Source: Shouchella patagoniensis (GTDB lineage: Bacteria > Bacillota > Bacilli > Bacillales > Bacillaceae_D). From it: a stretch of 64,000 bases of DNA. Both the position numbers and the translations under genes were made by a program. The stretch's first letter is position 1, and each line of letters begins with the position of its first letter. This document shows positions 1-64,000 of the stretch, in pieces. A model generated the notes under the pieces. It was given only the letters and a program-made list of their open reading frames with translations. It was not told the origin of the DNA and ran no database searches. The stretch spans positions 62,001 through 126,000 of the forward strand of contig NZ_KV917377.1 in assembly GCF_002019705.1 (NCBI RefSeq). The letters are read 5' to 3'.

Positions 1-761
1 ATGGTTGGGTTCAGTCTTATGGATCTCGTTGCGTGAAGCCACCAGTTATATACGGAGACGTTCATTTCAAAGAGGCAATGACTGTTAAAGAAACTGTATA
101 TGCACAGTCAAAAACAACAAAGCCTGTTAAAGGGATGCTTACGGGTCCTGTAACAATTTATAATTGGTCGTTCCCACGGACTGACGTATCAGAAGCTGAT
201 GTCGTTAATCAAATTGCACTTGCATTAAAAAAAGAAGTGCTTGCGCTTGAGGAGAATGGCATTGGCGTCATTCAAGTAGATGAACCAGCATTAAGAGAAG
301 GGTTGCCTCTTAAACGAGCGAAATGGGATGCCTATTTAAATCAATCTGTTATTGGTTTCCAGTTGACTGTTAACCATGTTCAGCCTGAAACACAAATCCA
401 TACGCATATGTGTTATTCTGATTTCCAAGATATCATTGAAGCGATTGATGCACTTGATGCAGATGTAATTTCAATTGAGATGTCCCGGAGCCATGGCGAA
501 TTGATTTCTTCGTTTGAAGATTTCACCTATGACAAAGGTATTGGCCTTGGTGTGTATGACATTCATAGTCCGCGTGTTCCTGCTCAAGAAGAAATGGAGC
601 GCAACATCGAACGTGCATTACAAGTGCTTGACCAACGATTGTTTTGGGTTAACCCTGATTGTGGATTAAAAACGAGACAAGAGCCAGAAACTGTAGAAGC
701 ATTAAAAGTAATGGTACAAGCAGCAAATAAAGTAAGACAACAGATTGAAGTTAATAAATAA
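1..761 (+). CDS. metE: Cobalamin-independent methionine synthase, C-terminal part (5' end outside window)
   Basis: The reading frame is open from base 3, so the gene starts upstream of the window and about 252 codons are visible. The enzyme transfers a methyl group from 5-methyltetrahydropteroyl-triglutamate to homocysteine, the last step of methionine synthesis, in the cytosol. The visible part is the catalytic C-terminal barrel. The family's zinc ligands are present: His and Cys in HTHMC, Glu in SIEMSRSH and Cys in NPDCGLKTR. The substrate-binding segment [11 protein letters not shown] is present as [11 protein letters not shown]. An in-frame GTG at base 33 is internal, not a start. The gene ends at a strong hairpin terminator. 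Its upstream control region (often a T-box or S-box) is not in the window. Confidence 0.97.
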
Positions 762-793
762 AAAACAGGAGGGGCTAGCCCCTCCTGTTTTTT
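761..793. terminator. Bidirectional terminator between metE and cstA
   Basis: A GC-rich stem (ACAGGAGGGG pairing with CCCCTCCTGT, CTAG-type loop) is flanked by an A-run on the left and a T-run on the right. It can therefore end transcription of metE rightward and of the converging cstA gene leftward. Confidence 0.9.
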
Positions 794-2417
794 AGGCATT
801 TAAGTTTGTTGAATCGGTTGGCTTACTTGGTTTGGTCATACTCCTTGCGCCCTCAATTCCAAGAAATACGCACATTATGAACAGAATAAAGGAAGCGATC
901 GCTAATAAATAATTTTCGGACATGAAATTTGTATACAACATGACGAGGAGAGCACTTGTTGTCACAATAAACATAAAGATCATAGGTATGATAACAAACA
1001 ATGCTTTTGATTTTGTTTTTACTAGCCAAAGTGTAACTGCTAAAAGGGCGAGGGCACCTAACATTTGATTTGCTGCCCCAAACAAAGGCCATACAGTTTG
1101 CCATGTACCTGTTAATGCTAGTATTGCAGCACCAATTAGTCCGAGGACTGTTGCGATATGTTTATTGGTTAAAAATGAGACATTTGTGCTTTCTCCGAGT
1201 TCGGTAACTGCATAGCGCATAAGACGTGTAGCTGAATCAAGTGTGGTCATTAGAAAAGCAGATGCTGCAAGTGCTGTAAATGTAACACCAGCTTGGACAG
1301 GCATACCCCATGTACTCATAAAATAACCGATTCCTACGGAAAAGACACTAATAGGATCATTCAATTGAGTCATTAGAGCAGAAAATTCACCCATTGTAAG
1401 ATATGCAACGGAACCTATTGCAATAATCGCTACAAATGCTTCAAATAGCATTGAGCCATAGGCAACCAATCGACCGCTTTTTTCATTTGCGAGTTGTTTT
1501 GACGTAGTACCGGATGATACTAATGAGTGAAAACCTGAAATGGCTCCACAGGCAATTGTAATAAATAATATTGGAAATAAAAAACCAAGTGTTTCATTAT
1601 AAAAACCTGTAAATGCTGGCATTTCAATTGTTGGTCTTGCAATTAGCAACCCGAGAAAGGCTCCACCGATGAGGAAATAGAGCATAAATGAGTTTAAATA
1701 ATCACGTGGTTGCAAGAGGAACCAAACTGGAAGTACGGACGCCAAGTAAGCATAAACAATTAATATTAGTGACCATGAAGTCGCACTTAATTCAATTGGA
1801 AAAGAGAGACCAATCCATATGGAGAGAGCCATAGCAACAGAACCTAAAGTTGTAGCTAATATAAGATTCATACGTACTTGATTTATAAGAATTCCAAATA
1901 ATATTGCTACAGCAATAAAAAGCAATGATGCTGTAGCAGCACCAGGAAAAGAAACAAAGGTATTGGCAACTAAAATAACGAAAACTCCGACAATTAAAAT
2001 CAATGTTGCAATCGAAAAAGATAGAAACATTAGCTGTCCTCGTCGCCCCATGTATTCCTTTATGACTTCTCCAATTGATTTTGCTTTATGCCGAACGGAA
2101 GCTTGTAAGGATGCATAGTCATGTGTACCACCCACAAAAATACTACCTATTATAATCCATAACACTGCAGGCAGCCAGCCAAAGACAATGGCGGCAATAG
2201 GACCAGTGATTGGCCCACCCCCAGCGATCGTTGTAAAATGGTGGCCAATTAATACTGGTGTTTTGGTTGGTATATATTCTTTTCCATCATAAAGCGTATG
2301 TGCAGGTGTAACTCTTGATCCATCAATTTTTAAACGCCTTTCTAAGTATTTTCCGTACGTAAAATAAGCAATGATTAATATTACCCCACAAATGAGCATC
2401 AGAGTGACAAAATTCAT
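792..2417 (-). CDS. cstA: CstA-family carbon starvation membrane transporter
   Basis: This 541-residue polytopic membrane protein has the CstA family hallmarks: the N-terminal region with GHHFTTIAGGGPITGP at about residues 58-73, then GGTHDYASL, and many hydrophobic segments through to the C-terminus. Family members take up peptides and/or pyruvate when preferred carbon runs out; which substrate is used here cannot be read from sequence. It is the second gene of a leftward operon: its ATG overlaps the stop of the upstream small gene by four bases (ATGA), suggesting translational coupling. A cre site and sigma-A promoter precede the operon, consistent with CcpA repression in glucose. It is somewhat shorter than the roughly 600-700 residue enterobacterial proteins. 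Confidence 0.93.
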   Translation of the reverse strand: MNFVTLMLICGVILIIAYFTYGKYLERRLKIDGSRVTPAHTLYDGKEYIPTKTPVLIGHHFTTIAGGGPITGPIAAIVFGWLPAVLWIIIGSIFVGGTHDYASLQASVRHKAKSIGEVIKEYMGRRGQLMFLSFSIATLILIVGVFVILVANTFVSFPGAATASLLFIAVAILFGILINQVRMNLILATTLGSVAMALSIWIGLSFPIELSATSWSLILIVYAYLASVLPVWFLLQPRDYLNSFMLYFLIGGAFLGLLIARPTIEMPAFTGFYNETLGFLFPILFITIACGAISGFHSLVSSGTTSKQLANEKSGRLVAYGSMLFEAFVAIIAIGSVAYLTMGEFSALMTQLNDPISVFSVGIGYFMSTWGMPVQAGVTFTALAASAFLMTTLDSATRLMRYAVTELGESTNVSFLTNKHIATVLGLIGAAILALTGTWQTVWPLFGAANQMLGALALLAVTLWLVKTKSKALFVIIPMIFMFIVTTSALLVMLYTNFMSENYLLAIASFILFIMCVFLGIEGARSMTKPSKPTDSTNLNA

Positions 2418-2938
2418 GAATTCACCTCGTTTTTAGATTTTAATGGTTCTATAAATGGTTGAATAAAAGGTCTCCCTTTTCGATTCATATGTATATCCAT
2501 TGAGTCTAGGGAGAGTATACCAATGTAACGCTCGTACCAGCCATGAATCCCCCATTTAATGAATGATACTTTACGGGATCGTTTTGCTTTTTTGATTAAA
2601 CTAGGGTTTGGGGTTTGTGTGACAAAGAACAGCCCAATATAGATAGATGACATATGAGATGGTGTAGTTGCACAGTGCCTGCAAATATACGCATCTAATT
2701 CTTGTTTGAATTGTTCGAATTCTGATTCTGTAGCTTGAGTTGTTTCATATAAGAAAAAATGTTGGTTATTTTCTACGCTCCAAATAGTGATATCTTTTGT
2801 CATCATATAACGTTCATCTTTACGATAATAATGAGCGCTAAATCGTAAGGGTATACTACCGAGATCGTCTTTTGTGTAGACATTAAATTGGTGTTTAAGT
2901 TTGTTCTCAAATGAACGTATAAATTGGTCAGCTCTCAC
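2414..2938 (-). CDS. Uncharacterised 174-residue protein, first gene of the cstA operon
   Basis: I do not recognise this family with confidence. The protein is soluble-looking, with no signal peptide or membrane segment, and has a CRHC pair near residue 86 and a basic patch (KKAKRSRK) near residue 136. The start is a GTG preceded at good distance by GGAGGTG. It sits directly behind a sigma-A promoter with a cre site and overlaps cstA by four bases, so it is co-expressed with the transporter. A helper or regulatory role for CstA would fit the coupling, but that is inference only. Confidence 0.8.
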   Translation of the reverse strand: MRADQFIRSFENKLKHQFNVYTKDDLGSIPLRFSAHYYRKDERYMMTKDITIWSVENNQHFFLYETTQATESEFEQFKQELDAYICRHCATTPSHMSSIYIGLFFVTQTPNPSLIKKAKRSRKVSFIKWGIHGWYERYIGILSLDSMDIHMNRKGRPFIQPFIEPLKSKNEVNS

Positions 2939-2957
2939 GATAACACCTCCTTATTGG

Positions 2958-2971
2958 TGGGAGCGCTTACA
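2958..2971. promoter_or_regulatory. cre site (CcpA operator) of the cstA operon
   Basis: Read on the minus strand the site is TGTAAGCGCTCCCA, which fits the cre consensus TGWNANCGNTNWCA except at one position. It lies just downstream of the predicted -10 element, where CcpA binding would block initiation or elongation. Confidence 0.75.
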
Positions 2972-2984
2972 ACGCGTGTCTTTT

Positions 2985-3013
2985 ATTATAATTGTTAGAA
3001 AATAATAGATCAA
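2985..3013 (-). promoter_or_regulatory. Sigma-A promoter of the cstA operon
   Basis: On the minus strand TTGATC (3013-3008) and a perfect TATAAT (2990-2985) are separated by 17 bases. The expected start near 2978 places the cre site at about +7 to +20. Confidence 0.75.
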
Positions 3014-3120
3014 TACTTTCTGTCCATTTACATCATAACAATGGCGTAAGGTGCACCGTTTTAAAATAAACAGATAGGGAATTAGATAGGAAACAAACAA
3101 AGAAAGTGGAGTGATTTGAA

Positions 3121-4530
3121 GTGAATTTGTATATTAACGGTAAATGGATTGGGGATAAACTGGATAGATTTGAAGTGACTAATCCCGCGACAGGAGAAGT
3201 AGTAGACACAGTGCCAAAAGGGGGAAAAAGTGATGCTGAAGTCGCAGTGACAGCAGCTCAAGAGGCGTTACCAGGTTGGTCAGCACTATCAGCATATGAA
3301 CGAAGTGAAAAATTAGAAGCGTGGTTCCGCTTAATAGAAGAACATACAGAAGAGTTGGCTCAAACGATGACGAAAGAACAAGGTAAATCAATTAATGAGT
3401 CAAGGGGAGAGATTGGGTACGCAAATTCATTTATCAAGTGGTATGCAGAAGAAGGAAAGCGAGCTTATGGAGAGACAATACCCGCCGCTTCTGCTAATAA
3501 GAGAATGTATGTGATTAAACAACCAGTTGGTGTTGTAGCAGCTATTACTCCATGGAATTTTCCAGCTGCGATGATTACGAGAAAAGTAGCACCAGCTCTT
3601 GCTGTTGGTTGTACAACAGTGATTAAACCTGCTTCGCAAACACCACTTACTGCGTTAAAGCTAGCTGAACTTGCAGAACAAGCAGAAATTCCAAAAGGGG
3701 TTATTAATGTTGTTGTTGGATCAACGAGTGAAATTTCAAAAGCTTGGCAAGACGATAAACGTGTACGCAAACTGACGTTTACAGGCTCCACAGAGGTGGG
3801 CAGAAAGTTAATGAGTGGAGCGGCCGATACGGTGAAAAAGATCTCATTAGAATTAGGGGGGCATGCGCCAGTACTTGTTTTTAAAGACGCTGACATTGAT
3901 CGGGCTGTAGAAGATACGATTGCCTCTAAATTTCGTAACGGAGGACAAACCTGTGTATGTGCAAACCGAATCTACGTTCACGAGTCCATTGTCGACGAGT
4001 TCACAAAGAAAATGAAAACAGCTGTGAAAGAGTTAAAAGTTGGTAATGGATTAGAAGAAGATACAGATATCGGACCAATGATTGATGAAGATGCAGTCGA
4101 GAAAGTAGTTGCTCATATTAATGATGCAAAAGAAAAAGGGGCAGAGGTTATAACTGGTGGAACAAGTAGAAATGGTTTGTTCTTAACGCCAACGGTTCTA
4201 GCCAATGTAACCGATGAAATGGCCTGTATGACAGAGGAAACGTTTGGTCCCCTAGCTCCAATTACAACATTTAAAACGGAAGAAGAAGTGATTGAGCGTG
4301 CAAATGACACAATTTTTGGGTTAGCAGCCTATGTGTTCACGAAGGATATCAATCAAGCCCTTAGAGTGACAGAAAAACTTGAATATGGAATCGTTGGTTT
4401 AAATGATGGTGGACCATCAGCAGCTCAAGCTCCTTTTGGTGGTTTTAAACAAAGTGGAATTGGCAGAGAGGGCGGAAAAGCAGGTTTGGAGGAGTTTCTT
4501 GAAAGCAAATACGTTTCTTTTAAATTATAA
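3121..4530 (+). CDS. gabD: NAD(P)-dependent succinate-semialdehyde dehydrogenase-type aldehyde dehydrogenase
   Basis: This 469-residue protein is a full-length aldehyde dehydrogenase. It shows the N-terminal cofactor region (TPWNFPAAMITRK near residue 142), the general-base motif LELGGHAP with its Glu near residue 241, and the nucleophile motif GQTCVCANR with the catalytic Cys near 275. The length, the second Cys two residues after the nucleophile and overall similarity fit the GabD subfamily, which oxidises succinate semialdehyde to succinate in GABA breakdown. No gabT aminotransferase lies beside it, so the exact aldehyde is inferred. The start is GTG after a purine-rich ribosome binding site. 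It is a single-gene unit with its own terminator. Confidence 0.88.
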   Translation: MNLYINGKWIGDKLDRFEVTNPATGEVVDTVPKGGKSDAEVAVTAAQEALPGWSALSAYERSEKLEAWFRLIEEHTEELAQTMTKEQGKSINESRGEIGYANSFIKWYAEEGKRAYGETIPAASANKRMYVIKQPVGVVAAITPWNFPAAMITRKVAPALAVGCTTVIKPASQTPLTALKLAELAEQAEIPKGVINVVVGSTSEISKAWQDDKRVRKLTFTGSTEVGRKLMSGAADTVKKISLELGGHAPVLVFKDADIDRAVEDTIASKFRNGGQTCVCANRIYVHESIVDEFTKKMKTAVKELKVGNGLEEDTDIGPMIDEDAVEKVVAHINDAKEKGAEVITGGTSRNGLFLTPTVLANVTDEMACMTEETFGPLAPITTFKTEEEVIERANDTIFGLAAYVFTKDINQALRVTEKLEYGIVGLNDGGPSAAQAPFGGFKQSGIGREGGKAGLEEFLESKYVSFKL

Positions 4531-4536
4531 AAAAAG

Positions 4537-4566
4537 AATCGCGTCTTTAAAAGGCGCGATTTTTTT
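4537..4566 (+). terminator. Terminator of the gabD-type gene
   Basis: AATCGCG pairs with CGCGATT around an 11-base loop and is followed by a run of T. Confidence 0.85.
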
Positions 4567-4640
4567 ATAGACAAGAAAATGGTTATTTATGGTATATAAG
4601 GATATTCATTTAATTCCCTCTTGCAATTGATTTAAGTTCT

Positions 4641-4664
4641 AGTGTACTATTTAAGTAGAACACT
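4641..4664. promoter_or_regulatory. Candidate operator for the GntR (YtrA-type) regulator of the following ABC operon
   Basis: An inverted repeat AGTGTACTA - 6 bases - TAGAACACT matches in 8 of 9 positions of each arm. It lies 26 bases before the first gene of the operon that encodes a YtrA-type GntR regulator, and resembles the long-spaced AGTGT..ACACT operators of that subfamily. Binding is inferred. Confidence 0.6.
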
Positions 4665-4689
4665 GATATTGATAGAAAGAGGAGAGAAG

Positions 4690-5616
4690 ATGACAAACTA
4701 TCCATTAAGAGTGGCGAATGTAAACAAAACACTTGGTAAGAACCATGTTATTAAAAACATGTCGTTTCAATTAAGAAGAGGAGAAATTTATGGATTTTTA
4801 GGCCCTAATGGCTCTGGTAAAACAACGACTATTCGCATGATTGTCTCGTTAATTTCTCCTGAATCAGGTGACATTTACATTGAAGGAAATTCGGTGACTT
4901 CAGAGCGAAAAGAAGCGATTTCTAAGATTGGGGCAATTGTTGAGGATCCTGATTTATATGGCTATTTAACTGGAGAACAAAATCTTGAACATTTTGCTAG
5001 AATGAGTGTTAACGGTGTTACGAAAGAAAGAATAAAAGAAGTGGTGGCACTTGTTGAACTTGAGCATGCGATGAAGAAAAAAGTAAAATCTTACTCTTTA
5101 GGAATGAAGCAACGTCTTGGTATTGCCGTGTCCTTGCTTCATAAACCATCTGTACTCATTTTAGATGAACCAACAAATGGACTTGATCCAAAAGGAATTC
5201 GTGATTTGCGTCATTATTTGCAACGATTAGCAAAAGAAGATGGTGTCACATTACTAGTTTCAAGTCACCAATTAAATGAGATTGAAGTATTGTGTGATAG
5301 AGCAATTGTAATTAAATCTGGTGAAGTTGTAGAAGAAATCGCTATGAAAGATCATGAAAGTGATGTGGAAATGCTCGTAAATGTTCGTATTAAGGCTGAA
5401 CCAATTAGCGAAGCGGTTGAAGTATTAACATCGTATGGAATGGTTTATGAAAAAGAAGATACCCTTGAGTTAGAAAAGCAGCCGTATAATCATGTGCCTA
5501 ATATGGTAGCTGATCTCGTTCATGCAAATGTCCAGGTGTACGGAATATCATATAAAAATAAACTTGAAGACACATACTTTTCACTTACAGAAGAGAAGGA
5601 GGAAAATGCATCATGA
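4690..5616 (+). CDS. ABC transporter ATP-binding protein (BcrA/YtrB-like)
   Basis: This 308-residue protein is a single nucleotide-binding domain of the type that drives drug, bacitracin or lantibiotic export. It has Walker A GPNGSGKTTT near residue 39, a signature in the form YSLGMKQRLG near 135, and Walker B ILDEPTNGLD near 155, followed by a C-terminal extension of about 90 residues. The ATG at 4690 was chosen because AGAGGAGAGAAG lies just before it; an upstream in-frame start would fall inside the operator and lacks a ribosome binding site. It overlaps the permease gene by four bases. Confidence 0.9.
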   Translation: MTNYPLRVANVNKTLGKNHVIKNMSFQLRRGEIYGFLGPNGSGKTTTIRMIVSLISPESGDIYIEGNSVTSERKEAISKIGAIVEDPDLYGYLTGEQNLEHFARMSVNGVTKERIKEVVALVELEHAMKKKVKSYSLGMKQRLGIAVSLLHKPSVLILDEPTNGLDPKGIRDLRHYLQRLAKEDGVTLLVSSHQLNEIEVLCDRAIVIKSGEVVEEIAMKDHESDVEMLVNVRIKAEPISEAVEVLTSYGMVYEKEDTLELEKQPYNHVPNMVADLVHANVQVYGISYKNKLEDTYFSLTEEKEENAS

Positions 5617-6374
5617 TTGGATTGCTACATAATGAATGGTTGAAGTCATGGTACGGAAGAAAGATGTGGCTTTTTAGCTTCATCATGCTTATCCTAGTTG
5701 CTGGTAGTGTTGGCATATCGTTGTTTGCACAATTCAACATGAGTGATGCCATCACAGCACAAGGGTTTGCAGAAGTTAGCGTCTTTTTATTTCCAATGTT
5801 TGTTATGATATACGGTGTTATTTTAATTGCTGGGGCTATTGCGGGTGAGCATGTGAACGGTACAATTAAACAATTATTAATTCGACCTGCTTCACGCTCC
5901 ACCCTTCTTGCAAGTAAATGGCTTGGAAATGCTTTATTTTCAACACTGCTTTTCTTTTTATTAATTGGAATTACGACAGCAGTAGGACTGCTCGTTTTTA
6001 CAAGCGATGGCACAAGCGCTACGACTATACTGAATGATATGTTCTCAATGGGTGCATATCAATTGCCAACAATGCTCTTCTACATGGCTTTAGCGACACT
6101 TATTGCTGTTACAACAAAGAGCACTGCTTTAACCATAGTCATCACATTTGCACCAATGTTTTTTGGGAGCTTGCTACAAATGTTTATTATAAGATATGAG
6201 TGGTCAAAGTGGATTGTTTTAACTCATATTGACTTCTTTAATAATTACCATCAAATTGGGATGATGCCAGGACCTTTTGAAAGTATGTGGGCGTCCCTCG
6301 GATTTCTATTTGCCCATATTGCTTTGTTTCTTCTGATTGCCCATATTGTCTTTCAAAAGAGAGATGTGCTTTAA
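5613..6374 (+). CDS. ABC transporter permease
   Basis: This 253-residue protein has about six hydrophobic segments and the layout of an ABC-2 type permease, with an N-terminal helix, the conserved cytoplasmic patch GEHVNGTIKQLLIRP near residue 80, and the remaining helices after it. It is translationally coupled (ATGA overlap) to the ATPase before it, so the two probably form an exporter. The cargo cannot be told from sequence; homologues handle peptide antibiotics or respond to cell-wall stress. Confidence 0.88.
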   Translation: MIGLLHNEWLKSWYGRKMWLFSFIMLILVAGSVGISLFAQFNMSDAITAQGFAEVSVFLFPMFVMIYGVILIAGAIAGEHVNGTIKQLLIRPASRSTLLASKWLGNALFSTLLFFLLIGITTAVGLLVFTSDGTSATTILNDMFSMGAYQLPTMLFYMALATLIAVTTKSTALTIVITFAPMFFGSLLQMFIIRYEWSKWIVLTHIDFFNNYHQIGMMPGPFESMWASLGFLFAHIALFLLIAHIVFQKRDVL

Positions 6375-6379
6375 TAAAG

Positions 6380-6406
6380 AAGCCAGGCGTTTTATACGTC
6401 TGGCTT
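6380..6406 (+). terminator. Hairpin between the first ABC pair and the GntR gene (weak or partial terminator)
   Basis: AAGCCAGGCGT and ACGTCTGGCTT form a strong stem around a five-base loop, but no proper T-run follows. Read-through into the regulator gene is likely; the structure could tune the ratio of the upstream and downstream parts of the operon. Confidence 0.55.
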
Positions 6407-6434
6407 ATTGGTTTAAGAAAGGGGGCTATCGCTA

Positions 6435-6809
6435 TTGAGTATGCAATTTGATCCAAATAAAGCGATTTACGCCCAAATTGCCGATTATTATTATCAACGG
6501 ATCTGCAGTGGAGAACTCATTCCAGGAGATAAACTTCCCTCGGTAAGAGAAACAGCTCAACTTTTACAAGTTAATCCAAATACAGTTTCTAGAGCGTATA
6601 TGGAAATGGATCGCGAACAAGTTACTTTCTCAAAAAGGGGACAAGGTACATTTGTGACAACTGATATGGATATTATTACAGATTTAAAAGAATCTCTTGC
6701 AGGTGCCCAAATGGATGCTCTCATTACATACATGAGGAAACTTGGATTCTCCGATGAAGCAATCGTTGATTCGTTAAAACGTTCATTAAGGGAGGCGGGA
6801 GAATCTTGA
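6435..6809 (+). CDS. GntR-family transcriptional regulator, YtrA subfamily
   Basis: This 124-residue protein is an N-terminal winged helix with the GntR pattern (GDKLPSVRETAQLLQVNPNTV near residues 33-52) and only a short C-terminal dimerisation helix pair, which defines the YtrA subfamily. Such proteins repress adjacent ABC exporter operons and are released by cell-envelope antibiotics. A TTG start at 6435 is favoured because GGGGG lies 10 bases before it, while the next ATG is too far away. It lies in the middle of the ABC operon whose leader carries a matching inverted repeat, so autoregulation is likely. Its end overlaps the next start. Confidence 0.88.
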   Translation: MSMQFDPNKAIYAQIADYYYQRICSGELIPGDKLPSVRETAQLLQVNPNTVSRAYMEMDREQVTFSKRGQGTFVTTDMDIITDLKESLAGAQMDALITYMRKLGFSDEAIVDSLKRSLREAGES

Positions 6810-7504
6810 ATACGATTTCTATTAAAGGGATAGATAAAAAATATGGTCGTAAACGTGTGTTTGCAAACTTAAATGCGGAGTTAAATCAAAATCGGTTTGT
6901 TGTACTTTTAGGAGCGAATGGTGTCGGGAAATCGACTTTTCTAAAATTATGCGCCGGATTGGCTCCAATCGGAAAAGGGCAAATTGAACTAAATGAGAAA
7001 AGTTCAAGGCTTGAACGAACAAAAATATCGAGCTATGTATCAGAAGAAAGTGGCTTTGAGCCTTATAAGACAGCGGCAACTATCCTTTCTGATCACACCG
7101 TGTTATTTGATACATTTCAATTAAATCAAGCAAAAGAAATGTGTGCCCATATTGGCTTGCCGCTTCAAACGAAGTGGGGGGTGCTCTCTAAAGGACAAAG
7201 GCATTTGCTTTCATTAATTGTCGCGATTGCAAGCCCAAAACCATTCATTTTTATTGATGAAGTATTAGCTAACCTAGATACAACAAAAAAGAAAGCGATG
7301 CTTGGAATGTTAACTGACTTTGTTATAGAAGAAGATCGGATGATTTTAATAGCAACTCACGCGTATGAAGATGTGGAAATGCTTGCTGATGGTGTGATGT
7401 TTCTTCAGAAAGATAATGCAGACGTTATTAATGATTTAGATGAATGGCGATTTAAAAACAATCAATCATTAAAAGAGTTGTTTGCAGAGGTGGGAAAGGA
7501 ATGA
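6806..7504 (+). CDS. Second ABC transporter ATP-binding protein of the GntR operon
   Basis: This 232-residue nucleotide-binding domain has Walker A LGANGVGKST near residue 36. The signature is reduced to LSKGQRHLLS, and Walker B reads FIFIDEVLANLD. It begins with TTG at 6806, preceded by GGGAGGCGGGAG and overlapping the GntR stop by four bases. Shorter than the first ATPase of the operon, it lacks the C-terminal extension. It presumably pairs with the permease after it. Confidence 0.85.
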   Translation: MNTISIKGIDKKYGRKRVFANLNAELNQNRFVVLLGANGVGKSTFLKLCAGLAPIGKGQIELNEKSSRLERTKISSYVSEESGFEPYKTAATILSDHTVLFDTFQLNQAKEMCAHIGLPLQTKWGVLSKGQRHLLSLIVAIASPKPFIFIDEVLANLDTTKKKAMLGMLTDFVIEEDRMILIATHAYEDVEMLADGVMFLQKDNADVINDLDEWRFKNNQSLKELFAEVGKE

Positions 7505-8247
7505 AGCTTTTTTTATTCTTTTTAAAAAGAGATCTGCGACTGTTATTTCCAGTAAATATGATTATTTTCATGATGTTCATTGTAGCGACCCTTTTGACTA
7601 AATTACTTCAGTTAAGAAGGGGTGGGGTTTTTGATGAGGTTCATTTTTCAGTAATTGTATTCTTATTATTTTTCTTTTCCTTACTAAGTGTTATGGCCAT
7701 CATCATAGAATCAATCTGGCGTGAATGGAGAAAGGGTACTCAATTTGATTGGTATTTATATCCTGGATCGATGCATGTTAAGTTAATAAGCAAAGTAATT
7801 GCTATTTTTATTTGGCAGTATTTTCAGCTTATCGTTGCGATCTGTGTGGTAGTCGTACTTCTTTTTTGGACTGGGGATGACTCTTTTCGCCAAGATCTAT
7901 TCATTGGAGAGTTTAGTGTAATTGATGAGTTTAGTTGGGAGTACTTATGGGGCCTAATTATTGTGCCGTTCGTTGCGATTGTGCAAATACTGTTTGGTTG
8001 CTTACTCTTTTTTGGATTAAAATCAATGTGGAGATTTTTTTATGTCATGATTTACACAAGCATTGTCTTTATCCTATATCCCTATGTCTATATTAAATTG
8101 TATCCTACTGAGGAACCTGTAGAAACAGAACCAATCTTAGGGTTGGTATTAGATGTAAATCATTCTCAATTTATTTTTGATGTTATTTTAGCCCTAAGCA
8201 TTTATGGACTAATGTACATATTCGCAGTAAAGAAACTGGAACTTTGA
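7501..8247 (+). CDS. Membrane protein, permease partner of the second ABC ATPase
   Basis: This 248-residue protein has about six hydrophobic segments and no recognisable catalytic motif. Its ATG overlaps the stop of the preceding ATPase (ATGA), and it is the last gene of the five-gene operon. Position and topology make it the membrane half of the second transporter; sequence similarity alone would not prove that. Confidence 0.78.
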   Translation: MKLFLFFLKRDLRLLFPVNMIIFMMFIVATLLTKLLQLRRGGVFDEVHFSVIVFLLFFFSLLSVMAIIIESIWREWRKGTQFDWYLYPGSMHVKLISKVIAIFIWQYFQLIVAICVVVVLLFWTGDDSFRQDLFIGEFSVIDEFSWEYLWGLIIVPFVAIVQILFGCLLFFGLKSMWRFFYVMIYTSIVFILYPYVYIKLYPTEEPVETEPILGLVLDVNHSQFIFDVILALSIYGLMYIFAVKKLEL

Positions 8248-8251
8248 ATGT

Positions 8252-8280
8252 TTGTCTTTTCTTTCGTATATCGCTATCAT
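8252..8280 (+). promoter_or_regulatory. Sigma-A promoter of the M42 peptidase gene
   Basis: TTGTCT and TATCAT are separated by 17 bases, 36 bases before the ATG of the peptidase gene. Confidence 0.55.
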
Positions 8281-8315
8281 AGAGGAATGCTCATAAAGAA
8301 GGTGATGTGTTTATA

Positions 8316-9365
8316 ATGGTGAATGTAAATGTTCAAGCAACAACAGCCCTATTAAAAAAATTAGTTGAAATACCAAGTCCGTCAGGTTTTACCCATGATG
8401 TCATTGATTTTGTAGAATCTGACTTAAATAAAGCCGGTATTCAAACAATGAAAACACATAAAGGTGCTTTACTTGCGACGATTGAAGGAAAGGATAACGT
8501 GAAGCAAAGAATGTTAACTGCCCACGTTGACACACTCGGCGCAATTACAAAAGAAATTAAAGCAAATGGACGCCTTAAAATTGATTTAATAGGTGGGTTT
8601 GCTTTCAATTCAATTGAAGGCGAATACGTTGACATTCACAAAGCGGATGGAACTTCAATTAGTGGCACAATCGTTATGCACCAATCCTCGGTTCATGTGT
8701 ACAAAGACGCAAAAACGGCGGAGAGAAACCAACAAAATATTGAAGTGCGTATTGATGCTCCTGTAACATCAGCAAAAGAGACACGTGATCTTGGGATCGA
8801 AGTCGGCGATTTTATTAGTTTTGCACCTCGGTTTGAACACACTGAAGGTGGATTTATTAAATCTCGCCATCTTGATGATAAAGCCAGCGTGGCGCTTGTA
8901 CTCCAATTGTTTAAACAACTCATTGCAGATGGAATAACTCCAGCCCACACAACACATGTGTTAATATCTAATAATGAGGAAATTGGTTATGGAGGCAATG
9001 CCAATATACCAAAAGATGTTGTCGAATATCTTGCAGTCGATATGGGGGCAATAGGTGATGGCCAACAGTCAGATGAATATACGGTCTCAATTTGTGTGAA
9101 AGATGCGAGTGGTCCTTATCACTATGGTTTGCGAAATCATCTAATTGATTTGTGTAAACAAAATCAGATTCCATATAAAGTTGATATTTATCCGTATTAT
9201 GGTTCCGATGCTTCTGCTGCCATTAAAGCAGGTCATGATATTGTTCACGGACTCATAGGTCCAGGAATTGAAGGTTCTCATTCAATGGAACGCACGCATG
9301 AGTCTTCACTTGAAGCAACATACCATTTGCTTAAAACATACATGCTATCAGAGATGAAGCATTAA
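8316..9365 (+). CDS. M42-family metallo-aminopeptidase (glutamyl aminopeptidase/YsdC type)
   Basis: This 349-residue cytosolic protein belongs to the M42 peptidases, large self-assembling di-metal aminopeptidases that trim peptides. Metal ligands and catalytic residues are in place: TAHVDTLG (His70, Asp72), LDDKAS, the catalytic pair in NNEEIG, AVDMG and a late HSMERTH. The ATG at 8316 is preferred over an in-frame GTG nine bases earlier because AAGAAGGTGAT lies 10 bases before the ATG and directly abuts the GTG. It is a single gene between its own promoter and a terminator. Bacillus genomes carry several paralogues, so no symbol is given. Confidence 0.92.
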   Translation: MVNVNVQATTALLKKLVEIPSPSGFTHDVIDFVESDLNKAGIQTMKTHKGALLATIEGKDNVKQRMLTAHVDTLGAITKEIKANGRLKIDLIGGFAFNSIEGEYVDIHKADGTSISGTIVMHQSSVHVYKDAKTAERNQQNIEVRIDAPVTSAKETRDLGIEVGDFISFAPRFEHTEGGFIKSRHLDDKASVALVLQLFKQLIADGITPAHTTHVLISNNEEIGYGGNANIPKDVVEYLAVDMGAIGDGQQSDEYTVSICVKDASGPYHYGLRNHLIDLCKQNQIPYKVDIYPYYGSDASAAIKAGHDIVHGLIGPGIEGSHSMERTHESSLEATYHLLKTYMLSEMKH

Positions 9366-9392
9366 AAAAGCTGCCCTTAGAAGGCAGCTTTT
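9366..9392. terminator. Bidirectional terminator between the M42 peptidase gene and dps
   Basis: AAAAGCTGCC pairs with GGCAGCTTTT, with A and T runs at the two sides, so it serves both converging genes. Confidence 0.9.
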
Positions 9393-9400
9393 TCTATAAA

Positions 9401-9862
9401 CTATGAGCGTACATCAGACGTTTCTTTTGTGTAAGCATTGAGCATCCAAGTATGCTTTTCGATTGTTTCTTTTAGTCCGATTAGCATGTCCTCTGTCGCA
9501 TCATCTTCAAGTGAACCGCAAACATCAATCCCAGACTTAAGTTCGCGAGCGATCGTTTCATAATCGCGAACGAGATCACTGACCATCTCATCAGGAGACA
9601 ATGTTTTGTCACCTTCTTTTATAATGGAATGTTGTAAGTATTCATCCATTGTTGCAACTGGGTGGCCTTTAATTGCTAATAGTCGTTCTGCAAGCTCATC
9701 GACTGTCTCCCCAGCTTCATTATAAAGTTCTTCGAATTTCTCATGTAAAGTAAAAAAATGTGGTCCCTTTACGTACCAATGATAATTGTGGAGTTTTACA
9801 TACAGAACACTCCACGTTGCAACTTGTTTGTTTAATACGGTTTGAATTTTTTCTTGTGCCAT
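9401..9862 (-). CDS. dps: Dps-family ferritin-like DNA protection protein
   Basis: This 153-residue protein has the Dps pattern of a four-helix bundle with the inter-subunit ferroxidase site: [19 protein letters not shown] carries the His residues, followed by the Asp/Glu in [10 protein letters not shown]. Dps dodecamers oxidise and store iron using peroxide and protect DNA during stress. A perfect sigma-B promoter lies upstream on the same strand, which matches sigma-B control of dps in B. subtilis rather than the PerR-controlled mrgA paralogue; I saw no Per box. The ribosome binding site is GGGAGGA. Confidence 0.93.
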
Positions 9863-9897
9863 GGTGTATTCCTCCCTAACTGGTTACTACTGTTACT

Positions 9898-9922
9898 ATA
9901 CCCCTTCATGTTCATCTTAAAC
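9898..9922 (-). promoter_or_regulatory. Sigma-B (general stress) promoter of dps
   Basis: On the minus strand GTTTAA (9922-9917) and GGGTAT (9903-9898) match the sigma-B consensus exactly, with a 13-base spacer. Confidence 0.82.
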
Positions 9923-9927
9923 CAAGT

Positions 9928-10467
9928 TTATGACTGCATCTTTATCTTGAATTCTCCGCCATGGACATGACAGAACATTTTCCCGGCAGCTTGAAGTAGT
10001 TCAAGACCATTTTGAATGTCGAAGTTTTTTGGGAAGAAGAAAATATGGACCCCTTCTGATGTGGACATGTTTGTTTGTGTACGAGTAGCAAATTCATTTG
10101 GAGAGGCAATCTTTCCCGTTTGATCATAAACATGATCGTTTTCAAAGGTAAGAGGAAGATTTACTTGTTTTAAATCATGGAATGTAATAGGGACTTTATA
10201 TTCCATCATAAAAAAACGACATAAATCAATTGCAGAGTTAACCGGTTGAAAGTAACGTTCCTCTTTAATGGCGGTAAGAATCTGTTTATGGTGTAGCTCA
10301 TGTTTAGAGTTTGACGGATTGTAATGATCTTGTTGAACAAAGTCATCTAAAGGCTGATCCAGTAAGTCAAAATGAAGCAGCTCTTGAAAAAATTGCAAAC
10401 GCCCTTTTAACATTTGTGATGATTCGCTAATTTCGATATGATGAGTATAAAGTAAACCAAGTGGCAT
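9928..10467 (-). CDS. Uncharacterised protein, possibly a solo B3/4-type (PheRS-beta-like) domain
   Basis: This 179-residue soluble protein is not firmly recognised. From about residue 75 the run VNSAIDLCRFFMMEYKVPI, then FHDLKQVNLPLTF and a C-terminal helix ending GKMFCHVHGGEF, resemble in order and spacing the B3/4 domain found in phenylalanyl-tRNA synthetase beta chains and in free-standing tRNA-editing-like proteins. The ATG at 10467 is preferred to one 21 bases upstream because AAGGAGG lies five bases before it. The gene is divergent from queG, a tRNA modification gene, with only a short shared promoter region. Function is open. Confidence 0.6.
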   Translation of the reverse strand: MPLGLLYTHHIEISESSQMLKGRLQFFQELLHFDLLDQPLDDFVQQDHYNPSNSKHELHHKQILTAIKEERYFQPVNSAIDLCRFFMMEYKVPITFHDLKQVNLPLTFENDHVYDQTGKIASPNEFATRTQTNMSTSEGVHIFFFPKNFDIQNGLELLQAAGKMFCHVHGGEFKIKMQS

Positions 10468-10558
10468 AGTAGCCTCCTTAAGAATCATTTTGCATTCTTA
10501 TTATGGCTATTTGGCTAATGGAAATCAACAATGTGGTTTTAGAAAAGGTGATAAAGGC

Positions 10559-11704
10559 ATGAATTATGCCGAGTTAAAGGAAGAGTTGCTTGAGTATAGT
10601 AAAGAAGTGGGCATTGATAAATTAGGAATTGCTTCAGCAGATCCGTTTTTATCATTAAAAGATAGGCTGGTAGCTCAACAAGAAAAGGGGTACGCTTCTG
10701 GCTTTGAACACCCAAATATAGAGGAACGGATTGATCCTAATAAAAGCCTTCCTGAAGTTCGGACAATTATTTCCATTGCGGTTGCTTATCCATCTCGTAT
10801 GATAAATGCGCCTAAAAGTGAACCGGGTAAACGAAGAGGAATGTTTTCAAGGTCGTCATGGGGAGTAGATTACCATACTGCATTAAATAAGCGATTATCA
10901 AAAATTGAAGAGTTCTTAACAGAGAAGTGTGGACCCCAAGCAACGGTTCGCATGGTCGATACTGGGGCTTTATCAGATCGAGCCGTGGCGGAGCGAGCAG
11001 GAATTGGGTGGAGCGCTAAAAATACGTTCATTATTACGCCTGAACAAGGCAGTTACGTGTTTTTAGGTAATCTACTCACAACGATCCCATTTCCAACAGA
11101 TGAACCACTTGAAGATTTATGCGGTACTTGCACGAAGTGTCTTGATGCTTGCCCGACCGGTGCTCTTGTTGAGCCAGGAGTGTTAAATGCGCAAGCGTGT
11201 CTTTCATACCAAACGCAAACAAAGGACTTTATGCCAGACGAATACCGAGAAAAAATCGGAAATCATTTATATGGATGGGACACCTGTCAGCTTGTTTGCC
11301 CATATAATAAAAAAATAGATAGTCATCGACATGAGGACATGGAGCCGGATAATGAGAAAGCAAAACCATTGCTCCTTCCGCTTTTGTCGATGAGTAACAA
11401 AGAATTTAAAGCAGAGTTTGGCCATATGGCAGGTTCATGGAGAGGGAAAAAGCCAATTCAGCGTAATGCAATCATTGCACTTGCTCACTTTAAAGAAGAG
11501 AGTGCGTTACCAAAGCTCTTTGAACTGTTACAAAAAGATCCTCGTCCTGTTATTCGAGGAACGGCGGCGTGGGCTATCGGAAAGATAGGCACGACTGAAA
11601 AAGAGGAAAAAGTCCTGTTAAGAGCGAAAGAAAAAGAAGCAGATCAATTGGTGTTGGATGAAATCACAAAAGGTCTTCTGCTGCTTAAAAACAGCAGAAT
11701 TTAA
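10559..11704 (+). CDS. queG: Epoxyqueuosine reductase QueG
   Basis: This 381-residue protein catalyses the last step of queuosine synthesis in tRNA, reduction of epoxyqueuosine to queuosine, using cobalamin and two [4Fe-4S] clusters. The ferredoxin-like cluster motifs are visible as CGTCTKCLDACPTGAL near residue 190 and CQLVCPYNKK near 244, after the N-terminal domain (VDTGALSDRAVAERAG). The C-terminus has HEAT-like repeats around PVIRGTAAWAIGKIG. The ATG at 10559 follows AAAAGGTGAT; an upstream in-frame start would add 23 residues of unconserved sequence. Length matches B. subtilis QueG (YhbA). The next gene, ogt, follows after 23 bases. Confidence 0.95.
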   Translation: MNYAELKEELLEYSKEVGIDKLGIASADPFLSLKDRLVAQQEKGYASGFEHPNIEERIDPNKSLPEVRTIISIAVAYPSRMINAPKSEPGKRRGMFSRSSWGVDYHTALNKRLSKIEEFLTEKCGPQATVRMVDTGALSDRAVAERAGIGWSAKNTFIITPEQGSYVFLGNLLTTIPFPTDEPLEDLCGTCTKCLDACPTGALVEPGVLNAQACLSYQTQTKDFMPDEYREKIGNHLYGWDTCQLVCPYNKKIDSHRHEDMEPDNEKAKPLLLPLLSMSNKEFKAEFGHMAGSWRGKKPIQRNAIIALAHFKEESALPKLFELLQKDPRPVIRGTAAWAIGKIGTTEKEEKVLLRAKEKEADQLVLDEITKGLLLLKNSRI

Positions 11705-11727
11705 TAAATAGAGGAAGAGGGGAAAGC

Positions 11728-12252
11728 ATGAGTTCGTTAACACGATTTTATGTAAAGGAAATGGAAACCCCGATCGGGTTGTTGACAATCCTCGCAACGG
11801 GCATTGGTGTGTGCCAAGTTCATTTTGGGAAACTTAAAAAAGCACATGTAACGGCAAAGCTTGCTAAATCAGGCATCCGACCAGAATGGATTCTTTTAGA
11901 GGAAGGTGAGGACCTAGACGTATGTGAGCAGCTATTAGAATACTTTAATGGAAAACGAATTGCATTTAATGTTGAAATGGACTTAATAGGGACTCCTTTC
12001 CAACGAAAGGTATGGGATGAACTTAGAAAGATTGGATACGGAGAAACAAGAACGTATAAAGATATCGCTTTAGCGATTGGCGCACCGAAAGCTGTCCGTG
12101 CAGTGGGAGGAGCAAACAATCAAAACCCATTGCCGATTCTAATTCCTTGTCACCGGGTTATTGGTTCTAATGGAGCAATGGTTGGCTACGGAGGCGGTTT
12201 AACGAATAAGGAGATTCTGTTAAATCTAGAATCAGCAGTAAAGATATCATAG
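11728..12252 (+). CDS. ogt: Methylated-DNA--protein-cysteine S-methyltransferase
   Basis: This 174-residue DNA repair protein removes O6-alkyl groups from guanine by irreversible transfer to its own cysteine. The active-site motif IPCHRVIG has Cys141, preceded by the helix-turn-helix with the arginine finger region (APKAVRAVGGANNQNP). It has no Ada N-terminal regulatory domain, so it is of the Ogt/AdaB type. GGAAGAGGGG lies before the ATG. It is probably co-transcribed with queG and followed by a strong terminator. Confidence 0.94.
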   Translation: MSSLTRFYVKEMETPIGLLTILATGIGVCQVHFGKLKKAHVTAKLAKSGIRPEWILLEEGEDLDVCEQLLEYFNGKRIAFNVEMDLIGTPFQRKVWDELRKIGYGETRTYKDIALAIGAPKAVRAVGGANNQNPLPILIPCHRVIGSNGAMVGYGGGLTNKEILLNLESAVKIS

Positions 12253-12256
12253 AAGA

Positions 12257-12294
12257 AGCCTGGCGGTAATTATGCACACTGCCAGGCTTTTTTT
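12257..12294. terminator. Terminator after ogt, reaching into the end of the converging GNAT gene
   Basis: AGCCTGGC pairs with GCCAGGCT over a 16-base loop with further partial pairing, followed by seven T. The stop codon of the minus-strand gene lies inside the structure. Confidence 0.85.
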
Positions 12295-12734
12295 GTATTG
12301 GTAAGGATTTTTTTTAATTGGTAAAGGGAAGTTGCTTCATTGTAATGAGTAATCGTGTAATTTTGTTGCAAATAATAACTGCAATTAGAAAAGCGGGATT
12401 CGCAGTATAATTCTTTAATGCCTTCCTCAATTGCACATGCTTCGAGTTGTTGCAGTAATTTTTTGCTAATTCCTTTGCCTTGATATTGAGAATCCACACA
12501 TAAACGATGAAAATGACAAGCATCATTTATAAATTGATACATACACACACCAACTACATGTCCATTTGAAACATAAAGAAATGCATGAAAAGTTGTCGAC
12601 AGTTTCTTCTCTAATGAAGCCGTTGTTTCGGTAAGTGCGGAAGCAGGGACATTTGCTTTTTCGTATTTTTTAAAAGATTGTTGAATCATTATATAAAGCT
12701 CATGCGCATCAGCGGCAGTTGCGGGGCGTATCAT
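12270..12734 (-). CDS. GNAT-family N-acetyltransferase
   Basis: This 154-residue single-domain acetyltransferase begins with the usual IRPATAADAHELY strand-helix. It has the acetyl-CoA binding motif A as LCVDSQYQGKGISKKLL near residues 91-107 (the R/QxxGxG/A pattern is QYQGKG). The substrate is unknown. The start ATG is preceded by AAGGAGGCTTTC. The 3' end overlaps the ogt terminator. Confidence 0.88.
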   Translation of the reverse strand: MIRPATAADAHELYIMIQQSFKKYEKANVPASALTETTASLEKKLSTTFHAFLYVSNGHVVGVCMYQFINDACHFHRLCVDSQYQGKGISKKLLQQLEACAIEEGIKELYCESRFSNCSYYLQQNYTITHYNEATSLYQLKKILTNTKKAWQCA

Positions 12735-12825
12735 GTTAGAAAGCCTCCTTGATTCGTTTTGATTAATTATACATCTTATTTAATTTTTATTCAATAATTT
12801 ATATGTTGATTGGAAGGAGAAGCAA

Positions 12826-13716
12826 ATGAAAAGAAAATTAATTGAAGCACTTCATGAGAATATCCGATTAATGAATATTAGCTATCTTAACGGAGATCCG
12901 ACGATGTTTGAAGAGGTTGAAGCAGGTGCAGTGCTATTAGAAAAAAAAGAATTAGCAAAGCGAGATGCAAACATTGTTAGCTCTCAAATTTCGGGAGATA
13001 TTATTTCGATTGCAACTTATGAACAAATGACCCAAATTGATTATGTGATGTTGTTAGAACGATTAATTACTCAAGAAGATAGTAGTTATGTAGAAGAACG
13101 AGTTGTTCGGCGAAGAGCTGTTTTTGTTAAAAATAAGTTACAGAAAGATGTTCGATTGATTAAAACGCAAGTGCCGGACAAGGAAGAGGAAGTAAAAAAG
13201 AATCCAATGCTCGTTTCGTCTGCACGTGGCGAATATGATCGAAGGAGTGCAGTGCGTTATGCAGAAAGGTGGTGGAATGACTATAATCCTAATTTCAAAC
13301 AATTTGAAGATAATTGCACCAACTTTGTATCACAATGTTTACTAGCTGGTGGAGCGCCCATGACGAGTAAATCAAGTAAACAAAGAGGGTGGTGGTATGA
13401 AAATAACAAATCAATGAGTTTAAGTTGGTCTGTTGCTCATTCTTTAAGGTGGTATTTAAGCGGAGCAAGAACTGGATTAAGGGGAGAAGAGAAATACCGG
13501 GCAAGCGATTTAATACCTGGTGATATCATTTGTTATGATTTTAATGGTTCTGGTAAATGGGATCATAATGCAATTGTCGTGGCAAAAGATAGGCACAATG
13601 AGCCCTTAGTAAATGCACAAACAGTTAATAGCCGGTTGCGTTATTGGACTTATCAGAACTCCCCAGCATATACACCGGATATTCAGTATAAATTTTTTAG
13701 AATTGTTACTGATTAG
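12826..13716 (+). CDS. Putative amidase with C-terminal amidase_6 (papain-like) domain, YhbB-like
   Basis: This 296-residue protein has a C-terminal amidase_6-type domain from about residue 135: DNCTNFVSQ with the catalytic Cys164, and WDHNAIVV with His247. Proteins of this family are predicted to cut peptide bonds, possibly in cell-wall material. The N-terminal 130 residues are charged and unrecognised, and there is no signal peptide, so export would need another route or the enzyme acts inside the cell. Placement between queG and trmL matches B. subtilis yhbB. A clear GGAAGGAGAAG precedes the ATG. Confidence 0.85.
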   Translation: MKRKLIEALHENIRLMNISYLNGDPTMFEEVEAGAVLLEKKELAKRDANIVSSQISGDIISIATYEQMTQIDYVMLLERLITQEDSSYVEERVVRRRAVFVKNKLQKDVRLIKTQVPDKEEEVKKNPMLVSSARGEYDRRSAVRYAERWWNDYNPNFKQFEDNCTNFVSQCLLAGGAPMTSKSSKQRGWWYENNKSMSLSWSVAHSLRWYLSGARTGLRGEEKYRASDLIPGDIICYDFNGSGKWDHNAIVVAKDRHNEPLVNAQTVNSRLRYWTYQNSPAYTPDIQYKFFRIVTD

Positions 13717-13717
13717 A

Positions 13718-13748
13718 CCCAATAAGCAAAAAGCTTATTGGGCTTTTT
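13718..13748 (+). terminator. Terminator after the amidase gene
   Basis: CCCAATAAGC pairs with GCTTATTGGG around a five-A loop, followed by a T-run. Confidence 0.9.
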
Positions 13749-13823
13749 GTAGTGTAGCCTTTTGACCATGTTTAAAGCAGTCTTATGGTATAGTAATACG
13801 TGCATTAAATGGAGGTGCTCTAA

Positions 13824-13988
13824 ATGAATGTTGCTTTCATCGCAAACCTTTTTTTGATCGGAGCTTTATTAATGTCTTTTGTTGCTGCATTTACTAGAGG
13901 CACTAATTTATTTCTTATTGGAATCGTGACATTCACCCTTATGTCAGTTGTATGTTTTCTTATAAATAAAAAAAGAGATAGCTGTTAA
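13824..13988 (+). CDS. Small membrane protein, 54 residues, two membrane segments
   Basis: GGAGGTG lies six bases before an ATG that opens a 54-codon frame. The product is almost wholly hydrophobic with two predicted membrane helices (about residues 3-23 and 28-47), a short polar turn (TRGTN) and a basic tail (NKKRDSC). An extended -10 element (TG-N-TATAGT, 13786-13794) lies 30 bases before the start. Codon use, ribosome binding site and promoter make it a believable gene; the family is not recognised. Confidence 0.72.
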   Translation: MNVAFIANLFLIGALLMSFVAAFTRGTNLFLIGIVTFTLMSVVCFLINKKRDSC

Positions 13989-14057
13989 GGTAAACTAGGA
14001 AAAAAAGAGTAATAGTGCTATAATGACGTTATTTTAAATGATTATATGAGGTGTATC

Positions 14058-14531
14058 ATGAGTTTACATATTGTTTTATATCAACCAGAAATACCAGCAA
14101 ATACAGGAAATATTGCACGAACTTGTGCAGGAACAAATACAACGCTCCACTTGGTTCGACCACTTGGCTTCTCGACAGATGATAAAATGTTGAAGCGAGC
14201 GGGGTGTGATTATTGGCCAAGTGTGAATATTCAATACTACGATAGTCTTGATGAGGTTTTTGAGAAGCATAAACAAGGGGAATTTTTCTTTATTGAAACA
14301 ATTGGAACAGCAAACTATTCAGACTTTGATTATTCGAATGTAGACCAGGATTATTTTTTTGTGTTTGGAAAAGAAACAACAGGGTTGCCTCAAGATGTGG
14401 TTGAAGCTCATGCAGATCATTGTCTGCGTATCCCACAGACAAATGCCATTCGATCCTTGAACTTGTCAAACACTGCAGCAATTGTAATCTACGAAGCATT
14501 AAGGCAACGCCAATTCCCAGCTCTAACATAA
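14058..14531 (+). CDS. trmL: tRNA (cytidine(34)/cmnm5-uridine(34)-2'-O)-methyltransferase TrmL
   Basis: This 157-residue SPOUT-family enzyme (formerly CspR/YibK) methylates the ribose at wobble position 34 of tRNA-Leu isoacceptors. It has the family's N-terminal HIVLYQPEIPANTGNIARTC and the C-terminal trefoil-knot segments VFGKETTGLPQDV and LRIPQ..IRSLNLSNTAAIVIYE. The ATG at 14058 is chosen because GAGGTG lies in front of it; the ATG 12 bases upstream overlaps that site. A TATAAT lies near 14020. Confidence 0.96.
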   Translation: MSLHIVLYQPEIPANTGNIARTCAGTNTTLHLVRPLGFSTDDKMLKRAGCDYWPSVNIQYYDSLDEVFEKHKQGEFFFIETIGTANYSDFDYSNVDQDYFFVFGKETTGLPQDVVEAHADHCLRIPQTNAIRSLNLSNTAAIVIYEALRQRQFPALT

Positions 14532-14552
14532 AAAAGCCGCAATTATAGCGGC
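14530..14552 (-). terminator. Terminator of the leftward YufK-like gene
   Basis: On the minus strand GCCGC pairs with GCGGC around a seven-base loop and is followed by TTTTTT. The gene's stop codon lies within the loop. Confidence 0.75.
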
Positions 14553-15100
14553 AAGCTGGCAACAAACGTATTATAGAGACGGAATATAAAGTAGATAATG
14601 GTAAATAAGAACGCTGCCCAAAACAACAGTTGAAAACAAACAAAACCAATCAACCCTGGAATTGAAAGGGATTCCGCTATCCGATAAATGACAACTAATA
14701 AATATGCGAACGAGGCTGCAATAAATAGGATAACAATAATGAGAAGAAACCGATTGGTAATAAGGGATAGGATGCTTGCCCCAAAATAAATCCAGGCACC
14801 TCCATGCATCTTCTGCCAAAGCGCACCTTCGCCATCATTTGAGAAAAATAAAAGTGACAGAGAATTGATTGTATCTGCTAGTAACTTTAAGGCGGAAAAA
14901 ATCATAAAGAAAAGAAGCAGGAGTACGACAATAAGGGCTAAGCGAATTTCATTTTCTGACAAAATTTGAGTCATGCCTGTTAAGATTCCATTGTCTTCGA
15001 GCCAACTCAAAGCAAATCTTTGTCCAAATAGGCTAAGGGAAAAACTGAAAAGTAAAATGCTTATAAGTGGGAGATGTCCCGTTAAATACTGATTTTTCAT
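14543..15100 (-). CDS. Polytopic membrane protein, DUF5366/YufK-like
   Basis: This 185-residue protein has about five hydrophobic segments and a central cytosolic loop (NDGEGALWQKMHGGAW). It resembles the small Bacillus membrane family DUF5366 typified by YufK, whose function is unknown; that assignment is from memory of the family and is moderate only. AGGAGAAG precedes the ATG. It is transcribed against trmL. Confidence 0.72.
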   Translation of the reverse strand: MKNQYLTGHLPLISILLFSFSLSLFGQRFALSWLEDNGILTGMTQILSENEIRLALIVVLLLLFFMIFSALKLLADTINSLSLLFFSNDGEGALWQKMHGGAWIYFGASILSLITNRFLLIIVILFIAASFAYLLVVIYRIAESLSIPGLIGFVCFQLLFWAAFLFTIIYFIFRLYNTFVASLPL

Positions 15101-15142
15101 CTTCTTCTCCTATGTACTATAGTGCTTTTTGCTAGTTTTTAC

Positions 15143-15457
15143 TTATTTATTGGGATAGCTGTGAACGACTTCATAAGCATGAAGCTCATTTCCCGTTGCT
15201 GCTGGTTTTTGGTCAGTTGTTTTCTTATTTCCGTGAGCACGACCAAAGGCATCACTTGATAACCAATTCTCATAATCTTGTTTTGAAGCCCACTTCGTAT
15301 AAACGACTTGTTTTTTTGATTCATCGACGTTTGAAAGAAACATAAATTCGATGCATCCAGGTACATTAGCCATGTTATCAGCCGCTTTTTCAAAGCGAGC
15401 GTTAAGATCACTTTTACGTTCAGCTGGTACATGCAATTCATTCATAACAATATACAT
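15143..15457 (-). CDS. Antibiotic-biosynthesis-monooxygenase (ABM) fold protein, HmoA-like
   Basis: This 104-residue protein is a dimeric alpha-beta ABM-fold protein: MYIVMNELHVPAE, then PGCIEFMFLSN, VVYTKWASKQDYENWLSSDAF and a C-terminal YEVVHSY strand. Close relatives in Bacillus (HmoA, HmoB) degrade haem to release iron. The conserved Asn in MNELHV and Trp in YTKWAS, which such enzymes use, are present. The ATG at 15457 was chosen because AAAGGGG lies in front of it; a longer upstream frame has no ribosome binding site. No Fur box was seen, so iron control is not shown. Confidence 0.82.
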   Translation of the reverse strand: MYIVMNELHVPAERKSDLNARFEKAADNMANVPGCIEFMFLSNVDESKKQVVYTKWASKQDYENWLSSDAFGRAHGNKKTTDQKPAATGNELHAYEVVHSYPNK

Positions 15458-15544
15458 ACTAAAACCCCTTTTATGATTTATAGTCAATAGTAGCGAAACG
15501 ATGGTTGATTCATGAAACCGTTTCATAAAATTGTTCGTAATACC

Positions 15545-15573
15545 TTTTCAAGCTAGCTATGATTGGATATAAT
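15545..15573 (+). promoter_or_regulatory. Sigma-A promoter of the 29-codon gene
   Basis: TTTTCA and a perfect TATAAT are spaced by 17 bases and lie about 40 bases before a GTG with a strong ribosome binding site. Confidence 0.6.
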
Positions 15574-15612
15574 AGTACAGAACGGTCACGCCCGTGCAAG
15601 GAGGAGTTTAAA

Positions 15613-15702
15613 GTGAGAACGTTTTTAATGATGAGTGTCTGCGTCGTCTTTTTGATCTCCATTTTTGCCGGAGGCTATGAGGACAACCCTCATAAACGAT
15701 AA
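15613..15702 (+). CDS. Tiny membrane peptide, 29 residues
   Basis: AAGGAGGAG sits seven bases before a GTG that opens a 29-codon frame. The product has one hydrophobic segment (about residues 4-20) and a charged tail (GGYEDNPHKR). It has its own promoter and is followed 12 bases later by a hairpin terminator, so promoter, ribosome binding site, frame and terminator form a complete small unit. The family is not recognised. It is close to and converges on the class A PBP gene. Confidence 0.6.
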   Translation: MRTFLMMSVCVVFLISIFAGGYEDNPHKR

Positions 15703-15714
15703 AGGCAGTAAGAG

Positions 15715-15737
15715 AAAACCGGGAAACCGGTTTTTTT
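15715..15737. terminator. Terminator between the tiny gene and the class A PBP gene
   Basis: AAAACCGG pairs with CCGGTTTT around GAAA, with a T-run to the right and A residues to the left, so it can serve both directions. Confidence 0.85.
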
Positions 15738-15742
15738 GTTAT

Positions 15743-17584
15743 TTAATCACGCACTGCGGTTTCCCAAATATTCATTGCCGGTCGTTGAGGAGACAAGTCT
15801 TCCACATATCCACTGTCTCTACCAACCCAGACAGAAGCTGTGTAGCGATCAGTCAAACCAGAAAAAGCTAAGTCACGGTATTTATTTGTTGTCCCCGTTT
15901 TTCCGCCGATAAACCCGTCTTGATCTAAAGAGATAGAACGGCCCGTACCCGTTTGGATAACTTCACTTAAAAGCTCACGCATTTTTTCATTTGTTTCCTT
16001 GCTCCATATTTGTTTTTCTTCTGCTTTTGGCCACTGATAAATTAAGTCACCATGTTCATTATAGACTCCAGTAATTCCTCTGGAAGGTCGGTATGTACCA
16101 TCATGTGCAAAAGCTGAATATGCTTGCGCCATTTCATAAACAGTAACGTCTATGGATCCTAATGCAAGTGCCAATCCTCGCTCTTCATCATTCATTTTAC
16201 TAAATGGGAATGGTTCGAGATAGGAAATCGCTTTTTCGACACCTACTTGATCGAGCAAATATTGCGCAGGCACATTATATGAGTGCTTGAATGCTTCACG
16301 TAATGAGACTGACCCTGGTAGTACGTCATTGTAATTCGGTACACAGCCAAGAATTTCACCTTGATCTTCTTCTGTACAACTTGGATTTGGATTCCCATTT
16401 ACTACCATTGATAAAGGTGACCCCGTTTCTTCGATAAAAGGAGCATAATCAATCAAAGGTTTAAAAGCTGATCCGTGAGAACGGTAGGACTCTGTTGCAT
16501 GTTGCCAGTTTCCTTTTTCATATTCACGCCCGTTGCTAATGGCCACAATCGTTTGATTTTTATTATCTAATACAATTCCAGCTCCGTGTACATCCAAAGG
16601 AAGCTCTCGGTAGAAACTATCAACAAGACGTTCTTGTCTCTTGGAGTCGAGCGCTGTTTCAATTGTAATCCCTTGGTTAAAAAGGTCGGTAATTCGTTCG
16701 TCCATCTCTGCACTGGTCGCATCATGTAATCCATCTTGTTCTCTAACAAGGTTTGAGAATTCACTTGTAATATAGTCGCTATAGTCAGGGTAAGAATTCG
16801 TCAAACGTGTGCTGTTGACTTCTAATGATTCATTAAGCGCATTCACGTGTTCCTTTGCACTAATAAATCCTTCTTCTTCCATCTTCTGCAATACCCACTC
16901 TTTACGTTTATGCGTATTTTCTTCGTTTGTAAGAGGATCATAAACCGTAGGATTATTAGGAATTGCTGTTAAAAAAGCAATTTGGGCAAGCGACAAGTTA
17001 CTGGCTGAATCACTGAAATAAAGACGGCTTGCTGCTTCTATTCCATAAGCGTTGTTACCAAAAAAAATGGAATTCAGGTAAAGTTCTAAAATCTCTTCTT
17101 TTGTATACTGTTGTTCTAACTCGTATGCATATAGAAGTTCGCTAATCTTTCTCTCATATGTGCGTGAATGATCTAAAAAGATGTTGCGTACCATTTGTTG
17201 GGTTATCGTACTTGCTCCCTGATCAATGCTACCTTCGTCTAGGTTTGCAAAGAATGCTCTGGCAATACCGGTTGCATCAAAGCCGTGGTGGTCAAAAAAA
17301 CGGCGATCTTCAGTTGCAACAAAAGCATCGATTGCTAATGTGGGCATATCTTTATAAGGGAGATAAATACGATTTGTTCCAGTAGATATTTCGGCAATTA
17401 CTCGTCCATCTTCGTCCGTTATTGTACTATTTGACGATAGGTAAAGTGCGTCACGATCAATGTGGTTACTGACAACTTGACTCACCGATTGAACAGTTCC
17501 AACTTCAGCAGTTGCTTGAGTAAAAATAAAGACACTTAGCACTGCAAAAAGCCCCACTAGAAACCAGCCTGTTATTTTTCGCAT
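15743..17584 (-). CDS. pbpF: Class A penicillin-binding protein (transglycosylase/transpeptidase), PbpF-like
   Basis: This 613-residue bifunctional enzyme polymerises and cross-links peptidoglycan. After an N-terminal membrane anchor (residues 5-24) comes the glycosyltransferase domain with the catalytic Glu92 in TEDRRFFDHHG and QGASTITQQ at 122-130. The transpeptidase domain has SAFK (Ser372, Lys375), SYN (435-437) and KTGT (562-565). It is complete, with no large C-terminal tail. Position next to prkA and size fit PbpF (PBP2C) of B. subtilis, which contributes to spore wall synthesis; the exact orthology is inferred. It is divergent from prkA. Confidence 0.93.
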   Translation of the reverse strand: MRKITGWFLVGLFAVLSVFIFTQATAEVGTVQSVSQVVSNHIDRDALYLSSNSTITDEDGRVIAEISTGTNRIYLPYKDMPTLAIDAFVATEDRRFFDHHGFDATGIARAFFANLDEGSIDQGASTITQQMVRNIFLDHSRTYERKISELLYAYELEQQYTKEEILELYLNSIFFGNNAYGIEAASRLYFSDSASNLSLAQIAFLTAIPNNPTVYDPLTNEENTHKRKEWVLQKMEEEGFISAKEHVNALNESLEVNSTRLTNSYPDYSDYITSEFSNLVREQDGLHDATSAEMDERITDLFNQGITIETALDSKRQERLVDSFYRELPLDVHGAGIVLDNKNQTIVAISNGREYEKGNWQHATESYRSHGSAFKPLIDYAPFIEETGSPLSMVVNGNPNPSCTEEDQGEILGCVPNYNDVLPGSVSLREAFKHSYNVPAQYLLDQVGVEKAISYLEPFPFSKMNDEERGLALALGSIDVTVYEMAQAYSAFAHDGTYRPSRGITGVYNEHGDLIYQWPKAEEKQIWSKETNEKMRELLSEVIQTGTGRSISLDQDGFIGGKTGTTNKYRDLAFSGLTDRYTASVWVGRDSGYVEDLSPQRPAMNIWETAVRD

Positions 17585-17668
17585 TGCAATACTCGCTTTC
17601 TATTAAACATACAGTCAGTATAGCATTGTTTTGAAAATACGGACAGCGCTACCTTTTTATAAAAAGAA

Positions 17669-17697
17669 GCATGTTCATTTCAAAAGCTGCATAACGT
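17669..17697 (+). promoter_or_regulatory. Candidate sigma-E promoter of prkA
   Basis: GCATGTT, a 14-base spacer and CATAACGT lie 39 bases before the prkA start. The -35 differs from GCATATT at one base and the -10 keeps CATA and the final T of CATACAAT. B. subtilis prkA is known to be made in the mother cell. Confidence 0.45.
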
Positions 17698-17736
17698 TAA
17701 TTAATCTCGCTTACACGAGGATGGAGGTAACGTACA

Positions 17737-19632
17737 ATGAGTATTTTAGATAAAATCGAACGATATCGCGATGAAGAAGAGCGTTTGAAATGGGAAGGGA
17801 CTTTTGCTGATTACTTGGAGTTGTTAAAAGAGAAGCCTTGGGTAGCACAGACCGCTCACTCGCGTGTGTATAATATGATAAATGACGCCGGAGTGGAGGA
17901 AGCAAATGGCAAAAAAAGTTATTCATTTTTTAAGGAATCGATTTATGGGCTAGAAGAGTCGCTAGAAAAATTGGTGGAAGAGTATTTTCATTCTGCGGCT
18001 AAGCGACTAGACGTGCGTAAGCGAATTCTCTTATTAATGGGGCCTGTTAGTGGTGGAAAATCGACTTTAGTAACAATGTTAAAACGCGGTCTTGAAGATT
18101 ATTCTAGGACTGAAAAAGGCGCTGTTTATGCAATTAAAGGTTGCCCGATGAATGAGGATCCGCTTCATTTAATTCCTCTTCATCTAAGGAAAGATTTCCA
18201 AAAGGAATATGGTATTCGAATTGAAGGGAACTTATCTCCTTTAAATATGATGCGACTTGAGCAAGAATACGGTGGACGGATTGAAGATGTTCAAGTAGAA
18301 AGAATCTTTTTTTCTGAAGATAAGCGAACTGGGATAGGTACTTTTTCACCTTCTGATCCCAAGTCACAGGATATTGCTGATCTTACGGGCAGTATCGACT
18401 TTTCAACGATTGCTGAATTTGGCTCTGAATCGGATCCACGAGCATACCGATTTGATGGCGAATTGAATAAAGCGAACCGAGGTATGATGGAATTTCAAGA
18501 AATGCTAAAGTGTGACGAAAAATTTCTTTGGCATTTACTGTCGTTGACGCAAGAAGGTAATTTTAAAGCCGGTCGATTTGCACTTATTTCAGCGGATGAG
18601 CTTATTCTTGCTCATACGAATGAGTCAGAATACAAATCGTTTATTTCGAATAAAAAAAATGAAGCGCTCCATTCTCGAATAATTGTTATGAAAGTACCTT
18701 ATAATTTAAAAGTCTCTGAAGAAGAACGCATTTATAAGAAAATGATTTCTGAAAGTGATTTAGCTAATGTGCACATCGCTCCCCACGCTTTAAAAGTGGC
18801 TGCTATATTTACGATTTTAACCCGGTTGAAAGAAACGCATAAAGCGGGTATTGATTTAGTGAAGAAGATGAAACTTTATGATGGCGAGTCAGTTGAAGGG
18901 TTTAATAGCCAGGATTTAAAAGAACTTCAATCAGAGTTTAGTGATGAAGGCATGAGTGGAATTGATCCTCGTTATGTAATAAACCGAATTTCATCAGCAA
19001 TAATCCGGAAACAATTAACATCTATTTCAGCGCTTGATGTTTTAAGGTCTATCAAAGAGGGGCTCGATCAACATGCCTCCATTTCTAAAGAGGATAAAGA
19101 GCGATATACAGATTACATCACTGTAGCACGAAAAGAGTATGATTTGATTGCAAAAGAAGAGGTTCAAAAAGCATTTGTCTACTCTTACGAAGAATCGGCT
19201 AAAACATTGATGGATAATTATTTGGACAATGTTGAGGCATTTTGCAATAAAAACAAACTCCGTGATCCTCTTACAGGAGATGAGATGTCTCCGGATGAAA
19301 AGTTAATGCGGTCAATAGAGGAACAAATAGGGATATCTGAAAATGCAAAAAAAGCTTTCCGAGAAGAAATTTTAATTCGTATCTCTGCATATGCACGAAA
19401 AGGCAAAAAGTTCGAGTATAATTCCCATGAAAGATTACGTGAAGCGATTCAAAAGAAGCTATTTGCTGATTTGAAAGATATTGTAAAAATAACAACGTCT
19501 GTGAAAACGCCGGATGAATCACAATTGAAAAAAATGAACGATGTAATTGCACGCTTAATTGACGAGCATGGCTATAATTCAGTTTCAGCGAATGAATTGC
19601 TCCGTTATGTTGGTTCTTTATTAAATAGATAA
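17737..19632 (+). CDS. prkA: PrkA AAA+ ATPase / serine protein kinase
   Basis: This 631-residue protein has the same length as B. subtilis PrkA. The N-terminal AAA+ core has Walker A GPVSGGKST at residues 102-110, and the C-terminal half carries the kinase-like region of the family. PrkA acts in the mother cell during sporulation in Bacillus, and its enterobacterial homologue YeaG works with YeaH and YcgB. Here YhbH (YeaH homologue) is 1.4 kb downstream and SpoVR (YcgB homologue) 26 kb away. Whether the main activity is protein phosphorylation or AAA+ protease-like action is debated in the literature. GGAGGTAACG precedes the ATG. Confidence 0.96.
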   Translation: MSILDKIERYRDEEERLKWEGTFADYLELLKEKPWVAQTAHSRVYNMINDAGVEEANGKKSYSFFKESIYGLEESLEKLVEEYFHSAAKRLDVRKRILLLMGPVSGGKSTLVTMLKRGLEDYSRTEKGAVYAIKGCPMNEDPLHLIPLHLRKDFQKEYGIRIEGNLSPLNMMRLEQEYGGRIEDVQVERIFFSEDKRTGIGTFSPSDPKSQDIADLTGSIDFSTIAEFGSESDPRAYRFDGELNKANRGMMEFQEMLKCDEKFLWHLLSLTQEGNFKAGRFALISADELILAHTNESEYKSFISNKKNEALHSRIIVMKVPYNLKVSEEERIYKKMISESDLANVHIAPHALKVAAIFTILTRLKETHKAGIDLVKKMKLYDGESVEGFNSQDLKELQSEFSDEGMSGIDPRYVINRISSAIIRKQLTSISALDVLRSIKEGLDQHASISKEDKERYTDYITVARKEYDLIAKEEVQKAFVYSYEESAKTLMDNYLDNVEAFCNKNKLRDPLTGDEMSPDEKLMRSIEEQIGISENAKKAFREEILIRISAYARKGKKFEYNSHERLREAIQKKLFADLKDIVKITTSVKTPDESQLKKMNDVIARLIDEHGYNSVSANELLRYVGSLLNR

Positions 19633-19639
19633 GTATGTA

Positions 19640-19678
19640 AAATCCTCTATCCCCACGGTAGAGGATTTCTTGTTCTTT
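19640..19678 (+). terminator. Terminator of prkA
   Basis: AAATCCTCTA pairs perfectly with TAGAGGATTT around a nine-base loop, followed by a T-rich stretch. Confidence 0.85.
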
Positions 19679-19738
19679 TTAAGAAATAGTGGTACGTTAA
19701 TAAGGAATTTGTGATCGAATGGAAAGCGGGGAACAGTA

Positions 19739-20278
19739 TTGGCAGAAACAAATGCAAAATCAGAAGCGTGGGGTTGGATAAAAGCAATTGTCATTGCAGT
19801 TGTTCTTGCTTTTATCATTCGGACATTTGTCATGACTAGCTTTGAAGTACGCGGCATTTCAATGGTTCCAACAGCTCAAGATGGTGAAAAATTTATTGTT
19901 AATAAATTAAGTTATCGATTTGGAGAACCTGATCGGTTTGACTTAATAGTTTTTCATGCGACTGAAGAAGAAAGTTACATCAAACGGGTAGTTGGATTGC
20001 CTGGAGATACAATTCGCTATGAGAACGATGAGTTATTTATTAATGATGAGGAAATAGATGAACCATTTCTTGAAGAGGCAAGGTTGGCTTTTTCAGGACA
20101 GTATACGAATGATTATGAGTTTGAAGAAACTGTGCCAGAAGACCATGTATTTGTTATGGGGGATAATCGTCCAAAAAGTCTTGACAGTCGTTCGATAGGT
20201 CCCGTTCATGAGGATGAAATAATTGGTAAGGTCGGTATTCGCTTTTGGCCTCTCTCAGAATTTGGTTTTATGGAGTAA
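19739..20278 (+). CDS. sip: Type I signal peptidase
   Basis: This 179-residue membrane protease removes signal peptides of exported proteins. It has an N-terminal anchor (residues 12-31), the nucleophile Ser41 in GISMVPT, the general base Lys82 in YIKRVVGLPGD and the GDNRPKSLDSR box, all typical of prokaryotic-type SipS/T/U/V enzymes rather than the archaeal-type SipW. The start is TTG at 19739 after AAAGCGGGGAAC. It sits between prkA and yhbH, which are adjacent in B. subtilis, and is isolated by terminators on both sides. Confidence 0.94.
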   Translation: MAETNAKSEAWGWIKAIVIAVVLAFIIRTFVMTSFEVRGISMVPTAQDGEKFIVNKLSYRFGEPDRFDLIVFHATEEESYIKRVVGLPGDTIRYENDELFINDEEIDEPFLEEARLAFSGQYTNDYEFEETVPEDHVFVMGDNRPKSLDSRSIGPVHEDEIIGKVGIRFWPLSEFGFME

Positions 20279-20303
20279 AGCACCTCAATAGGTGCTTTTT
20301 TTT
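20277..20303 (+). terminator. Terminator of the signal peptidase gene
   Basis: AAAGCACCT pairs with AGGTGCTTT around CAAT and is followed by a long T-run; the stop codon lies at its left edge. Confidence 0.9.
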
Positions 20304-20414
20304 GTATGAACAAATGATAACTAAAAGCGATCAATCGTTATTCGTAATTGATCATTTTTCAGTTTATTCTATTTTGTTAAAGTAAAGAAGATAACAAACT
20401 AGGGGGAATGACAA

Positions 20415-20777
20415 ATGATTAAAGGTGTGCACCATATACAGATTACAATTCCAAGAAATGCAGAGCAAGAAGGGAAAGCATTTTATTGTGGAGTACTCGG
20501 TCTTACAGAAATTGAAAAGCCAAACGCATTAAAAAAACGTGGCGGCTTTTGGTTAAGAGTAGGGGATAGGGAAGTACATGTAAGTACAGAAGTTGGAGCG
20601 GAACGGTTGAAAACAAAAGCACATATCGCATATCTAGTTGATGACGTAAATTATTGGAGAAAAGAGTTGCATGAAATGAACATAAGTACTGGTGAATCCA
20701 TTCCAATTCCTGGATATGATCGATTTGAATGTCGCGATCCGTTTGGAAATAGAATGGAGTTTATACAAGAAATCTAG
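20415..20777 (+). CDS. VOC-superfamily (glyoxalase/bleomycin-resistance fold) protein
   Basis: This 120-residue protein begins with the VOC pattern GVHHIQITIPRN and ends with FECRDPFGNRMEFIQE, giving the His and Glu that form half of the metal site of this fold in the paired beta-alpha-beta-beta-beta modules. Members include glyoxalases, fosfomycin and bleomycin resistance proteins and dioxygenases; nothing here decides among them. AGGGGGAATG precedes the ATG. An inverted repeat GATCAAT-11 bases-ATTGATC at 20329-20353 lies in the upstream region. Confidence 0.85.
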   Translation: MIKGVHHIQITIPRNAEQEGKAFYCGVLGLTEIEKPNALKKRGGFWLRVGDREVHVSTEVGAERLKTKAHIAYLVDDVNYWRKELHEMNISTGESIPIPGYDRFECRDPFGNRMEFIQEI

Positions 20778-21026
20778 TAACTAAAAAAGAGGTTCAAATA
20801 AAAAAGTGGGATTGTTTCAGGCTTGTCTAATGTTGGCTAAACGTTGGTTTTATTGTCAAATACGTGATTAATCGATAGTTGAAGGTCGAATTGGGAGAAT
20901 TTCTTGGCAACTCTTTTCCTTGTCTATCATAGGATAAGTTAAGTAAGTTTTCATTGACCAGTTCATGATATGCATGCAGACAATAAAATGTGCAAAACAC
21001 TGATAAAAACATTCAGGAGGGCTTAA

Positions 21027-22196
21027 ATGGAAAAAGACAGCCGCCATCAATATGTCGTGTCGCAGGAGAATTGGTCCCTCCACAGAAAAGGATTCCAAGA
21101 CCAACGCAGGCATCAAGAAAAAGTCCAAGAAGCAATTAAAAAGAATTTACCTGACTTAGTAAGTGAAGAAAACATCGTGATGTCTAATGGGAAAGACGTT
21201 ATACGAATACCGATTCGGTCTCTTGACGAATATAAAATTCGTTATAATTATGATAAAAACAAACATGTTGGGCAAGGAAAAGGAGACAGTAAAGTTGGTG
21301 ATGTTGTTGCGCGTGACCCTAACGGACAACAACAAGCGGGTCCTGGAAAGGGAGAAGGAGCTGGCGACCAAGCGGGTGAAGATTATAATGAAGCAGAAGT
21401 TTCTATTTTAGAGCTAGAAGAAATGTTGTTTGCAGAATTGGAATTGCCTAATTTACAAAAGAAAGAAGAACAGGAATTAATCATTGAAAATATTGAATTT
21501 AATGACATTAGAAAAAAAGGGTTAATGGGTAATGTAGACAAAAGACGTACGATCCTAGCAGCAATTAAGAGGAATGCGTTAGCAGGCAAAACAGGCATTA
21601 TGCCTATATACAACGATGATCTTCGTTTTAAAACATGGAACGAATCGATCCGCCCAGAATCTAAGGCGGTTGTTATTGCTATGATGGATACAAGTGGGTC
21701 GATGGGCAGGTTTGAAAAATACATGGCTCGCAGTTTCTTCTTTTGGATGACAAGGTTCCTACGAACGAAGTATGAGACTGTCGAAATTGAATTTATTGCC
21801 CATCATACTGAAGCAAAAGTGGTTAATGAAGAAGACTTCTTCTCTAAAGGAGAAAGTGGTGGTACAATTTGTTCTTCTGCATACCGAAAAGCTTTAGAAT
21901 TAATTGATGATAAATATAGTCCAGAAGCATATAACATTTATCCATTTCATTTCTCTGATGGAGACAATTTAACGTCCGACAACGCTAGGTGTATTAAACT
22001 GGTTAAACAATTGATGGATCGATCGAATTTGTTTGGATACGGGGAGGTCAATCAATATTCTCGTCATTCTACATTAATGGGTGCATACAAAAACATCGCT
22101 GATCCACGTTTTATGCATTATATTTTGAAAGAAAAAGGTGACGTTTATCACGCAATGAAGTACTTTTTTCAGAAGAACGTGGAAGCAGCGATATAA
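21027..22196 (+). CDS. yhbH: Sporulation protein YhbH (UPF0229/DUF444, VWA-type)
   Basis: This 389-residue protein is the Bacillus counterpart of enterobacterial YeaH and a partner of PrkA. Its C-terminal half is von Willebrand factor A-like, with the metal-ion site DTSGS at residues 221-225. A Gly/Gln-rich linker ([14 protein letters not shown], about 101-114) precedes it. It is mother-cell expressed in B. subtilis. Here a sigma-E-like -10 (CAGACAAT, 20977-20984, one mismatch) lies upstream but without a clear -35. CAGGAGGGC precedes the ATG. A signal peptidase and a VOC gene separate it from prkA. Confidence 0.95.
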
Positions 22197-22200
22197 GTAA

Positions 22201-22227
22201 AACCATGCGGATCATTTCCGCATGGTT
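22201..22227. terminator. Bidirectional terminator between yhbH and the YitT-type gene
   Basis: AACCATGCGGA pairs perfectly with TCCGCATGGTT around a five-base loop. Confidence 0.85.
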
Positions 22228-22230
22228 ATT

Positions 22231-23115
22231 TTAACGTTTTGATTCGGTCTTTTGCTCAAAATCAGGTACTGTGGTTGGATCTAACGGATGATCGTGTTGT
22301 GTTACAAAGAATGTGCCACCTGATACGTCTTTCACGTTATGAACAACAACGAATGCATGAGGATCAACTCCCTGGATTAATTGTTTCAAAGAAAAGAGTC
22401 GGTGTGAACGAACAACAATGTAAATAACTTCACGTTGTTCACGTGTATAGCCACCATAGCCATCAAAAATAGTAGCACTTGAGGTCATTTGTTCTAGTAC
22501 CAGTTTAGAAATCTCCTGTCCTTTGGGAGAGATAATTGTAACTGCTTTTTTTGCGTCAAATCCTTCTAGAACATAATCGGTTACTTTCTTTCCAATATAG
22601 AGTGCAATGATCGTGTACATTGTATTAATTGGACCAATAATAAATACGCCAAAAACAACGATAATTGAATCAAGAATAAAGTTGGTACCAGTAAGTTCCC
22701 ATCCAAATCGATGATTTAACATTCTAGCAATGATAGATGTCCCACCGGTAGAGCTACCAGCTCTAAATATGAAACCAAAGCCTACACCAGTAAGTAAGCC
22801 AGCGAAAATAGCTGCGAGTAGAGTGTCTTCAATTGTTTGCCCATAACCTTCAGTTAAATAGATAAAAAATGAAAGTAAAGGCACATTAATGATTGACTTA
22901 TACACCATATGACGAGGCAGCAATTTAAACCCAATCGCAAGCAAAAGCGCATTAAAGATAAAAGTGACCAATGCAGGAGATAAACCGATAGAAAAATAGA
23001 GCAATAAGGACAAGCCGACGATACCACCTTCTGCAAGGTTATTCGGCATTGCAAAAAGTGTAATAGATAAACTAAACAAAAGTGTACCAATGGTTATGTA
23101 AATATAATCTTTCAT
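22231..23115 (-). CDS. YitT-family membrane protein (DUF161 + DUF2179)
   Basis: This 294-residue protein has five to six membrane segments with the family's AEGGIVGLSLLL and RAGSSTGGTSIIAR motifs in the YitT domain, followed by a cytosolic C-terminal DUF2179 domain (GKKVTDYVLEGFDAKKAVTIIS to GTFFVTQHD). Function of the family is unknown. ATG at 23115 is preferred over one nine bases earlier because AAAGG directly abuts the earlier codon and is well spaced from the later one. Confidence 0.88.
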   Translation of the reverse strand: MKDYIYITIGTLLFSLSITLFAMPNNLAEGGIVGLSLLLYFSIGLSPALVTFIFNALLLAIGFKLLPRHMVYKSIINVPLLSFFIYLTEGYGQTIEDTLLAAIFAGLLTGVGFGFIFRAGSSTGGTSIIARMLNHRFGWELTGTNFILDSIIVVFGVFIIGPINTMYTIIALYIGKKVTDYVLEGFDAKKAVTIISPKGQEISKLVLEQMTSSATIFDGYGGYTREQREVIYIVVRSHRLFSLKQLIQGVDPHAFVVVHNVKDVSGGTFFVTQHDHPLDPTTVPDFEQKTESKR

Positions 23116-23140
23116 AGGACACATCCTTTCTTTCTAAGAA

Positions 23141-23172
23141 AAGAAGTAGCTTGCATATGCAAGCTACTTCTT
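23141..23172 (-). terminator. Terminator of the beta-helix gene: 32-base perfect palindrome
   Basis: Two 16-base arms, the left starting AAGAAGTAGC, are exact reverse complements with no loop bases to spare. On the minus strand a T-rich stretch follows. The stop codon of the beta-helix gene is inside the right arm. Confidence 0.8.
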
Positions 23173-24939
23173 CCCAAGCCGTTGCTCAAGCTCTTCAACT
23201 AAGCCAACAATTTCAGCTGTACGTGCCTCGCGATCGGCGTTCTCTTGCGCTTTCACTAATGCCTCTTGTGCTTCAGCTTGTGATAATTGTGTCTCCATTT
23301 CTGCTGATTGACTCAGGGCCTCGGCATATTGTCTTAAAGCATCAGCCTCTTGACCAATTATTTCGGTATGACATTCGCCACCAATTGCAATATTGTGTTC
23401 ATGACCATTAAAAGTACAGTTCTCAATAAAGCCCCCTGCATGTAACAGGCGAATCGCGCACGTTCCGCCATTCTCAATAATCGATTCGCGAATCGTTGGA
23501 GTACTGTTATGGATGTCAATTTGCGCTTCAAAATGGCCACTAAATTGACAATGCTCAACTAAGCCACTGGAATGGTTATCAAAGCGAAGGCCACTTTCAT
23601 AACTTTCATAAATACGGCTTTCTTTCATTATAATAGACGCTTCATCAGATAAGTAAATTTGAGGGTATAAATCATTATGATGATAAAAAGAACTGTTATA
23701 AACAGAGACATGACTTTTATCTTGAATAAATAAACCGCTCTGTGCGCCATCAAAAACTTGTACATCATTCAAATCGGCTTCGCTGCCATCAGCAATGACA
23801 AGCTGGTTAAATGCGTTTTCGTAAAAACGGCAATGTGAGATATCGGCACTGGCTTGTTCTGTTAGCCATACACCATAGTGTTTACCATAAAAAACAGCAC
23901 TATGCTTCATACTTAAGCGCGCTTTTTCACTTGTTGCAACTTGTGGCATTTCATGACCAAAAAGATCACTTGATTCAATATGACCATAAGCGTTATTTCC
24001 TAAAACAATGCCTGATTTGCCTCCAAACTTAACCGTGCTTTTATATAAGTATACAGAAGCATTAGTAACAGATATGTGGTCATCTGAATGCGATGAAATA
24101 ATTGTGTTTTCAATTTGAGCATTGCCGTTATTAACTATAGACAAGGCTCGTTTACCGGTTTCGATTAAGCTGTTTTGTACAATCGCTTGACCACCGTCAA
24201 CAAAAACTTGTTCAGGTTGGTTATTTGTTAACGTACAAGTGCGGAAAGTGAGTTTGGCATTCTCTAAAATCGAAGCTGCTCCAGAGTCACTTTCATAGAC
24301 CAAACAATCGTTTAAAACTGTTTCACTATTTGCTTTAGCTTTAATTTGCATATGTTCAGAATGATGTCCATAGAGCTGACAATTTTCCAGTAGGTTTCGA
24401 CTGTTTTGATCAAAGTAACATGCTGCACTTTTTCCTTGATAAATGTGAGCATGCTTCATAATTAATCTACCGATTCCTCCAACATATATTTGACTTCCGA
24501 GCTGACCATAGATAGCGCAATATTCAGCTCTGGCACGACCTAGAATAAAAAGGCCAATTCCACTGTGCCGCACAGTCACATCTGTTAAGTTTAGATGACC
24601 ATTTTCATAAACGTGTATGGCATGCTTTTTAATTCGAGTAAATTGGCAGTGGGTTACTTGTGCAAACCCTTCCTCAACAGCAAGCCCTTTGGAAGACTCT
24701 GTAAAGGAAATGCTTTTTATAGTGACCGAGGCTCCATCAATGACCGAAATAGATCCATTGAGAACAACATTTTCAGGTTCATCTAGTCCAACGAGTTGAA
24801 TCGATTTTGATATGATAACTGACTCTCTATACGTGCCAGGATCAATTTGAATTAAATCACCATCTCTTGCATCAAGTATTGCTTGTTCAATTGTTTTATA
24901 TTTAGACAACAATTTACGGGAAACATGAATTTTCCTCAC
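23164..24939 (-). CDS. Large cytosolic right-handed parallel beta-helix protein with C-terminal coiled coil
   Basis: This 591-residue protein is built of about 20 imperfect turns of 22-24 residues typical of parallel beta-helices (for example GASVTIKSISFTES, NAKLTFRTCTLTNN, NAYGHIESSDLFGH). It opens with a carbohydrate-binding/sugar-hydrolysis-type start: YKTIEQAILDARDGDLIQID, then PGTYRESVIIS. After about residue 525 the helix ends and a Glu/Ala/Gln-rich coiled coil follows to the end. There is no signal peptide or anchor, so the protein is probably cytosolic. The GTG at 24939 follows GAGGTGAT; the longer upstream frame overlaps the promoter. A sigma-A promoter precedes it. No enzyme active site was identified. 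Confidence 0.85.
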   Translation of the reverse strand: MRKIHVSRKLLSKYKTIEQAILDARDGDLIQIDPGTYRESVIISKSIQLVGLDEPENVVLNGSISVIDGASVTIKSISFTESSKGLAVEEGFAQVTHCQFTRIKKHAIHVYENGHLNLTDVTVRHSGIGLFILGRARAEYCAIYGQLGSQIYVGGIGRLIMKHAHIYQGKSAACYFDQNSRNLLENCQLYGHHSEHMQIKAKANSETVLNDCLVYESDSGAASILENAKLTFRTCTLTNNQPEQVFVDGGQAIVQNSLIETGKRALSIVNNGNAQIENTIISSHSDDHISVTNASVYLYKSTVKFGGKSGIVLGNNAYGHIESSDLFGHEMPQVATSEKARLSMKHSAVFYGKHYGVWLTEQASADISHCRFYENAFNQLVIADGSEADLNDVQVFDGAQSGLFIQDKSHVSVYNSSFYHHNDLYPQIYLSDEASIIMKESRIYESYESGLRFDNHSSGLVEHCQFSGHFEAQIDIHNSTPTIRESIIENGGTCAIRLLHAGGFIENCTFNGHEHNIAIGGECHTEIIGQEADALRQYAEALSQSAEMETQLSQAEAQEALVKAQENADREARTAEIVGLVEELEQRLGKK

Positions 24940-24962
24940 GTGTATCACCTCAATCTTAGCTA

Positions 24963-24992
24963 AGTATACCGCCTTTTTTATGAGCTGTCCAA
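24963..24992 (-). promoter_or_regulatory. Sigma-A promoter of the beta-helix gene
   Basis: On the minus strand TTGGAC (24992-24987) and TATACT (24968-24963) have an 18-base spacer. Confidence 0.6.
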
Positions 24993-25029
24993 GTGGTTCA
25001 ATTGTAATCAAAATGAAAAGCAACTTCTG

Positions 25030-25058
25030 TTGACGTAGTTCGACACAAACTGCATAAT
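25030..25058 (+). promoter_or_regulatory. Sigma-A promoter of the D-Ala-D-Ala carboxypeptidase gene
   Basis: TTGACG and CATAAT are spaced by 17 bases; the ATG follows 20 bases later behind GAGGTGA. Confidence 0.65.
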
Positions 25059-25078
25059 TTTATTGAGGTGAAAAAGAA

Positions 25079-26164
25079 ATGATCAAAGTAATTCAAGTGG
25101 CTCTCGCTTTTTTATTAATATCAATTGCGTTTCCGTTATCAGTGAAAGGAAAGACGACGAAGCTGGAACAAGAATTAACGAGTGAAGCTTCTGTTCTAAT
25201 AGATGGAAAATCAGGACAAATACTATTTGAGGAAAATGCAAATAAAAAAATGTATCCTGCTAGCATAACGAAAATTGTTACCGGTATTATGGCAATTGAA
25301 CAAGGAGACTTGACTGATGAAGTAAAGGTCAGTGAAGGTGCAACAGAGCAAATAGGTACGCGTGTTTACTTAGTGGAAGACGAAAAAGTATCACTGCGTC
25401 AGCTTGTAGAAGGCCTTCTGATTAATTCAGGTAATGATGCGGGAACTGCGATTGCAGAACATTTAGCAAAGGATGAAGAGACGTTTGCAAAGAAAATGAA
25501 TGAGTTTGTTCAGGACCTTGGTGCGACAAATACACATTTTACAAATCCGCATGGTTTGTTTGATGAAGAGCATTATACGACAGCATTAGATATGGCGATT
25601 ATTACACAATATGCATTAAAGAACAGTACTTTCAGAGACATTGTTTCCATAAAAGAACTAGAATGGGTTGGAGAAGGATGGGAAACTACGTTATACAATC
25701 ATCACCGACTTTTATGGGATTATGAAGGGACGGTAGGCGTTAAAAACGGCTTTGTCAGCCAAGCAGGATTTACGCTCGTGACTGCAGCAGAGCGAGAGGA
25801 ACAAGCGTATATTGCAGTTACACTTAAAAATGATACGGCACAACAAAGTTATCAAGATACTGAGCTTTTGTTGGATTATGGATTTAATAATTATAAGCAA
25901 GTTTATTTAGATAAAGACAAACCGGTAATTAGTCAGGGAACGACAACCTATTATCCAATGGAGGACACTACGTACGCTATAAAAAAAGATATAGATGTAG
26001 ATCAAACCATTACGGACAATACTTTAGTGGTCAGTACGGCAGATGAGTCGTTTTATCATGAAGTTGAATTAATTAAAGAAGAGGAACGAGACTTTAACGA
26101 AGTGCTATCAAAATTGCATTCAAAAAAGTGGCAATCATACTTTGGGGGAGCATCAAGTCATTAA
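25079..26164 (+). CDS. S11-family D-alanyl-D-alanine carboxypeptidase (low-molecular-weight PBP)
   Basis: This 361-residue exported protein has a signal peptide (about residues 1-24) and then the S11 peptidase fold: SITK (Ser62, Lys65), SGN (117-119) and, in the place of the third motif KTG, KNG (222-224). The enzyme trims the terminal D-Ala of peptidoglycan stem peptides. A C-terminal domain of about 80 residues follows, without the usual amphipathic membrane anchor being obvious. It has its own sigma-A promoter and is divergent from the beta-helix gene. Confidence 0.9.
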   Translation: MIKVIQVALAFLLISIAFPLSVKGKTTKLEQELTSEASVLIDGKSGQILFEENANKKMYPASITKIVTGIMAIEQGDLTDEVKVSEGATEQIGTRVYLVEDEKVSLRQLVEGLLINSGNDAGTAIAEHLAKDEETFAKKMNEFVQDLGATNTHFTNPHGLFDEEHYTTALDMAIITQYALKNSTFRDIVSIKELEWVGEGWETTLYNHHRLLWDYEGTVGVKNGFVSQAGFTLVTAAEREEQAYIAVTLKNDTAQQSYQDTELLLDYGFNNYKQVYLDKDKPVISQGTTTYYPMEDTTYAIKKDIDVDQTITDNTLVVSTADESFYHEVELIKEEERDFNEVLSKLHSKKWQSYFGGASSH

Positions 26165-26178
26165 AAATAATTTTCCAT

Positions 26179-26205
26179 GTTTAAAGTCCCTTGTGTTTGA
26201 GGTAT
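26179..26205 (+). promoter_or_regulatory. Sigma-B promoter of the SDR gene
   Basis: GTTTAA and AGGTAT (one mismatch to GGGTAT) are separated by 15 bases, 42 bases before the start codon. Confidence 0.65.
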
Positions 26206-26246
26206 ACCATCACTATCGACAGATTGTATGAAGGGAGAAATGAAAA

Positions 26247-27116
26247 ATGGATTTAAGTAACTTTTTAACAGATGGTATTCCACCCCAAAAGCAAAATAAG
26301 CAACCAGGTAATGAAACTGAAATGGAGCCCCAACCAATCTTTGAAGATGATACCTATAAAGGATCAGGTAAACTAAACGGCAAAGTAGCTCTTATTACAG
26401 GTGGTGATTCTGGAATCGGTCGAGCTGTTGCCGTTGGTTACGCAAAAGAAGGAGCACACGTGTCTATCGTCTATTTAGATGAACATGAGGATGCTGAGCA
26501 AACAAAAACACGTGTTGAGCAAGAAGGTGTTCAATGCATCACAATTTCTGGCGATATTAAAGACGAATCGTTTTGTAAGGAGAGTGTCGAGCGCACTGTT
26601 TCGGAATTAGGTGGTCTCGATATTCTTGTTAATAACGCAGCAGAGCAATATCCTGTGAATGACTTGCGTGAGCTAACTGCAGAACAGCTTCATCAAACAT
26701 TTGCAACAAACTTTTATTCCTACGTTTACTTCACAAAAGCCGCTTTGGATTACATGCAATCTGGTAGTGCGATTATTAATACATCTTCTATTAATGCCTA
26801 CCGTGGAAATGTTACTTTAATTGATTATACAAGTACAAAAGGTGCCATTACTGCATTTACAAGGTCAATGGCTCAATCTTTGGCACCAAAAAACATACGA
26901 GTAAACAGTGTTGCACCAGGTCCTATATGGACGCCCCTTATCCCAGCATCATTTGACGAAGAGAAGGTGAAAGAATTTGGTTCGCAAACATTGATGGGGA
27001 GACCAGGCCAACCGAGTGAACTAGTAGGTGCTTATGTCTTGCTAGCCTCAAACGATTCTTCGTATATGACAGGGCAGGCTATCCATATAAACGGTGGAGA
27101 TTATATAAGTTCATAA
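26247..27116 (+). CDS. Short-chain dehydrogenase/reductase, YhdF/YhxC-like general-stress type
   Basis: This 289-residue protein has an N-terminal extension of about 40 polar residues before the Rossmann fold. The NAD(P) motif is ITGGDSGIGRA, the NNAA stretch is LVNNAAEQ, the catalytic Ser is in INTSSINA and the YxxxK motif is YTSTK. The C-terminus (MTGQAIHINGG) is complete. The extended N-terminus marks the group containing B. subtilis YhdF, YhxC and YhxD, several of which belong to the sigma-B general stress regulon, in line with the sigma-B promoter here. The substrate is unknown. Confidence 0.92.
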   Translation: MDLSNFLTDGIPPQKQNKQPGNETEMEPQPIFEDDTYKGSGKLNGKVALITGGDSGIGRAVAVGYAKEGAHVSIVYLDEHEDAEQTKTRVEQEGVQCITISGDIKDESFCKESVERTVSELGGLDILVNNAAEQYPVNDLRELTAEQLHQTFATNFYSYVYFTKAALDYMQSGSAIINTSSINAYRGNVTLIDYTSTKGAITAFTRSMAQSLAPKNIRVNSVAPGPIWTPLIPASFDEEKVKEFGSQTLMGRPGQPSELVGAYVLLASNDSSYMTGQAIHINGGDYISS

Positions 27117-27120
27117 GAGA

Positions 27121-27148
27121 AGCAGGCTGATTGATCAGCCTGCTTTTT
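27121..27148. terminator. Bidirectional terminator between the SDR gene and nagR
   Basis: AGCAGGCTGAT pairs perfectly with ATCAGCCTGCT around a two-base loop, with a T-run to the right. Confidence 0.9.
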
Positions 27149-27869
27149 ATCTTGTCATCTTTGTAACAAAATGATATCTGTCCCCACGGTAATGGGAATA
27201 GACAGCTTCAAGTACTCGATTATCTTCTAACCTTGTTTGGCGCCTAATTGCTAGCAGTGGTGAACCGATTTGAGTTTCAAGAAATCGAGCGTCTTCCTCG
27301 GTAGCAAGGACAGCTTCAATTGTTTGTTCAGCTTCAAAAATTGAATGGCCACAGACCTGTTCAAAGTAAGCGTAAAGTGAGGAGTGTAACACTTCTTCAG
27401 ATAAATGCGGCGCCAAATCACATGTAATATACGTGTGTTCTAAAGCAATAGGTAGTTCATCAGCTAAACGAACTCGTTTAATTGCATACACCAATGTCCC
27501 TTCACTTACGGCAAGTATGGATGCAATGTTTTTATTCGCTGGGATGGTTGTAAATTCAAGTAAGAGGGACCCTGCAACCAATTTTCGGTTTTTCATGTCC
27601 TCAGTGAAGCTTGTCATTTTTGAAAGTGGCTGCTCTATTTTAGGCCAAGATACAAAAGTTCCTTTTCCTTTTTCCCGGTAGAGCTTATTTTGTTGGACAA
27701 GGTTGCTTATACCTTGGCGCACAGTCATGCGACTAACTTCGTACTGATCTGCAAGTTCTCTTTCTGATGGAAGCGCTTCGCCAGGCTTGAGCACTCCGTC
27801 GGCTATTTGCCTTTTGATTAATTCCTCTATTTGAAAGTAAATAGGGATAGGTGATTGCTTATTAATCAT
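27147..27869 (-). CDS. nagR: GntR/HutC-family repressor of amino-sugar use, NagR (YvoA)
   Basis: This 240-residue protein has an N-terminal winged helix (PGEALPSERELADQYEVSRM near residue 29, ending in KGKGTFV) and a C-terminal UTRA effector domain of the HutC subfamily (YAIKRVRLADELPIALEHTY, YRGDRYHFV). NagR represses nag genes and is released by glucosamine-6-phosphate or N-acetylglucosamine-6-phosphate. It is divergent from nagAB, and the gap contains a dre-type operator close to both promoters. Confidence 0.93.
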   Translation of the reverse strand: MINKQSPIPIYFQIEELIKRQIADGVLKPGEALPSERELADQYEVSRMTVRQGISNLVQQNKLYREKGKGTFVSWPKIEQPLSKMTSFTEDMKNRKLVAGSLLLEFTTIPANKNIASILAVSEGTLVYAIKRVRLADELPIALEHTYITCDLAPHLSEEVLHSSLYAYFEQVCGHSIFEAEQTIEAVLATEEDARFLETQIGSPLLAIRRQTRLEDNRVLEAVYSHYRGDRYHFVTKMTR

Positions 27870-27899
27870 GCTTTAGCCTCCGAAATAAATAGTAAAAAA

Positions 27900-27927
27900 A
27901 GTATACCATATTTTTGACCTTGTGTAA
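27900..27927 (-). promoter_or_regulatory. Promoter of nagR
   Basis: On the minus strand TTACAC (27927-27922) and TATACT (27905-27900) have a 16-base spacer; the -35 touches the dre-like operator. Confidence 0.5.
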
Positions 27928-27942
27928 TTGGTATAGACAACT
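27927..27942. promoter_or_regulatory. dre-type NagR operator
   Basis: ATTGGTATAGACAACT fits the 16-base NagR/DasR-type operator (core TGGTATAGA). It overlaps the -35 of the nagA promoter and abuts the nagR promoter, so one bound dimer could control both. Confidence 0.75.
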
Positions 27943-27962
27943 AAACAACTAGGGCGTATACT
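27934..27962 (+). promoter_or_regulatory. Sigma-A promoter of nagAB
   Basis: TAGACA and TATACT have a 17-base spacer; the nagA start lies 33 bases further on. Confidence 0.65.
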
Positions 27963-27995
27963 AATGTTATAAGAATGGAATGAGGAGAGTGCGTT

Positions 27996-29183
27996 ATGGC
28001 AGATGTCGTTGTTACATGTAACCAGCTAATTACTGGCATTCCGAGAGAAAAACGGTTTTTTAAACGTTTTATAGCGATAGAGCAAAACAAAATTTTGAAA
28101 GTAGGAGAAGGAGATGGGCAAGATTACATTGATGATGCTACAACAGTTATTTCATTAAAGTCTGACGAAATTTTTATTCCCGGCTTTATTGATTTGCATA
28201 TACATGGAGCTCACGGAGCGGATGTAATGGATGGTACTGAGGAAGCGGTGCAAACTATGACAGCTAACTTGCCGGCAGAAGGAACAACGTCATTTCTTGC
28301 AACTACGATCACGATGGCTCCTCAAGCGATAAATAGGGCAATTGAGAATGCTGTTTCTGCCGAAAAATTAGACGGACAGGCGGAAGTTATAGGCATTCAT
28401 ATTGAAGGTCCTTTCATTAATGAATCAAAAAAAGGAGCACAACCACTTAAATATATTATGGAACCTTCTTTTTCACTTTTAAATGAATGGTTTAAAACTG
28501 GAAAGGGCATGATCAAACAAATGACATATGCGCCAGAACTCTCGCAAGGCGTAGAGTTCACCCGATTTATGCAAGAAAATGGAATTAATCCATCAGTCGG
28601 TCACTCAGATGCAGATTACAGAACGATAGTAGCTGCAGTAGAAGCAGGCGCGAATCAGGTGACACATATGTTTAACGGTATGAGTGGAGTGCACCACCGA
28701 GAGCCTGGAGTAGCTGGGTCTGCTTTGTTAATAGATGAATTGGATATCGAACTAATTGTTGATGGTATTCATATTCACCCAGAAATGGTGAAGTTGGCAT
28801 GGAAAACAAAAGGAACAGATCGATGCTTGCTTATTACTGACTCGATGAGAGCAAAAGGCTTTCCTGATGGCAATTATGAATTGGGTGGGCAAGCAGTTAC
28901 TGTTGAGGATAATAAAGCAACACTTACGAGTGATGGAACACTGGCAGGGTCTGTCTTAAAGATGAACGATGCAGTTGCGAATATGCTCGCATTTACTGGT
29001 TGTTCGCTGGAAGATGCGATACAAATGGCATCTTATAACCCTGCAAGAAAAGCAGGGGTGCTAGACAGGAAAGGGTCAATTGAAGAAGGGAAAGACGCAG
29101 ATTTTACTGTAGTTAATAAAAATGGGGAAATCACTTTAACTTTTTGCAGAGGTAAAGAAGCTTTTAGAAAAGAGGGACGTTAA
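27996..29183 (+). CDS. nagA: N-acetylglucosamine-6-phosphate deacetylase
   Basis: This 395-residue amidohydrolase converts GlcNAc-6-phosphate to glucosamine-6-phosphate and acetate, feeding cell-wall and chitin amino sugar into glycolysis. The TIM-barrel metal motif is DLHIHGAHGADVMDG near residue 66. GIHIEGPFI has the metal-binding Glu, VGHSDADY and THMFNGMS supply the histidines, and the catalytic Asp is in LITDSMRAKG. AATGAGGAGAG precedes the ATG. The stop overlaps the nagB start by one base. Confidence 0.97.
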   Translation: MADVVVTCNQLITGIPREKRFFKRFIAIEQNKILKVGEGDGQDYIDDATTVISLKSDEIFIPGFIDLHIHGAHGADVMDGTEEAVQTMTANLPAEGTTSFLATTITMAPQAINRAIENAVSAEKLDGQAEVIGIHIEGPFINESKKGAQPLKYIMEPSFSLLNEWFKTGKGMIKQMTYAPELSQGVEFTRFMQENGINPSVGHSDADYRTIVAAVEAGANQVTHMFNGMSGVHHREPGVAGSALLIDELDIELIVDGIHIHPEMVKLAWKTKGTDRCLLITDSMRAKGFPDGNYELGGQAVTVEDNKATLTSDGTLAGSVLKMNDAVANMLAFTGCSLEDAIQMASYNPARKAGVLDRKGSIEEGKDADFTVVNKNGEITLTFCRGKEAFRKEGR

Positions 29184-29926
29184 TGCGTGTTATTCAAGTA
29201 AAAGACTACGAGGAAATGAGTGAAGCAGCAGCAACTTTGTTGTTTAGTCGAGTAAAAGAAGCTAGTTCGCTCTCATTAGGGTTAGCAACTGGAGGGACAC
29301 CGGAAGAAACGTATACCCGGTTAGCAGAGAAAGCAAATAAAAGTAATCAATCCTTCTCACATGTTAACACGTATAATTTGGATGAGTATGTAGGGTTGGC
29401 ACCAGAACATCCTAACAGTTACAGATATTATATGGATCAACATTTGTTCACCAAAATAGATATTCCAAAAGAACAGACTCATCTACCTAATGGAACAGCC
29501 GTTGAATTACGTAATGAGTGTAACCGATATGAACGGTTAATTAAAAGAGATGGGGGTATTGATGTCCAATTACTTGGTATTGGCGCAAATGGCCATATTG
29601 GTTTTAATGAACCAGGTACACCATTTAACACAGGTACGCATCTTGTTGAATTAACAGATGAAACACGGGAAGCAAACGCTCGCTACTTTTCAGCAAAAGC
29701 AAACGTCCCTACAAAAGCAATTACAATGGGAATAGCATCAATAATGGAGGCAAAAGAAATTGTTTTACTTGTGTCTGGGCAGTCTAAAGCACATGCTTTC
29801 GCTCAACTGATGGATGGTGAAATAACAGAAGAGTTTCCAGCTTCCATTCTTAATAACCATGACAATGTGACAATTATTGCAGATGAAGCAGCAATTAGTT
29901 TGCATGCATCTAAACATGTTTTATAA
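29183..29926 (+). CDS. nagB: Glucosamine-6-phosphate deaminase
   Basis: This 247-residue enzyme turns glucosamine-6-phosphate into fructose-6-phosphate and ammonia. It has LGLATGGTPEETY near residue 32, the catalytic region NLDEYVGL near 63 and GIGANGHIGFNEPG near 132, which holds the catalytic Asp/His cluster of the family. It lacks the C-terminal allosteric extension of the E. coli enzyme. It overlaps nagA by one base (TAATG), so the two are co-translated. Confidence 0.97.
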   Translation: MRVIQVKDYEEMSEAAATLLFSRVKEASSLSLGLATGGTPEETYTRLAEKANKSNQSFSHVNTYNLDEYVGLAPEHPNSYRYYMDQHLFTKIDIPKEQTHLPNGTAVELRNECNRYERLIKRDGGIDVQLLGIGANGHIGFNEPGTPFNTGTHLVELTDETREANARYFSAKANVPTKAITMGIASIMEAKEIVLLVSGQSKAHAFAQLMDGEITEEFPASILNNHDNVTIIADEAAISLHASKHVL

Positions 29927-29975
29927 CAAAATCAGGTTTTAAGAAAGATTTTATTTTATTCTAGAATATAAAAAC

Positions 29976-30009
29976 GCCCTCAAATGAACAAACGTTCAAA
30001 TTTGAGGGC
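29976..30009. terminator. Bidirectional terminator between nagB and the DUF418 gene
   Basis: GCCCTCAAAT pairs with ATTTGAGGGC, with an inner GAAC/GTTC pair; A and T runs flank it. Confidence 0.88.
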
Positions 30010-30028
30010 TGTTTTATTACTACTATTA

Positions 30029-31204
30029 TTAGTATCGTTTCATCTTAGGTAAACGTAAATACGTACCAGCGCGCCAGAGCCATTCTAGTGGACCCATCTT
30101 AAACCAGCGTAGCCAAAGGAGGCTTGCTATTAGTTGAACAGTAAAAAAAGCAAGCGATAACAATGCGCCATAGAAAATACCTAGTTCACTAAAGAAACCT
30201 AAACCATATCCGTAAAAAAAGAAAGTAAAACATACTGACTGGGAGATATAGTTTGTAAAAGCCATTCTTCCGACAGCTGCCAACGGAGCGAATCGCTTCG
30301 ACCCTGTCTTGTCAACTATAATTGCAATCATTCCCGCATAAAAAAGAGCAAGGGCAGGAGCACCAATAAAGACTGAAAGTGATTCGAGTTGAGTATTAGA
30401 ACCGCCCGTAATGGCATTTGGGAGTTTAGCGGCCATGCCAACAATTAAAGCAATTGGAAGGCAAATTTTAAATAATCGTAAGTGCGAGCTCGGAGCAACA
30501 AACCACTTTTTTCTGGCCGCGTAGGCACCTAGTAAAAACATAGGCATGACCACAAGAATAGTGTTAAACTGATACACAAACTCACCTATAAGAAATAAGA
30601 ATCCATTTCCTGTGCTAATACCAAGTAGGTCGTGGGTCAGACGAAAAAGGATATGGTCGATATAAGTACCCTCAGTAATAACGTTTTGTTCGGCAAGATA
30701 ATAATAAGGTGCAGATGTATTACCGATGTCAGGCACGAGGACAAATAAAGCCATAATAAGAAACCAGATAATGTTACTAATTAAAAGTGATCTAGTTGAT
30801 AAAAAAAGAAATGCGAACAAAACCATGGCGGCTAAGGAATAACCCAATAAAATATCGCCTCTCCAAATTAAGAAGAGATGCAATAAACCGAATAAGAGCA
30901 GTAGTGAAGTACGTCTCCAGAAAACCGGTGTATAATTCGTTATCCTCAATTTTTGTAAACTCATGCCATACCCAAATAAGAACGAAAATAAAGTAATAAA
31001 ACTACCATCAACAAGTAAGCGAATGAAAAAGTGTGTCCATCTATCAAGGTCACCAAGCTGATACATCCCATCTACCGGCTCGTAAGTGCCAAGCATTCCA
31101 AATTGAAAAGCTAAACTATTAGCTAATAATATACCGAGAAGAGCAAAGCCGCGCATTACATCCAATGATACAATGCGTTTTTGATCTTCAATTTGATTAT
31201 TCAT
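30029..31204 (-). CDS. DUF418-domain polytopic membrane protein (YeiB-like)
   Basis: This 391-residue protein has about ten membrane segments. The start RIVSLDVMRGFALLGILLAN and the C-terminal DUF418 region (AAVGRMAFTNYISQS to MGPLEWLWRAGTY) are typical of the family found in B. subtilis YxaH and YrkO. Their function is unknown; membrane acyltransfer has been suggested for related folds. ATG at 31204 is favoured over one six bases earlier by GGAGG spacing. Confidence 0.88.
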   Translation of the reverse strand: MNNQIEDQKRIVSLDVMRGFALLGILLANSLAFQFGMLGTYEPVDGMYQLGDLDRWTHFFIRLLVDGSFITLFSFLFGYGMSLQKLRITNYTPVFWRRTSLLLLFGLLHLFLIWRGDILLGYSLAAMVLFAFLFLSTRSLLISNIIWFLIMALFVLVPDIGNTSAPYYYLAEQNVITEGTYIDHILFRLTHDLLGISTGNGFLFLIGEFVYQFNTILVVMPMFLLGAYAARKKWFVAPSSHLRLFKICLPIALIVGMAAKLPNAITGGSNTQLESLSVFIGAPALALFYAGMIAIIVDKTGSKRFAPLAAVGRMAFTNYISQSVCFTFFFYGYGLGFFSELGIFYGALLSLAFFTVQLIASLLWLRWFKMGPLEWLWRAGTYLRLPKMKRY

Positions 31205-31331
31205 AAACATCCTCCATTTACTGATTATTGTTAAATCATGCCATAATTATGTAAAAGATGAAAGACCATTATTTTTCTTTTGTCTGTATTTTTAGTACAC
31301 TATTAGTATCTTACATAAGGTTGGTGTAATC

Positions 31332-32072
31332 ATGGACAATAATGCAGTAATTAAATTAATGAGTGAACACCGGTCTATTCGCGCGTTTAAACAAGAAGCG
31401 TTATCTGAAGATCACATTCAAACAATAACGACAGCGGCTCGCTGGGCCTCAACATCAAATCACGTACAAGCATATTCGATTGTTGTCATTCGTGATCAGG
31501 AAAAGAAAAAGAAGTTAGCAGAGTTATCTGGGGGCCAGCGTTGGGTTGAGCAATGCCCTGTTTTCTTTGTTATCTGTGCTGACTATACTAGACATGAAAA
31601 GGCGAGCAGAAAATATGGTACTACGTTTGATGTGGGAGGGGCGGAACAATTGTTGGTAGCTACAGTGGATGCAGCACTTCTGGCTCAGAACATGTTGCTA
31701 GCTAGCGAGTCGTTAGGGCTAGGCGGGGTCATGATTGGTGGCATTCGAAATAACCCCGAATCCGTTTGCGATTTGATTGGCTTACCGAAATACGCATTTC
31801 CCGTTATGGGGATGGCAATTGGATACCCTGATCAAAACATCGATCAAAAACCGAGACTTCCTACGGAGGTTGTAGTTCATCACGATCACTATAGCGAGGA
31901 TCATGTAGGAGCGATTGCGAACTACGATCAATTAATTAGTGCTTATTATACAAAGCGGACGAATGGGAAACGAACATTAGGTTGGTCAGAAGGAATGGCA
32001 GCTTATACGAAAGAGAGAAAACGTTCGCATATGGATCAATTTTTAATGAACCAAGGTTTTTTGAGAAACTGA
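31332..32072 (+). CDS. nfrA: NADPH-dependent FMN oxidoreductase, NfrA-type nitroreductase
   Basis: This 246-residue flavoenzyme has the nitroreductase fold: MSEHRSIRAFKQEALSE with the FMN-binding HRSIR, ARWASTSNHVQAYS, then LGGVMIGGIRNNPE and the C-terminal AYTKERK segment characteristic of NfrA/FRP. Such enzymes reduce flavins, quinones and nitroaromatics with NADPH and are often stress-induced. It is the first of four tightly spaced rightward genes (gap 24 bases). Confidence 0.9.
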   Translation: MDNNAVIKLMSEHRSIRAFKQEALSEDHIQTITTAARWASTSNHVQAYSIVVIRDQEKKKKLAELSGGQRWVEQCPVFFVICADYTRHEKASRKYGTTFDVGGAEQLLVATVDAALLAQNMLLASESLGLGGVMIGGIRNNPESVCDLIGLPKYAFPVMGMAIGYPDQNIDQKPRLPTEVVVHHDHYSEDHVGAIANYDQLISAYYTKRTNGKRTLGWSEGMAAYTKERKRSHMDQFLMNQGFLRN

Positions 32073-32096
32073 TAGAAATAAAAGGGGTTTTCATAA

Positions 32097-33272
32097 ATGA
32101 ACATTCAACAATCGAGAGCAGTTGACTCATTACCAAGCCAATTTTTTGCAAGCCTCGTAAAAAAAGCCCAGCAAAAAGCATTAGAAAATGATGATGTGAT
32201 TCAATTAGGGCAAGGGAATCATGACCAGCCAACACCTTCTTTTATCACAGATGCTTTAAAAAATACGAGTGATCAGTTAGCATTTCATCGTTATGGACCA
32301 TTTAGAGGCTATTCGTTTTTAAAAGAAGCCGTTTCGGATTATTATAAGCGGTATTATAATGTTGAGATTGACCCTGAAACAGAGGTGGCAATTGTACCTG
32401 GAACAAAGACAGCGATTGTGGAGCTCTGTCAATGTTTATTAAACAAGGGGGACTGCGCTCTTTTACCTGATCCTGGGTATCCGGATTATCTTTCAGGCTT
32501 AGCGATTGCAGAAGCAGAAATCTGTACAATGCCTTTGAAGGAAGAGAATAAGTATTTGCCTGATTATACGCAGATTAACGAGCAAACTTGGCAGCAAGCG
32601 AAGCTAATGTTCCTTAATTATCCTAATAATCCAACTGGAGCAACTGCAACTCATACTTTTTTTAATGAAACAGTAAATCTTGCGCAAAAGTATCAAGTTC
32701 CAGTTGTTCACGATTTTGCATACGGTTCAATTCAATTTGATAATAAAAAGCCGATCAGTTTTTTACAAAGCAGTCATGCCAAAGAGGTAGGCGTAGAATT
32801 GTTTTCAATGTCGAAGCTTTATAATATGGCTGGTTGGCGTGTTGGCTTTGTTGTTGGGAATGCGCAGATTGTTGCGATGTTAGAAGAATTACAAGATCAT
32901 TATCATTGCAGCATTTTTGGAGGGATACAGAAAGCGGCAGAAGTTGCTCTTAAATCGGATCAAACCACAGTAAATGAATTAGTGAAACTCTATGAATCTC
33001 GTAGAAATACGCTAGTTGCTGCTGCGAAAGAAATTGGCTGGACCACCCTTTGCCCATCGGGCTCGTTTTTTGCTTGGTTCCCGGTTCCAGAAGGGCATAC
33101 CTCAAAGTCGTTTAGTGAATTACTCTTAGAGAAAGCGCATATTGTGTGTGCACCAGGTGATGGATTTGGAGAGTACGGCGAAGGATATATTCGTATAGGA
33201 TTGCTCGAAGAGGCTGATGTTTTAGCAGAAGCAATGCAGCGGATAGGCAAACTCGGCTTATTTAAGCGCTAA
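32097..33272 (+). CDS. PLP-dependent aminotransferase, MtnE-like
   Basis: This 391-residue class I aminotransferase follows MtnE (YkrV) closely in several blocks: LPSQFFASLVKKAQQKA, IQLGQGNHDQPTP, LPDPGYPDYLSGLA, MFLNYPNNPTGATATHTFF. The PLP lysine is in SMSKLYNMAGWRVGF. In B. subtilis MtnE transaminates 4-methylthio-2-oxobutanoate to methionine in the salvage pathway. Here none of the other mtn genes is nearby; instead it lies in an operon with nfrA and an FAH-family gene, so a different 2-oxo acid may be the substrate. Confidence 0.85.
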   Translation: MNIQQSRAVDSLPSQFFASLVKKAQQKALENDDVIQLGQGNHDQPTPSFITDALKNTSDQLAFHRYGPFRGYSFLKEAVSDYYKRYYNVEIDPETEVAIVPGTKTAIVELCQCLLNKGDCALLPDPGYPDYLSGLAIAEAEICTMPLKEENKYLPDYTQINEQTWQQAKLMFLNYPNNPTGATATHTFFNETVNLAQKYQVPVVHDFAYGSIQFDNKKPISFLQSSHAKEVGVELFSMSKLYNMAGWRVGFVVGNAQIVAMLEELQDHYHCSIFGGIQKAAEVALKSDQTTVNELVKLYESRRNTLVAAAKEIGWTTLCPSGSFFAWFPVPEGHTSKSFSELLLEKAHIVCAPGDGFGEYGEGYIRIGLLEEADVLAEAMQRIGKLGLFKR

Positions 33273-33311
33273 CTGATTAAATACAATCGTTTTGAATGGA
33301 GTGAATGTGTA

Positions 33312-33950
33312 GTGAGTGAAAAACAATCAGAAATAAAAAGCATTTATTGTATCGGACGTAACTATGCAAAACACGCTGAGGAGTTAGGAAACGATGTGCC
33401 AAGTGAACCTCTATTGTTTGGGAAACCGCAAAGTGCCGCAGCAATGGCTGACGGAAGCGTGCTTACTTTTCCGAGTAATAAAGGAGAGATCCACTACGAG
33501 CTCGAAATTGTATTAAGAATTGGAAAAGACGTGGAAGCCGGCGATTCATTAAAAGATGTCATTGGTGACATGGCACTTGGAATTGATCTTACTTTACGAG
33601 ATGTTCAATCAGCATTAAAAAAGAAAGGGCATCCATGGTTACGTGCGAAAGGGTTTAGAAACTCAGCCATACTAACGGAATTCTTTTCTTTTCCTGGTGA
33701 AGAAGAAACCCAATCCATTCCGTTTTCTCTCAAGAAAAATGAAATCGAAGTTCAACGGGGATTAGCAAAACATATGTTATTTACTTTTAGTGACATCTTT
33801 AATGAATGTCAAAGAGAGTTTGGATTAAAAGAAGGTGACTTGTTGTTTACTGGCACTCCAGAAGGTGTTGGAGCAATTGCAGAGGGAGATACGTTCGCCC
33901 TCTATTTTGCAGAAGAAAAGAAAGGGTCATTCCAAGTGAAATTGATCTAA
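33312..33950 (+). CDS. Fumarylacetoacetate hydrolase (FAH)-family protein
   Basis: This 212-residue protein is a single FAH domain: IYCIGRNYAKHAEELGN, the metal-binding Glu pair in IHYELEIVLRIG, Asp in LGIDLTLRDVQ, and LLFTGTPEGVG at the end. Members hydrolyse acylpyruvates or decarboxylate oxaloacetate. It starts at GTG after GAATGGAGTG, 39 bases after the aminotransferase, and is likely co-transcribed. The pairing with an aminotransferase suggests breakdown of a keto acid, which is inference. Confidence 0.88.
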   Translation: MSEKQSEIKSIYCIGRNYAKHAEELGNDVPSEPLLFGKPQSAAAMADGSVLTFPSNKGEIHYELEIVLRIGKDVEAGDSLKDVIGDMALGIDLTLRDVQSALKKKGHPWLRAKGFRNSAILTEFFSFPGEEETQSIPFSLKKNEIEVQRGLAKHMLFTFSDIFNECQREFGLKEGDLLFTGTPEGVGAIAEGDTFALYFAEEKKGSFQVKLI

Positions 33951-33983
33951 GAGTTAAGAGAGATAAAAAAAGGGGCTAAATCA

Positions 33984-34736
33984 ATGAGTACATTTATTTT
34001 TGCTCATAGAGGTTCTTCGGGATCTTATCCAGAGAATACGATGAAGGCTTTTGAGCAGGCAGTAAAAGCTGGGGCTGATGGTGTCACGTTTAATGTACAA
34101 CTTTCAAGAGACGAAATACCAGTTATTATCCATGATCGTTCTGTAAATCGAACAACAAATGGACAGGGACCTGTCTTTTATTATCTGGCCAGTGAATTAA
34201 AACAACTAAATGCAGCCGCAAAACAGACATATAAGTCGCGTGAAAAAATACCAGATCTTCCTGAATTTTTAGATTGGGCTAAGGAACATCGACAATTACG
34301 TTTAAATATGGAAATTAAAGGATATGGACTTGACCATAAACAGTTGATCAAGTCCATCCTGCCTTTTATCGATCAATCTGTTTTTGCAGAACGCTTAACA
34401 ATATCTTCTTACGACCACGTTCTTTTGTACAAGATTAAGCGCGCATATCCAGCATTTGAAATCGCCGCTCTTGTTGAAGGGGCAATATGGAACCCAACTG
34501 CTTACTTACAAGAACTAGGTGCTGGCGGGTATCATATAAATGCAAGGTATGCATCACAGGAACTTGTGAGGACGTTACAAGATCAAGGTGTTCATATTCG
34601 CTCATTTTCTACGAATGATACAGCTTCTTTGAAACAATTATTTCTTTGGGAAGTTGAAGGAGTGTTCACTGATTTCCCCACGCGAGCTATCCACTTACGT
34701 GACAACGATCAAATCGATGTCCAAACACGGGCTTGA
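33984..34736 (+). CDS. Glycerophosphodiester phosphodiesterase-like protein with altered metal site
   Basis: This 250-residue protein has a GDPD TIM barrel: AHRGSSGSYPENT with the catalytic His8, Glu17 and Asn18, IIHDRSVNRTTNG with catalytic His50, LNMEIKG with the third metal-ligand Glu, and a C-terminal VFTDFP. At the place where GDPD enzymes carry the metal-binding ExD pair (usually GADGxExDVxxT) the sequence reads GADGVTFNVQLSRD, so Thr35 and Asn37 replace Glu and Asp. Calcium or magnesium binding should be weakened. It is the last gene of the nfrA operon, and its end overlaps the converging glgP gene by 28 bases. Confidence 0.85.
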   Translation: MSTFIFAHRGSSGSYPENTMKAFEQAVKAGADGVTFNVQLSRDEIPVIIHDRSVNRTTNGQGPVFYYLASELKQLNAAAKQTYKSREKIPDLPEFLDWAKEHRQLRLNMEIKGYGLDHKQLIKSILPFIDQSVFAERLTISSYDHVLLYKIKRAYPAFEIAALVEGAIWNPTAYLQELGAGGYHINARYASQELVRTLQDQGVHIRSFSTNDTASLKQLFLWEVEGVFTDFPTRAIHLRDNDQIDVQTRA

Positions 34737-37054
34737 TAATCTTCAATTGCTCTATCACTAGAGAAATAACCGGAAGCAGCAATGTTCGCTAAGCTTTTTT
34801 TCTGCCATAACAGTTGATCTGTATAAAGAAGCTCGATTTGTTTATGCGCTTGGGCATAGCTCGAGAAATCTTGAAGCAATCGATATTCATCATTGTTTTG
34901 AATAAGCGAATAATACAAGTCACTGTAGATAGCGTTATCTGAAAATGTACCATTGACTAATGGTTGAAGGACATTTTTGATTCTTATATCTTTATCATAA
35001 TACGATTTAGAAAAATAGGGCTTTTTCGTGTCGGCTGCATTTGCACCAAATAAGAACATGTTGTCTTCTCCTGCATGTTCAGCCATTTCGATTGTTGCTC
35101 CATCTCTCGTGCCGATCGTTAAAGCGCCGTTCATCATTAACTTCATATTTCCTGTACCAGAGGCTTCTTTACCTGCTAAAGAAATTTGTTCACTAACTTC
35201 AGCGGCTGGAATAAGCTGTTCTGCAAGGCTAATTCTGTAATTTTCTATAAAGATTACTTTTAGCTTCCCTTGAATTGTAGCATCTTTATTAATGACGGAC
35301 GCAATTGTATGGATGTAGTGAATCACTTTTTTTGCAAATGCATAACCAGGTGCAGCTTTTGCAGCGAACAAAAATGTTCTTGGAAAAGGTAAGCGATCAG
35401 GGTTCTCACGTAATTCTGTATAAAGATGCCAAATGTGAAGCGCATTTAATAATTGACGTTTATACCCATGTAATCTTTTACAGTGAACATCAAACAATGA
35501 CCCTGGATCAACTTTTGTTTCTGAAAAAGTAAGTGTTGTATCAATTAACGTTTGTTTATTTCTTTTTTTAATTTTGGAAAGTTCTTCTAAAAAAGGTGTG
35601 CTTGTTTGAAAATCTGCTAGTTTAATTAATTCGAATGGGTCTTGTAACCAAGTATCACCAATTGCTTCATTTATTAAATCTGATAATGCTGGGTTCACTC
35701 TATGGAGCCAGAACCGATGAGTAATGCCGTTTGTAACAGAAGTGAATTTTTTAGGGTTCATTTGAGCAAAATTGACAAGTGTTTCAGTTTGCAAAAGATG
35801 CGAATGAAGTGTGGATACACCATTTACCTTGTTGGAGCCTATTACGGCCAAATGGACCATGTGCACATGACCGTATGAAACAATCGCCATATCAGAAATT
35901 TTGTCTCTTTTCTCTGAATGGTGATGCCATACGGATCTACAAAAACGTTCATTTATTTCTACAATAATTTCATAGATTCTAGGCAGTAATGGTTGAAAAA
36001 GGACTATAGGCCATTTTTCCATTGCTTCAGCAAGCAATGTGTGATTCGTATAATGAACACTAGTAGTGACAATGGCCCAAGCTTCATCCCACCCAAGTCC
36101 TTCAACGTCCATAAAAAGGCGCATTAATTCTGGAATAATCATACTTGGATGAGTATCGTTAATGTGTACGAGATAGTGGTTAAAGAAGGTACGAATTCCT
36201 CCATGACGATGTGCGAGTGTAAAAAGGTGTTGAGCTCCAGCTGAAACAAGAAAGTATTGCTGTTTTAATCTAAGAATCATTCCTTCTGATGTAGAATCGT
36301 CCGGGTATAAAAATTCGGTAATTTCAGTTGCTTTTTTTCTTTTTAAAAGTTGTTGCTCTGCAGTTAAGCTAGGATCTATCTCGGTAGGGCATGCTTTCCA
36401 TAAATATAATTGATTAACTTGTTCTTGTGAATATCCGGTTATAGGGATCGAGTACAGCTTTGCTTGCACCTGTTCTTGATCTGTATATTCGAAAACAAGG
36501 CGATCCCCGTTATTGTGCTGATGCACTTTTCCCCAGAATGAAACGGTATATTCAGCATCCGGTTTCTGCTCCCATTCATAACTTGATGATTGTTTCCATC
36601 TGTCAGGTAATTCAATTTGTCGCCCAGAAAGAAACTCTTGTTTAAACAATCCATATTCATACAACAAACCCATTCCATGTCCTCGTAGCTTTTTATTTGC
36701 CATCGAATCGAGAAAACAAGATGCGAGACGACCAAGTCCACCATTGCCTAGCGCAGGATCATTTTCTGTATTTAATACATCATGAAGATCTATCTCATAG
36801 GTGCTTAGAAAAGATTTTGCTTGATCAAGCCAACCTAAGTGATCTAGATTGTTTCGCAGAAAACGCCCAGGCAGGAATTCCATAGAGAAGTAAAACAACT
36901 GAGTAGCGTAAGTATCTTTTGCAATTCGATTAGTGGAGATTTTTTTTTGAACAACTCGAGAAAGTAAATCATGCCAAGTTTCTAATGATGCGTCTTGCAA
37001 AGATAAATGGTGTTGTTGACTTTCTTTAAGTAGGAGCATTTTCAATGAGTCCAT
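34709..37054 (-). CDS. glgP: Glycogen phosphorylase
   Basis: This 781-residue enzyme releases glucose-1-phosphate from alpha-1,4-glucan ends. It has the active-site regions FSMEFLPGRFLRNNL near residue 51, NDPALGNGGLGRLASCFLDS near 97, and the PLP-binding GTGNMKLMMNGALTIGT near 650 with its lysine. Length is close to the bacterial norm of about 800. It is the last gene of the leftward glgC-glgA-glgP operon; its start overlaps glgA by 13 bases. Its end overlaps the converging GDPD-like gene, with no terminator between them. Confidence 0.95.
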   Translation of the reverse strand: MDSLKMLLLKESQQHHLSLQDASLETWHDLLSRVVQKKISTNRIAKDTYATQLFYFSMEFLPGRFLRNNLDHLGWLDQAKSFLSTYEIDLHDVLNTENDPALGNGGLGRLASCFLDSMANKKLRGHGMGLLYEYGLFKQEFLSGRQIELPDRWKQSSSYEWEQKPDAEYTVSFWGKVHQHNNGDRLVFEYTDQEQVQAKLYSIPITGYSQEQVNQLYLWKACPTEIDPSLTAEQQLLKRKKATEITEFLYPDDSTSEGMILRLKQQYFLVSAGAQHLFTLAHRHGGIRTFFNHYLVHINDTHPSMIIPELMRLFMDVEGLGWDEAWAIVTTSVHYTNHTLLAEAMEKWPIVLFQPLLPRIYEIIVEINERFCRSVWHHHSEKRDKISDMAIVSYGHVHMVHLAVIGSNKVNGVSTLHSHLLQTETLVNFAQMNPKKFTSVTNGITHRFWLHRVNPALSDLINEAIGDTWLQDPFELIKLADFQTSTPFLEELSKIKKRNKQTLIDTTLTFSETKVDPGSLFDVHCKRLHGYKRQLLNALHIWHLYTELRENPDRLPFPRTFLFAAKAAPGYAFAKKVIHYIHTIASVINKDATIQGKLKVIFIENYRISLAEQLIPAAEVSEQISLAGKEASGTGNMKLMMNGALTIGTRDGATIEMAEHAGEDNMFLFGANAADTKKPYFSKSYYDKDIRIKNVLQPLVNGTFSDNAIYSDLYYSLIQNNDEYRLLQDFSSYAQAHKQIELLYTDQLLWQKKSLANIAASGYFSSDRAIEDYQARVWTSI

Positions 37055-38460
37055 AGAGGTCTCCTTTTTTCTGTCATAGCCAGTGAGTGGTAAAGGTCAT
37101 AATAGATTTTAGCAGATTGGTCCCAACTTGAATCAGTATGAAGACCGTTTTGCCGGAGTTGTAAAAAGTGCTCTTTATGATGATAAATGGAACAAGCATC
37201 GTTTAATAAGTTAGCCAATTCATTGGCGTTTCCATTCGAAAAAACTAACCCGTTGCCTTCATATAAATAGGGCTGGTATGGAACGATCGTATCCTTTAGC
37301 CCGCCAACTGAATGGACGATGGGTACAGTGCCATAGCGCATTGCAATTAATTGATTTAAACCACAAGGTTCTTTTAAAGAAGGCATGATTAAAAAATCCG
37401 CTCCTGCATAAAGCCGTCTTGATCGTTCCTCATAGAAGCCAATTTCTACTGCGATATGAGGGGCTCGTTTTAATAATAAAGCTTGCTCTAAATCCGAATC
37501 ACCACTTCCAAGGATTGCAAGTTGATAAGGAAATGTAACTTTGCTTATTGCTTCTAGTAAAAGAGGTACGCCCTTGTCAGGTACTAATCTAGAAATGAAT
37601 GCAAACAATGGGATCTCATTATCAACCTTTAGATTTAGTTCTATTTGAATCGCTCTTTTATTAATTTGTTTCATGTCTGGAGATGGGCTTTTAGGATAAA
37701 CAAGGGCTTGATCACTGGCAGGGTGATAGCTAATTTGATCGAGGCCATTTACTATGCCACAAAGCGTGTTTCTACGTGAGGATAGTAACTTATCTAAGCC
37801 AAACCCTTCTTCTGTTGTTTGTATTTGATTGACATAAGTTGGAGAAACGGTTGTTAAATAGTTGGCTGCCACAATAGCTGTTTTTAAAAATGAAATGTTT
37901 CCATCCATCTCAACTGTTGAATAAAGCTCTTTTGGAAGCTCTAATAATTCGTTATAAATAGAACTAGGGAAAATTCCTTGATAACGTAAGTTGTGGATCG
38001 TGAAAACAGATTTAATCTTTTTCAGAGTGTTGTGTTGTTTTAAATAAAGGGGTAATAATCCAGTCTGCCAATCATGGCAATGAACGATATTTGGTTTTTT
38101 TTCACATAATAAATAATATTGGATGATGGCGTGGGTGAAAAATATGAACCGCTCCGCTTCGTCGTTATATCCATATAAATGATCTCGTTTAAAATAGTCA
38201 TCGTGTTCAAAAAAAAGATAGCGCACTTTGTTTTGCTCCCATTCATAAACAGAGCACTCATTTGTACGCCATTTCACAGTTGTTAAGAACGTCTGTACGT
38301 AGGAAAGTTCTAACGGGACTTGTGAGTGAAATAGGGGGAGAAGTACTTCCACCTCACAATCTAACTTTGAGATTGCTTTAGGAAGTGATCCGATGACATC
38401 AGCCAGACCACCTGTTTTATAGAAAGGACTACATTCACTTGCTACAATTGATACTTTCAT
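37042..38460 (-). CDS. glgA: Glycogen synthase (ADP-glucose type)
   Basis: This 472-residue GT5 enzyme extends glycogen from ADP-glucose. It has the substrate-binding YKTGGLADVIGSLP at residues 14-27, HCHDWQTGLLP near 126, FTIHNLRYQG and the C-terminal LIMPSLKEPCGLNQL with the catalytic Glu pair. ATG starts three bases after the stop of glgC. It is slightly shorter than the usual 477-485 residues but complete. Confidence 0.95.
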   Translation of the reverse strand: MKVSIVASECSPFYKTGGLADVIGSLPKAISKLDCEVEVLLPLFHSQVPLELSYVQTFLTTVKWRTNECSVYEWEQNKVRYLFFEHDDYFKRDHLYGYNDEAERFIFFTHAIIQYYLLCEKKPNIVHCHDWQTGLLPLYLKQHNTLKKIKSVFTIHNLRYQGIFPSSIYNELLELPKELYSTVEMDGNISFLKTAIVAANYLTTVSPTYVNQIQTTEEGFGLDKLLSSRRNTLCGIVNGLDQISYHPASDQALVYPKSPSPDMKQINKRAIQIELNLKVDNEIPLFAFISRLVPDKGVPLLLEAISKVTFPYQLAILGSGDSDLEQALLLKRAPHIAVEIGFYEERSRRLYAGADFLIMPSLKEPCGLNQLIAMRYGTVPIVHSVGGLKDTIVPYQPYLYEGNGLVFSNGNANELANLLNDACSIYHHKEHFLQLRQNGLHTDSSWDQSAKIYYDLYHSLAMTEKRRPLWTH

Positions 38461-38463
38461 TAA

Positions 38464-39552
38464 TTATAAAGCTCCTTTGTGTAAACTAGTAACAACATTT
38501 GATTGTGAGAGCATTGTTGGTTGGAAAATAGTCGGTCTTGAACAAATTATAGTTGTATTATCTGGAATGTGGGCTCCTGGCGGGACAATGATTTGGTGAA
38601 GTGAAACAAAATGACCAATTCTTGCATTTCCTAAGAGTAGTGACTTAGAGAGACTAAGATGGTTACCGAGTGTAGCAGACGGATCGATGACGCTATGAGT
38701 GATACGCTGGCTCCGCGAATGTCTATTTTGAATAAACAAATCCACTACTGGTATGGCAAATTCGCTGATAACTGCACAACGAGTGCTAAAAAATGGAGAT
38801 TCTGGCACATTCCATTTATCCATATGAGCACTGAAATAGCTCTCTACTGTGCCGACATCACGCCAATATCCTTTGAACTGGTAACCATATACAGAAGCTT
38901 TTTTTTCAATCATTTGTGGAATGATATCTTTTCCGAAATCATGGGAAGACAGAGGATTTAATGCATCTTCTTTTAAAATATCTTCTAGGTAAGGTCTTGA
39001 AAATAAATAAATGCCCATTGATGCCAGTTGGCTTTTCGGCAGGAGGGGCTTTTCAATAAACTTCATAATTTTTCCACTTGAGTTAAGTTCAGCAATTCCA
39101 AATCGAGTTGCTTCCTTTTTCGTTACTTCCGTTAAAGCAATCGTAACGTCTGCGTTGGAATGTATATGTGCTTTAAGCATACGTTGGTAATCCATTTCGT
39201 AAATATGATCACCAGAAACAATTAACACGTAGTCATGGTTCTTTGCGCGTTGGAGTTTTTGATATACTGCATCTGCTGTTCCTGCATATCCTCCTGTGGA
39301 TGAAAGGGCGCAAGTGGCTGTTAAATTCCATGCCTCTCCATTCTTGACGTAGCGATGAAGAGTAGGAGATTCATATTGAGTAAGAATGGTCACCTGCTTT
39401 ATAGCGGACCTTGCTAAATTAGTTAGCGTAAAATCAATTAGCCGGTATCTACCGGCAAACGGCACAGCAGGTTTTGCTGTATGTTTAGTCAACGTCCCTA
39501 ATCGTGTTCCTTTACCGCCTGCCAATAAAAACGCTGCTATTGAGTTTGACAC
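38464..39552 (-). CDS. glgC: Glucose-1-phosphate adenylyltransferase
   Basis: This 362-residue protein makes ADP-glucose from glucose-1-phosphate and ATP. The nucleotidyl-transfer motif is LLAGGKGTRLGTLTKHTAKP near residue 10. Further landmarks are GYAGTADAVYQ, VSGDHIYEMDY near 112, FIEKP near 165 and YWRDVGTVESYF near 225, and a left-handed beta-helix tail follows. The family's typical KxAVPFxGxYRLIDF region is present. It is the first gene of the operon, with a GTG start behind AAAGGGG. B. subtilis has a second, regulatory subunit gene glgD next to it; here there is none, so GlgC probably forms a homotetramer. Confidence 0.93.
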   Translation of the reverse strand: MSNSIAAFLLAGGKGTRLGTLTKHTAKPAVPFAGRYRLIDFTLTNLARSAIKQVTILTQYESPTLHRYVKNGEAWNLTATCALSSTGGYAGTADAVYQKLQRAKNHDYVLIVSGDHIYEMDYQRMLKAHIHSNADVTIALTEVTKKEATRFGIAELNSSGKIMKFIEKPLLPKSQLASMGIYLFSRPYLEDILKEDALNPLSSHDFGKDIIPQMIEKKASVYGYQFKGYWRDVGTVESYFSAHMDKWNVPESPFFSTRCAVISEFAIPVVDLFIQNRHSRSQRITHSVIDPSATLGNHLSLSKSLLLGNARIGHFVSLHQIIVPPGAHIPDNTTIICSRPTIFQPTMLSQSNVVTSLHKGAL

Positions 39553-39609
39553 TAGCGTCGACCCCTTTCAAGATGGAATAAGATAAAAAGAGGTTTATAC
39601 ATATGATTG

Positions 39610-39623
39610 TGAAAGCGCTTGCT
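39610..39623. promoter_or_regulatory. Candidate cre site before the glycogen operon
   Basis: TGAAAGCGCTTGCT has the symmetric cre core AAGCGCTT and two mismatches to the extended consensus. It lies about 60 bases upstream of the glgC start. Confidence 0.5.
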
Positions 39624-39746
39624 ATTCTCGGAAGGAAAAACTTTATTAAAAGATTCGCGTAAATAGACAAAATGCTATTCAAAAACAAATAAAAAAGGTA
39701 CACTACTGGATGGATTCACACTCATATACAAGGGGTGATATACACC

Positions 39747-41285
39747 ATGAAAGAAATTGATGTGTCAAAATTCGAGAAAAAAATAATCCTTCGAAACATC
39801 GAGGAGAAAGATTTTAATGATATCATTAAATTGTCTGAGCTCTGCTTTCAGAATATGGAACCATGGCGATATGATGAATTAAAAAGTCATATATCCGTCT
39901 TCCCTACAGGTCAGTTCTGCGTGGAATACGATGGTCAAATCATTGGTTCCTGTTCAAGTTTAATTATAAATTTTGATGAATATGACGATCAGCATACTTG
40001 GGATGAAATCACGGATCAAGGATATATAACAAACCATGATCCTGATGGATATAACTTATATGGTATTGAAGTAATGGTGCATCCAGACTACCGCCGTATG
40101 AAAATTGGAAGACGCTTGTACGAGGCAAGAAAAGAGTTAGCACGAGAGTTAAATTTAAAAAGCATTATTATTGGTGGTAGAATTCCGAACTATTATAAGT
40201 ACGCGGATAAACATACACCTAGAGAATATGTTGATGAAGTAACGATGCATAATATTTACGATCCAGTTCTAACGTTTCAGGTGATTAATGGCTTTTCCCT
40301 GAAGCGAGTAAATGCCAACTATTTGACTGATGATAAAGCTAGTATGAAATATGCGACGTTAATGGAATGGAACAATATCGATTATCAACCCTCTACTCCA
40401 AAACGCCGTTTTAAAACGTCTTTCCCTGTTCGAATTACAACGATTCAGTACGAAATGAAGAAGATCTCTTCATTTGAAGATTTTGCAATCCAATGCGAAT
40501 ACTATACAGACGTTGCTGCAAGTTATCAATCGGATTTTGCTGTATTTCCCGAGATCTTTACTTTACAACTTTTATCCTTTTTACCTGAGAAAAGTCCAAG
40601 TAGAGCGATTCGTCGCTTGACTGAATTCACGGAGGACTATATTGAACTGTTTACAACACTTGCAGTGAAGTACAATGTCAATATTATTGGTGGCTCGCAC
40701 TATGTAGAAGAAGAAGGGAAAATATATAATATCAGTTATTTGTTCCGACGTGACGGTACCATTGAAAAACAGTACAAGCTTCACGTTACACCAAATGAAC
40801 GTTTGTTCTGGGGCATTAGTGGTGGAGATGAAGTGAAAGTATTTGATACTGATTGTGGAAAAATAGCGATTCAGATTTGCTATGATATCGAATTCCCTGA
40901 ACTAGGAAGAATTGCTACAGATAAAGGCGCAAATATTATTTTCTCTCCTTTTTGTACGGACGACAGACAAGGGTATTTACGCGTGCGTTACTGCTCTCAA
41001 GCGCGAGCAATTGAAAACCAGATTTATACGGTTATTTCTGGTACCGTAGGCAATCTTTCTGATGTGGCTAACATGGATATTCAATATGCTCAATCGGGTA
41101 TATTTACACCATCTGATTTTACGTTTCCGCGAGATGGGATTGTTGGTGAATGCAGTCCAAATATTGAAACGGTTGTGGTTGGTGATGTTGATTTAGAAAT
41201 TTTACGTCGACATCGTCGATCAGGCAGTGTAAACCAGTTAAGAGATCGTCGCGATGATATTTACCACGTAGTTTATAAACAATAA
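39747..41285 (+). CDS. yhcX: Fusion of GNAT acetyltransferase and carbon-nitrogen hydrolase, YhcX-like
   Basis: This 512-residue protein joins two enzymes. Residues about 15-190 form a GNAT domain with acetyl-CoA motif VMVHPDYRRMKIGRRLY. Residues about 225-500 form a nitrilase-superfamily hydrolase with the Glu-Lys-Cys triad: VFPEIF, YKLHVTPNE and QICYDIEFPE. The same fusion is known in B. subtilis YhcX and in many bacteria; the substrate is unknown, with an amide whose product is then acetylated (or the reverse) being the simple guess. ATG at 39747 is preferred over a GTG 12 bases earlier, which lies inside the AAGGGGTGAT ribosome binding site. Confidence 0.92.
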   Translation: MKEIDVSKFEKKIILRNIEEKDFNDIIKLSELCFQNMEPWRYDELKSHISVFPTGQFCVEYDGQIIGSCSSLIINFDEYDDQHTWDEITDQGYITNHDPDGYNLYGIEVMVHPDYRRMKIGRRLYEARKELARELNLKSIIIGGRIPNYYKYADKHTPREYVDEVTMHNIYDPVLTFQVINGFSLKRVNANYLTDDKASMKYATLMEWNNIDYQPSTPKRRFKTSFPVRITTIQYEMKKISSFEDFAIQCEYYTDVAASYQSDFAVFPEIFTLQLLSFLPEKSPSRAIRRLTEFTEDYIELFTTLAVKYNVNIIGGSHYVEEEGKIYNISYLFRRDGTIEKQYKLHVTPNERLFWGISGGDEVKVFDTDCGKIAIQICYDIEFPELGRIATDKGANIIFSPFCTDDRQGYLRVRYCSQARAIENQIYTVISGTVGNLSDVANMDIQYAQSGIFTPSDFTFPRDGIVGECSPNIETVVVGDVDLEILRRHRRSGSVNQLRDRRDDIYHVVYKQ

Positions 41286-41317
41286 CGAAAGACGTCCTTT
41301 TAGGGCGTCTTTCGTTT
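41284..41317 (+). terminator. Terminator of yhcX
   Basis: AACGAAAGACG pairs perfectly with CGTCTTTCGTT over an 11-base loop with additional partial pairing, followed by T residues. Confidence 0.88.
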
Positions 41318-41366
41318 AATGATCATAGTGCCGGGCAAGACTGGTTTCTAAAAAGGAGCTTCATTG

Positions 41367-41756
41367 ATGGGACCAACATCACAACCGGCATTGTTAAAAC
41401 AGATTAGCTTATTCGTACTACTTTTTGCAGTTATTTGGTTTACGATAACAATAAATGGCTTCGAAGAAACTGTCCAATTGGAAATACAAGTTGTTGAAAG
41501 CGATGTGAAGAAGGGACAAACTGTCGATTTACAAGTGTTTATCGTTACGGATAAAGGTGTTGGATACGATCAAGCAATGGTTGCAGGATCATTATCAAAA
41601 GATAATCAATTTGTGGAAATTTTGTTTCATCATATAGAAAATGGATTGTATGAGGGAGAGGCACGTTTTGATATGACTGGTGTCTGGGAAGGAGAAGTAG
41701 AAGCGAAAAGTTTTTCTGCTCGAGCAAGTTCCAAAATAGAACTAGTGGTGGAGTAG
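41367..41756 (+). CDS. Membrane-anchored YtkA-like domain protein
   Basis: This 129-residue protein has an N-terminal membrane segment (about residues 10-28) and an extracellular Ig-like beta domain of the YtkA/FixH type (VDLQVFIVTDKGVGYDQAMV, ENGLYEGEARFDMTGVWEG). YtkA-like domains occur in copper or cytochrome-oxidase related proteins, but the usual metal-binding Met/His residues are not evident here. The ATG follows AAAAGGAGCT at better spacing than a TTG just before it. The gene sits 11 bases upstream of sfsA. Confidence 0.75.
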   Translation: MGPTSQPALLKQISLFVLLFAVIWFTITINGFEETVQLEIQVVESDVKKGQTVDLQVFIVTDKGVGYDQAMVAGSLSKDNQFVEILFHHIENGLYEGEARFDMTGVWEGEVEAKSFSARASSKIELVVE

Positions 41757-41767
41757 GGGGGAGACCG

Positions 41768-42466
41768 ATGAAATTTAATCAACTAACGAAGACGAAGTTT
41801 ATTAAAAGACCAAATCGCTTCATACTTTTATTAGAAATAGAAGATACGAAAGAAAGAATTGAAGCTCATTTGCCCGATCCAGGTCGTCTGAAAGAATTGC
41901 TTGTAAAAGGAGCTGTTATTTGGGTAGAGCAGGCGGCGGCTGGCAAACGTAAAACAAAATGGACAGCTATATTATGTGAAACCAATACCCGGGTGCATGT
42001 TTCTTTGAAGACAACAATTGCGAATAAACTTGTGGAAGAGGCGCTTATTGAACAAAAACTTGCAGGTTTCCTAGAATGGGAATTGGTACGTAGAGAGTAT
42101 ACAGTTGGTCATTCTCGTTTTGATTTTTTATTAGCATTAGGAGATCGTCGCCTATTGCTAGAGGTGAAAAGTGTAACACTTTCGAGAAGTAATAAAGGAT
42201 ACTTTCCAGATGCAGTAACAAAACGAGGGGCGCGGCACGTTCAAGAACTTACACAACTTGTTCTTGATGCAAGGTACGAAGCTGCGGTCTTATTTGTTGC
42301 CCAACGGGAAGATATAGAATCGATTCAAATGGAAGACACCATTGATCCGTGTTTTTCTACTGCAATGAAAGAGGCTCAAGAGGCTGGAGTATTGATTAAG
42401 AGTATAGGCACAATATTGAATCAATATGAAATCTTAATTGAAAAGCAGATCCCCGTTTTTATCTGA
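41768..42466 (+). CDS. sfsA: SfsA-family DNA/RNA nuclease
   Basis: This 232-residue protein has the SfsA layout: N-terminal OB-like region with HLPDPGRLKELL at about residues 38-49, the nuclease core HSRFDFLLALGDRRLLLEVKSVTL (E/D-EVK type, about 118-141), then FPDAVTKRGARHVQEL. SfsA was first linked to maltose gene expression in E. coli and has nuclease activity. GGGGGGAG precedes the ATG. Likely co-transcribed with the YtkA-like gene. Confidence 0.94.
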   Translation: MKFNQLTKTKFIKRPNRFILLLEIEDTKERIEAHLPDPGRLKELLVKGAVIWVEQAAAGKRKTKWTAILCETNTRVHVSLKTTIANKLVEEALIEQKLAGFLEWELVRREYTVGHSRFDFLLALGDRRLLLEVKSVTLSRSNKGYFPDAVTKRGARHVQELTQLVLDARYEAAVLFVAQREDIESIQMEDTIDPCFSTAMKEAQEAGVLIKSIGTILNQYEILIEKQIPVFI

Positions 42467-42491
42467 CTTCTCTGTACGAAAATGTTATGAT
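42463..42491 (+). promoter_or_regulatory. Promoter of the GlpD-like gene
   Basis: CTGACT, a 17-base spacer and TATGAT with an upstream TG (extended -10) lie at the end of sfsA, 36 bases before the start of the next gene. Confidence 0.55.
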
Positions 42492-42527
42492 TATGATATA
42501 CATAGAGGTTGGGATAGGAGAGGGCAT

Positions 42528-44183
42528 ATGGTTCATTCTTTTTCAAGTGAGAATCGTTCAGAATATGTGCAAAAGCTGAAAGAAAACGTACTTGACGTAT
42601 TGGTGATAGGCGGAGGTGTGACTGGAGCAGGAATTGCTTTGGATGCTGCTGTGCGTGGGTTGGAAATAGGACTTGTAGACATGCAAGATTTTGGATCAGG
42701 TAGTTCAAGTCATTTATCCAGTTTGTTTCATAATGAATTGAGACAAGCGCATCAATTGGATATGAAATGGCATGGAGAATGTGTAAGGGAAAGAGTCATT
42801 CTTCAGGAAAACGCGCCCCATTTAATGAAGCAATCACCTTTGATGCTCCCGTCATATCGAATTAGTGTTTTGGGGAGGCATTCGTTTGGTTCCAAATTAG
42901 TTGAACGTATTTCTGAAATGGCCCGAGGAGAAAAACGTAAGACGATGGCAAAAAAAGAACTTGCACAAGTTGCTCCTTTCTTTACCGATAAATCAATTAA
43001 AGGTGCAGCTATTTATCGAGAGTTTTGGCGTGACGAGACGCGTTTAACAATTGATTTGCTTAAAGAAGCGGCAAAGCGAGGTGTGACAGCCTTGAACTAT
43101 GCCAAAGTTGAAAGCTTTCTATATGAAGAAGGGCAGGCAAAAGGTGTATTAATTATTGACCAGTTAAATGGGGATGTATACAAAGTGTATGCAAAAAAAA
43201 TTATTAATGCGAGTGGTGTCTGGATTGATTCGTTAAGAGAGCAGGATCGTTCAATTTCTAAAAAGTCGATTCATTATACAAGTGACCGTTTTTTTGCATT
43301 AAAAAAAGAAAAACTCCCAATTGAACATATATTGTACATGGAAACAAAGGAAAAAAAATTGCTTAGTTTAATTCCCAGGGGTCATTATGTTCTTATTGCA
43401 TTAACAAGAACGAAACTTGAAAATGAAGTCACTCAGGATATAGATATTGCACTACAGACTTTAAATGATATGTTTACTCAAGCAAATCTCTCGAAGGAAG
43501 ATATCCAAGTCCAGTGGGAAGTAAGACGGCCATTTATTACAGATGCAGGGAAGAACAAACGAGAAGTAATAAAGTTAAATGATTGGTTTATTTCAGAGTC
43601 GGGACTCATTACAGTTGTTTGCAGTCAATTAACAAGCTATCGGCTAATTGCTAAACAAGTTGTTGATTGGTTATGTAAGTCTTTTCAGGTTTCGACTGCT
43701 TGTGAAACAGATACGTTAACGTTATCTGGTGGTTATGTTGGAGGTATGGATCACCTCATAAATTATAAAGAAAAACGCATAACTGAAGGACAGCAGTATG
43801 GATTGACATTAGATGAATCAGAACGTATAGTGGATCGTTATGGATCGAATACAGGTCAAATTTATGCACGGGTTTGGGCATATAAAAAACAAGCTCATTT
43901 ATTTGGATTGCCCGATCAGATTTTTGCAGAACTTTTATACAGTATAGAGGAAGAAATGACAGCAACGCCTGTTGATTTCTTCGAGCGTCGCACTGGATAT
44001 TTATATTTGAACAAGGAATTGTCACTTCAAATGAAGGAACCCGTATTACGGTATATGCGTGATCGTTTTAATTGGTCAGAACAAGAAGAAAGAAAACACC
44101 GCGATCATTTAGAAGAGAAGATGGCTCAAGCTTATCGACTTGATCAAGTAAATCTCCTAGAAAAGAGAAACAGCAACGTGTAA
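42528..44183 (+). CDS. Strongly diverged homologue of aerobic glycerol-3-phosphate dehydrogenase (GlpD)
   Basis: This 551-residue protein has GlpD length and domain order: FAD-binding VIGGGVTGAGIALDAAVRGL near residue 26, INASGVWID, and a C-terminal helical domain. But conserved GlpD signatures are replaced: the segment normally SSRSTKLxHGGLRYL reads SSSHLSSLFHNELRQAH, the GTTDT segment reads IALTRTKLE, and GGKLTTYR reads CSQLTSYR. FAD binding is plausible; oxidation of glycerol-3-phosphate is doubtful. ATG at 42528 follows TAGGAGAGGG; a longer frame overlapping sfsA lacks a ribosome binding site. It is an intact, expressed-looking gene, followed by pgcA after 36 bases. Confidence 0.8.
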   Translation: MVHSFSSENRSEYVQKLKENVLDVLVIGGGVTGAGIALDAAVRGLEIGLVDMQDFGSGSSSHLSSLFHNELRQAHQLDMKWHGECVRERVILQENAPHLMKQSPLMLPSYRISVLGRHSFGSKLVERISEMARGEKRKTMAKKELAQVAPFFTDKSIKGAAIYREFWRDETRLTIDLLKEAAKRGVTALNYAKVESFLYEEGQAKGVLIIDQLNGDVYKVYAKKIINASGVWIDSLREQDRSISKKSIHYTSDRFFALKKEKLPIEHILYMETKEKKLLSLIPRGHYVLIALTRTKLENEVTQDIDIALQTLNDMFTQANLSKEDIQVQWEVRRPFITDAGKNKREVIKLNDWFISESGLITVVCSQLTSYRLIAKQVVDWLCKSFQVSTACETDTLTLSGGYVGGMDHLINYKEKRITEGQQYGLTLDESERIVDRYGSNTGQIYARVWAYKKQAHLFGLPDQIFAELLYSIEEEMTATPVDFFERRTGYLYLNKELSLQMKEPVLRYMRDRFNWSEQEERKHRDHLEEKMAQAYRLDQVNLLEKRNSNV

Positions 44184-44219
44184 TATAAAAGAGCAAGATA
44201 GTGTGAGAGGGGTAGCTTC

Positions 44220-45959
44220 ATGGATACTAAAACAGAAATCAAAAGATGGAGTGAGTTTATCGCTCTAGAGCAAGATGTTCGTAAGGAACTTGAAGCGATT
44301 ATGGGGGACGAAAGTGCTCTAGAAGATAGCTTTTACCGTGAACTTGCTTTTGGCACAGGAGGAATGCGCGGAGAAATTGGTCCTGGTCCAAACCGCATGA
44401 ATACATATACAGTAAGAAAAGCAGCTGAAGGTTTAGCGCGTTTTATAGAAAAGCGTGGAGAAGATGCAAAAAGACGAGGTGTGGCAATTGCATTTGATTC
44501 GAGGCATAAATCTGCAAAATTCGCCCACGAAGCTGCTATTACTCTTGGTGCCCATGGGATAAAAGCCTATGTGTTTTATGACTTACGACCAACTCCAGAA
44601 TTGTCGTTTGCTGTTCGGTACTTGCAAGCAGAAGCCGGTATAGTTATTACCGCTTCCCACAATCCGCCTGAATATAATGGATTTAAAGTTTACGGGGCAG
44701 ATGGTGGTCAATTTCCACCAGAGCTCGCAGAGGAACTTGTGGATTGTGTATCGTCAATTGAAGATGAATTGACGATTGAGGTGGGAGATGAAGCGAAGCT
44801 AAAAGCAGCTCAAATGTATGAAGTGATTTCTGATGAGATTGATAATGCTTATAATGAAGCATTAAAAACAATTTTGTTACAACCAGATCTAGCGAAAGAT
44901 AAAGGAAAAGAGTTAAACATTGTTTTTACACCACTACACGGCACTGCCAATCATTCAGTTCGTCGAGTTTTAGAAGAGACAGGGTTCACAAACGTGGTTG
45001 TTGTAAAAGAACAAGAGCTACCCGATCCACAGTTCTCAACAGTCAAATCACCAAATCCCGAGGAGCACGCCGCTTTTGCATTAGCCATTGAATACGGTAA
45101 AAGCATGGATGCAGATGTTCTTCTCGCAACAGATCCAGATGCTGATCGAGTTGGGCTGGCGGTGAAAAACACTGAAGGTGAATACATCGTATTAACTGGG
45201 AACCAGACAGGCGCTCTAATGCTTGATTATTTATTGGAACAACGAAAATCAACGAACAGTTTACCAGAAAATGGCGTTGTTTTAAAAACGATTGTAACTT
45301 CTGAGATCGGTAAAGCAATTGCAAATGCTTATGGATTAACCACAATAGATACATTAACTGGCTTTAAGTTCATAGGTGAGAAAATGGGCGAATATGAACG
45401 TACTGGTGAACATGATTTTCTATTTGGGTATGAAGAAAGTTATGGATACTTGATTGGTGATTTTGTTCGTGATAAAGATGCTGTTCAGGCTTGTTTGTTT
45501 GCCGCAGAGCTTGCCCTTCACTACAAAGAAAAAGGAATGACCGTATACGAAGGTTTAATTGATGTATATCATAAGTATGGTTTTTATCGCGAAGGGCTTC
45601 ATTCTCTTACGTTAAAAGGAAAAGAAGGGGCTGAAAAAATCACATCAATTCTTTTGTCTTTACGTCAAGAGCCTCCAAAGCATATGGGCGGGATAGACGT
45701 TGCCCGTGTAGAAGATTATGAAAGAAGTAGTGTGTTAACAATCGCGACGGGAGCATCAGCTGCAATCAACTTGCCGTCATCAAATGTTTTAAAATATGTA
45801 CTTGAAGACGGTTCATGGTTCTGTGTTCGTCCTTCAGGAACCGAACCAAAAGTGAAGTTCTATTTTGGGGTTGTGGGAAAGAACTTAGAAGATAGTGAAT
45901 CTAAGCTCAAGCATTTACAACAGGCGGTTATGGCATATATGGAAGCTTTCATTCATTAA
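44220..45959 (+). CDS. pgcA: Phosphoglucomutase / phosphomannomutase (alpha-PGM type)
   Basis: This 579-residue enzyme interconverts glucose-1- and glucose-6-phosphate, linking glycogen, teichoic acid and UDP-glucose metabolism to glycolysis. It has the catalytic serine loop [16 protein letters not shown] near residue 144, the metal loop DPDADRVG near 304, the sugar loop [12 protein letters not shown] near 404 and the phosphate loop [13 protein letters not shown] near 540. Length equals B. subtilis PgcA (YhxB). The nearby glycogen operon is a metabolic partner. Confidence 0.95.
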
Positions 45960-45962
45960 TAT

Positions 45963-45998
45963 AAAAAACACTTGTCTAAGCTCGGACAAGTGTTTTTT
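45963..45998 (+). terminator. Terminator of pgcA
   Basis: A perfect 14-base stem (AAAAAACACTTGTC with GACAAGTGTTTTTT) encloses an eight-base loop and provides the T-run. Confidence 0.92.
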
Positions 45999-46008
45999 GT
46001 GCATTTCT

Positions 46009-46037
46009 TCATGATCCAAAGAGATGGTTCATACAAT
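46009..46037 (+). promoter_or_regulatory. Sigma-E promoter of spoVR
   Basis: TCATGAT, a 14-base spacer and CATACAAT; the -10 is identical to the sigma-E consensus. It lies just after the pgcA terminator and 25 bases before the spoVR start, and sigma-E transcription of spoVR is known in B. subtilis. Confidence 0.8.
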
Positions 46038-46061
46038 GAAAGAATAAAGGAGGGAGACCGT

Positions 46062-47453
46062 TTGTCTGATAACTGGAAAGAATTAGAGTATGCGATTAGT
46101 GAAATTACTGAAATTGCGAGCGGCTTTGGCCTTGATTTTTATGAAATGCGTTATGAAATTTGTCCAGCCGATATTATTTATACGTTTGGTGCCTATGGCA
46201 TGCCAACAAGGTATAGTCATTGGTCATTCGGTAAGCAATACCATAAAATGAAATTACAATATGATCTTGGACTTAGCAAGATCTATGAGTTAGTTATCAA
46301 TTCAGATCCTTGTTATGCGTTTTTGCTTGATAGTAACACATTGATTCAAAACAAGTTAATTGTCGCTCATGTTCTTGGTCATTGTGATTTCTTTAAAAAT
46401 AATGTTCGTTTCTTAAATACAAGAAGAGATATGGTAGAAAGCATGAGTGCTACAGCTGAAAGGATTGCTAACTATGAACATAGTTACGGGAAAGAAGCAG
46501 TCGAGAACTTTTTGGATGCAGTCTTAGCTATCCAAGAACATATAGACCCAACGCTAGTTAAGCCAAAAGAAGAAGAACAACAAACGATCGGAAGAAAACG
46601 AGTTTCTGAATATGAAGACTTATGGGGATTAGAGGAACCAGTAAAAAAAGAACTAATTAAAAGAAGGGATCAATTTCCTTCTGGCCCTGAAAAAGATTTG
46701 CTTTCGTTTATTGAGAACCATAGTAGAGAATTAGAACCATGGCAACGAGACATTTTAACGATGATGCGGGAAGAAATGCTTTATTTTTGGCCGCAGTTAG
46801 AAACGAAAATTATGAATGAAGGTTGGGCATCTTTTTGGCACGCACGCATTATTCGGGAAATGGAGTTAACGAGTGATGAGGCGATTGAGTTTGCGAAATT
46901 GAATGCGGGTGTCGTTCAACCATCAAGAACCTCTATAAATCCATATTATTTAGGGTTAAAAATGTTTGAAAATATTGAGAGACGTTACAACGAACCAACA
47001 GAAGAAATGATTCGTCTTCAAGGAGTAAAACCAGGCAGTGGACGCGAAAAAATGTTTGAGGTAAGGGAAATTGAATCTGACACATCCTTTTTGCGAAACT
47101 ATTTAACGAAAGAACTTGTTTATGAAGAGGATATGTATTTATTCCAAAAGCAAGGCAGTGATTATAAGATTATTGATAAAGCATGGGAAGGGGTGCGTGA
47201 TCAATTAACCCAATCTCGTATTAATGGTGGTTTCCCTTATTTAGTTGTTACGAATGGCGATTATATGAAAAATGGAGAACTTTATATAACACATCAATAT
47301 GAAGGAACAGAGCTTGACGTTAGTTATATAGAAAAAGTTGTTCCGTACATTCATCAACTATGGGGAAGAGCAGTTCATTTAGAAACCATCGTAAACGAAA
47401 AAAAGATTGCGTTTATTTACGATGGAAACAAAATACACCGAAAGTATTTATAG
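46062..47453 (+). CDS. spoVR: Stage V sporulation protein R
   Basis: This 463-residue cytosolic protein is complete SpoVR (B. subtilis 468). Landmarks are the N-terminal [19 protein letters not shown], the central [14 protein letters not shown] and [12 protein letters not shown], and the C-terminal RNYLTKEL region. It is needed for normal spore cortex formation in B. subtilis; its enterobacterial homologue YcgB accompanies YeaG and YeaH, the PrkA and YhbH counterparts. The TTG at 46062 follows AAAGGAGG and lies just downstream of the sigma-E promoter; an upstream ATG at 45972 would start inside the pgcA terminator. Confidence 0.95.
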
Positions 47454-47472
47454 GGCAAACATGCCCTTTTTT
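47452..47472 (+). terminator. Terminator of spoVR
   Basis: AGGGCA pairs with TGCCCT around AACA, followed by a T-run; it overlaps the spoVR stop codon. Confidence 0.85.
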
Positions 47473-47519
47473 CATTAGACAATATACATAATAAATTTTC
47501 AAAAAAATTAATAAATCAA

Positions 47520-47548
47520 TTGACGCTACTAACTTTTCAGAGTAAGAT
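47520..47548 (+). promoter_or_regulatory. Sigma-A promoter of the bmrCD-type exporter operon
   Basis: TTGACG and TAAGAT have a 17-base spacer. The expected start of transcription is near 47555. Confidence 0.7.
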
Positions 47549-47555
47549 AAATTTT

Positions 47556-47609
47556 ATGACTAAAAAGAGTTTCGTAAATCTAAGTATTAATAATCAAGAG
47601 GTGATGTAA
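47556..47609 (+). CDS. Possible 17-residue leader peptide of the exporter operon
   Basis: An ATG at the predicted transcription start opens a 17-codon frame whose TAA ends two bases before the GTG of the exporter gene. The exporter's ribosome binding site lies inside this frame. B. subtilis bmrCD is controlled through translation of an upstream leader gene, bmrB; this frame is far shorter, lacks its own ribosome binding site and could be chance. Confidence 0.25.
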   Translation: MTKKSFVNLSINNQEVM

Positions 47610-47611
47610 AG

Positions 47612-49360
47612 GTGGAGACCTTTAAGCGTCTAGCACGATTTTATCTTCCGGATAAGAAATATTTTATTTTTTCTTTAATTGCGTTAGTTTTTGTAACCGT
47701 CATCACAGTAATATACCCGGTTATTTTACAAATCGCAATTGACGTAGGCATTAGGGAAGGTCAGTACAACATCATTCCTTACTTAGCAATTGGTTTAATC
47801 ATCATTATGGCCATAAAAGGGGTCGCTACTTATGTAAATCAATATTTTGGAGATTTGTTTGGCGTTCGATCCGTATACCGTGTTCGGAAAACGTTGTATG
47901 AAAAACTTCAATTTCTTCCTTTTCGCTATTATGACAATGCTAAAACAGGCGATTTAATGTCGCGTTTAACAGCAGATGTAGAGGCGTTTCGTTTTTTTCT
48001 TTCCTTCGGATTTGCGCAACTTGTAAACTTCGTCTTACTCGTTAGTTTTGCAATGATTGTTATGTTTTATTATTCTGTTCCACTTACTCTTGTGACAATG
48101 GTTACGCTCCCCTTTCTAGCTGTTGCAGTTTATAAATTTGATAAGAGGGTGCATCCAAGTTTTCGTCAGGTCCGAAAATCTCTTGCTAATTTAAATACAA
48201 AAGTTCAGGAAAATGTAAGTGGGATGCATACTGTAAAAGCCCTTTCGCAAGAAACAACTGAAAAGAATCGATTTGAAACGCAAAATGATGATTATCGGAC
48301 AAAGAACTTAACCATTTCTAATGTTTGGGGAACCTACTTTCCATTAATGGAGTTTATAGGAAATGTATCTGCTGTATTATTGCTAGGTTTTGGCGGGTAT
48401 TTAGCCGTACAAGGTCAACTTACCCCTGGAGAACTAACGGCATTTTTTAGCCTTGTTTGGTTTATTATTGGTCCTATTATGAACTTGGGTTTTATAATTA
48501 ATATGTTTTCTCAATCAAAAGCTTCAGGTGAAAGACTTTTAGAGATCCTCGATGAAGAAGAACGAAGCAATGGCCCAGAGCAAACGGAAGAATTCAAAAA
48601 ACTGCGGGGTGAGGTTACGTTTAAGCAAGTGGACTTGCGCTATAATAACAAATCTAAGAATGCACTTTCGCAGATTGAGTTTCATGCTCCTATTGGTTCA
48701 ACAATTGGCTTAGTAGGTGCTACTGGTGCTGGTAAATCAAGTATTATTCAATTGCTCTTACGCTTTTATGATAAAACTGCTGGAGAAATATTATTGGATG
48801 GCAAGCCGATAGAAGAGTATGACGTGAAGGAAATTCGTAAGAATGTAGGAATTGTACTTCAGCAAACATTCCTTTTCTCATCATCAATCCGAGATAACTT
48901 AGCTTACGGGAATTCTGCTGCAACCATGGAAGAAATTATTGAAGCAGCAAAGCGTGCAGATGCGCATGAGTTCATTAATCAATTGCCTGATGGATATGAT
49001 ACAATCCTTGGCGAACGAGGATTAGGTTTGTCAGGGGGGCAAAAACAACGAATTGCTATTGCTCGAGCTATGATTATGAATCCAAGTATTCTCGTAATGG
49101 ATGATTCAACAAGCGCTGTTGATATGCAGACTGAAACAAAGATTCAAAAAGCGATGAAAGAAATCATGCAAGGACGAACAACATTTATTATTGCTCATCG
49201 CATATCTTCGGTAAAACACTGCGATCAAATTCTTGTGCTTAAAGAAGGTGTAATTGAGCAAAGGGGAGAGCATGAATCCTTGCTTCAAGAGGAAGGGTTA
49301 TATAAACGGATATATGATATTCAAAACAAGGACCAACAATACGTGCTTCAACAGGCATAA
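47612..49360 (+). CDS. bmrC: Heterodimeric multidrug ABC exporter subunit, BmrC (YheI)-like
   Basis: This 582-residue half transporter has six membrane helices (about residues 15-300) and a nucleotide-binding domain with Walker A GATGAGKSS near 369, signature LSGGQKQR near 477 and Walker B ILVMDDSTSAVD near 497. The catalytic Glu after Walker B is Asp, the mark of the degenerate-site subunit in heterodimers such as BmrCD. The signature is intact. The start is GTG after AGAGGTGAT. The partner gene follows after 13 bases. Substrates of the B. subtilis pump include several drugs; here they are not known. Confidence 0.9.
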   Translation: METFKRLARFYLPDKKYFIFSLIALVFVTVITVIYPVILQIAIDVGIREGQYNIIPYLAIGLIIIMAIKGVATYVNQYFGDLFGVRSVYRVRKTLYEKLQFLPFRYYDNAKTGDLMSRLTADVEAFRFFLSFGFAQLVNFVLLVSFAMIVMFYYSVPLTLVTMVTLPFLAVAVYKFDKRVHPSFRQVRKSLANLNTKVQENVSGMHTVKALSQETTEKNRFETQNDDYRTKNLTISNVWGTYFPLMEFIGNVSAVLLLGFGGYLAVQGQLTPGELTAFFSLVWFIIGPIMNLGFIINMFSQSKASGERLLEILDEEERSNGPEQTEEFKKLRGEVTFKQVDLRYNNKSKNALSQIEFHAPIGSTIGLVGATGAGKSSIIQLLLRFYDKTAGEILLDGKPIEEYDVKEIRKNVGIVLQQTFLFSSSIRDNLAYGNSAATMEEIIEAAKRADAHEFINQLPDGYDTILGERGLGLSGGQKQRIAIARAMIMNPSILVMDDSTSAVDMQTETKIQKAMKEIMQGRTTFIIAHRISSVKHCDQILVLKEGVIEQRGEHESLLQEEGLYKRIYDIQNKDQQYVLQQA

Positions 49361-49373
49361 GGAAGTGATATAA

Positions 49374-51188
49374 ATGGAACAAGCAAGAAAAAAGTCGCGA
49401 TTTCACTACCCCGTTGAACAGATTATAGAAAAACCGTTTAATTGGAAACAAATGATTCGATTATTCACATTCATTAAACCATATGGTAAAACGCTTTTAC
49501 CTAAAACCATCTTAATGATGCTTATTGCTACAGCAGTCAGACTGGCCATCCCAATTTTTATTGGGGTATTTGCTGTAGATCAGTTGGAAAGAGGCGTAGC
49601 TCAAGGTTCGGATATGATTTTGTATGCTGGTATCGTATTAGCCTTATATCTACTGTCTTATGTAGCGAATGTATTTAGAATTCGTTGGATGAATCGGCTT
49701 GGACAATATGTAATTTTTGATATACGGAAGAAGTTATTTGATCATATCCAACATTTATCACATCGTTTTTTTGATCAACGTTCTGCGGGTTCAATCCTTG
49801 TCAGAGTGATAAATGATGTTAATTCACTACAAGATTTGTTTACAAATGGTGTTATTAACTTGTTAATGGATGTTGTCATGTTGCTTGGGATAGTCGCAAT
49901 CCTCTTTTATTTAAGCCCGGAGCTTGCAATTGTTATATTAATTGTTTTACCAATCATGTTTTTCATCTCCACAAAGTTGCGTAGAAAAATACGTCGCGCT
50001 TGGCAAACAGTACGTTTACGTCAATCACGTTTAAATTCTCACTTAAATGAAAGTATTCAAGGAATTCGCGTCACGCAAGCATACGCACAAGAACAAGAAA
50101 ATATGGAATTCTTTGATGAAGTAAATACACAAAACTACGAGAGCTGGCGTGAAGCAACTAAGCAGAATGCATTATTTCGTCCGTTTGTAGAAATGGCGAG
50201 TGCATTAGGTGGAGCGATATTAATTTGGTATGGTGCTTATTTAATTCAAAGTGATACTAGCGCGCTTGAATTAGGCGTATTTGTAGCTTTTGCTTTTTAT
50301 ATAGGTATGTTTTGGGAACCTATTTCTCGACTAGGTCAAGTATATAACCAATTACTAGTTGGAATGGCCTCGAGTGAACGGATATTTGAGTTTCTTGATG
50401 AAGAACCAAATGTCGTAGATAAAATCGATGCAAAACCGTTAACGAATGTAAAAGGAGAACTCGTTTTTAAAGACGTAGAGTTTTCTTATGACAATAAACG
50501 AAAAGCATTAAACCGAATCAATTTAACGTTCAAAGCAGGCACAACTGTTGCCTTAGTAGGGCATACAGGTTCTGGAAAGTCGACAGTTGTTAATTTAATG
50601 AGTCGTTTTTACGATCCGACAAATGGGGACGTCTTTTTAGACGGCGTCAATTTAAAGGATATTCGTCTAAGCGAATTACGTAAGAATGTTAGCTACGTCT
50701 TACAGGATACGTTTATTTTTGCAGGGACCATTATGGATAATATTCGCTTTGGGAATCCAGAGGCGACAGAGGAACAGATCATAGCTTCTGCCAAAGCAAT
50801 TGGTGCGCATTCATTTATTGAAAAACTCGAAAAAGGCTATCACACGGAAGTAGAAGAACAAGGAAGTGTACTCTCAGTAGGAGAGAGACAGTTACTTTCA
50901 TTTGCCAGAGCCTTATTGGCCGACCCAAAGATCCTTATTTTAGATGAAGCGACTGCTAGTATTGATACAGAAACAGAGTTGAAAATACAAGAAGGCCTAA
51001 AAACACTCTTAGCAGGCAGAACTGCAGTCATGATTGCTCACCGCTTATCTACAATTCGTGATTCCGACAACATCATTGTGCTTGAACATGGCAATATGAT
51101 GGAACAAGGCACACATGATCAATTAATGAAGCACCAAGGTATTTATTTCGCACTTGTTAAGTCTCAATATGCAGCAATTAAAGAGTAA
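49374..51188 (+). CDS. bmrD: Heterodimeric multidrug ABC exporter subunit, BmrD (YheH)-like
   Basis: This 604-residue half transporter has a cytosolic N-terminal extension of about 35 residues and six membrane helices. Its nucleotide-binding domain has Walker A GHTGSGKST near 396, Walker B ILILDEATASID near 521 with the catalytic Glu, and an altered signature LSVGERQLL in place of LSGGQ. Together with the BmrC-like subunit this gives one normal ATP site (Walker motifs here, LSGGQ from BmrC) and one degenerate site. It is shorter than the 673-residue B. subtilis BmrD. Confidence 0.9.
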   Translation: MEQARKKSRFHYPVEQIIEKPFNWKQMIRLFTFIKPYGKTLLPKTILMMLIATAVRLAIPIFIGVFAVDQLERGVAQGSDMILYAGIVLALYLLSYVANVFRIRWMNRLGQYVIFDIRKKLFDHIQHLSHRFFDQRSAGSILVRVINDVNSLQDLFTNGVINLLMDVVMLLGIVAILFYLSPELAIVILIVLPIMFFISTKLRRKIRRAWQTVRLRQSRLNSHLNESIQGIRVTQAYAQEQENMEFFDEVNTQNYESWREATKQNALFRPFVEMASALGGAILIWYGAYLIQSDTSALELGVFVAFAFYIGMFWEPISRLGQVYNQLLVGMASSERIFEFLDEEPNVVDKIDAKPLTNVKGELVFKDVEFSYDNKRKALNRINLTFKAGTTVALVGHTGSGKSTVVNLMSRFYDPTNGDVFLDGVNLKDIRLSELRKNVSYVLQDTFIFAGTIMDNIRFGNPEATEEQIIASAKAIGAHSFIEKLEKGYHTEVEEQGSVLSVGERQLLSFARALLADPKILILDEATASIDTETELKIQEGLKTLLAGRTAVMIAHRLSTIRDSDNIIVLEHGNMMEQGTHDQLMKHQGIYFALVKSQYAAIKE

Positions 51189-51190
51189 GA

Positions 51191-51232
51191 AAAAAACAGC
51201 TTTCTTTCATAAAGAAGAAAGCTGTTTTCTTT
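51191..51232 (+). terminator. Terminator of the bmrCD-type operon
   Basis: AAAACAGCTTTCTT pairs perfectly with AAGAAAGCTGTTTT around an eight-base loop, followed by T-rich sequence. Confidence 0.9.
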
Positions 51233-51242
51233 AATGAATTGA

Positions 51243-51270
51243 TTGACTTTTTAGTTAAATGGGGTAGAAT
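51243..51270 (+). promoter_or_regulatory. Sigma-A promoter of the aminotransferase gene
   Basis: TTGACT and TAGAAT with a 16-base spacer, 72 bases before the start codon. Confidence 0.6.
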
Positions 51271-51342
51271 GGAATCACCCAAAGAATAAACTGATAATAT
51301 TTGGAGTGGAGAGAAACAAGTATAGAGAGGCCAGGGGATAGA

Positions 51343-52545
51343 ATGAAATATGCATTTGCCAAACGAGTGCGCCATCTACAGTCATCGGCCGTACGCGATA
51401 TTCTAAAAGTAGTGAATCAAGGAAACATCATCTCATTTGCTGGTGGCTTACCAGACGATGGTTTATTTCCTGCAAAAGCGATTGAAGATGCTTTCTCTAG
51501 AGCTTTTTCTAAGGGGAATAAAGCACTCCAATATGGAGAAACAGAAGGTTACCGACCTCTTCGAGAAGTAATACTCGAGCGAATGGCTGAAAAAGATATT
51601 ACAGGGTTTACAGCTGACCATGTATTAATGACAACAGGATCGCAGCAAGCAATTGATCTATTCTCAAGGGTATTAATTAGTCCGGGAGACGTTATTCTAA
51701 CTGAAGAACCAACGTATTTAGCTGCTTTACAAGTTTTTCAATCTTATGAGGCTACGATTATTCCAGTTAAATGTGATGAAGACGGCATGATTATGTCAGA
51801 TTTACTATCAAAGATTAAACTTTATAAGCCAAAAATAATGTATGTGGTCCCAACATTCTCAAACCCTGCTGGTCGTGTGTGGACACTGGAACGGCGTAAA
51901 GAACTAATTAAACTTATTCATAAACACCATGTGCTTGTCTTTGAAGATGATCCCTATGGAGATATTCAATTCACGAATGAAGGTTATACACCTATCGCTG
52001 CATTGGATGATGGTTCACATGTACTTTATACAAGTACTTTTTCAAAAACGGCAGTTCCAGCACTACGAACGGGATGGATCGTTGGACCATATCAAGTCAT
52101 TCGCATGATGGCGCAAGCAAAACAAGCAAATGATTTACATTCTAATTCATTAGCCCACCAAGCATTATATGAACTTTGTCGTCATTTTGATCTGGATGGA
52201 CATATACAATCAATTCGTGAATTGTATGCTCATCGGAAAGATGTAATGGTAGAAAGCTTGAGTGCTGCAAAAAAAAGTGGAATCATTACTTTCGAAGAAC
52301 CTAAGGGCGGAATGTTTTTATGGTTAGAGGCAAGTGCAAATGTGAATACTCAGGCCTTATTACCTCGAGCGATTCAAAAAGGTATGGCGTATGTGCCAGG
52401 AGCACCGTTTTATGCAGGGGAGCCTAAACAGAATACACTGCGATTAAACTTCACTCACGCTACTGATGAAGAAATTGTGAAGGGAATGCAGGCGTTGCTA
52501 ACAATGTTCCAAGAAGTTGAGGAGGAGACATCGTTAATTAAATAG
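51343..52545 (+). CDS. PLP-dependent aminotransferase (LysN/2-aminoadipate-type, class I/II)
   Basis: This 400-residue enzyme has the fold-type I layout: ISFAGGLPDDGLFP near residue 34, TTGSQQAIDLFSRVL near 98, PTFSNPAGRVW near 173, EDDPYGDI near 204 and the PLP-lysine motif STFSKTAVPALRTGW near 238. It has no N-terminal GntR domain, so it is an enzyme and not an MocR regulator. Relatives transaminate 2-aminoadipate, aromatic or branched-chain amino acids. ATG at 51343 follows AGGGGATAG; a longer upstream frame is not supported. Confidence 0.88.
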   Translation: MKYAFAKRVRHLQSSAVRDILKVVNQGNIISFAGGLPDDGLFPAKAIEDAFSRAFSKGNKALQYGETEGYRPLREVILERMAEKDITGFTADHVLMTTGSQQAIDLFSRVLISPGDVILTEEPTYLAALQVFQSYEATIIPVKCDEDGMIMSDLLSKIKLYKPKIMYVVPTFSNPAGRVWTLERRKELIKLIHKHHVLVFEDDPYGDIQFTNEGYTPIAALDDGSHVLYTSTFSKTAVPALRTGWIVGPYQVIRMMAQAKQANDLHSNSLAHQALYELCRHFDLDGHIQSIRELYAHRKDVMVESLSAAKKSGIITFEEPKGGMFLWLEASANVNTQALLPRAIQKGMAYVPGAPFYAGEPKQNTLRLNFTHATDEEIVKGMQALLTMFQEVEEETSLIK

Positions 52546-52547
52546 TG

Positions 52548-52581
52548 AAAAAAGTCGCCTTTATTTGCAAAGGCGGCTTTT
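52548..52581. terminator. Bidirectional terminator between the aminotransferase gene and htpX
   Basis: AAAAGTCGCCTTT pairs (one G-U) with AAAGGCGGCTTTT around a short loop; A and T runs on both sides. Confidence 0.88.
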
Positions 52582-53455
52582 ACATTGCTCGAAGTCTCCG
52601 AACACGTTCTTCAGGTCTTGGGTGTGTTGAAAACAGAGTTGCCGCTTTCTTTTTTAATGGATCGGCAAAGTACAGCGAAGCCGTCGAACTAGATGCTTCT
52701 TCAACTGGACTTGAGTTACCAGTAATATTTTCCAGAGCGGAGGCTAGTGCTTCTGGGTTACGAGTTAATTCAACAGCACTCGCATCAGCTAAGTATTCTC
52801 TGTTCCGTGAAATAGCCAGTTGCATAATTATTGCAACTAGTGGAGCGAGAAGCACAAGTACTAAAGCGAGAACAAGAATAAGTGGATGTTTATTATTGTT
52901 ATTTCGTCCACCTGAAAAGATAAAGAAACGCATGCCAATATCGCTTAATATAGCGATTGCGGAGACAAGTGCTACAGCAATCGTGGACAAACGTATATCA
53001 TAATTGCGAACATGTGCTATCTCATGAGCGAGAACTCCTTCTATTTCTTCTCGAGATAAGCGCTTCATTAAGCCGGTAGTAACTGCGACGGCTCCTGATT
53101 TAGGTGAGATGCCTGTTGCGAATGCATTGGGGCTCTCATCTTCAATTATAAATATACGTGGCATAGGAATCCGAGCCGCAATTGAAAGTCCTTCAACTGT
53201 GTGCCAGAGAAATGCTTGATCCTTAGATGAAGTGATTTCTCTGGCATGATTCATTCTCATCACTACATTTGTACTTGTAGATATCATAAATATCGTGTAA
53301 AAAGTGGCGATGACGGCTGCAAAAAGTGCGCCGCTTAAATAATCACCTGTGCGGATGTAGGTAATTGCAGCACCTATTAATAATACGATAATCACAAAAG
53401 CTAAAACGAGGAATACCGTGTTACGTTTGTTTCGAGAAATTTGAGTATAGAACAA
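52580..53455 (-). CDS. htpX: M48-family membrane metalloprotease HtpX
   Basis: This 291-residue protein has two N-terminal membrane helices (about 12-33 and 40-62), the zinc motif HEIAH (His144, Glu145, His148), two further hydrophobic segments and the third ligand Glu in NREYLADASAVEL. HtpX degrades damaged membrane proteins. It lies 14 bases downstream of lemA, a pairing seen in many bacteria. Confidence 0.93.
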   Translation of the reverse strand: MFYTQISRNKRNTVFLVLAFVIIVLLIGAAITYIRTGDYLSGALFAAVIATFYTIFMISTSTNVVMRMNHAREITSSKDQAFLWHTVEGLSIAARIPMPRIFIIEDESPNAFATGISPKSGAVAVTTGLMKRLSREEIEGVLAHEIAHVRNYDIRLSTIAVALVSAIAILSDIGMRFFIFSGGRNNNNKHPLILVLALVLVLLAPLVAIIMQLAISRNREYLADASAVELTRNPEALASALENITGNSSPVEEASSSTASLYFADPLKKKAATLFSTHPRPEERVRRLRAM

Positions 53456-53469
53456 ACAGCGTCACTCCC

Positions 53470-54021
53470 CTAAAAGCGAACTTGTACTGGTTCTTTTTCT
53501 TCATCTGGTATATCAAGCATGTCATTACGAAGAAAAGAATGCATATTGGCTACGATATTTGAAGGAAAAGACTCAATTTTTGTATTGTAGCGCATAACCA
53601 TTGAATTATAAGCTTGACGAGCGTAGGATATTTTGTTTTCAGTGCCCGCAAGTTCCTCTTGTAATTGCAGGAAATTTTGATTGGCTTTTAAATCTGGATA
53701 AGACTCACTTAGAGCAAATAACTGCCGTAAAAGTCCACTTAATTCGGCATCTTGTTCAACCCTCTCATTCCTAGTGGCGTTTGGTTCTGCAATCACATTT
53801 CGAGCTTCAATGACTTTAGTTAATGTTTCTTGCTCGTGTTTTGCATAGCCCTTTACCGTTTCAACTAAGTTAGGGATTAGATCATATCTTCTTTTTAACT
53901 GTACATCAATTTGAGCCCAGGATTCTTCTGCCCAATTTCGGTGCTTTACCAATGAGTTGTAACTTGTAATCCATACAAGTGCAATACCTGTAACGATCCC
54001 AATAATCACAATTCCTATCAT
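53470..54021 (-). CDS. lemA: LemA-family protein
   Basis: This roughly 183-residue protein has one N-terminal membrane helix followed by the long alpha-helical LemA domain (SYNSLVKHRNWAEESWAQID, then QLKRRYDLIPNLVETVKGYA split by a few residues, and YNTKIESFPSNIVA). Function is unknown, but genetic pairing with htpX is common. Start choice is uncertain: ATG at 54021 or GTG at 54024 are well spaced from GAGGTGA, whereas the longer GTG at 54036 overlaps that site. Confidence 0.9.
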   Translation of the reverse strand: MIGIVIIGIVTGIALVWITSYNSLVKHRNWAEESWAQIDVQLKRRYDLIPNLVETVKGYAKHEQETLTKVIEARNVIAEPNATRNERVEQDAELSGLLRQLFALSESYPDLKANQNFLQLQEELAGTENKISYARQAYNSMVMRYNTKIESFPSNIVANMHSFLRNDMLDIPDEEKEPVQVRF

Positions 54022-54166
54022 CACGATGTCGTTCACCTCTTTTATTTTTATCTACGTTAATGACTCTAAAAGGGTTCCCTATTTAAAAAAGTTTAGCATG
54101 ATTAAAAGAATGAAGTAAATTATGTGCATAGTTGTGTAAAGAATCCATATGTTGAAGAGAAAAGAT

Positions 54167-54195
54167 TTGACTTAAATAATGGAGTACGATACGAT
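54167..54195 (+). promoter_or_regulatory. Sigma-A promoter of the acyl-CoA degradation operon
   Basis: TTGACT and TACGAT have a 17-base spacer; a cre site begins three bases after the -10. Confidence 0.65.
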
Positions 54196-54197
54196 TT

Positions 54198-54211
54198 TGG
54201 TAGCGCTTACA
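54198..54211. promoter_or_regulatory. cre site of the acyl-CoA degradation operon
   Basis: TGGTAGCGCTTACA fits TGWNANCGNTNWCA with one mismatch and covers the expected transcription start, as in CcpA-repressed operons. Confidence 0.75.
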
Positions 54212-54268
54212 AAAAGTAATGCGTTTTACTGAACGACCGCTCAGAAGATGAGAGAAGGGGCAAAAACT

Positions 54269-55411
54269 ATGATATTAACTAAAGATCAAACGATGGTACG
54301 CGATATGGTGAGGCAATTCGCAAGAAAAGAGATTGCACCACTTGCACCTGAATTAGACAAGGACTCACGTTTTGCGACTGATGTGTTCAAAAAGATGGGC
54401 GAGTTAGGCATTCTGGGTATTCCTTTTCCTGAAGCGTATGGGGGTTCAGGCGGAGATACGGTTTCTTACGCGCTTGCAGTAGAAGAAATTGGTTATGCGT
54501 GTGGCGGCACGGGGCTTAGTTATGCAGCAGCAGTGTCTCTTGGAGCAAGTCCAATTTTTTATTACGGAACAGAGGAACAAAAGAAAGAACACTTAACTCC
54601 GCTAGCTGCGGGTGAATCACTTGGCGCTTTTGGTCTAACAGAGCCAAATGCGGGTTCCGATGCGGGCGGCACGCAAACAAAGGCTAGATTGGATGGGAAT
54701 GAATATGTTATCAACGGTGAAAAATGCTGGATAACAAATGCTGAATATTCAAGAACAGTGATTGTTACCGCAGTAACAGGAACCCGTGAAAATGGGAAAA
54801 AAATGATATCGGCTTTTATAGTCCCAACGAATACGCCTGGTTTTAAGATTAGTTCTAATTACGACAAAATGGGCGTGCGAGCTTCAAATACGTGCGAGCT
54901 TATTTTGGAGGATGTCAGAGTACCTAAAGAGAATCTGTTAGGTGATCCTCAAAAAGGCTTTAGCCAATTTCTCTATACACTTGATGGAGGACGAATCTCA
55001 ATCGCTGCTTTGGCAGTAGGCATTGCTCAATCAGCTTTTGACCGAGCACTTGCCTATGCCAACGAACGGAAACAATTTGGAGTAACGATTGGTTCGTTTC
55101 AAGCGATTCAATTTAAACTTGCAGATATGGCTATGGAAATTGAGCTTGCTCGTAATATGGTTCATAAATCAGCTGTTTTAAAAGACCGTGGAGAAGCCTT
55201 TGGTAAAGAAGCGGCATATGCAAAATTATTTGCCTCAGAGATGGCTACAAGGACTTGTAATCAAGCATTGCAAATACATGGTGGATATGGATACATGCGT
55301 GAATATGAAGTAGAACGAATGCTTCGAGATGCTAAACTTCTCGAAATTGGTGAAGGGACATCAGAAATTCAACGTCTAGTTATAGCAAGACATTTAGGGT
55401 TAGGCAAATAA
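54269..55411 (+). CDS. yngJ: Acyl-CoA dehydrogenase, YngJ/isovaleryl-CoA type
   Basis: This 380-residue flavoenzyme introduces a 2,3 double bond into acyl-CoA. It has [19 protein letters not shown] near residue 124, [11 protein letters not shown] for FAD, the ERKQFG motif near 272, and [23 protein letters not shown] with [12 protein letters not shown] (as [12 protein letters not shown]), where the catalytic Glu region lies near 365. The operon context with an MCC-type carboxylase and enoyl-CoA hydratase suggests isovaleryl-CoA or a related branched acyl-CoA as substrate. ATG at 54269 follows GAGAAGGGGC; an upstream in-frame ATG is less well placed. Confidence 0.9.
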
Positions 55412-55437
55412 TGATGAGCAACTAGGAGGGAGACCTG

Positions 55438-56799
55438 ATGATTCAATCGATTTTAATAGCAAACCGAGGTGAAATTGCTTCACGGATTATTCGAACTTGT
55501 CAAAAGATGGGCATCAAGACGGTTTCAGTTTATTCAGACGCTGATAAACAAGCAGAGCATGTCCAAATAGCTGATCGTGCTTTCCATGTGGGTCCTTCTA
55601 GAGTTCATGAGAGTTATCTAAATCAAGAGACCATTATAGCTTGTGCGAAAGAAGCTGATGTAGACGCCATTCATCCTGGATATGGTTTATTAAGTGAGCA
55701 ATCTTCCTTTGCAGAGAATTGCGAGAAGAATGGGTTCATCTTTATTGGTCCTAATGCAAACTCAATTTCATTAATGGGTGATAAGCTCCAAGCGCGTGAA
55801 ACAATGGTTCATGCAGGAATACCCGTTGTGCCAGGTAGCGCTGATTTACAATCAAAAGAAGCGGTTGTTGAAGAAGCAAAAAAAATTGGTTATCCAGTTA
55901 TGTTAAAAGCGGCATCGGGAGGAGGAGGCATAGGCATTGATATTTGTCACACAGACGAAGAGTGTCGCAATGCTTATGAGAAAAACAAAAAGAAAGCTGC
56001 GATGTTTTTTGGTGATGGATCCCTTTATTTAGAAAAAGGGCTTGTGAATCCACGTCATATAGAAGTTCAAGTTATAGCAGATAAAAGTGGAAACATCTTA
56101 ACAGTTGGAGAAAGAGATTGTTCAATTCAAAGGAGACATCAAAAAATTGTAGAAGAAGCGCCAGCTTTAGATTTATCAGAGAACACTCGAGAAAAAATGT
56201 ATCACATTGCTAAAAAAGCGGTCAGTGCGATTGGATACGAAAATGCAGGAACAATTGAATTTCTAGTAGACGAAGACGAAATGTTTTATTTTTTAGAAAT
56301 GAACACACGGTTGCAAGTGGAGCATCCAGTAACTGAAGAAGTTTTTGGGGTTGACTTAGTTGAATGGCAGATCCGAATTGCTGCAGGAGAAGATTTACCT
56401 TGGAAACAAGAAGATATGAATGCCAAAGGGCATGCGATTGAAGTTCGAGTTTATGCCGAAGACCCAGTGCGTTTTTTGCCCTCTCCAGGAACCATTACGG
56501 AAATTCAAAAACCTGATGGAACAGGGGTTCGACATGAATGCCCGGTTAAAACTGGAAGTGTGATCACACCTTTTTACGATCCGATGATTGCAAAAATGAT
56601 TATAAAAGGTAGAAATAGAGTTGAAGCAATTGAACAGTTAACTAGGGCTTTAGAAACTTATCGCATTAGTGGAATTAAAACAAACTTAGCTACATTACGT
56701 GGAATTGTGAACCACCCTGCTTTTAAAAAAGGAAATGTAAATACATCGTTTATGACAGTTTATGGGAATGAGTTGCGTTTAGAGGAGGAGAATAAATGA
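55438..56799 (+). CDS. yngH: Biotin carboxylase subunit of an acyl-CoA carboxylase
   Basis: This 453-residue ATP-grasp enzyme carboxylates carrier-bound biotin. It has ILIANRGEIASRIIRT at the start, HPGYGLLSEQSSFAE near 80, the ATP loop KAASGGGGIGI near 158, and the catalytic EMNTRLQVEHPVTEE near 288. It is of AccC length but lies with a separate carrier and carboxyltransferase, matching B. subtilis YngH and the methylcrotonyl-CoA carboxylase type. Its end overlaps the carrier gene by four bases. Confidence 0.92.
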   Translation: MIQSILIANRGEIASRIIRTCQKMGIKTVSVYSDADKQAEHVQIADRAFHVGPSRVHESYLNQETIIACAKEADVDAIHPGYGLLSEQSSFAENCEKNGFIFIGPNANSISLMGDKLQARETMVHAGIPVVPGSADLQSKEAVVEEAKKIGYPVMLKAASGGGGIGIDICHTDEECRNAYEKNKKKAAMFFGDGSLYLEKGLVNPRHIEVQVIADKSGNILTVGERDCSIQRRHQKIVEEAPALDLSENTREKMYHIAKKAVSAIGYENAGTIEFLVDEDEMFYFLEMNTRLQVEHPVTEEVFGVDLVEWQIRIAAGEDLPWKQEDMNAKGHAIEVRVYAEDPVRFLPSPGTITEIQKPDGTGVRHECPVKTGSVITPFYDPMIAKMIIKGRNRVEAIEQLTRALETYRISGIKTNLATLRGIVNHPAFKKGNVNTSFMTVYGNELRLEEENK

Positions 56800-57008
56800 A
56801 ACAAATAACAGCGACCATGGCAGGAAATGTTTGGAAAGTGACTGTGCAACTTGGAGATACCGTTGAAGTTGGTCAAGAAGTAGCCATTTTAGAATCAATG
56901 AAAATGGAAATTCCAATAGAAGCAGAAGTAGAAGGTAAAGTTAAAGCGATTCAAAAGCCGGAAGGGGAATTCGTTAATGAGGGAGACGTGTTAATTGAGC
57001 TTGAATAA
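56796..57008 (+). CDS. yngHB: Stand-alone biotin carrier protein
   Basis: This 70-residue protein is a single biotinyl domain with the biotinylation site ESMKMEI, Lys36. It shuttles carboxybiotin between the carboxylase and the carboxyltransferase of this operon. The ATG overlaps the stop of the carboxylase gene (ATGA), and the 3' end overlaps the hydratase gene by 14 bases, so all are translationally coupled. Confidence 0.93.
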   Translation: MKQITATMAGNVWKVTVQLGDTVEVGQEVAILESMKMEIPIEAEVEGKVKAIQKPEGEFVNEGDVLIELE

Positions 57009-57783
57009 CAGCTTGGTATTATTTGAAGAACAAGAGCATATTGGAATCATTACACTTAATCGACCTAACGCAGCTAATGCTTTATCAAAAAAGTTATTGG
57101 ATGAACTCATGCATGTTTGTTCATTAATAGCCAGCAAAGCTACTATTCGAGTTGTTGTTTTAAGGTCGGCAGGAGATAAAATTTTTTGTGCAGGAGCTGA
57201 TTTAAAAGAGCGAGCTGAAATGCAAGAGGAAGAAGTTTTTGATGCAGTCAAAAAAATCTCTAAAACAATAGAAACTATTGCTGCATTACCTCAACCAGTT
57301 ATCGTGGAAGCAAATGGAAGTGCTTTTGGAGGTGGTCTTGAACTCTGTCTGGCTTGTGATGTACGTGTATTTTCTGAAGAGGCATACTACGGTTTAACTG
57401 AAACGAGTCTGGCAATCATTCCAGGAGCTGGTGGTACTCAACGGTTACCCCGTCTCATCGGAGAAGGGCGCGCAAAAGAAATGATTTATACTTCTAAGAG
57501 AATAACTGGAACGATCGCTTTAAGTTACGGTATGTGTGAGTATGCAGTTTCAGCGAAGGATACATCAAGAATAACCATGGACCTTGCAAAACAAATGGCA
57601 AGTAATGGACCACTTGCTTTAAGGGCAGCCAAGCATGCAATGGTAACAGGTCGTTCTCTTCCATTAGCAGAGGCTTTGGATAAAGAAAAAGAAGCGTATA
57701 GCAGCTTATTAAATACGAAAGACCGCTTAGAAGGCTTACTTGCATTTAAAGAGAAACGAAAAGCATCTTATCAAGGACACTAG
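56995..57783 (+). CDS. yngF: Enoyl-CoA hydratase/isomerase-family protein
   Basis: This 262-residue crotonase-fold enzyme has the oxyanion-hole segments FCAGADLKERAEM near residue 64 and NGSAFGGGLELCLACDVRV near 105, with the catalytic Glu region TETSLAIIPGAGGTQRLPR near 136. In leucine breakdown such an enzyme hydrates methylglutaconyl-CoA to HMG-CoA; other enoyl-CoAs are possible. TTG at 56995 is chosen because GAGGGAG lies nine bases before it, inside the carrier gene. Confidence 0.9.
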   Translation: MSLNNSLVLFEEQEHIGIITLNRPNAANALSKKLLDELMHVCSLIASKATIRVVVLRSAGDKIFCAGADLKERAEMQEEEVFDAVKKISKTIETIAALPQPVIVEANGSAFGGGLELCLACDVRVFSEEAYYGLTETSLAIIPGAGGTQRLPRLIGEGRAKEMIYTSKRITGTIALSYGMCEYAVSAKDTSRITMDLAKQMASNGPLALRAAKHAMVTGRSLPLAEALDKEKEAYSSLLNTKDRLEGLLAFKEKRKASYQGH

Positions 57784-57794
57784 GAGTGAATGTG

Positions 57795-59324
57795 ATGAAG
57801 ACGGAAGAAGTGAAGACAGAAAAAGAGGCTTTTCTTTATAAAGGAGGGCAACAAAAATACCATAAGCAGAACTCGGAAAAAGGGAAATTATTTGTTCGTG
57901 ATCGGCTAACACTTCTACTTGATAATGGTTTGACAACCGAAGATGGATTATTTGCAAATAGTGAAGCAGAAGGATTACCTGCGGATGGTGTGATCTGTGG
58001 AATGGGAACAATCGATGGCAAATCGGTTTGTGTAATGGCAAATGATTCGACAGTTAAAGCTGGTTCATGGGGTTCCAGAACAGTTGAAAAAATCATTCGA
58101 ATTCAGGAAACAGCAGAAAAACTTAGTGTGCCGATGCTGTATTTAGTTGATTCAGCTGGAGCAAGAATTACGGATCAAGTGGAAATGTTTCCAGGTAGAA
58201 GAGGTGCAGGGAGAATATTTCACAACCAAGTAAAACTATCCGGTAAAATTCCACAAGTGTGCATATTATTTGGACCTTCAGCAGCAGGTGGAGCTTATAT
58301 ACCAGCTTTTTGTGATGTTGTGATAATGGTTGACGGAAATGCTTCTATGTATTTAGGGTCACCGAGGATGGCTCAAATGGTAATTGGAGAAAATGTATCG
58401 CTTGAAGAAATGGGTGGTGCTGCTATGCATTGTTCCGTTTCTGGCTGTGGCGATATTTTAGCGAGAAATGAACACGAAGCGATTTCACAAGCGAGAGCTT
58501 ATTTAAGTTATATGCCAAAAAGTTATAAAGAGAAACCTTCAATTTCTGAAGCATTGTCACCTAAAGATTTGCCGAAAACAATTGAAGAAATCATACCAGC
58601 CAATCAAAATGCGCCATTTAATATGTATGATTTACTAGACCGTCTCATTGATAACGATAGTTTCTTTGAAATTAAAAAAAGATTTGCTCCAGAACTAATT
58701 ACTGGTTTAGCTCGTTTAAATGGGCGTGTTATTGGAATTATAGCTAATCAGCCAAAAGCAAAGGGAGGTGTCCTTTTTCATGATTCCGCTGACAAAGCTG
58801 CTCGATTCATTACGTTATGCGATGCATTCCATATTCCTTTGCTGTTCTTAGCCGATATACCAGGATTTATGATTGGTACAAAAGTGGAAAGAGCTGGCAT
58901 TATACGTCATGGCGCAAAAATGATTACTGCAATGGCACAAGCAACAGTACCAAAAATTTCAGTGATTGTGCGAAAAGCTTATGGTGCTGGGCTTTATGCG
59001 ATGGCTGGGCCTGCATTCGACCCTGATTGTTGTTTAGCATTGCCGCAAGCTCAAATAGCGGTTATGGGACCAGAAGCGGCAGTTAATGCGGTTTATGCGA
59101 ATAAAATAGCGGAGTTACCTGAAGAAGAAAGACAAACATTTATAGAAGAAAAACGACGAGAGTACAAGGAGAATATTAATATTTATCGACTAGCATCAGA
59201 GCTAGTAATTGATGGCATCGTAAATGGCAATGATTTGAGAAGGGAATTAATTGACAGGTTTAAGCTTTATGAGAGCAAAGATATCATATTCACAGACCGA
59301 AAACATCCTGTTTACCCGGTTTAA
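57795..59324 (+). CDS. yngE: Acyl-CoA carboxylase carboxyltransferase subunit (methylcrotonyl/propionyl type)
   Basis: This 509-residue protein fuses N- and C-terminal carboxyltransferase halves. It has LYLVDSAGARITDQVEMFPG near 115, GPSAAGGAYIPAF near 158, and the second-half motifs ADIPGFMIGTKVERAGIIRHGA and AYGAGLYAMAGPAFDP. It transfers carboxyl from biotin to acyl-CoA, most likely 3-methylcrotonyl-CoA given the acyl-CoA dehydrogenase and hydratase beside it. ATG at 57795 is well spaced from AGGAG; the GTG nine bases earlier is not. It is the last gene of the operon. Confidence 0.92.
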   Translation: MKTEEVKTEKEAFLYKGGQQKYHKQNSEKGKLFVRDRLTLLLDNGLTTEDGLFANSEAEGLPADGVICGMGTIDGKSVCVMANDSTVKAGSWGSRTVEKIIRIQETAEKLSVPMLYLVDSAGARITDQVEMFPGRRGAGRIFHNQVKLSGKIPQVCILFGPSAAGGAYIPAFCDVVIMVDGNASMYLGSPRMAQMVIGENVSLEEMGGAAMHCSVSGCGDILARNEHEAISQARAYLSYMPKSYKEKPSISEALSPKDLPKTIEEIIPANQNAPFNMYDLLDRLIDNDSFFEIKKRFAPELITGLARLNGRVIGIIANQPKAKGGVLFHDSADKAARFITLCDAFHIPLLFLADIPGFMIGTKVERAGIIRHGAKMITAMAQATVPKISVIVRKAYGAGLYAMAGPAFDPDCCLALPQAQIAVMGPEAAVNAVYANKIAELPEEERQTFIEEKRREYKENINIYRLASELVIDGIVNGNDLRRELIDRFKLYESKDIIFTDRKHPVYPV

Positions 59325-59434
59325 AATAAAAGAAACCATCTATCGAGTGAATGTAGACTGAATTAGATATTAATTCGGGTCTTCCACTGGTATGTGGTTT
59401 CCTTTTATTTCCTTTAAAAAATATATAATTATGT

Positions 59435-59464
59435 ACATAGAAATAGAGTGTGCGAGACATTCTA
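59435..59464 (+). promoter_or_regulatory. Sigma-G promoter of the SASP gene
   Basis: ACATA, an 18-base spacer and CATTCTA; the -10 fits the forespore consensus CATWHTA fully and the -35 fits GHATR at four of five positions. Confidence 0.7.
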
Positions 59465-59488
59465 TTATCACACAGGGAGGTGAAACAA

Positions 59489-59695
59489 ATGGCAAATAAC
59501 AATAGTTCAAACAACCTTGTTGTACCTGGCGTACAACAAGCAATCGATCAAATGAAATATGAAATTGCTTCAGAATTCGGAGTAAACCTTGGTGGAGACA
59601 CTACTTCTCGTGCAAACGGGTCTGTAGGTGGAGAAATCACAAAGCGTCTAGTTCAAATGGCTGAACAACAACTTGGTGGCGGCTACCAAAAGTAA
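59489..59695 (+). CDS. Alpha/beta-type small acid-soluble spore protein
   Basis: This 68-residue protein coats and protects DNA in the dormant spore. It has the germination protease cleavage region YEIASEFGV near residue 27 and the second conserved block [19 protein letters not shown]. The N-terminus ([20 protein letters not shown]) is typical. ATG at 59489 follows GGGAGGTGA; an upstream GTG/ATG would extend into the promoter. Its sigma-G-type promoter fits forespore expression. Bacilli have several such genes, so a specific symbol is not given. Confidence 0.95.
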
Positions 59696-59713
59696 TTTCA
59701 TATATTGGAATGA

Positions 59714-59743
59714 AAAAGAGGCGATTAATTCGCCTCTTTTCTG
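59714..59743. terminator. Bidirectional terminator between the SASP gene and msmX
   Basis: AAAAGAGGCGA pairs perfectly with TCGCCTCTTTT around TTAAT. Confidence 0.9.
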
Positions 59744-59745
59744 TT

Positions 59746-60843
59746 TTATCGAATTCGTTGTTCGTTTTCAGGATTAAAGAAGTGGGCTTTATTCATATTA
59801 AATGCTAGCTCAATTGTATCGCCGCTTTGTGCTGTCGTACGTGAATCTACACGGGCTACAAATTCTTGTCCTTCAATAGAAGAATATAAGACAGTTTCTG
59901 CACCCGTTAATTCAGCTACATCAATTAAAGCATTAATCTTTGTGTCTTCTGAAGAAGAGATAAACACGGGTTCATCATGAATATCTTCAGGACGAATGCC
60001 TAAAATGAGTTCTTTGTCTAAGAATCCCTGTTCTCTAAGGACAGAAAGTTTTCCTTCTGGAACACGAATGCGTTGGTCATTAATAAGGAAATTATTCCCA
60101 TCGAGTTTACCTGATAAAAAGTTCATTGAAGGTGATCCAATAAAACCACCAACAAAAACATTTTCGGGATTATCATAAACATCTTTAGGTGTTCCTATTT
60201 GTTGAATAAACCCATCTTTCATAATGACAATGCGTGTAGCCATTGTCATCGCTTCTGTTTGGTCATGAGTAACGTAAATCGTTGTTGTTTGTAGGCGTTT
60301 GTGAAGCTTGGTAATTTCTGCACGCATTTGCACACGCAATTTGGCATCAAGGTTTGATAAAGGCTCATCCATTAAGAATACTTGTGGATCACGAACGATT
60401 GCACGACCAAGGGCTACACGCTGGCGCTGCCCACCTGACATTGCTTTAGGTTTACGATCAAGCATTTCTTCAAGACCAAGTATCTTTGCAGCGTTATTTA
60501 CACGTGCTTTTATTTCATCTTTTTTGAATTTACGTAATTTTAAACCGAAGGCCATGTTATCATACACATTCATATGTGGGTAAAGAGCATAGTTTTGGAA
60601 AACCATTGCAATATCTCGGTCTTTAGGTGCGACATCATTCATGCGTTTATCACCAATGACAAGATCTCCTTGTGAAATCTCTTCCAGTCCGGCAATCATA
60701 CGTAGTGTAGTTGATTTTCCGCACCCAGATGGGCCAACAAATACGATAAACTCTTTATCTTCAATGTTAAGGTTAAAATCTGTTACTGCAGTTACGTCCC
60801 CATCATAAATTTTATAAACATTCTTTAATTCAATCGATGACAT
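59746..60843 (-). CDS. msmX: Multi-sugar ABC importer ATPase MsmX/UgpC type
   Basis: This 365-residue protein has the same length as B. subtilis MsmX, the shared ATPase that energises several oligosaccharide importers. It has Walker [10 protein letters not shown] near residue 37, signature [15 protein letters not shown] near 134, Walker [16 protein letters not shown] and a C-terminal TOBE-type regulatory region of about 120 residues ([13 protein letters not shown] onward). No permease genes lie next to it, as expected for a shared subunit. ATG at 60843 follows AAGGGGG; a TTG six bases earlier is less likely. Confidence 0.93.
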
Positions 60844-60915
60844 GTTCAAATCCCCCTTATACTGTTTAACTAATTAAATTGTAACCCCTTTCATTAATAA
60901 GAAGCTATGTCCAAA

Positions 60916-60948
60916 TTGCACAAAGAAAAAGGATATTCACTTGTGCAA
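60916..60948. repeat. Inverted repeat between the PucR-type gene and msmX
   Basis: TTGCACAA and TTGTGCAA are perfect eight-base arms, 17 bases apart, in the 117-base gap. With no convincing T-run after it on the minus strand, a regulatory site is as likely as a terminator. Confidence 0.4.
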
Positions 60949-60960
60949 AATGACAACGTT

Positions 60961-61821
60961 TTATTTTGGTGAAAGTAAGAGGGAAGTAAAAACAGCTTGA
61001 TAAAAATCGCGAATTTCAATTCCAGTTAACGTTTTAAACTTATCAAGTCGATATTGCAAGCTGTTTCTATGTAAATGTAGGGATTTTGCTGTCTGTGAAT
61101 TGTTTAAATTGTTTTGTAAGTAAACCCGAATTGTTTTAAGAAGCTCTTCATCTTCAATCACTTCAGGGGGCAAAAAATGTTGCTGCAATTTGTTAAAGAC
61201 GCTATCGGATATACTGTCCAATAATTCCGCTAGGCTTGCTTCAGATGCTGTAAACACTGTCTGAGCCGTTCGTTTTTTAAGCTTATGGGAAAACAATTCA
61301 GCTTCAAACTGGATAGCGTCATAAAGACGTGATCCTTTAGCAGGTACCCCCAAAAATAAGTGAACTTTCGTATAAAAATCGGCTTCGATTAATTCCACGA
61401 TTGCATGAAGGTCTAGGAAATCCCCATCTGACTTAAATAAAAGCAACCCTTTAGTTGCGGAGTTCCAAATTAGGTTCGTGTCAATGGGGAATGAGCTAAG
61501 AACAGCTTCTCGAAATGAAGAAACATCATCTAGACCATGTTCGAGCTGGAAATGCACAGTTGTATAAGCTGTCGATTCATCAGGATGAGGCCCATTAGCA
61601 TATAAAAATTGATACCAAGTCTTTTCTGTAGGTGTGTGGGGTTTAGGAACATTTGTTACTTCAGTAAACAATACTGAAAGTAGGAGTTGTTCACCTTCTG
61701 AAAGTTTGGTTCGATTAAAGTGAAAGAGGTCTTGTCCATATTGCAACGTCCAGCGCTCTTCTATAAGGTCGCTTTTTTTCCAAAGAGCATAATGAAACGT
61801 TGATTGAATAGTAGATTTCAT
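60961..61821 (-). CDS. PucR/CdaR-type transcriptional regulator
   Basis: This 286-residue protein ends in the PucR-family helix-turn-helix (NNLNNSQTAKSLHLHRNSLQY near residues 240-260, then RLDKFKTLTG). The first 230 residues form a diverged sensor region without a recognised ligand site. PucR-type proteins are usually activators of catabolic genes responding to purine, amino acid or sugar acid signals. The location upstream of msmX on the same strand suggests a link to carbohydrate uptake, which is inference. Confidence 0.82.
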   Translation of the reverse strand: MKSTIQSTFHYALWKKSDLIEERWTLQYGQDLFHFNRTKLSEGEQLLLSVLFTEVTNVPKPHTPTEKTWYQFLYANGPHPDESTAYTTVHFQLEHGLDDVSSFREAVLSSFPIDTNLIWNSATKGLLLFKSDGDFLDLHAIVELIEADFYTKVHLFLGVPAKGSRLYDAIQFEAELFSHKLKKRTAQTVFTASEASLAELLDSISDSVFNKLQQHFLPPEVIEDEELLKTIRVYLQNNLNNSQTAKSLHLHRNSLQYRLDKFKTLTGIEIRDFYQAVFTSLLLSPK

Positions 61822-61865
61822 ATTTTCACATACCTTTCAAACAGTTCATTCACTTCAGTATAACA

Positions 61866-61891
61866 GAAAAAAGAAGCCGTAGGAGGCTTCT
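61866..61891 (-). terminator. Terminator of the leftward 58-codon gene
   Basis: On the minus strand AGAAGCC pairs with GGCTTCT around six bases and is followed by six T; it begins at the stop codon. Confidence 0.8.
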
Positions 61892-62067
61892 CAATCCTTG
61901 TTTTTATCTGCTTTATTTTGTTTTGGGGTGGGTAACGATTCTTCAATTTTCCCCCCTGAATGTGGGTCAACACGTCCACCATTTAATCCTTCATTAACAT
62001 AGCGATCTACGTCAAGCTCTAATTCTTTACGGCTATCAACATTATCATGTTTTTCATCATTTAGCAT
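61891..62067 (-). CDS. Small hydrophilic protein, 58 residues
   Basis: An ATG preceded by AGGAGGG opens a 58-codon frame that ends directly at a terminator. The product is highly charged (NDEKHDNVDSRKELELDVDRY) with a Gly/Pro-rich middle (GGRVDPHSGGK) and lysine-rich tail; no membrane segment or signal. It sits between the PucR-type gene and yheE. The family is not recognised. Confidence 0.75.
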   Translation of the reverse strand: MLNDEKHDNVDSRKELELDVDRYVNEGLNGGRVDPHSGGKIEESLPTPKQNKADKNKD

Positions 62068-62112
62068 GGACTGAACCCTCCTGGATCATAGCATGCCATC
62101 GAGGCACGTAGA

Positions 62113-62343
62113 TTATACGTTTGGTTGATGTTCAGATTCATACACATGGTAAAGCATGAGGTCATGAACTGCTTTTTTGAGTAATTCTTGTTTCGTTGGA
62201 TCATGTGGTCCTGTTTGCCATAAGATATCACCATTATAGTGATAAATTCCAGAAACAAAACGGCTCTCGAAATAACATGAAAAAGCCCATTTTTGTTTTC
62301 TACCGAAGACGGTAAGGGCTTTATATTGAAAATGAACGAGCAT
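62113..62343 (-). CDS. yheE: YheE-like protein (DUF5342)
   Basis: This 76-residue protein matches what I recall of B. subtilis YheE: an N-terminal VHFQYKALTVFGRKQKWAFS, then GIYHYNGDILW and a C-terminal helix VHDLMLYHVYE. Function is unknown. ATG at 62343 is eight bases after GGAGG; an alternative TTG two codons earlier is too close. It neighbours yheB and yheA as in B. subtilis. Confidence 0.82.
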   Translation of the reverse strand: MLVHFQYKALTVFGRKQKWAFSCYFESRFVSGIYHYNGDILWQTGPHDPTKQELLKKAVHDLMLYHVYESEHQPNV

Positions 62344-62451
62344 AAGCAAAACCTCCAGAGATTATTTGAAAGGGTTTTCATTAAATTTTAACATAAGCTG
62401 GTGTTTTCGTGTTTTAAAAAAATCGGCTATAATGTAGAAAAGATGAAATGA

Positions 62452-63639
62452 TTGATAAAAGGAGGCAGTCTGCTGGATGAATGCCAGCAGGCATTTAATG
62501 TGCATTGGATTTCTTTAGTTTTTTTATTAGCTGTAGTTGGAGCGATTGTTGGTGCTGTGACAAATGCGCTTGCTATAAGAATGCTTTTTCGGCCGCATCG
62601 AGCTTACTACATTGGAAAATGGCAGCTCCCTTTTACACCTGGCTTGCTGCCGCGTAGACAAAAAGAACTTTCCGTTCAGCTTGGAAATATTGTGGCAAAT
62701 CATTTACTAACTGCTGAGGGGTTAAGTAAAAAAATTGGGAGTGAATTGTTTTCAACAGAATTAAACAATTGGCTCCGTAATAAAGTTGAAAGCTGGTTAA
62801 AAAGTGAGCAAACGATTGAATCACTTTTAAAACCATTATTCTCACAGGATACTGGACGTGATCAACTTGTGATTCGTTCTAAATCTTGGTTAAAAACACG
62901 AATAATCCGTTACTTGCAAGAAAATCAATCAACTTCTGTTAAGAAGATTGTACCTGTCGAGCTACAGCTTAATGTGGCAACTAGGTTGCCTGAAGCAGCA
63001 GAGATGATTCTTAATAAGGCTAGCGCATACGTTGATAGTGAAGATGGAATAGAACGCATAAGTGCTATGATAAAACAATTTTTAGCTACAAAAGGGAAGC
63101 TTGGCGGAATGGTATCAATGTTTATCTCAAGTGATAAGCTTGTTGATATGGCCATTCCAGAGATTAGAAAATTTTTAGCGGATGAGCAGACAAATGAAAT
63201 GTTGCATGGGTTGCTTGCTAAAGAATGGAATACCTTTTTGGAAAAACCACTTTCAACTTTTTCTGCGGACATGTACGTTGAAACCATTGTTGATAAATTA
63301 ACTGATGGAATTCAAGGTCAAATACCGCTCTTAAATTGGTATGATACCCCTCTTCACCAATGGTCAGAACCATTTATCACACCGATCTCGGAAAAGTGGG
63401 CTCCAGAATTAGTGAAATTATTGACAGGATATATTCAGACAAATATTACAGGCATATTGAAGCAATTACGATTGGAAGAAGTAATTGAACAACAAGTAGC
63501 TTCTTTTTCAATGGCTCATTTGGAAAGTTTAATTATGGACATAACAAAGAAAGAATTACGGATGATCACTTTATTAGGAGGACTTATTGGTGGTATTGTT
63601 GGTCTTATTCAGGCGGTTATCGTTCATTTTTTCTATTAA
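62452..63639 (+). CDS. yheB: DUF445 membrane protein YheB
   Basis: This protein of up to 395 residues has an N-terminal membrane helix with the DUF445 signature (AIVGAVTNALAIRMLFRPHRA, then FTPGLLPRRQKEL), a long helical middle and a C-terminal membrane helix (LGGLIGGIVGLIQAVIVHFF). YheB is a spore-associated or membrane protein of unknown role. The start is unsettled: TTG at 62452 gives the full frame, but the best ribosome binding site (AAAGGAGG) lies after it and would serve a CTG at 62473; no ATG is available. A TATAAT lies at 62428-62433. Confidence 0.9.
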   Translation: MIKGGSLLDECQQAFNVHWISLVFLLAVVGAIVGAVTNALAIRMLFRPHRAYYIGKWQLPFTPGLLPRRQKELSVQLGNIVANHLLTAEGLSKKIGSELFSTELNNWLRNKVESWLKSEQTIESLLKPLFSQDTGRDQLVIRSKSWLKTRIIRYLQENQSTSVKKIVPVELQLNVATRLPEAAEMILNKASAYVDSEDGIERISAMIKQFLATKGKLGGMVSMFISSDKLVDMAIPEIRKFLADEQTNEMLHGLLAKEWNTFLEKPLSTFSADMYVETIVDKLTDGIQGQIPLLNWYDTPLHQWSEPFITPISEKWAPELVKLLTGYIQTNITGILKQLRLEEVIEQQVASFSMAHLESLIMDITKKELRMITLLGGLIGGIVGLIQAVIVHFFY

Positions 63640-63712
63640 ATTAGCCATATTGCGTGATTTCATTGTCTACACATGTTATAGTCGGTTGGACAAGTTATGA
63701 GGAGTGATCATT

Positions 63713-64000
63713 GTGAGCAATACGTACGATAAAGCACATGAACTAAAAGATGCACTAGCAGAAAGTGAAGAGTTCAAAGCGTTACATGTTTTACATGAAG
63801 AAATTGAAGCGGATGACATCGCTAAGAGAATGCTTGAGAATTTCCGTAAGCTTCAATTAGAGCTTCAGCAAAAGCAAATGCAAGGAATTCAAATTTCGGA
63901 AGAAGAAGCGCAACAAGCACAGCAACAATTTGAGCTTGTTCAGCAACACGAGCTTATTTCGAAGTTAATGGAAGCAGAGCAACAATTAAGTGTGATTATC
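63713..64000 (+). CDS. yheA: YlbF/YmcA-family protein YheA, 5' part (runs off the window)
   Basis: GTG at 63713, behind GAGGAGTGATC, opens a frame that stays open for 96 codons to the window end. The product is an alpha-helical, Gln/Glu-rich protein (YDKAHELKDALAESEEFKAL, then FRKLQLELQQKQMQGI and ELVQQHELISKLMEAEQQLS) of the YlbF/YmcA (Com_YlbF) family. B. subtilis YheA is about 117 residues, so perhaps 20 residues are missing here. It follows yheB after 73 bases, as in B. subtilis. Confidence 0.9.
   Translation, partial: MSNTYDKAHELKDALAESEEFKALHVLHEEIEADDIAKRMLENFRKLQLELQQKQMQGIQISEEEAQQAQQQFELVQQHELISKLMEAEQQLSVII

Follow-up and report, generated by a model that had tools for sequence, protein, structure and literature searches.

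A probable AAA-less relative of EccA/SpoVK-clade beta-helices encoded in Shouchella patagoniensis

Introduction

The window, that is, the whole stretch of 64,000 nucleotides of Shouchella patagoniensis DNA analysed here, encodes a 591-aa protein that the initial annotation described as a large cytosolic beta-helix with a charged coiled-coil tail and no known partner. What such a protein does inside the cell was the question of this study. A scaffold, a bactofilin-like filament former and a delivered effector had been considered, and the gene had been regarded as the best candidate in the window for something undescribed. The best explanation from our analysis, which is put forward tentatively, is that the protein may be a cytosolic, AAA-less member of the EccA/SpoVK-clade beta-helix family, working in trans as a client adaptor.

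In the excerpts of PMC10659427 considered here, SpoVK, CbbX and EccA form one AAA+ clade of dedicated chaperones, and a beta-helix is listed among the EccA N-terminal domains that 'might recruit the substrate'; the role of the beta-helix in EccA-like chaperones is only a suggestion there. An excerpt of PMC11237479 presents Toastrack as another beta-helix domain, and the excerpt of PMC11217815 contains no mention of 'beta-helix'. Among the matches listed from open-licence PMC papers, no stand-alone form was found, and open-licence PMC papers gave no literature on a beta-helix together with Shouchella. The term 'undescribed' appears to suit the AAA-less stand-alone form and not this kind of beta-helix, whose kin in the EccA/SpoVK clade are named in the excerpted part of PMC10659427. 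Judged from the sequence, what is new here is an AAA-less form of a known chaperone-associated beta-helix.

Results and Discussion

Gene structure and expression signals

The reading frame of the 591-aa protein was found where the gene had been placed (23164..24939, minus strand), with a GTG start at 24939 and a TAG stop at 23164. It is preceded by a ribosome binding site, GAGGTGA, read from the sequence at 24945..24951 (minus strand), and by a sigma-A-type promoter-like element, TGGACA-17-TATACT, at 24963..24991 (minus strand). The upstream regions were compared in 16 sequences, S. patagoniensis included and the broken copy of genome G008 left out. GAGGTG or GGGGTG preceded the start in these sequences, and TGGACA-17/18-TATA(A/C)T stood at the same place in all 16. 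The consensus promoter scan of the gene region found 8 elements against 6.8 expected, which was not above chance. The promoter that had been assigned to the gene is therefore supported by its conservation and not by the consensus scan.

At the other end of the gene, a hairpin of 17 pairs lies over the stop codon and is followed by a U-rich stretch (23138..23175, minus strand; MFE −26.3, z −6.0). This probable terminator, which the pattern scan for terminators missed, suggests that the gene is probably transcribed alone. The gene is present as a single copy in the 4.65 Mb genome (G000). Compared with its closest relative, in G008, the first 404 codons gave a dN of 0.034 and a dS of 0.418 (dN/dS about 0.08), which points to purifying selection. 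At 92-93% identity, the G008 orthologue itself (contig C201, L007/L013) is split over two frames; its assembly is fragmented.

In S. patagoniensis, 40 in-frame codons, some of them hydrophobic, lie upstream of the GTG. The protein is nevertheless predicted to have no signal peptide, as had been annotated, because these codons run into the promoter and lack conservation, and because 9 of the 16 sequences have a stop at 2-8 codons before the aligned start. Furthermore, when the first 60 residues were scanned in windows of 15, the highest Kyte-Doolittle mean was 0.45-1.27 in the family and at least 1.8 for 24 of 28 beta-helix controls.

Predicted structure

The structure prediction that the initial annotation had proposed was carried out with AlphaFold2 from five input sequences, and gave a mean pLDDT of 88 and a pTM of 0.80. 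Residues 1-528 (23356..24939, minus strand) were modelled as a right-handed parallel beta-helix, with a cap helix at residues 17-23 at its N-terminal end. On the model, we counted about 22 coils, each of about 23 residues, where the initial annotation had given about 20 turns. Within the beta-helix, eight double-coil repeats of about 46 residues occupy residues 150-515 (23395..24492, minus strand; borders set by us). Seven of the eight are headed by glutamine (Q150, Q198, Q244, Q333, Q379, Q427 and Q473), and these seven residues are invariant across 14 aligned sequences. The C-terminal tail, residues 530-587 (23179..23352, minus strand), was modelled as a helix of low confidence, with ten-residue mean pLDDT values of 35-67 from residue 531 on.

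The protein matched Pfam Beta_helix (PF13229) at 4e-46 and Pfam NosD (PF05048) at 34.9 bits (cut-off 23.6), while the NCBIfam NosD model gave 25 bits against a cut-off of 300. The Pfam NosD match does not appear to discriminate secreted from AAA-linked beta-helices, since the AAA-linked relatives that were scanned also match NosD. Apart from Beta_helix and NosD, no Pfam or NCBIfam family was matched over its cut-off, and no enzyme family was among them. The best fold match was 8egr_A (VIA-align Z of 31.6 over 469 residues), and the other beta-helix matches among the best 50 had Z values of 24.3-31.0. The sequence identity in the PDB fold matches was 7-17% (8-17% among the best 50). The fold search would indicate a shared common fold only, and families missing from its lists carry no weight. 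No PDB chain was matched by sequence at E up to 0.1. In addition, no family of PADLOC-DB (anti-phage defence) or PHROGs was matched at E up to 1e-3, and no match was obtained among 50,697 phage records at E 1e-5.

Distribution

The protein was found in 12 of 13 Shouchella genomes, the exception being the 2.6 Mb genome G004, and in all five genomes of the sister genus, with 31-32% identity over the full length. The orthologues align end to end. Of the remaining 23 family genomes, only G033 gave matches, and these were partial, which makes 18 of 41 in all. The search of genome contigs gave five loci, all from Shouchella or Bacillus sp. JCM 19041; the protein identity was 67-70% for the Shouchella species and 94% for JCM 19041.

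In the order-wide protein search, 25 of 299 genomes gave matches, orthologues included, and those outside the family were partial, short or weak. The phylum-wide profile search at E 1e-8 retrieved 3 of 398 genomes, namely that of S. patagoniensis and two with short N-terminal matches. With a mixed profile, 14 of 397 genomes of the order were matched at E 1e-12: seven orthologues, four distant relatives (G154, G207, G725 and G783) and three weak N-terminal matches (G158, also in the control set, G257 and G320); the mixed profile contains rows of G154, G207 and G033, whose own matches arise by construction. Among plasmids, the 591-aa protein matched seven records, all from Streptomyces, and the G207 beta-helix matched 35 (33 Streptomyces, one Deinococcus and one Calditerrivibrio). 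Eight plasmid-record loci were examined in all.

Relationship to AAA+-linked beta-helices

Two profiles were used, a family profile of 14 orthologue rows and a second one of the 46-residue double-coil repeat. The controls were taken from the 29 loci L110-L138, the top of 30 matches listed for PF13229; L129 is the G154 relative and was left out, leaving 28. The family profile gave 91-246 bits for six relatives and at most 43 bits for all 28 controls, and the repeat profile gave 82-233 bits for the same six and at most 16 for the controls; these relatives had been found with the 591-aa protein or with profiles containing it, and their scores are partly due to selection. With the repeat profile, four G725 and G783 proteins reached 250-362 bits, and another five Streptomyces proteins, every one of them AAA-bearing, reached 62-98 bits. 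A Deinococcus protein annotated as a kinase reached 33 bits, and the kinship is therefore not confined to AAA proteins.

The 46-residue period, as seen by single-repeat autocorrelation, also occurs in control L112, so that the period alone is no proof of kinship. Despite sharing the 23/46 spacing, L112 reached 24 bits with the family profile and stayed under the threshold of the repeat profile; thus, spacing alone does not explain the separation by the profiles. In a tree of 25 rows, based on the N-terminal 150 residues only and weak in its internal order, the family and the AAA-linked set were split from five controls with a support of 94/91. The 591-aa family (support 80/81; neither value starred) was sister to the AAA-linked clade and not nested in it, which leaves the loss of an AAA domain unproven. 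The 591-aa protein has an N-terminal beta-helix of the 46-residue double-coil type, and both profiles separate the AAA-linked proteins and their kin from the 28 controls; the comparison places it with the beta-helices that form the N-terminal part of EccA/SpoVK-clade AAA+ proteins.

AAA domains were present in the same frame in four of the six relatives (G207, G033 C39 and Streptomyces L098 and L099). In G207, a protein of 1348 aa has an N-terminal beta-helix followed by two SpoVK/EccA AAA+ domains, which scored 478 bits for SpoVK, over cut-off, and 440 for EccA, under the cut-off of 466.65. In the C39 fragment of G033 (582 aa), AAA domains stand behind the beta-helix, and in a second fragment, on C72 and cut by the contig end, no AAA domain was seen. 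All seven Streptomyces proteins scanned carry AAA behind the beta-helix, with two stretches over cut-off in three proteins and one in four; those of L098 scored 522 bits for SpoVK and 473 for EccA, both over cut-off. All three annotated Streptomyces loci examined adjoin type VII secretion genes, with EccC in each of them and EccD, EccB or WXG100 proteins. The annotated relatives were named only 'right-handed parallel beta-helix repeat-containing protein'.

The remaining relative, in G154, is a stand-alone beta-helix of 445 aa. Its neighbours are an Hsp70-like gene and a gene for a tandem-AAA protein, the latter also with weak matches to TPR. These three genes stand in a row (L057 6550-14760) and are possibly a mobile chaperone-like cassette; the gene upstream of it presumably encodes a VirD4/TraG-type ATPase.

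In the 591-aa protein, neither a Pfam AAA domain (E up to 1) nor a P-loop pattern was found. In G725 and G783, which belong to the same order, an 896-aa protein combines the beta-helix with one AAA domain. In G725, this domain has a damaged Walker A (GNPGTGKN) and GS in place of GY at sensor 1, and in G783, it does not match the Walker A pattern. Each of the two genomes also encodes elsewhere, in G725 on another contig, a 607-aa beta-helix in which no AAA domain was seen. The beta-helix therefore persists where the ATPase decays. The 896-aa proteins (G725 at L169 7726-10416, G783 at L171) have been kept in the two related genomes despite their lost ATPase residues. Relatives occur with two AAA domains, with one, with a degenerate one or with none; the Shouchella proteins would add a further case without AAA, distinguished by its own tail.

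C-terminal motif

The tail had been described as a charged coiled coil. Its charge was confirmed (34% D/E/K/R), whereas its conservation looks more like that of a specific binding motif than of a generic coiled coil. Residues 568-589 (23173..23238, minus strand; consensus AEREARTAEIVGLVEELEERLG) are 79% identical between the two genera, compared with a mean of 32% for the whole protein, and none of 2000 column shuffles reached this identity in any 22-residue window. Thirteen residues are invariant among the 14 aligned sequences: A568, T574, E576, I577, V578, G579, L580, V581, E582, L584, E585, L588 and G589. The tail would suit a specific docking surface better than plain self-association, because polar and glycine positions are constrained and not only a hydrophobic stripe.

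In the 41 genomes of the family, the motif gave 17 matches, all of them orthologues of the beta-helix protein, and no other convincing match (next best E 0.08). It was also absent from the frames of the distant beta-helix relatives. The motif is lineage-specific and under extreme constraint.

Genomic context and co-occurrence

The gene lies in the same block as prkA and yhbH. PrkA (AAA_PrkA; 17737..19632, plus strand), found in this block in both genera, is an AAA protein of another family than SpoVK/EccA. YhbH (DUF444; 21027..22196, plus strand) is encoded at most 7 kb from the beta-helix gene in all 11 contexts, that is, the window and loci L050-L054 and L059-L063. The search for conserved neighbours, also proposed initially, thus gave yhbH, in arrangements that change: orientations and intervening genes differ between the genera, and in all five sister-genus contexts, the beta-helix gene stands directly before yhbH on the same strand. 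At the related locus L062, yhbH is 6.6 kb away, and no yhbH was seen within the 6 kb flanks of the S. clausii locus L014. In G015 (L051 7504-8728), yhbH beside the beta-helix gene is split into two frames, by sequencing error or as a pseudogene. A YitT-family membrane protein is encoded downstream on the same strand (22231..23124, minus strand) and had no match in the five sister-genus contexts.

No SpoVK/EccA-type AAA gene adjoins the beta-helix gene in the contexts examined, with frames as recognised, and no type VII secretion genes stand beside it in the window or the orthologue contexts, small WXG100 proteins being outside the profile search. The claim of no known partner stood to this extent: no obvious partner gene was found in the contexts examined. 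SpoVK was over cut-off in 38 of the 41 family genomes, and tandem AAA proteins were present in all 17 carriers of the gene and in 21 of the 24 genomes without it, by our row reading; they were missing only from G004, G037 and G038, all without the beta-helix and too few to count. Co-occurrence therefore picks no partner. EssC was over cut-off in 12 of the 17 carriers and in 9 of the 24 genomes without the gene, and as candidate partners in the 41 genomes, SpoVK and EssC were both rejected for lack of discrimination.

S. patagoniensis encodes a tandem SpoVK-type AAA+ protein of 732 aa with an uncharacterised N-terminal region (G000:C1:725584-727152; L074 7555-9753). In most family genomes, the corresponding frame has roughly 740-800 aa. 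The SpoVK of S. patagoniensis is encoded at G000:C1:757034-757813. Some family genomes have triple SpoVK-type AAA+ proteins of 1162-1191 aa, at L078 6620-10195, L079 6354-9869 and L080 5186-8674, with a pair of small proteins behind each that are similar in size from locus to locus, and, by frame length, also in G019 and G021.

Proposed function and alternative explanations

The 591-aa protein would be the AAA-less kin of beta-helices that stand N-terminal to, or are encoded beside, EccA/SpoVK-clade AAA+ domains. A client protein dedicated to it may be bound by the long face of its beta-helix, and the amphipathic helix at the C-terminus may dock the beta-helix-client complex onto a partner, which might be a SpoVK-clade AAA+ ATPase of the same cell or something else. 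The protein would thereby be neither enzyme nor filament nor secreted effector, but a client adaptor in trans. Client binding and docking seem the most likely role because the excerpts of PMC10659427 suggest that such N-terminal domains may recruit the substrate. That it is specifically an EccA/SpoVK client-recruiting module which has become free-standing, and which docks by its invariant C-terminal helix onto an ATPase or machine encoded elsewhere, is rather doubtful.

Among the alternatives, a sporulation- or stress-linked scaffold of the adjoining PrkA-YhbH block, with a function unrelated to AAA+ chaperones, is unlikely. In B. subtilis, both PrkA and YhbH are associated with sporulation, and the distance of at most 7 kb to yhbH in 11 of 11 contexts from two genera speaks for such a link, as does the position directly before yhbH in the five sister-genus contexts. 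However, orientation and intervening genes vary between the genera, and the gene has its own promoter-like element, which resembles sigma-A and not a sporulation sigma, and a probable terminator. Moreover, yhbH was present in all eight tested genomes without the beta-helix gene; the link may therefore be positional only. Somewhat less probable is a self-associating scaffold or bactofilin-like filament former whose tail oligomerises as a coiled coil. The tail is charged and helical, and bactofilins are cytosolic beta-helices that polymerise, according to the excerpt of PMC12448750, but no bactofilin was matched in Pfam at E up to 1, the model has a helix at each end, and the invariant T574, E576, E582, E585, G579 and G589 would suit a docking motif better. 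Of the initial scaffold reading, the scaffold- or adaptor-like part was retained and the bactofilin-like filament was not.

It is very improbable that the protein is an intracellular carbohydrate-active or other enzyme with the beta-helix groove as its site. Many of the PDB fold neighbours are polysaccharide lyases, epimerases or hydrolases, and no other part of the beta-helix is conserved as well as the stretch around residues 347-368, which reaches 0.60 between the genera over its 22 residues, with HYG-WLTE at 354-361. This is countered by the missing PDB sequence match, the low identity of the fold matches, the missing enzyme family over Pfam or NCBIfam cut-off and the predicted lack of a signal peptide. 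A role as type VII secretion accessory or substrate, as the Streptomyces relatives in such clusters would suggest, seems the most improbable. The three Streptomyces loci and an EssC over curated cut-off in S. patagoniensis favour it, but this EssC (G000:C1:1871409) lies 1.8 Mb from the beta-helix gene, five of the 17 carriers (G007, G009, G013, G015 and G017) are without EssC over cut-off, and nine of the 24 non-carriers have it. The suggestion of a delivered effector is not supported either, given the distance of this EssC and the five carriers without one over cut-off.

If the module is indeed free-standing, the protein would represent a split, adaptor-style form of a chaperone so far described as a fusion of beta-helix and ATPase, and an EccA/SpoVK-type beta-helix would be used outside type VII secretion. 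A stand-alone, single-copy form in a cultivable genus makes the client and docking question directly testable. Without a fused ATPase, the client of the face and the dock of the tail become separable questions, and the 22-residue tail motif is a ready bait.

Comparison with known systems

The NosD-like controls (28 loci) have the fold and PF13229 in common with the 591-aa protein, but 24 of them have a hydrophobic N-terminal stretch, and their scores do not exceed 43 bits (family) and 16 bits (repeat). Bactofilins share the cytosolic right-handed beta-helix; in the excerpt of PMC12448750, their core has about 110 residues and polymerises end to end, compared with about 528 residues here.

The EccA-like AAA+ protein of Streptomyces type VII secretion (WP_153182292.1, L098) resembles the 591-aa protein in its N-terminal beta-helix with the 46-residue double-coil period (82 bits repeat profile, 141 bits family profile). 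It has two C-terminal SpoVK/EccA AAA+ domains and type VII secretion neighbours, and the 591-aa protein is without both. The Bacillota proteins that combine beta-helix and AAA+ (G207, G033 C39 and the 896-aa proteins of G725 and G783) have the same repeat (127-362 bits), and their N-terminal start TVSxK in G207 and G725 (TVSQKIFSKYKTI in G725) resembles that of the 591-aa protein, from which they differ by their AAA+ domains and by having no tail motif.

The 607-aa beta-helices of G725 and G783 are AAA-less and have the same repeat (250-254 bits), but they have other neighbours and no tail motif. The G154 beta-helix of 445 aa adjoins ATPase genes and has another C-terminal end, without the tail motif, unlike the 591-aa protein; like it, the G154 protein is AAA-less, has no hydrophobic N-terminal stretch by eye and is built from the same repeat (173 bits).
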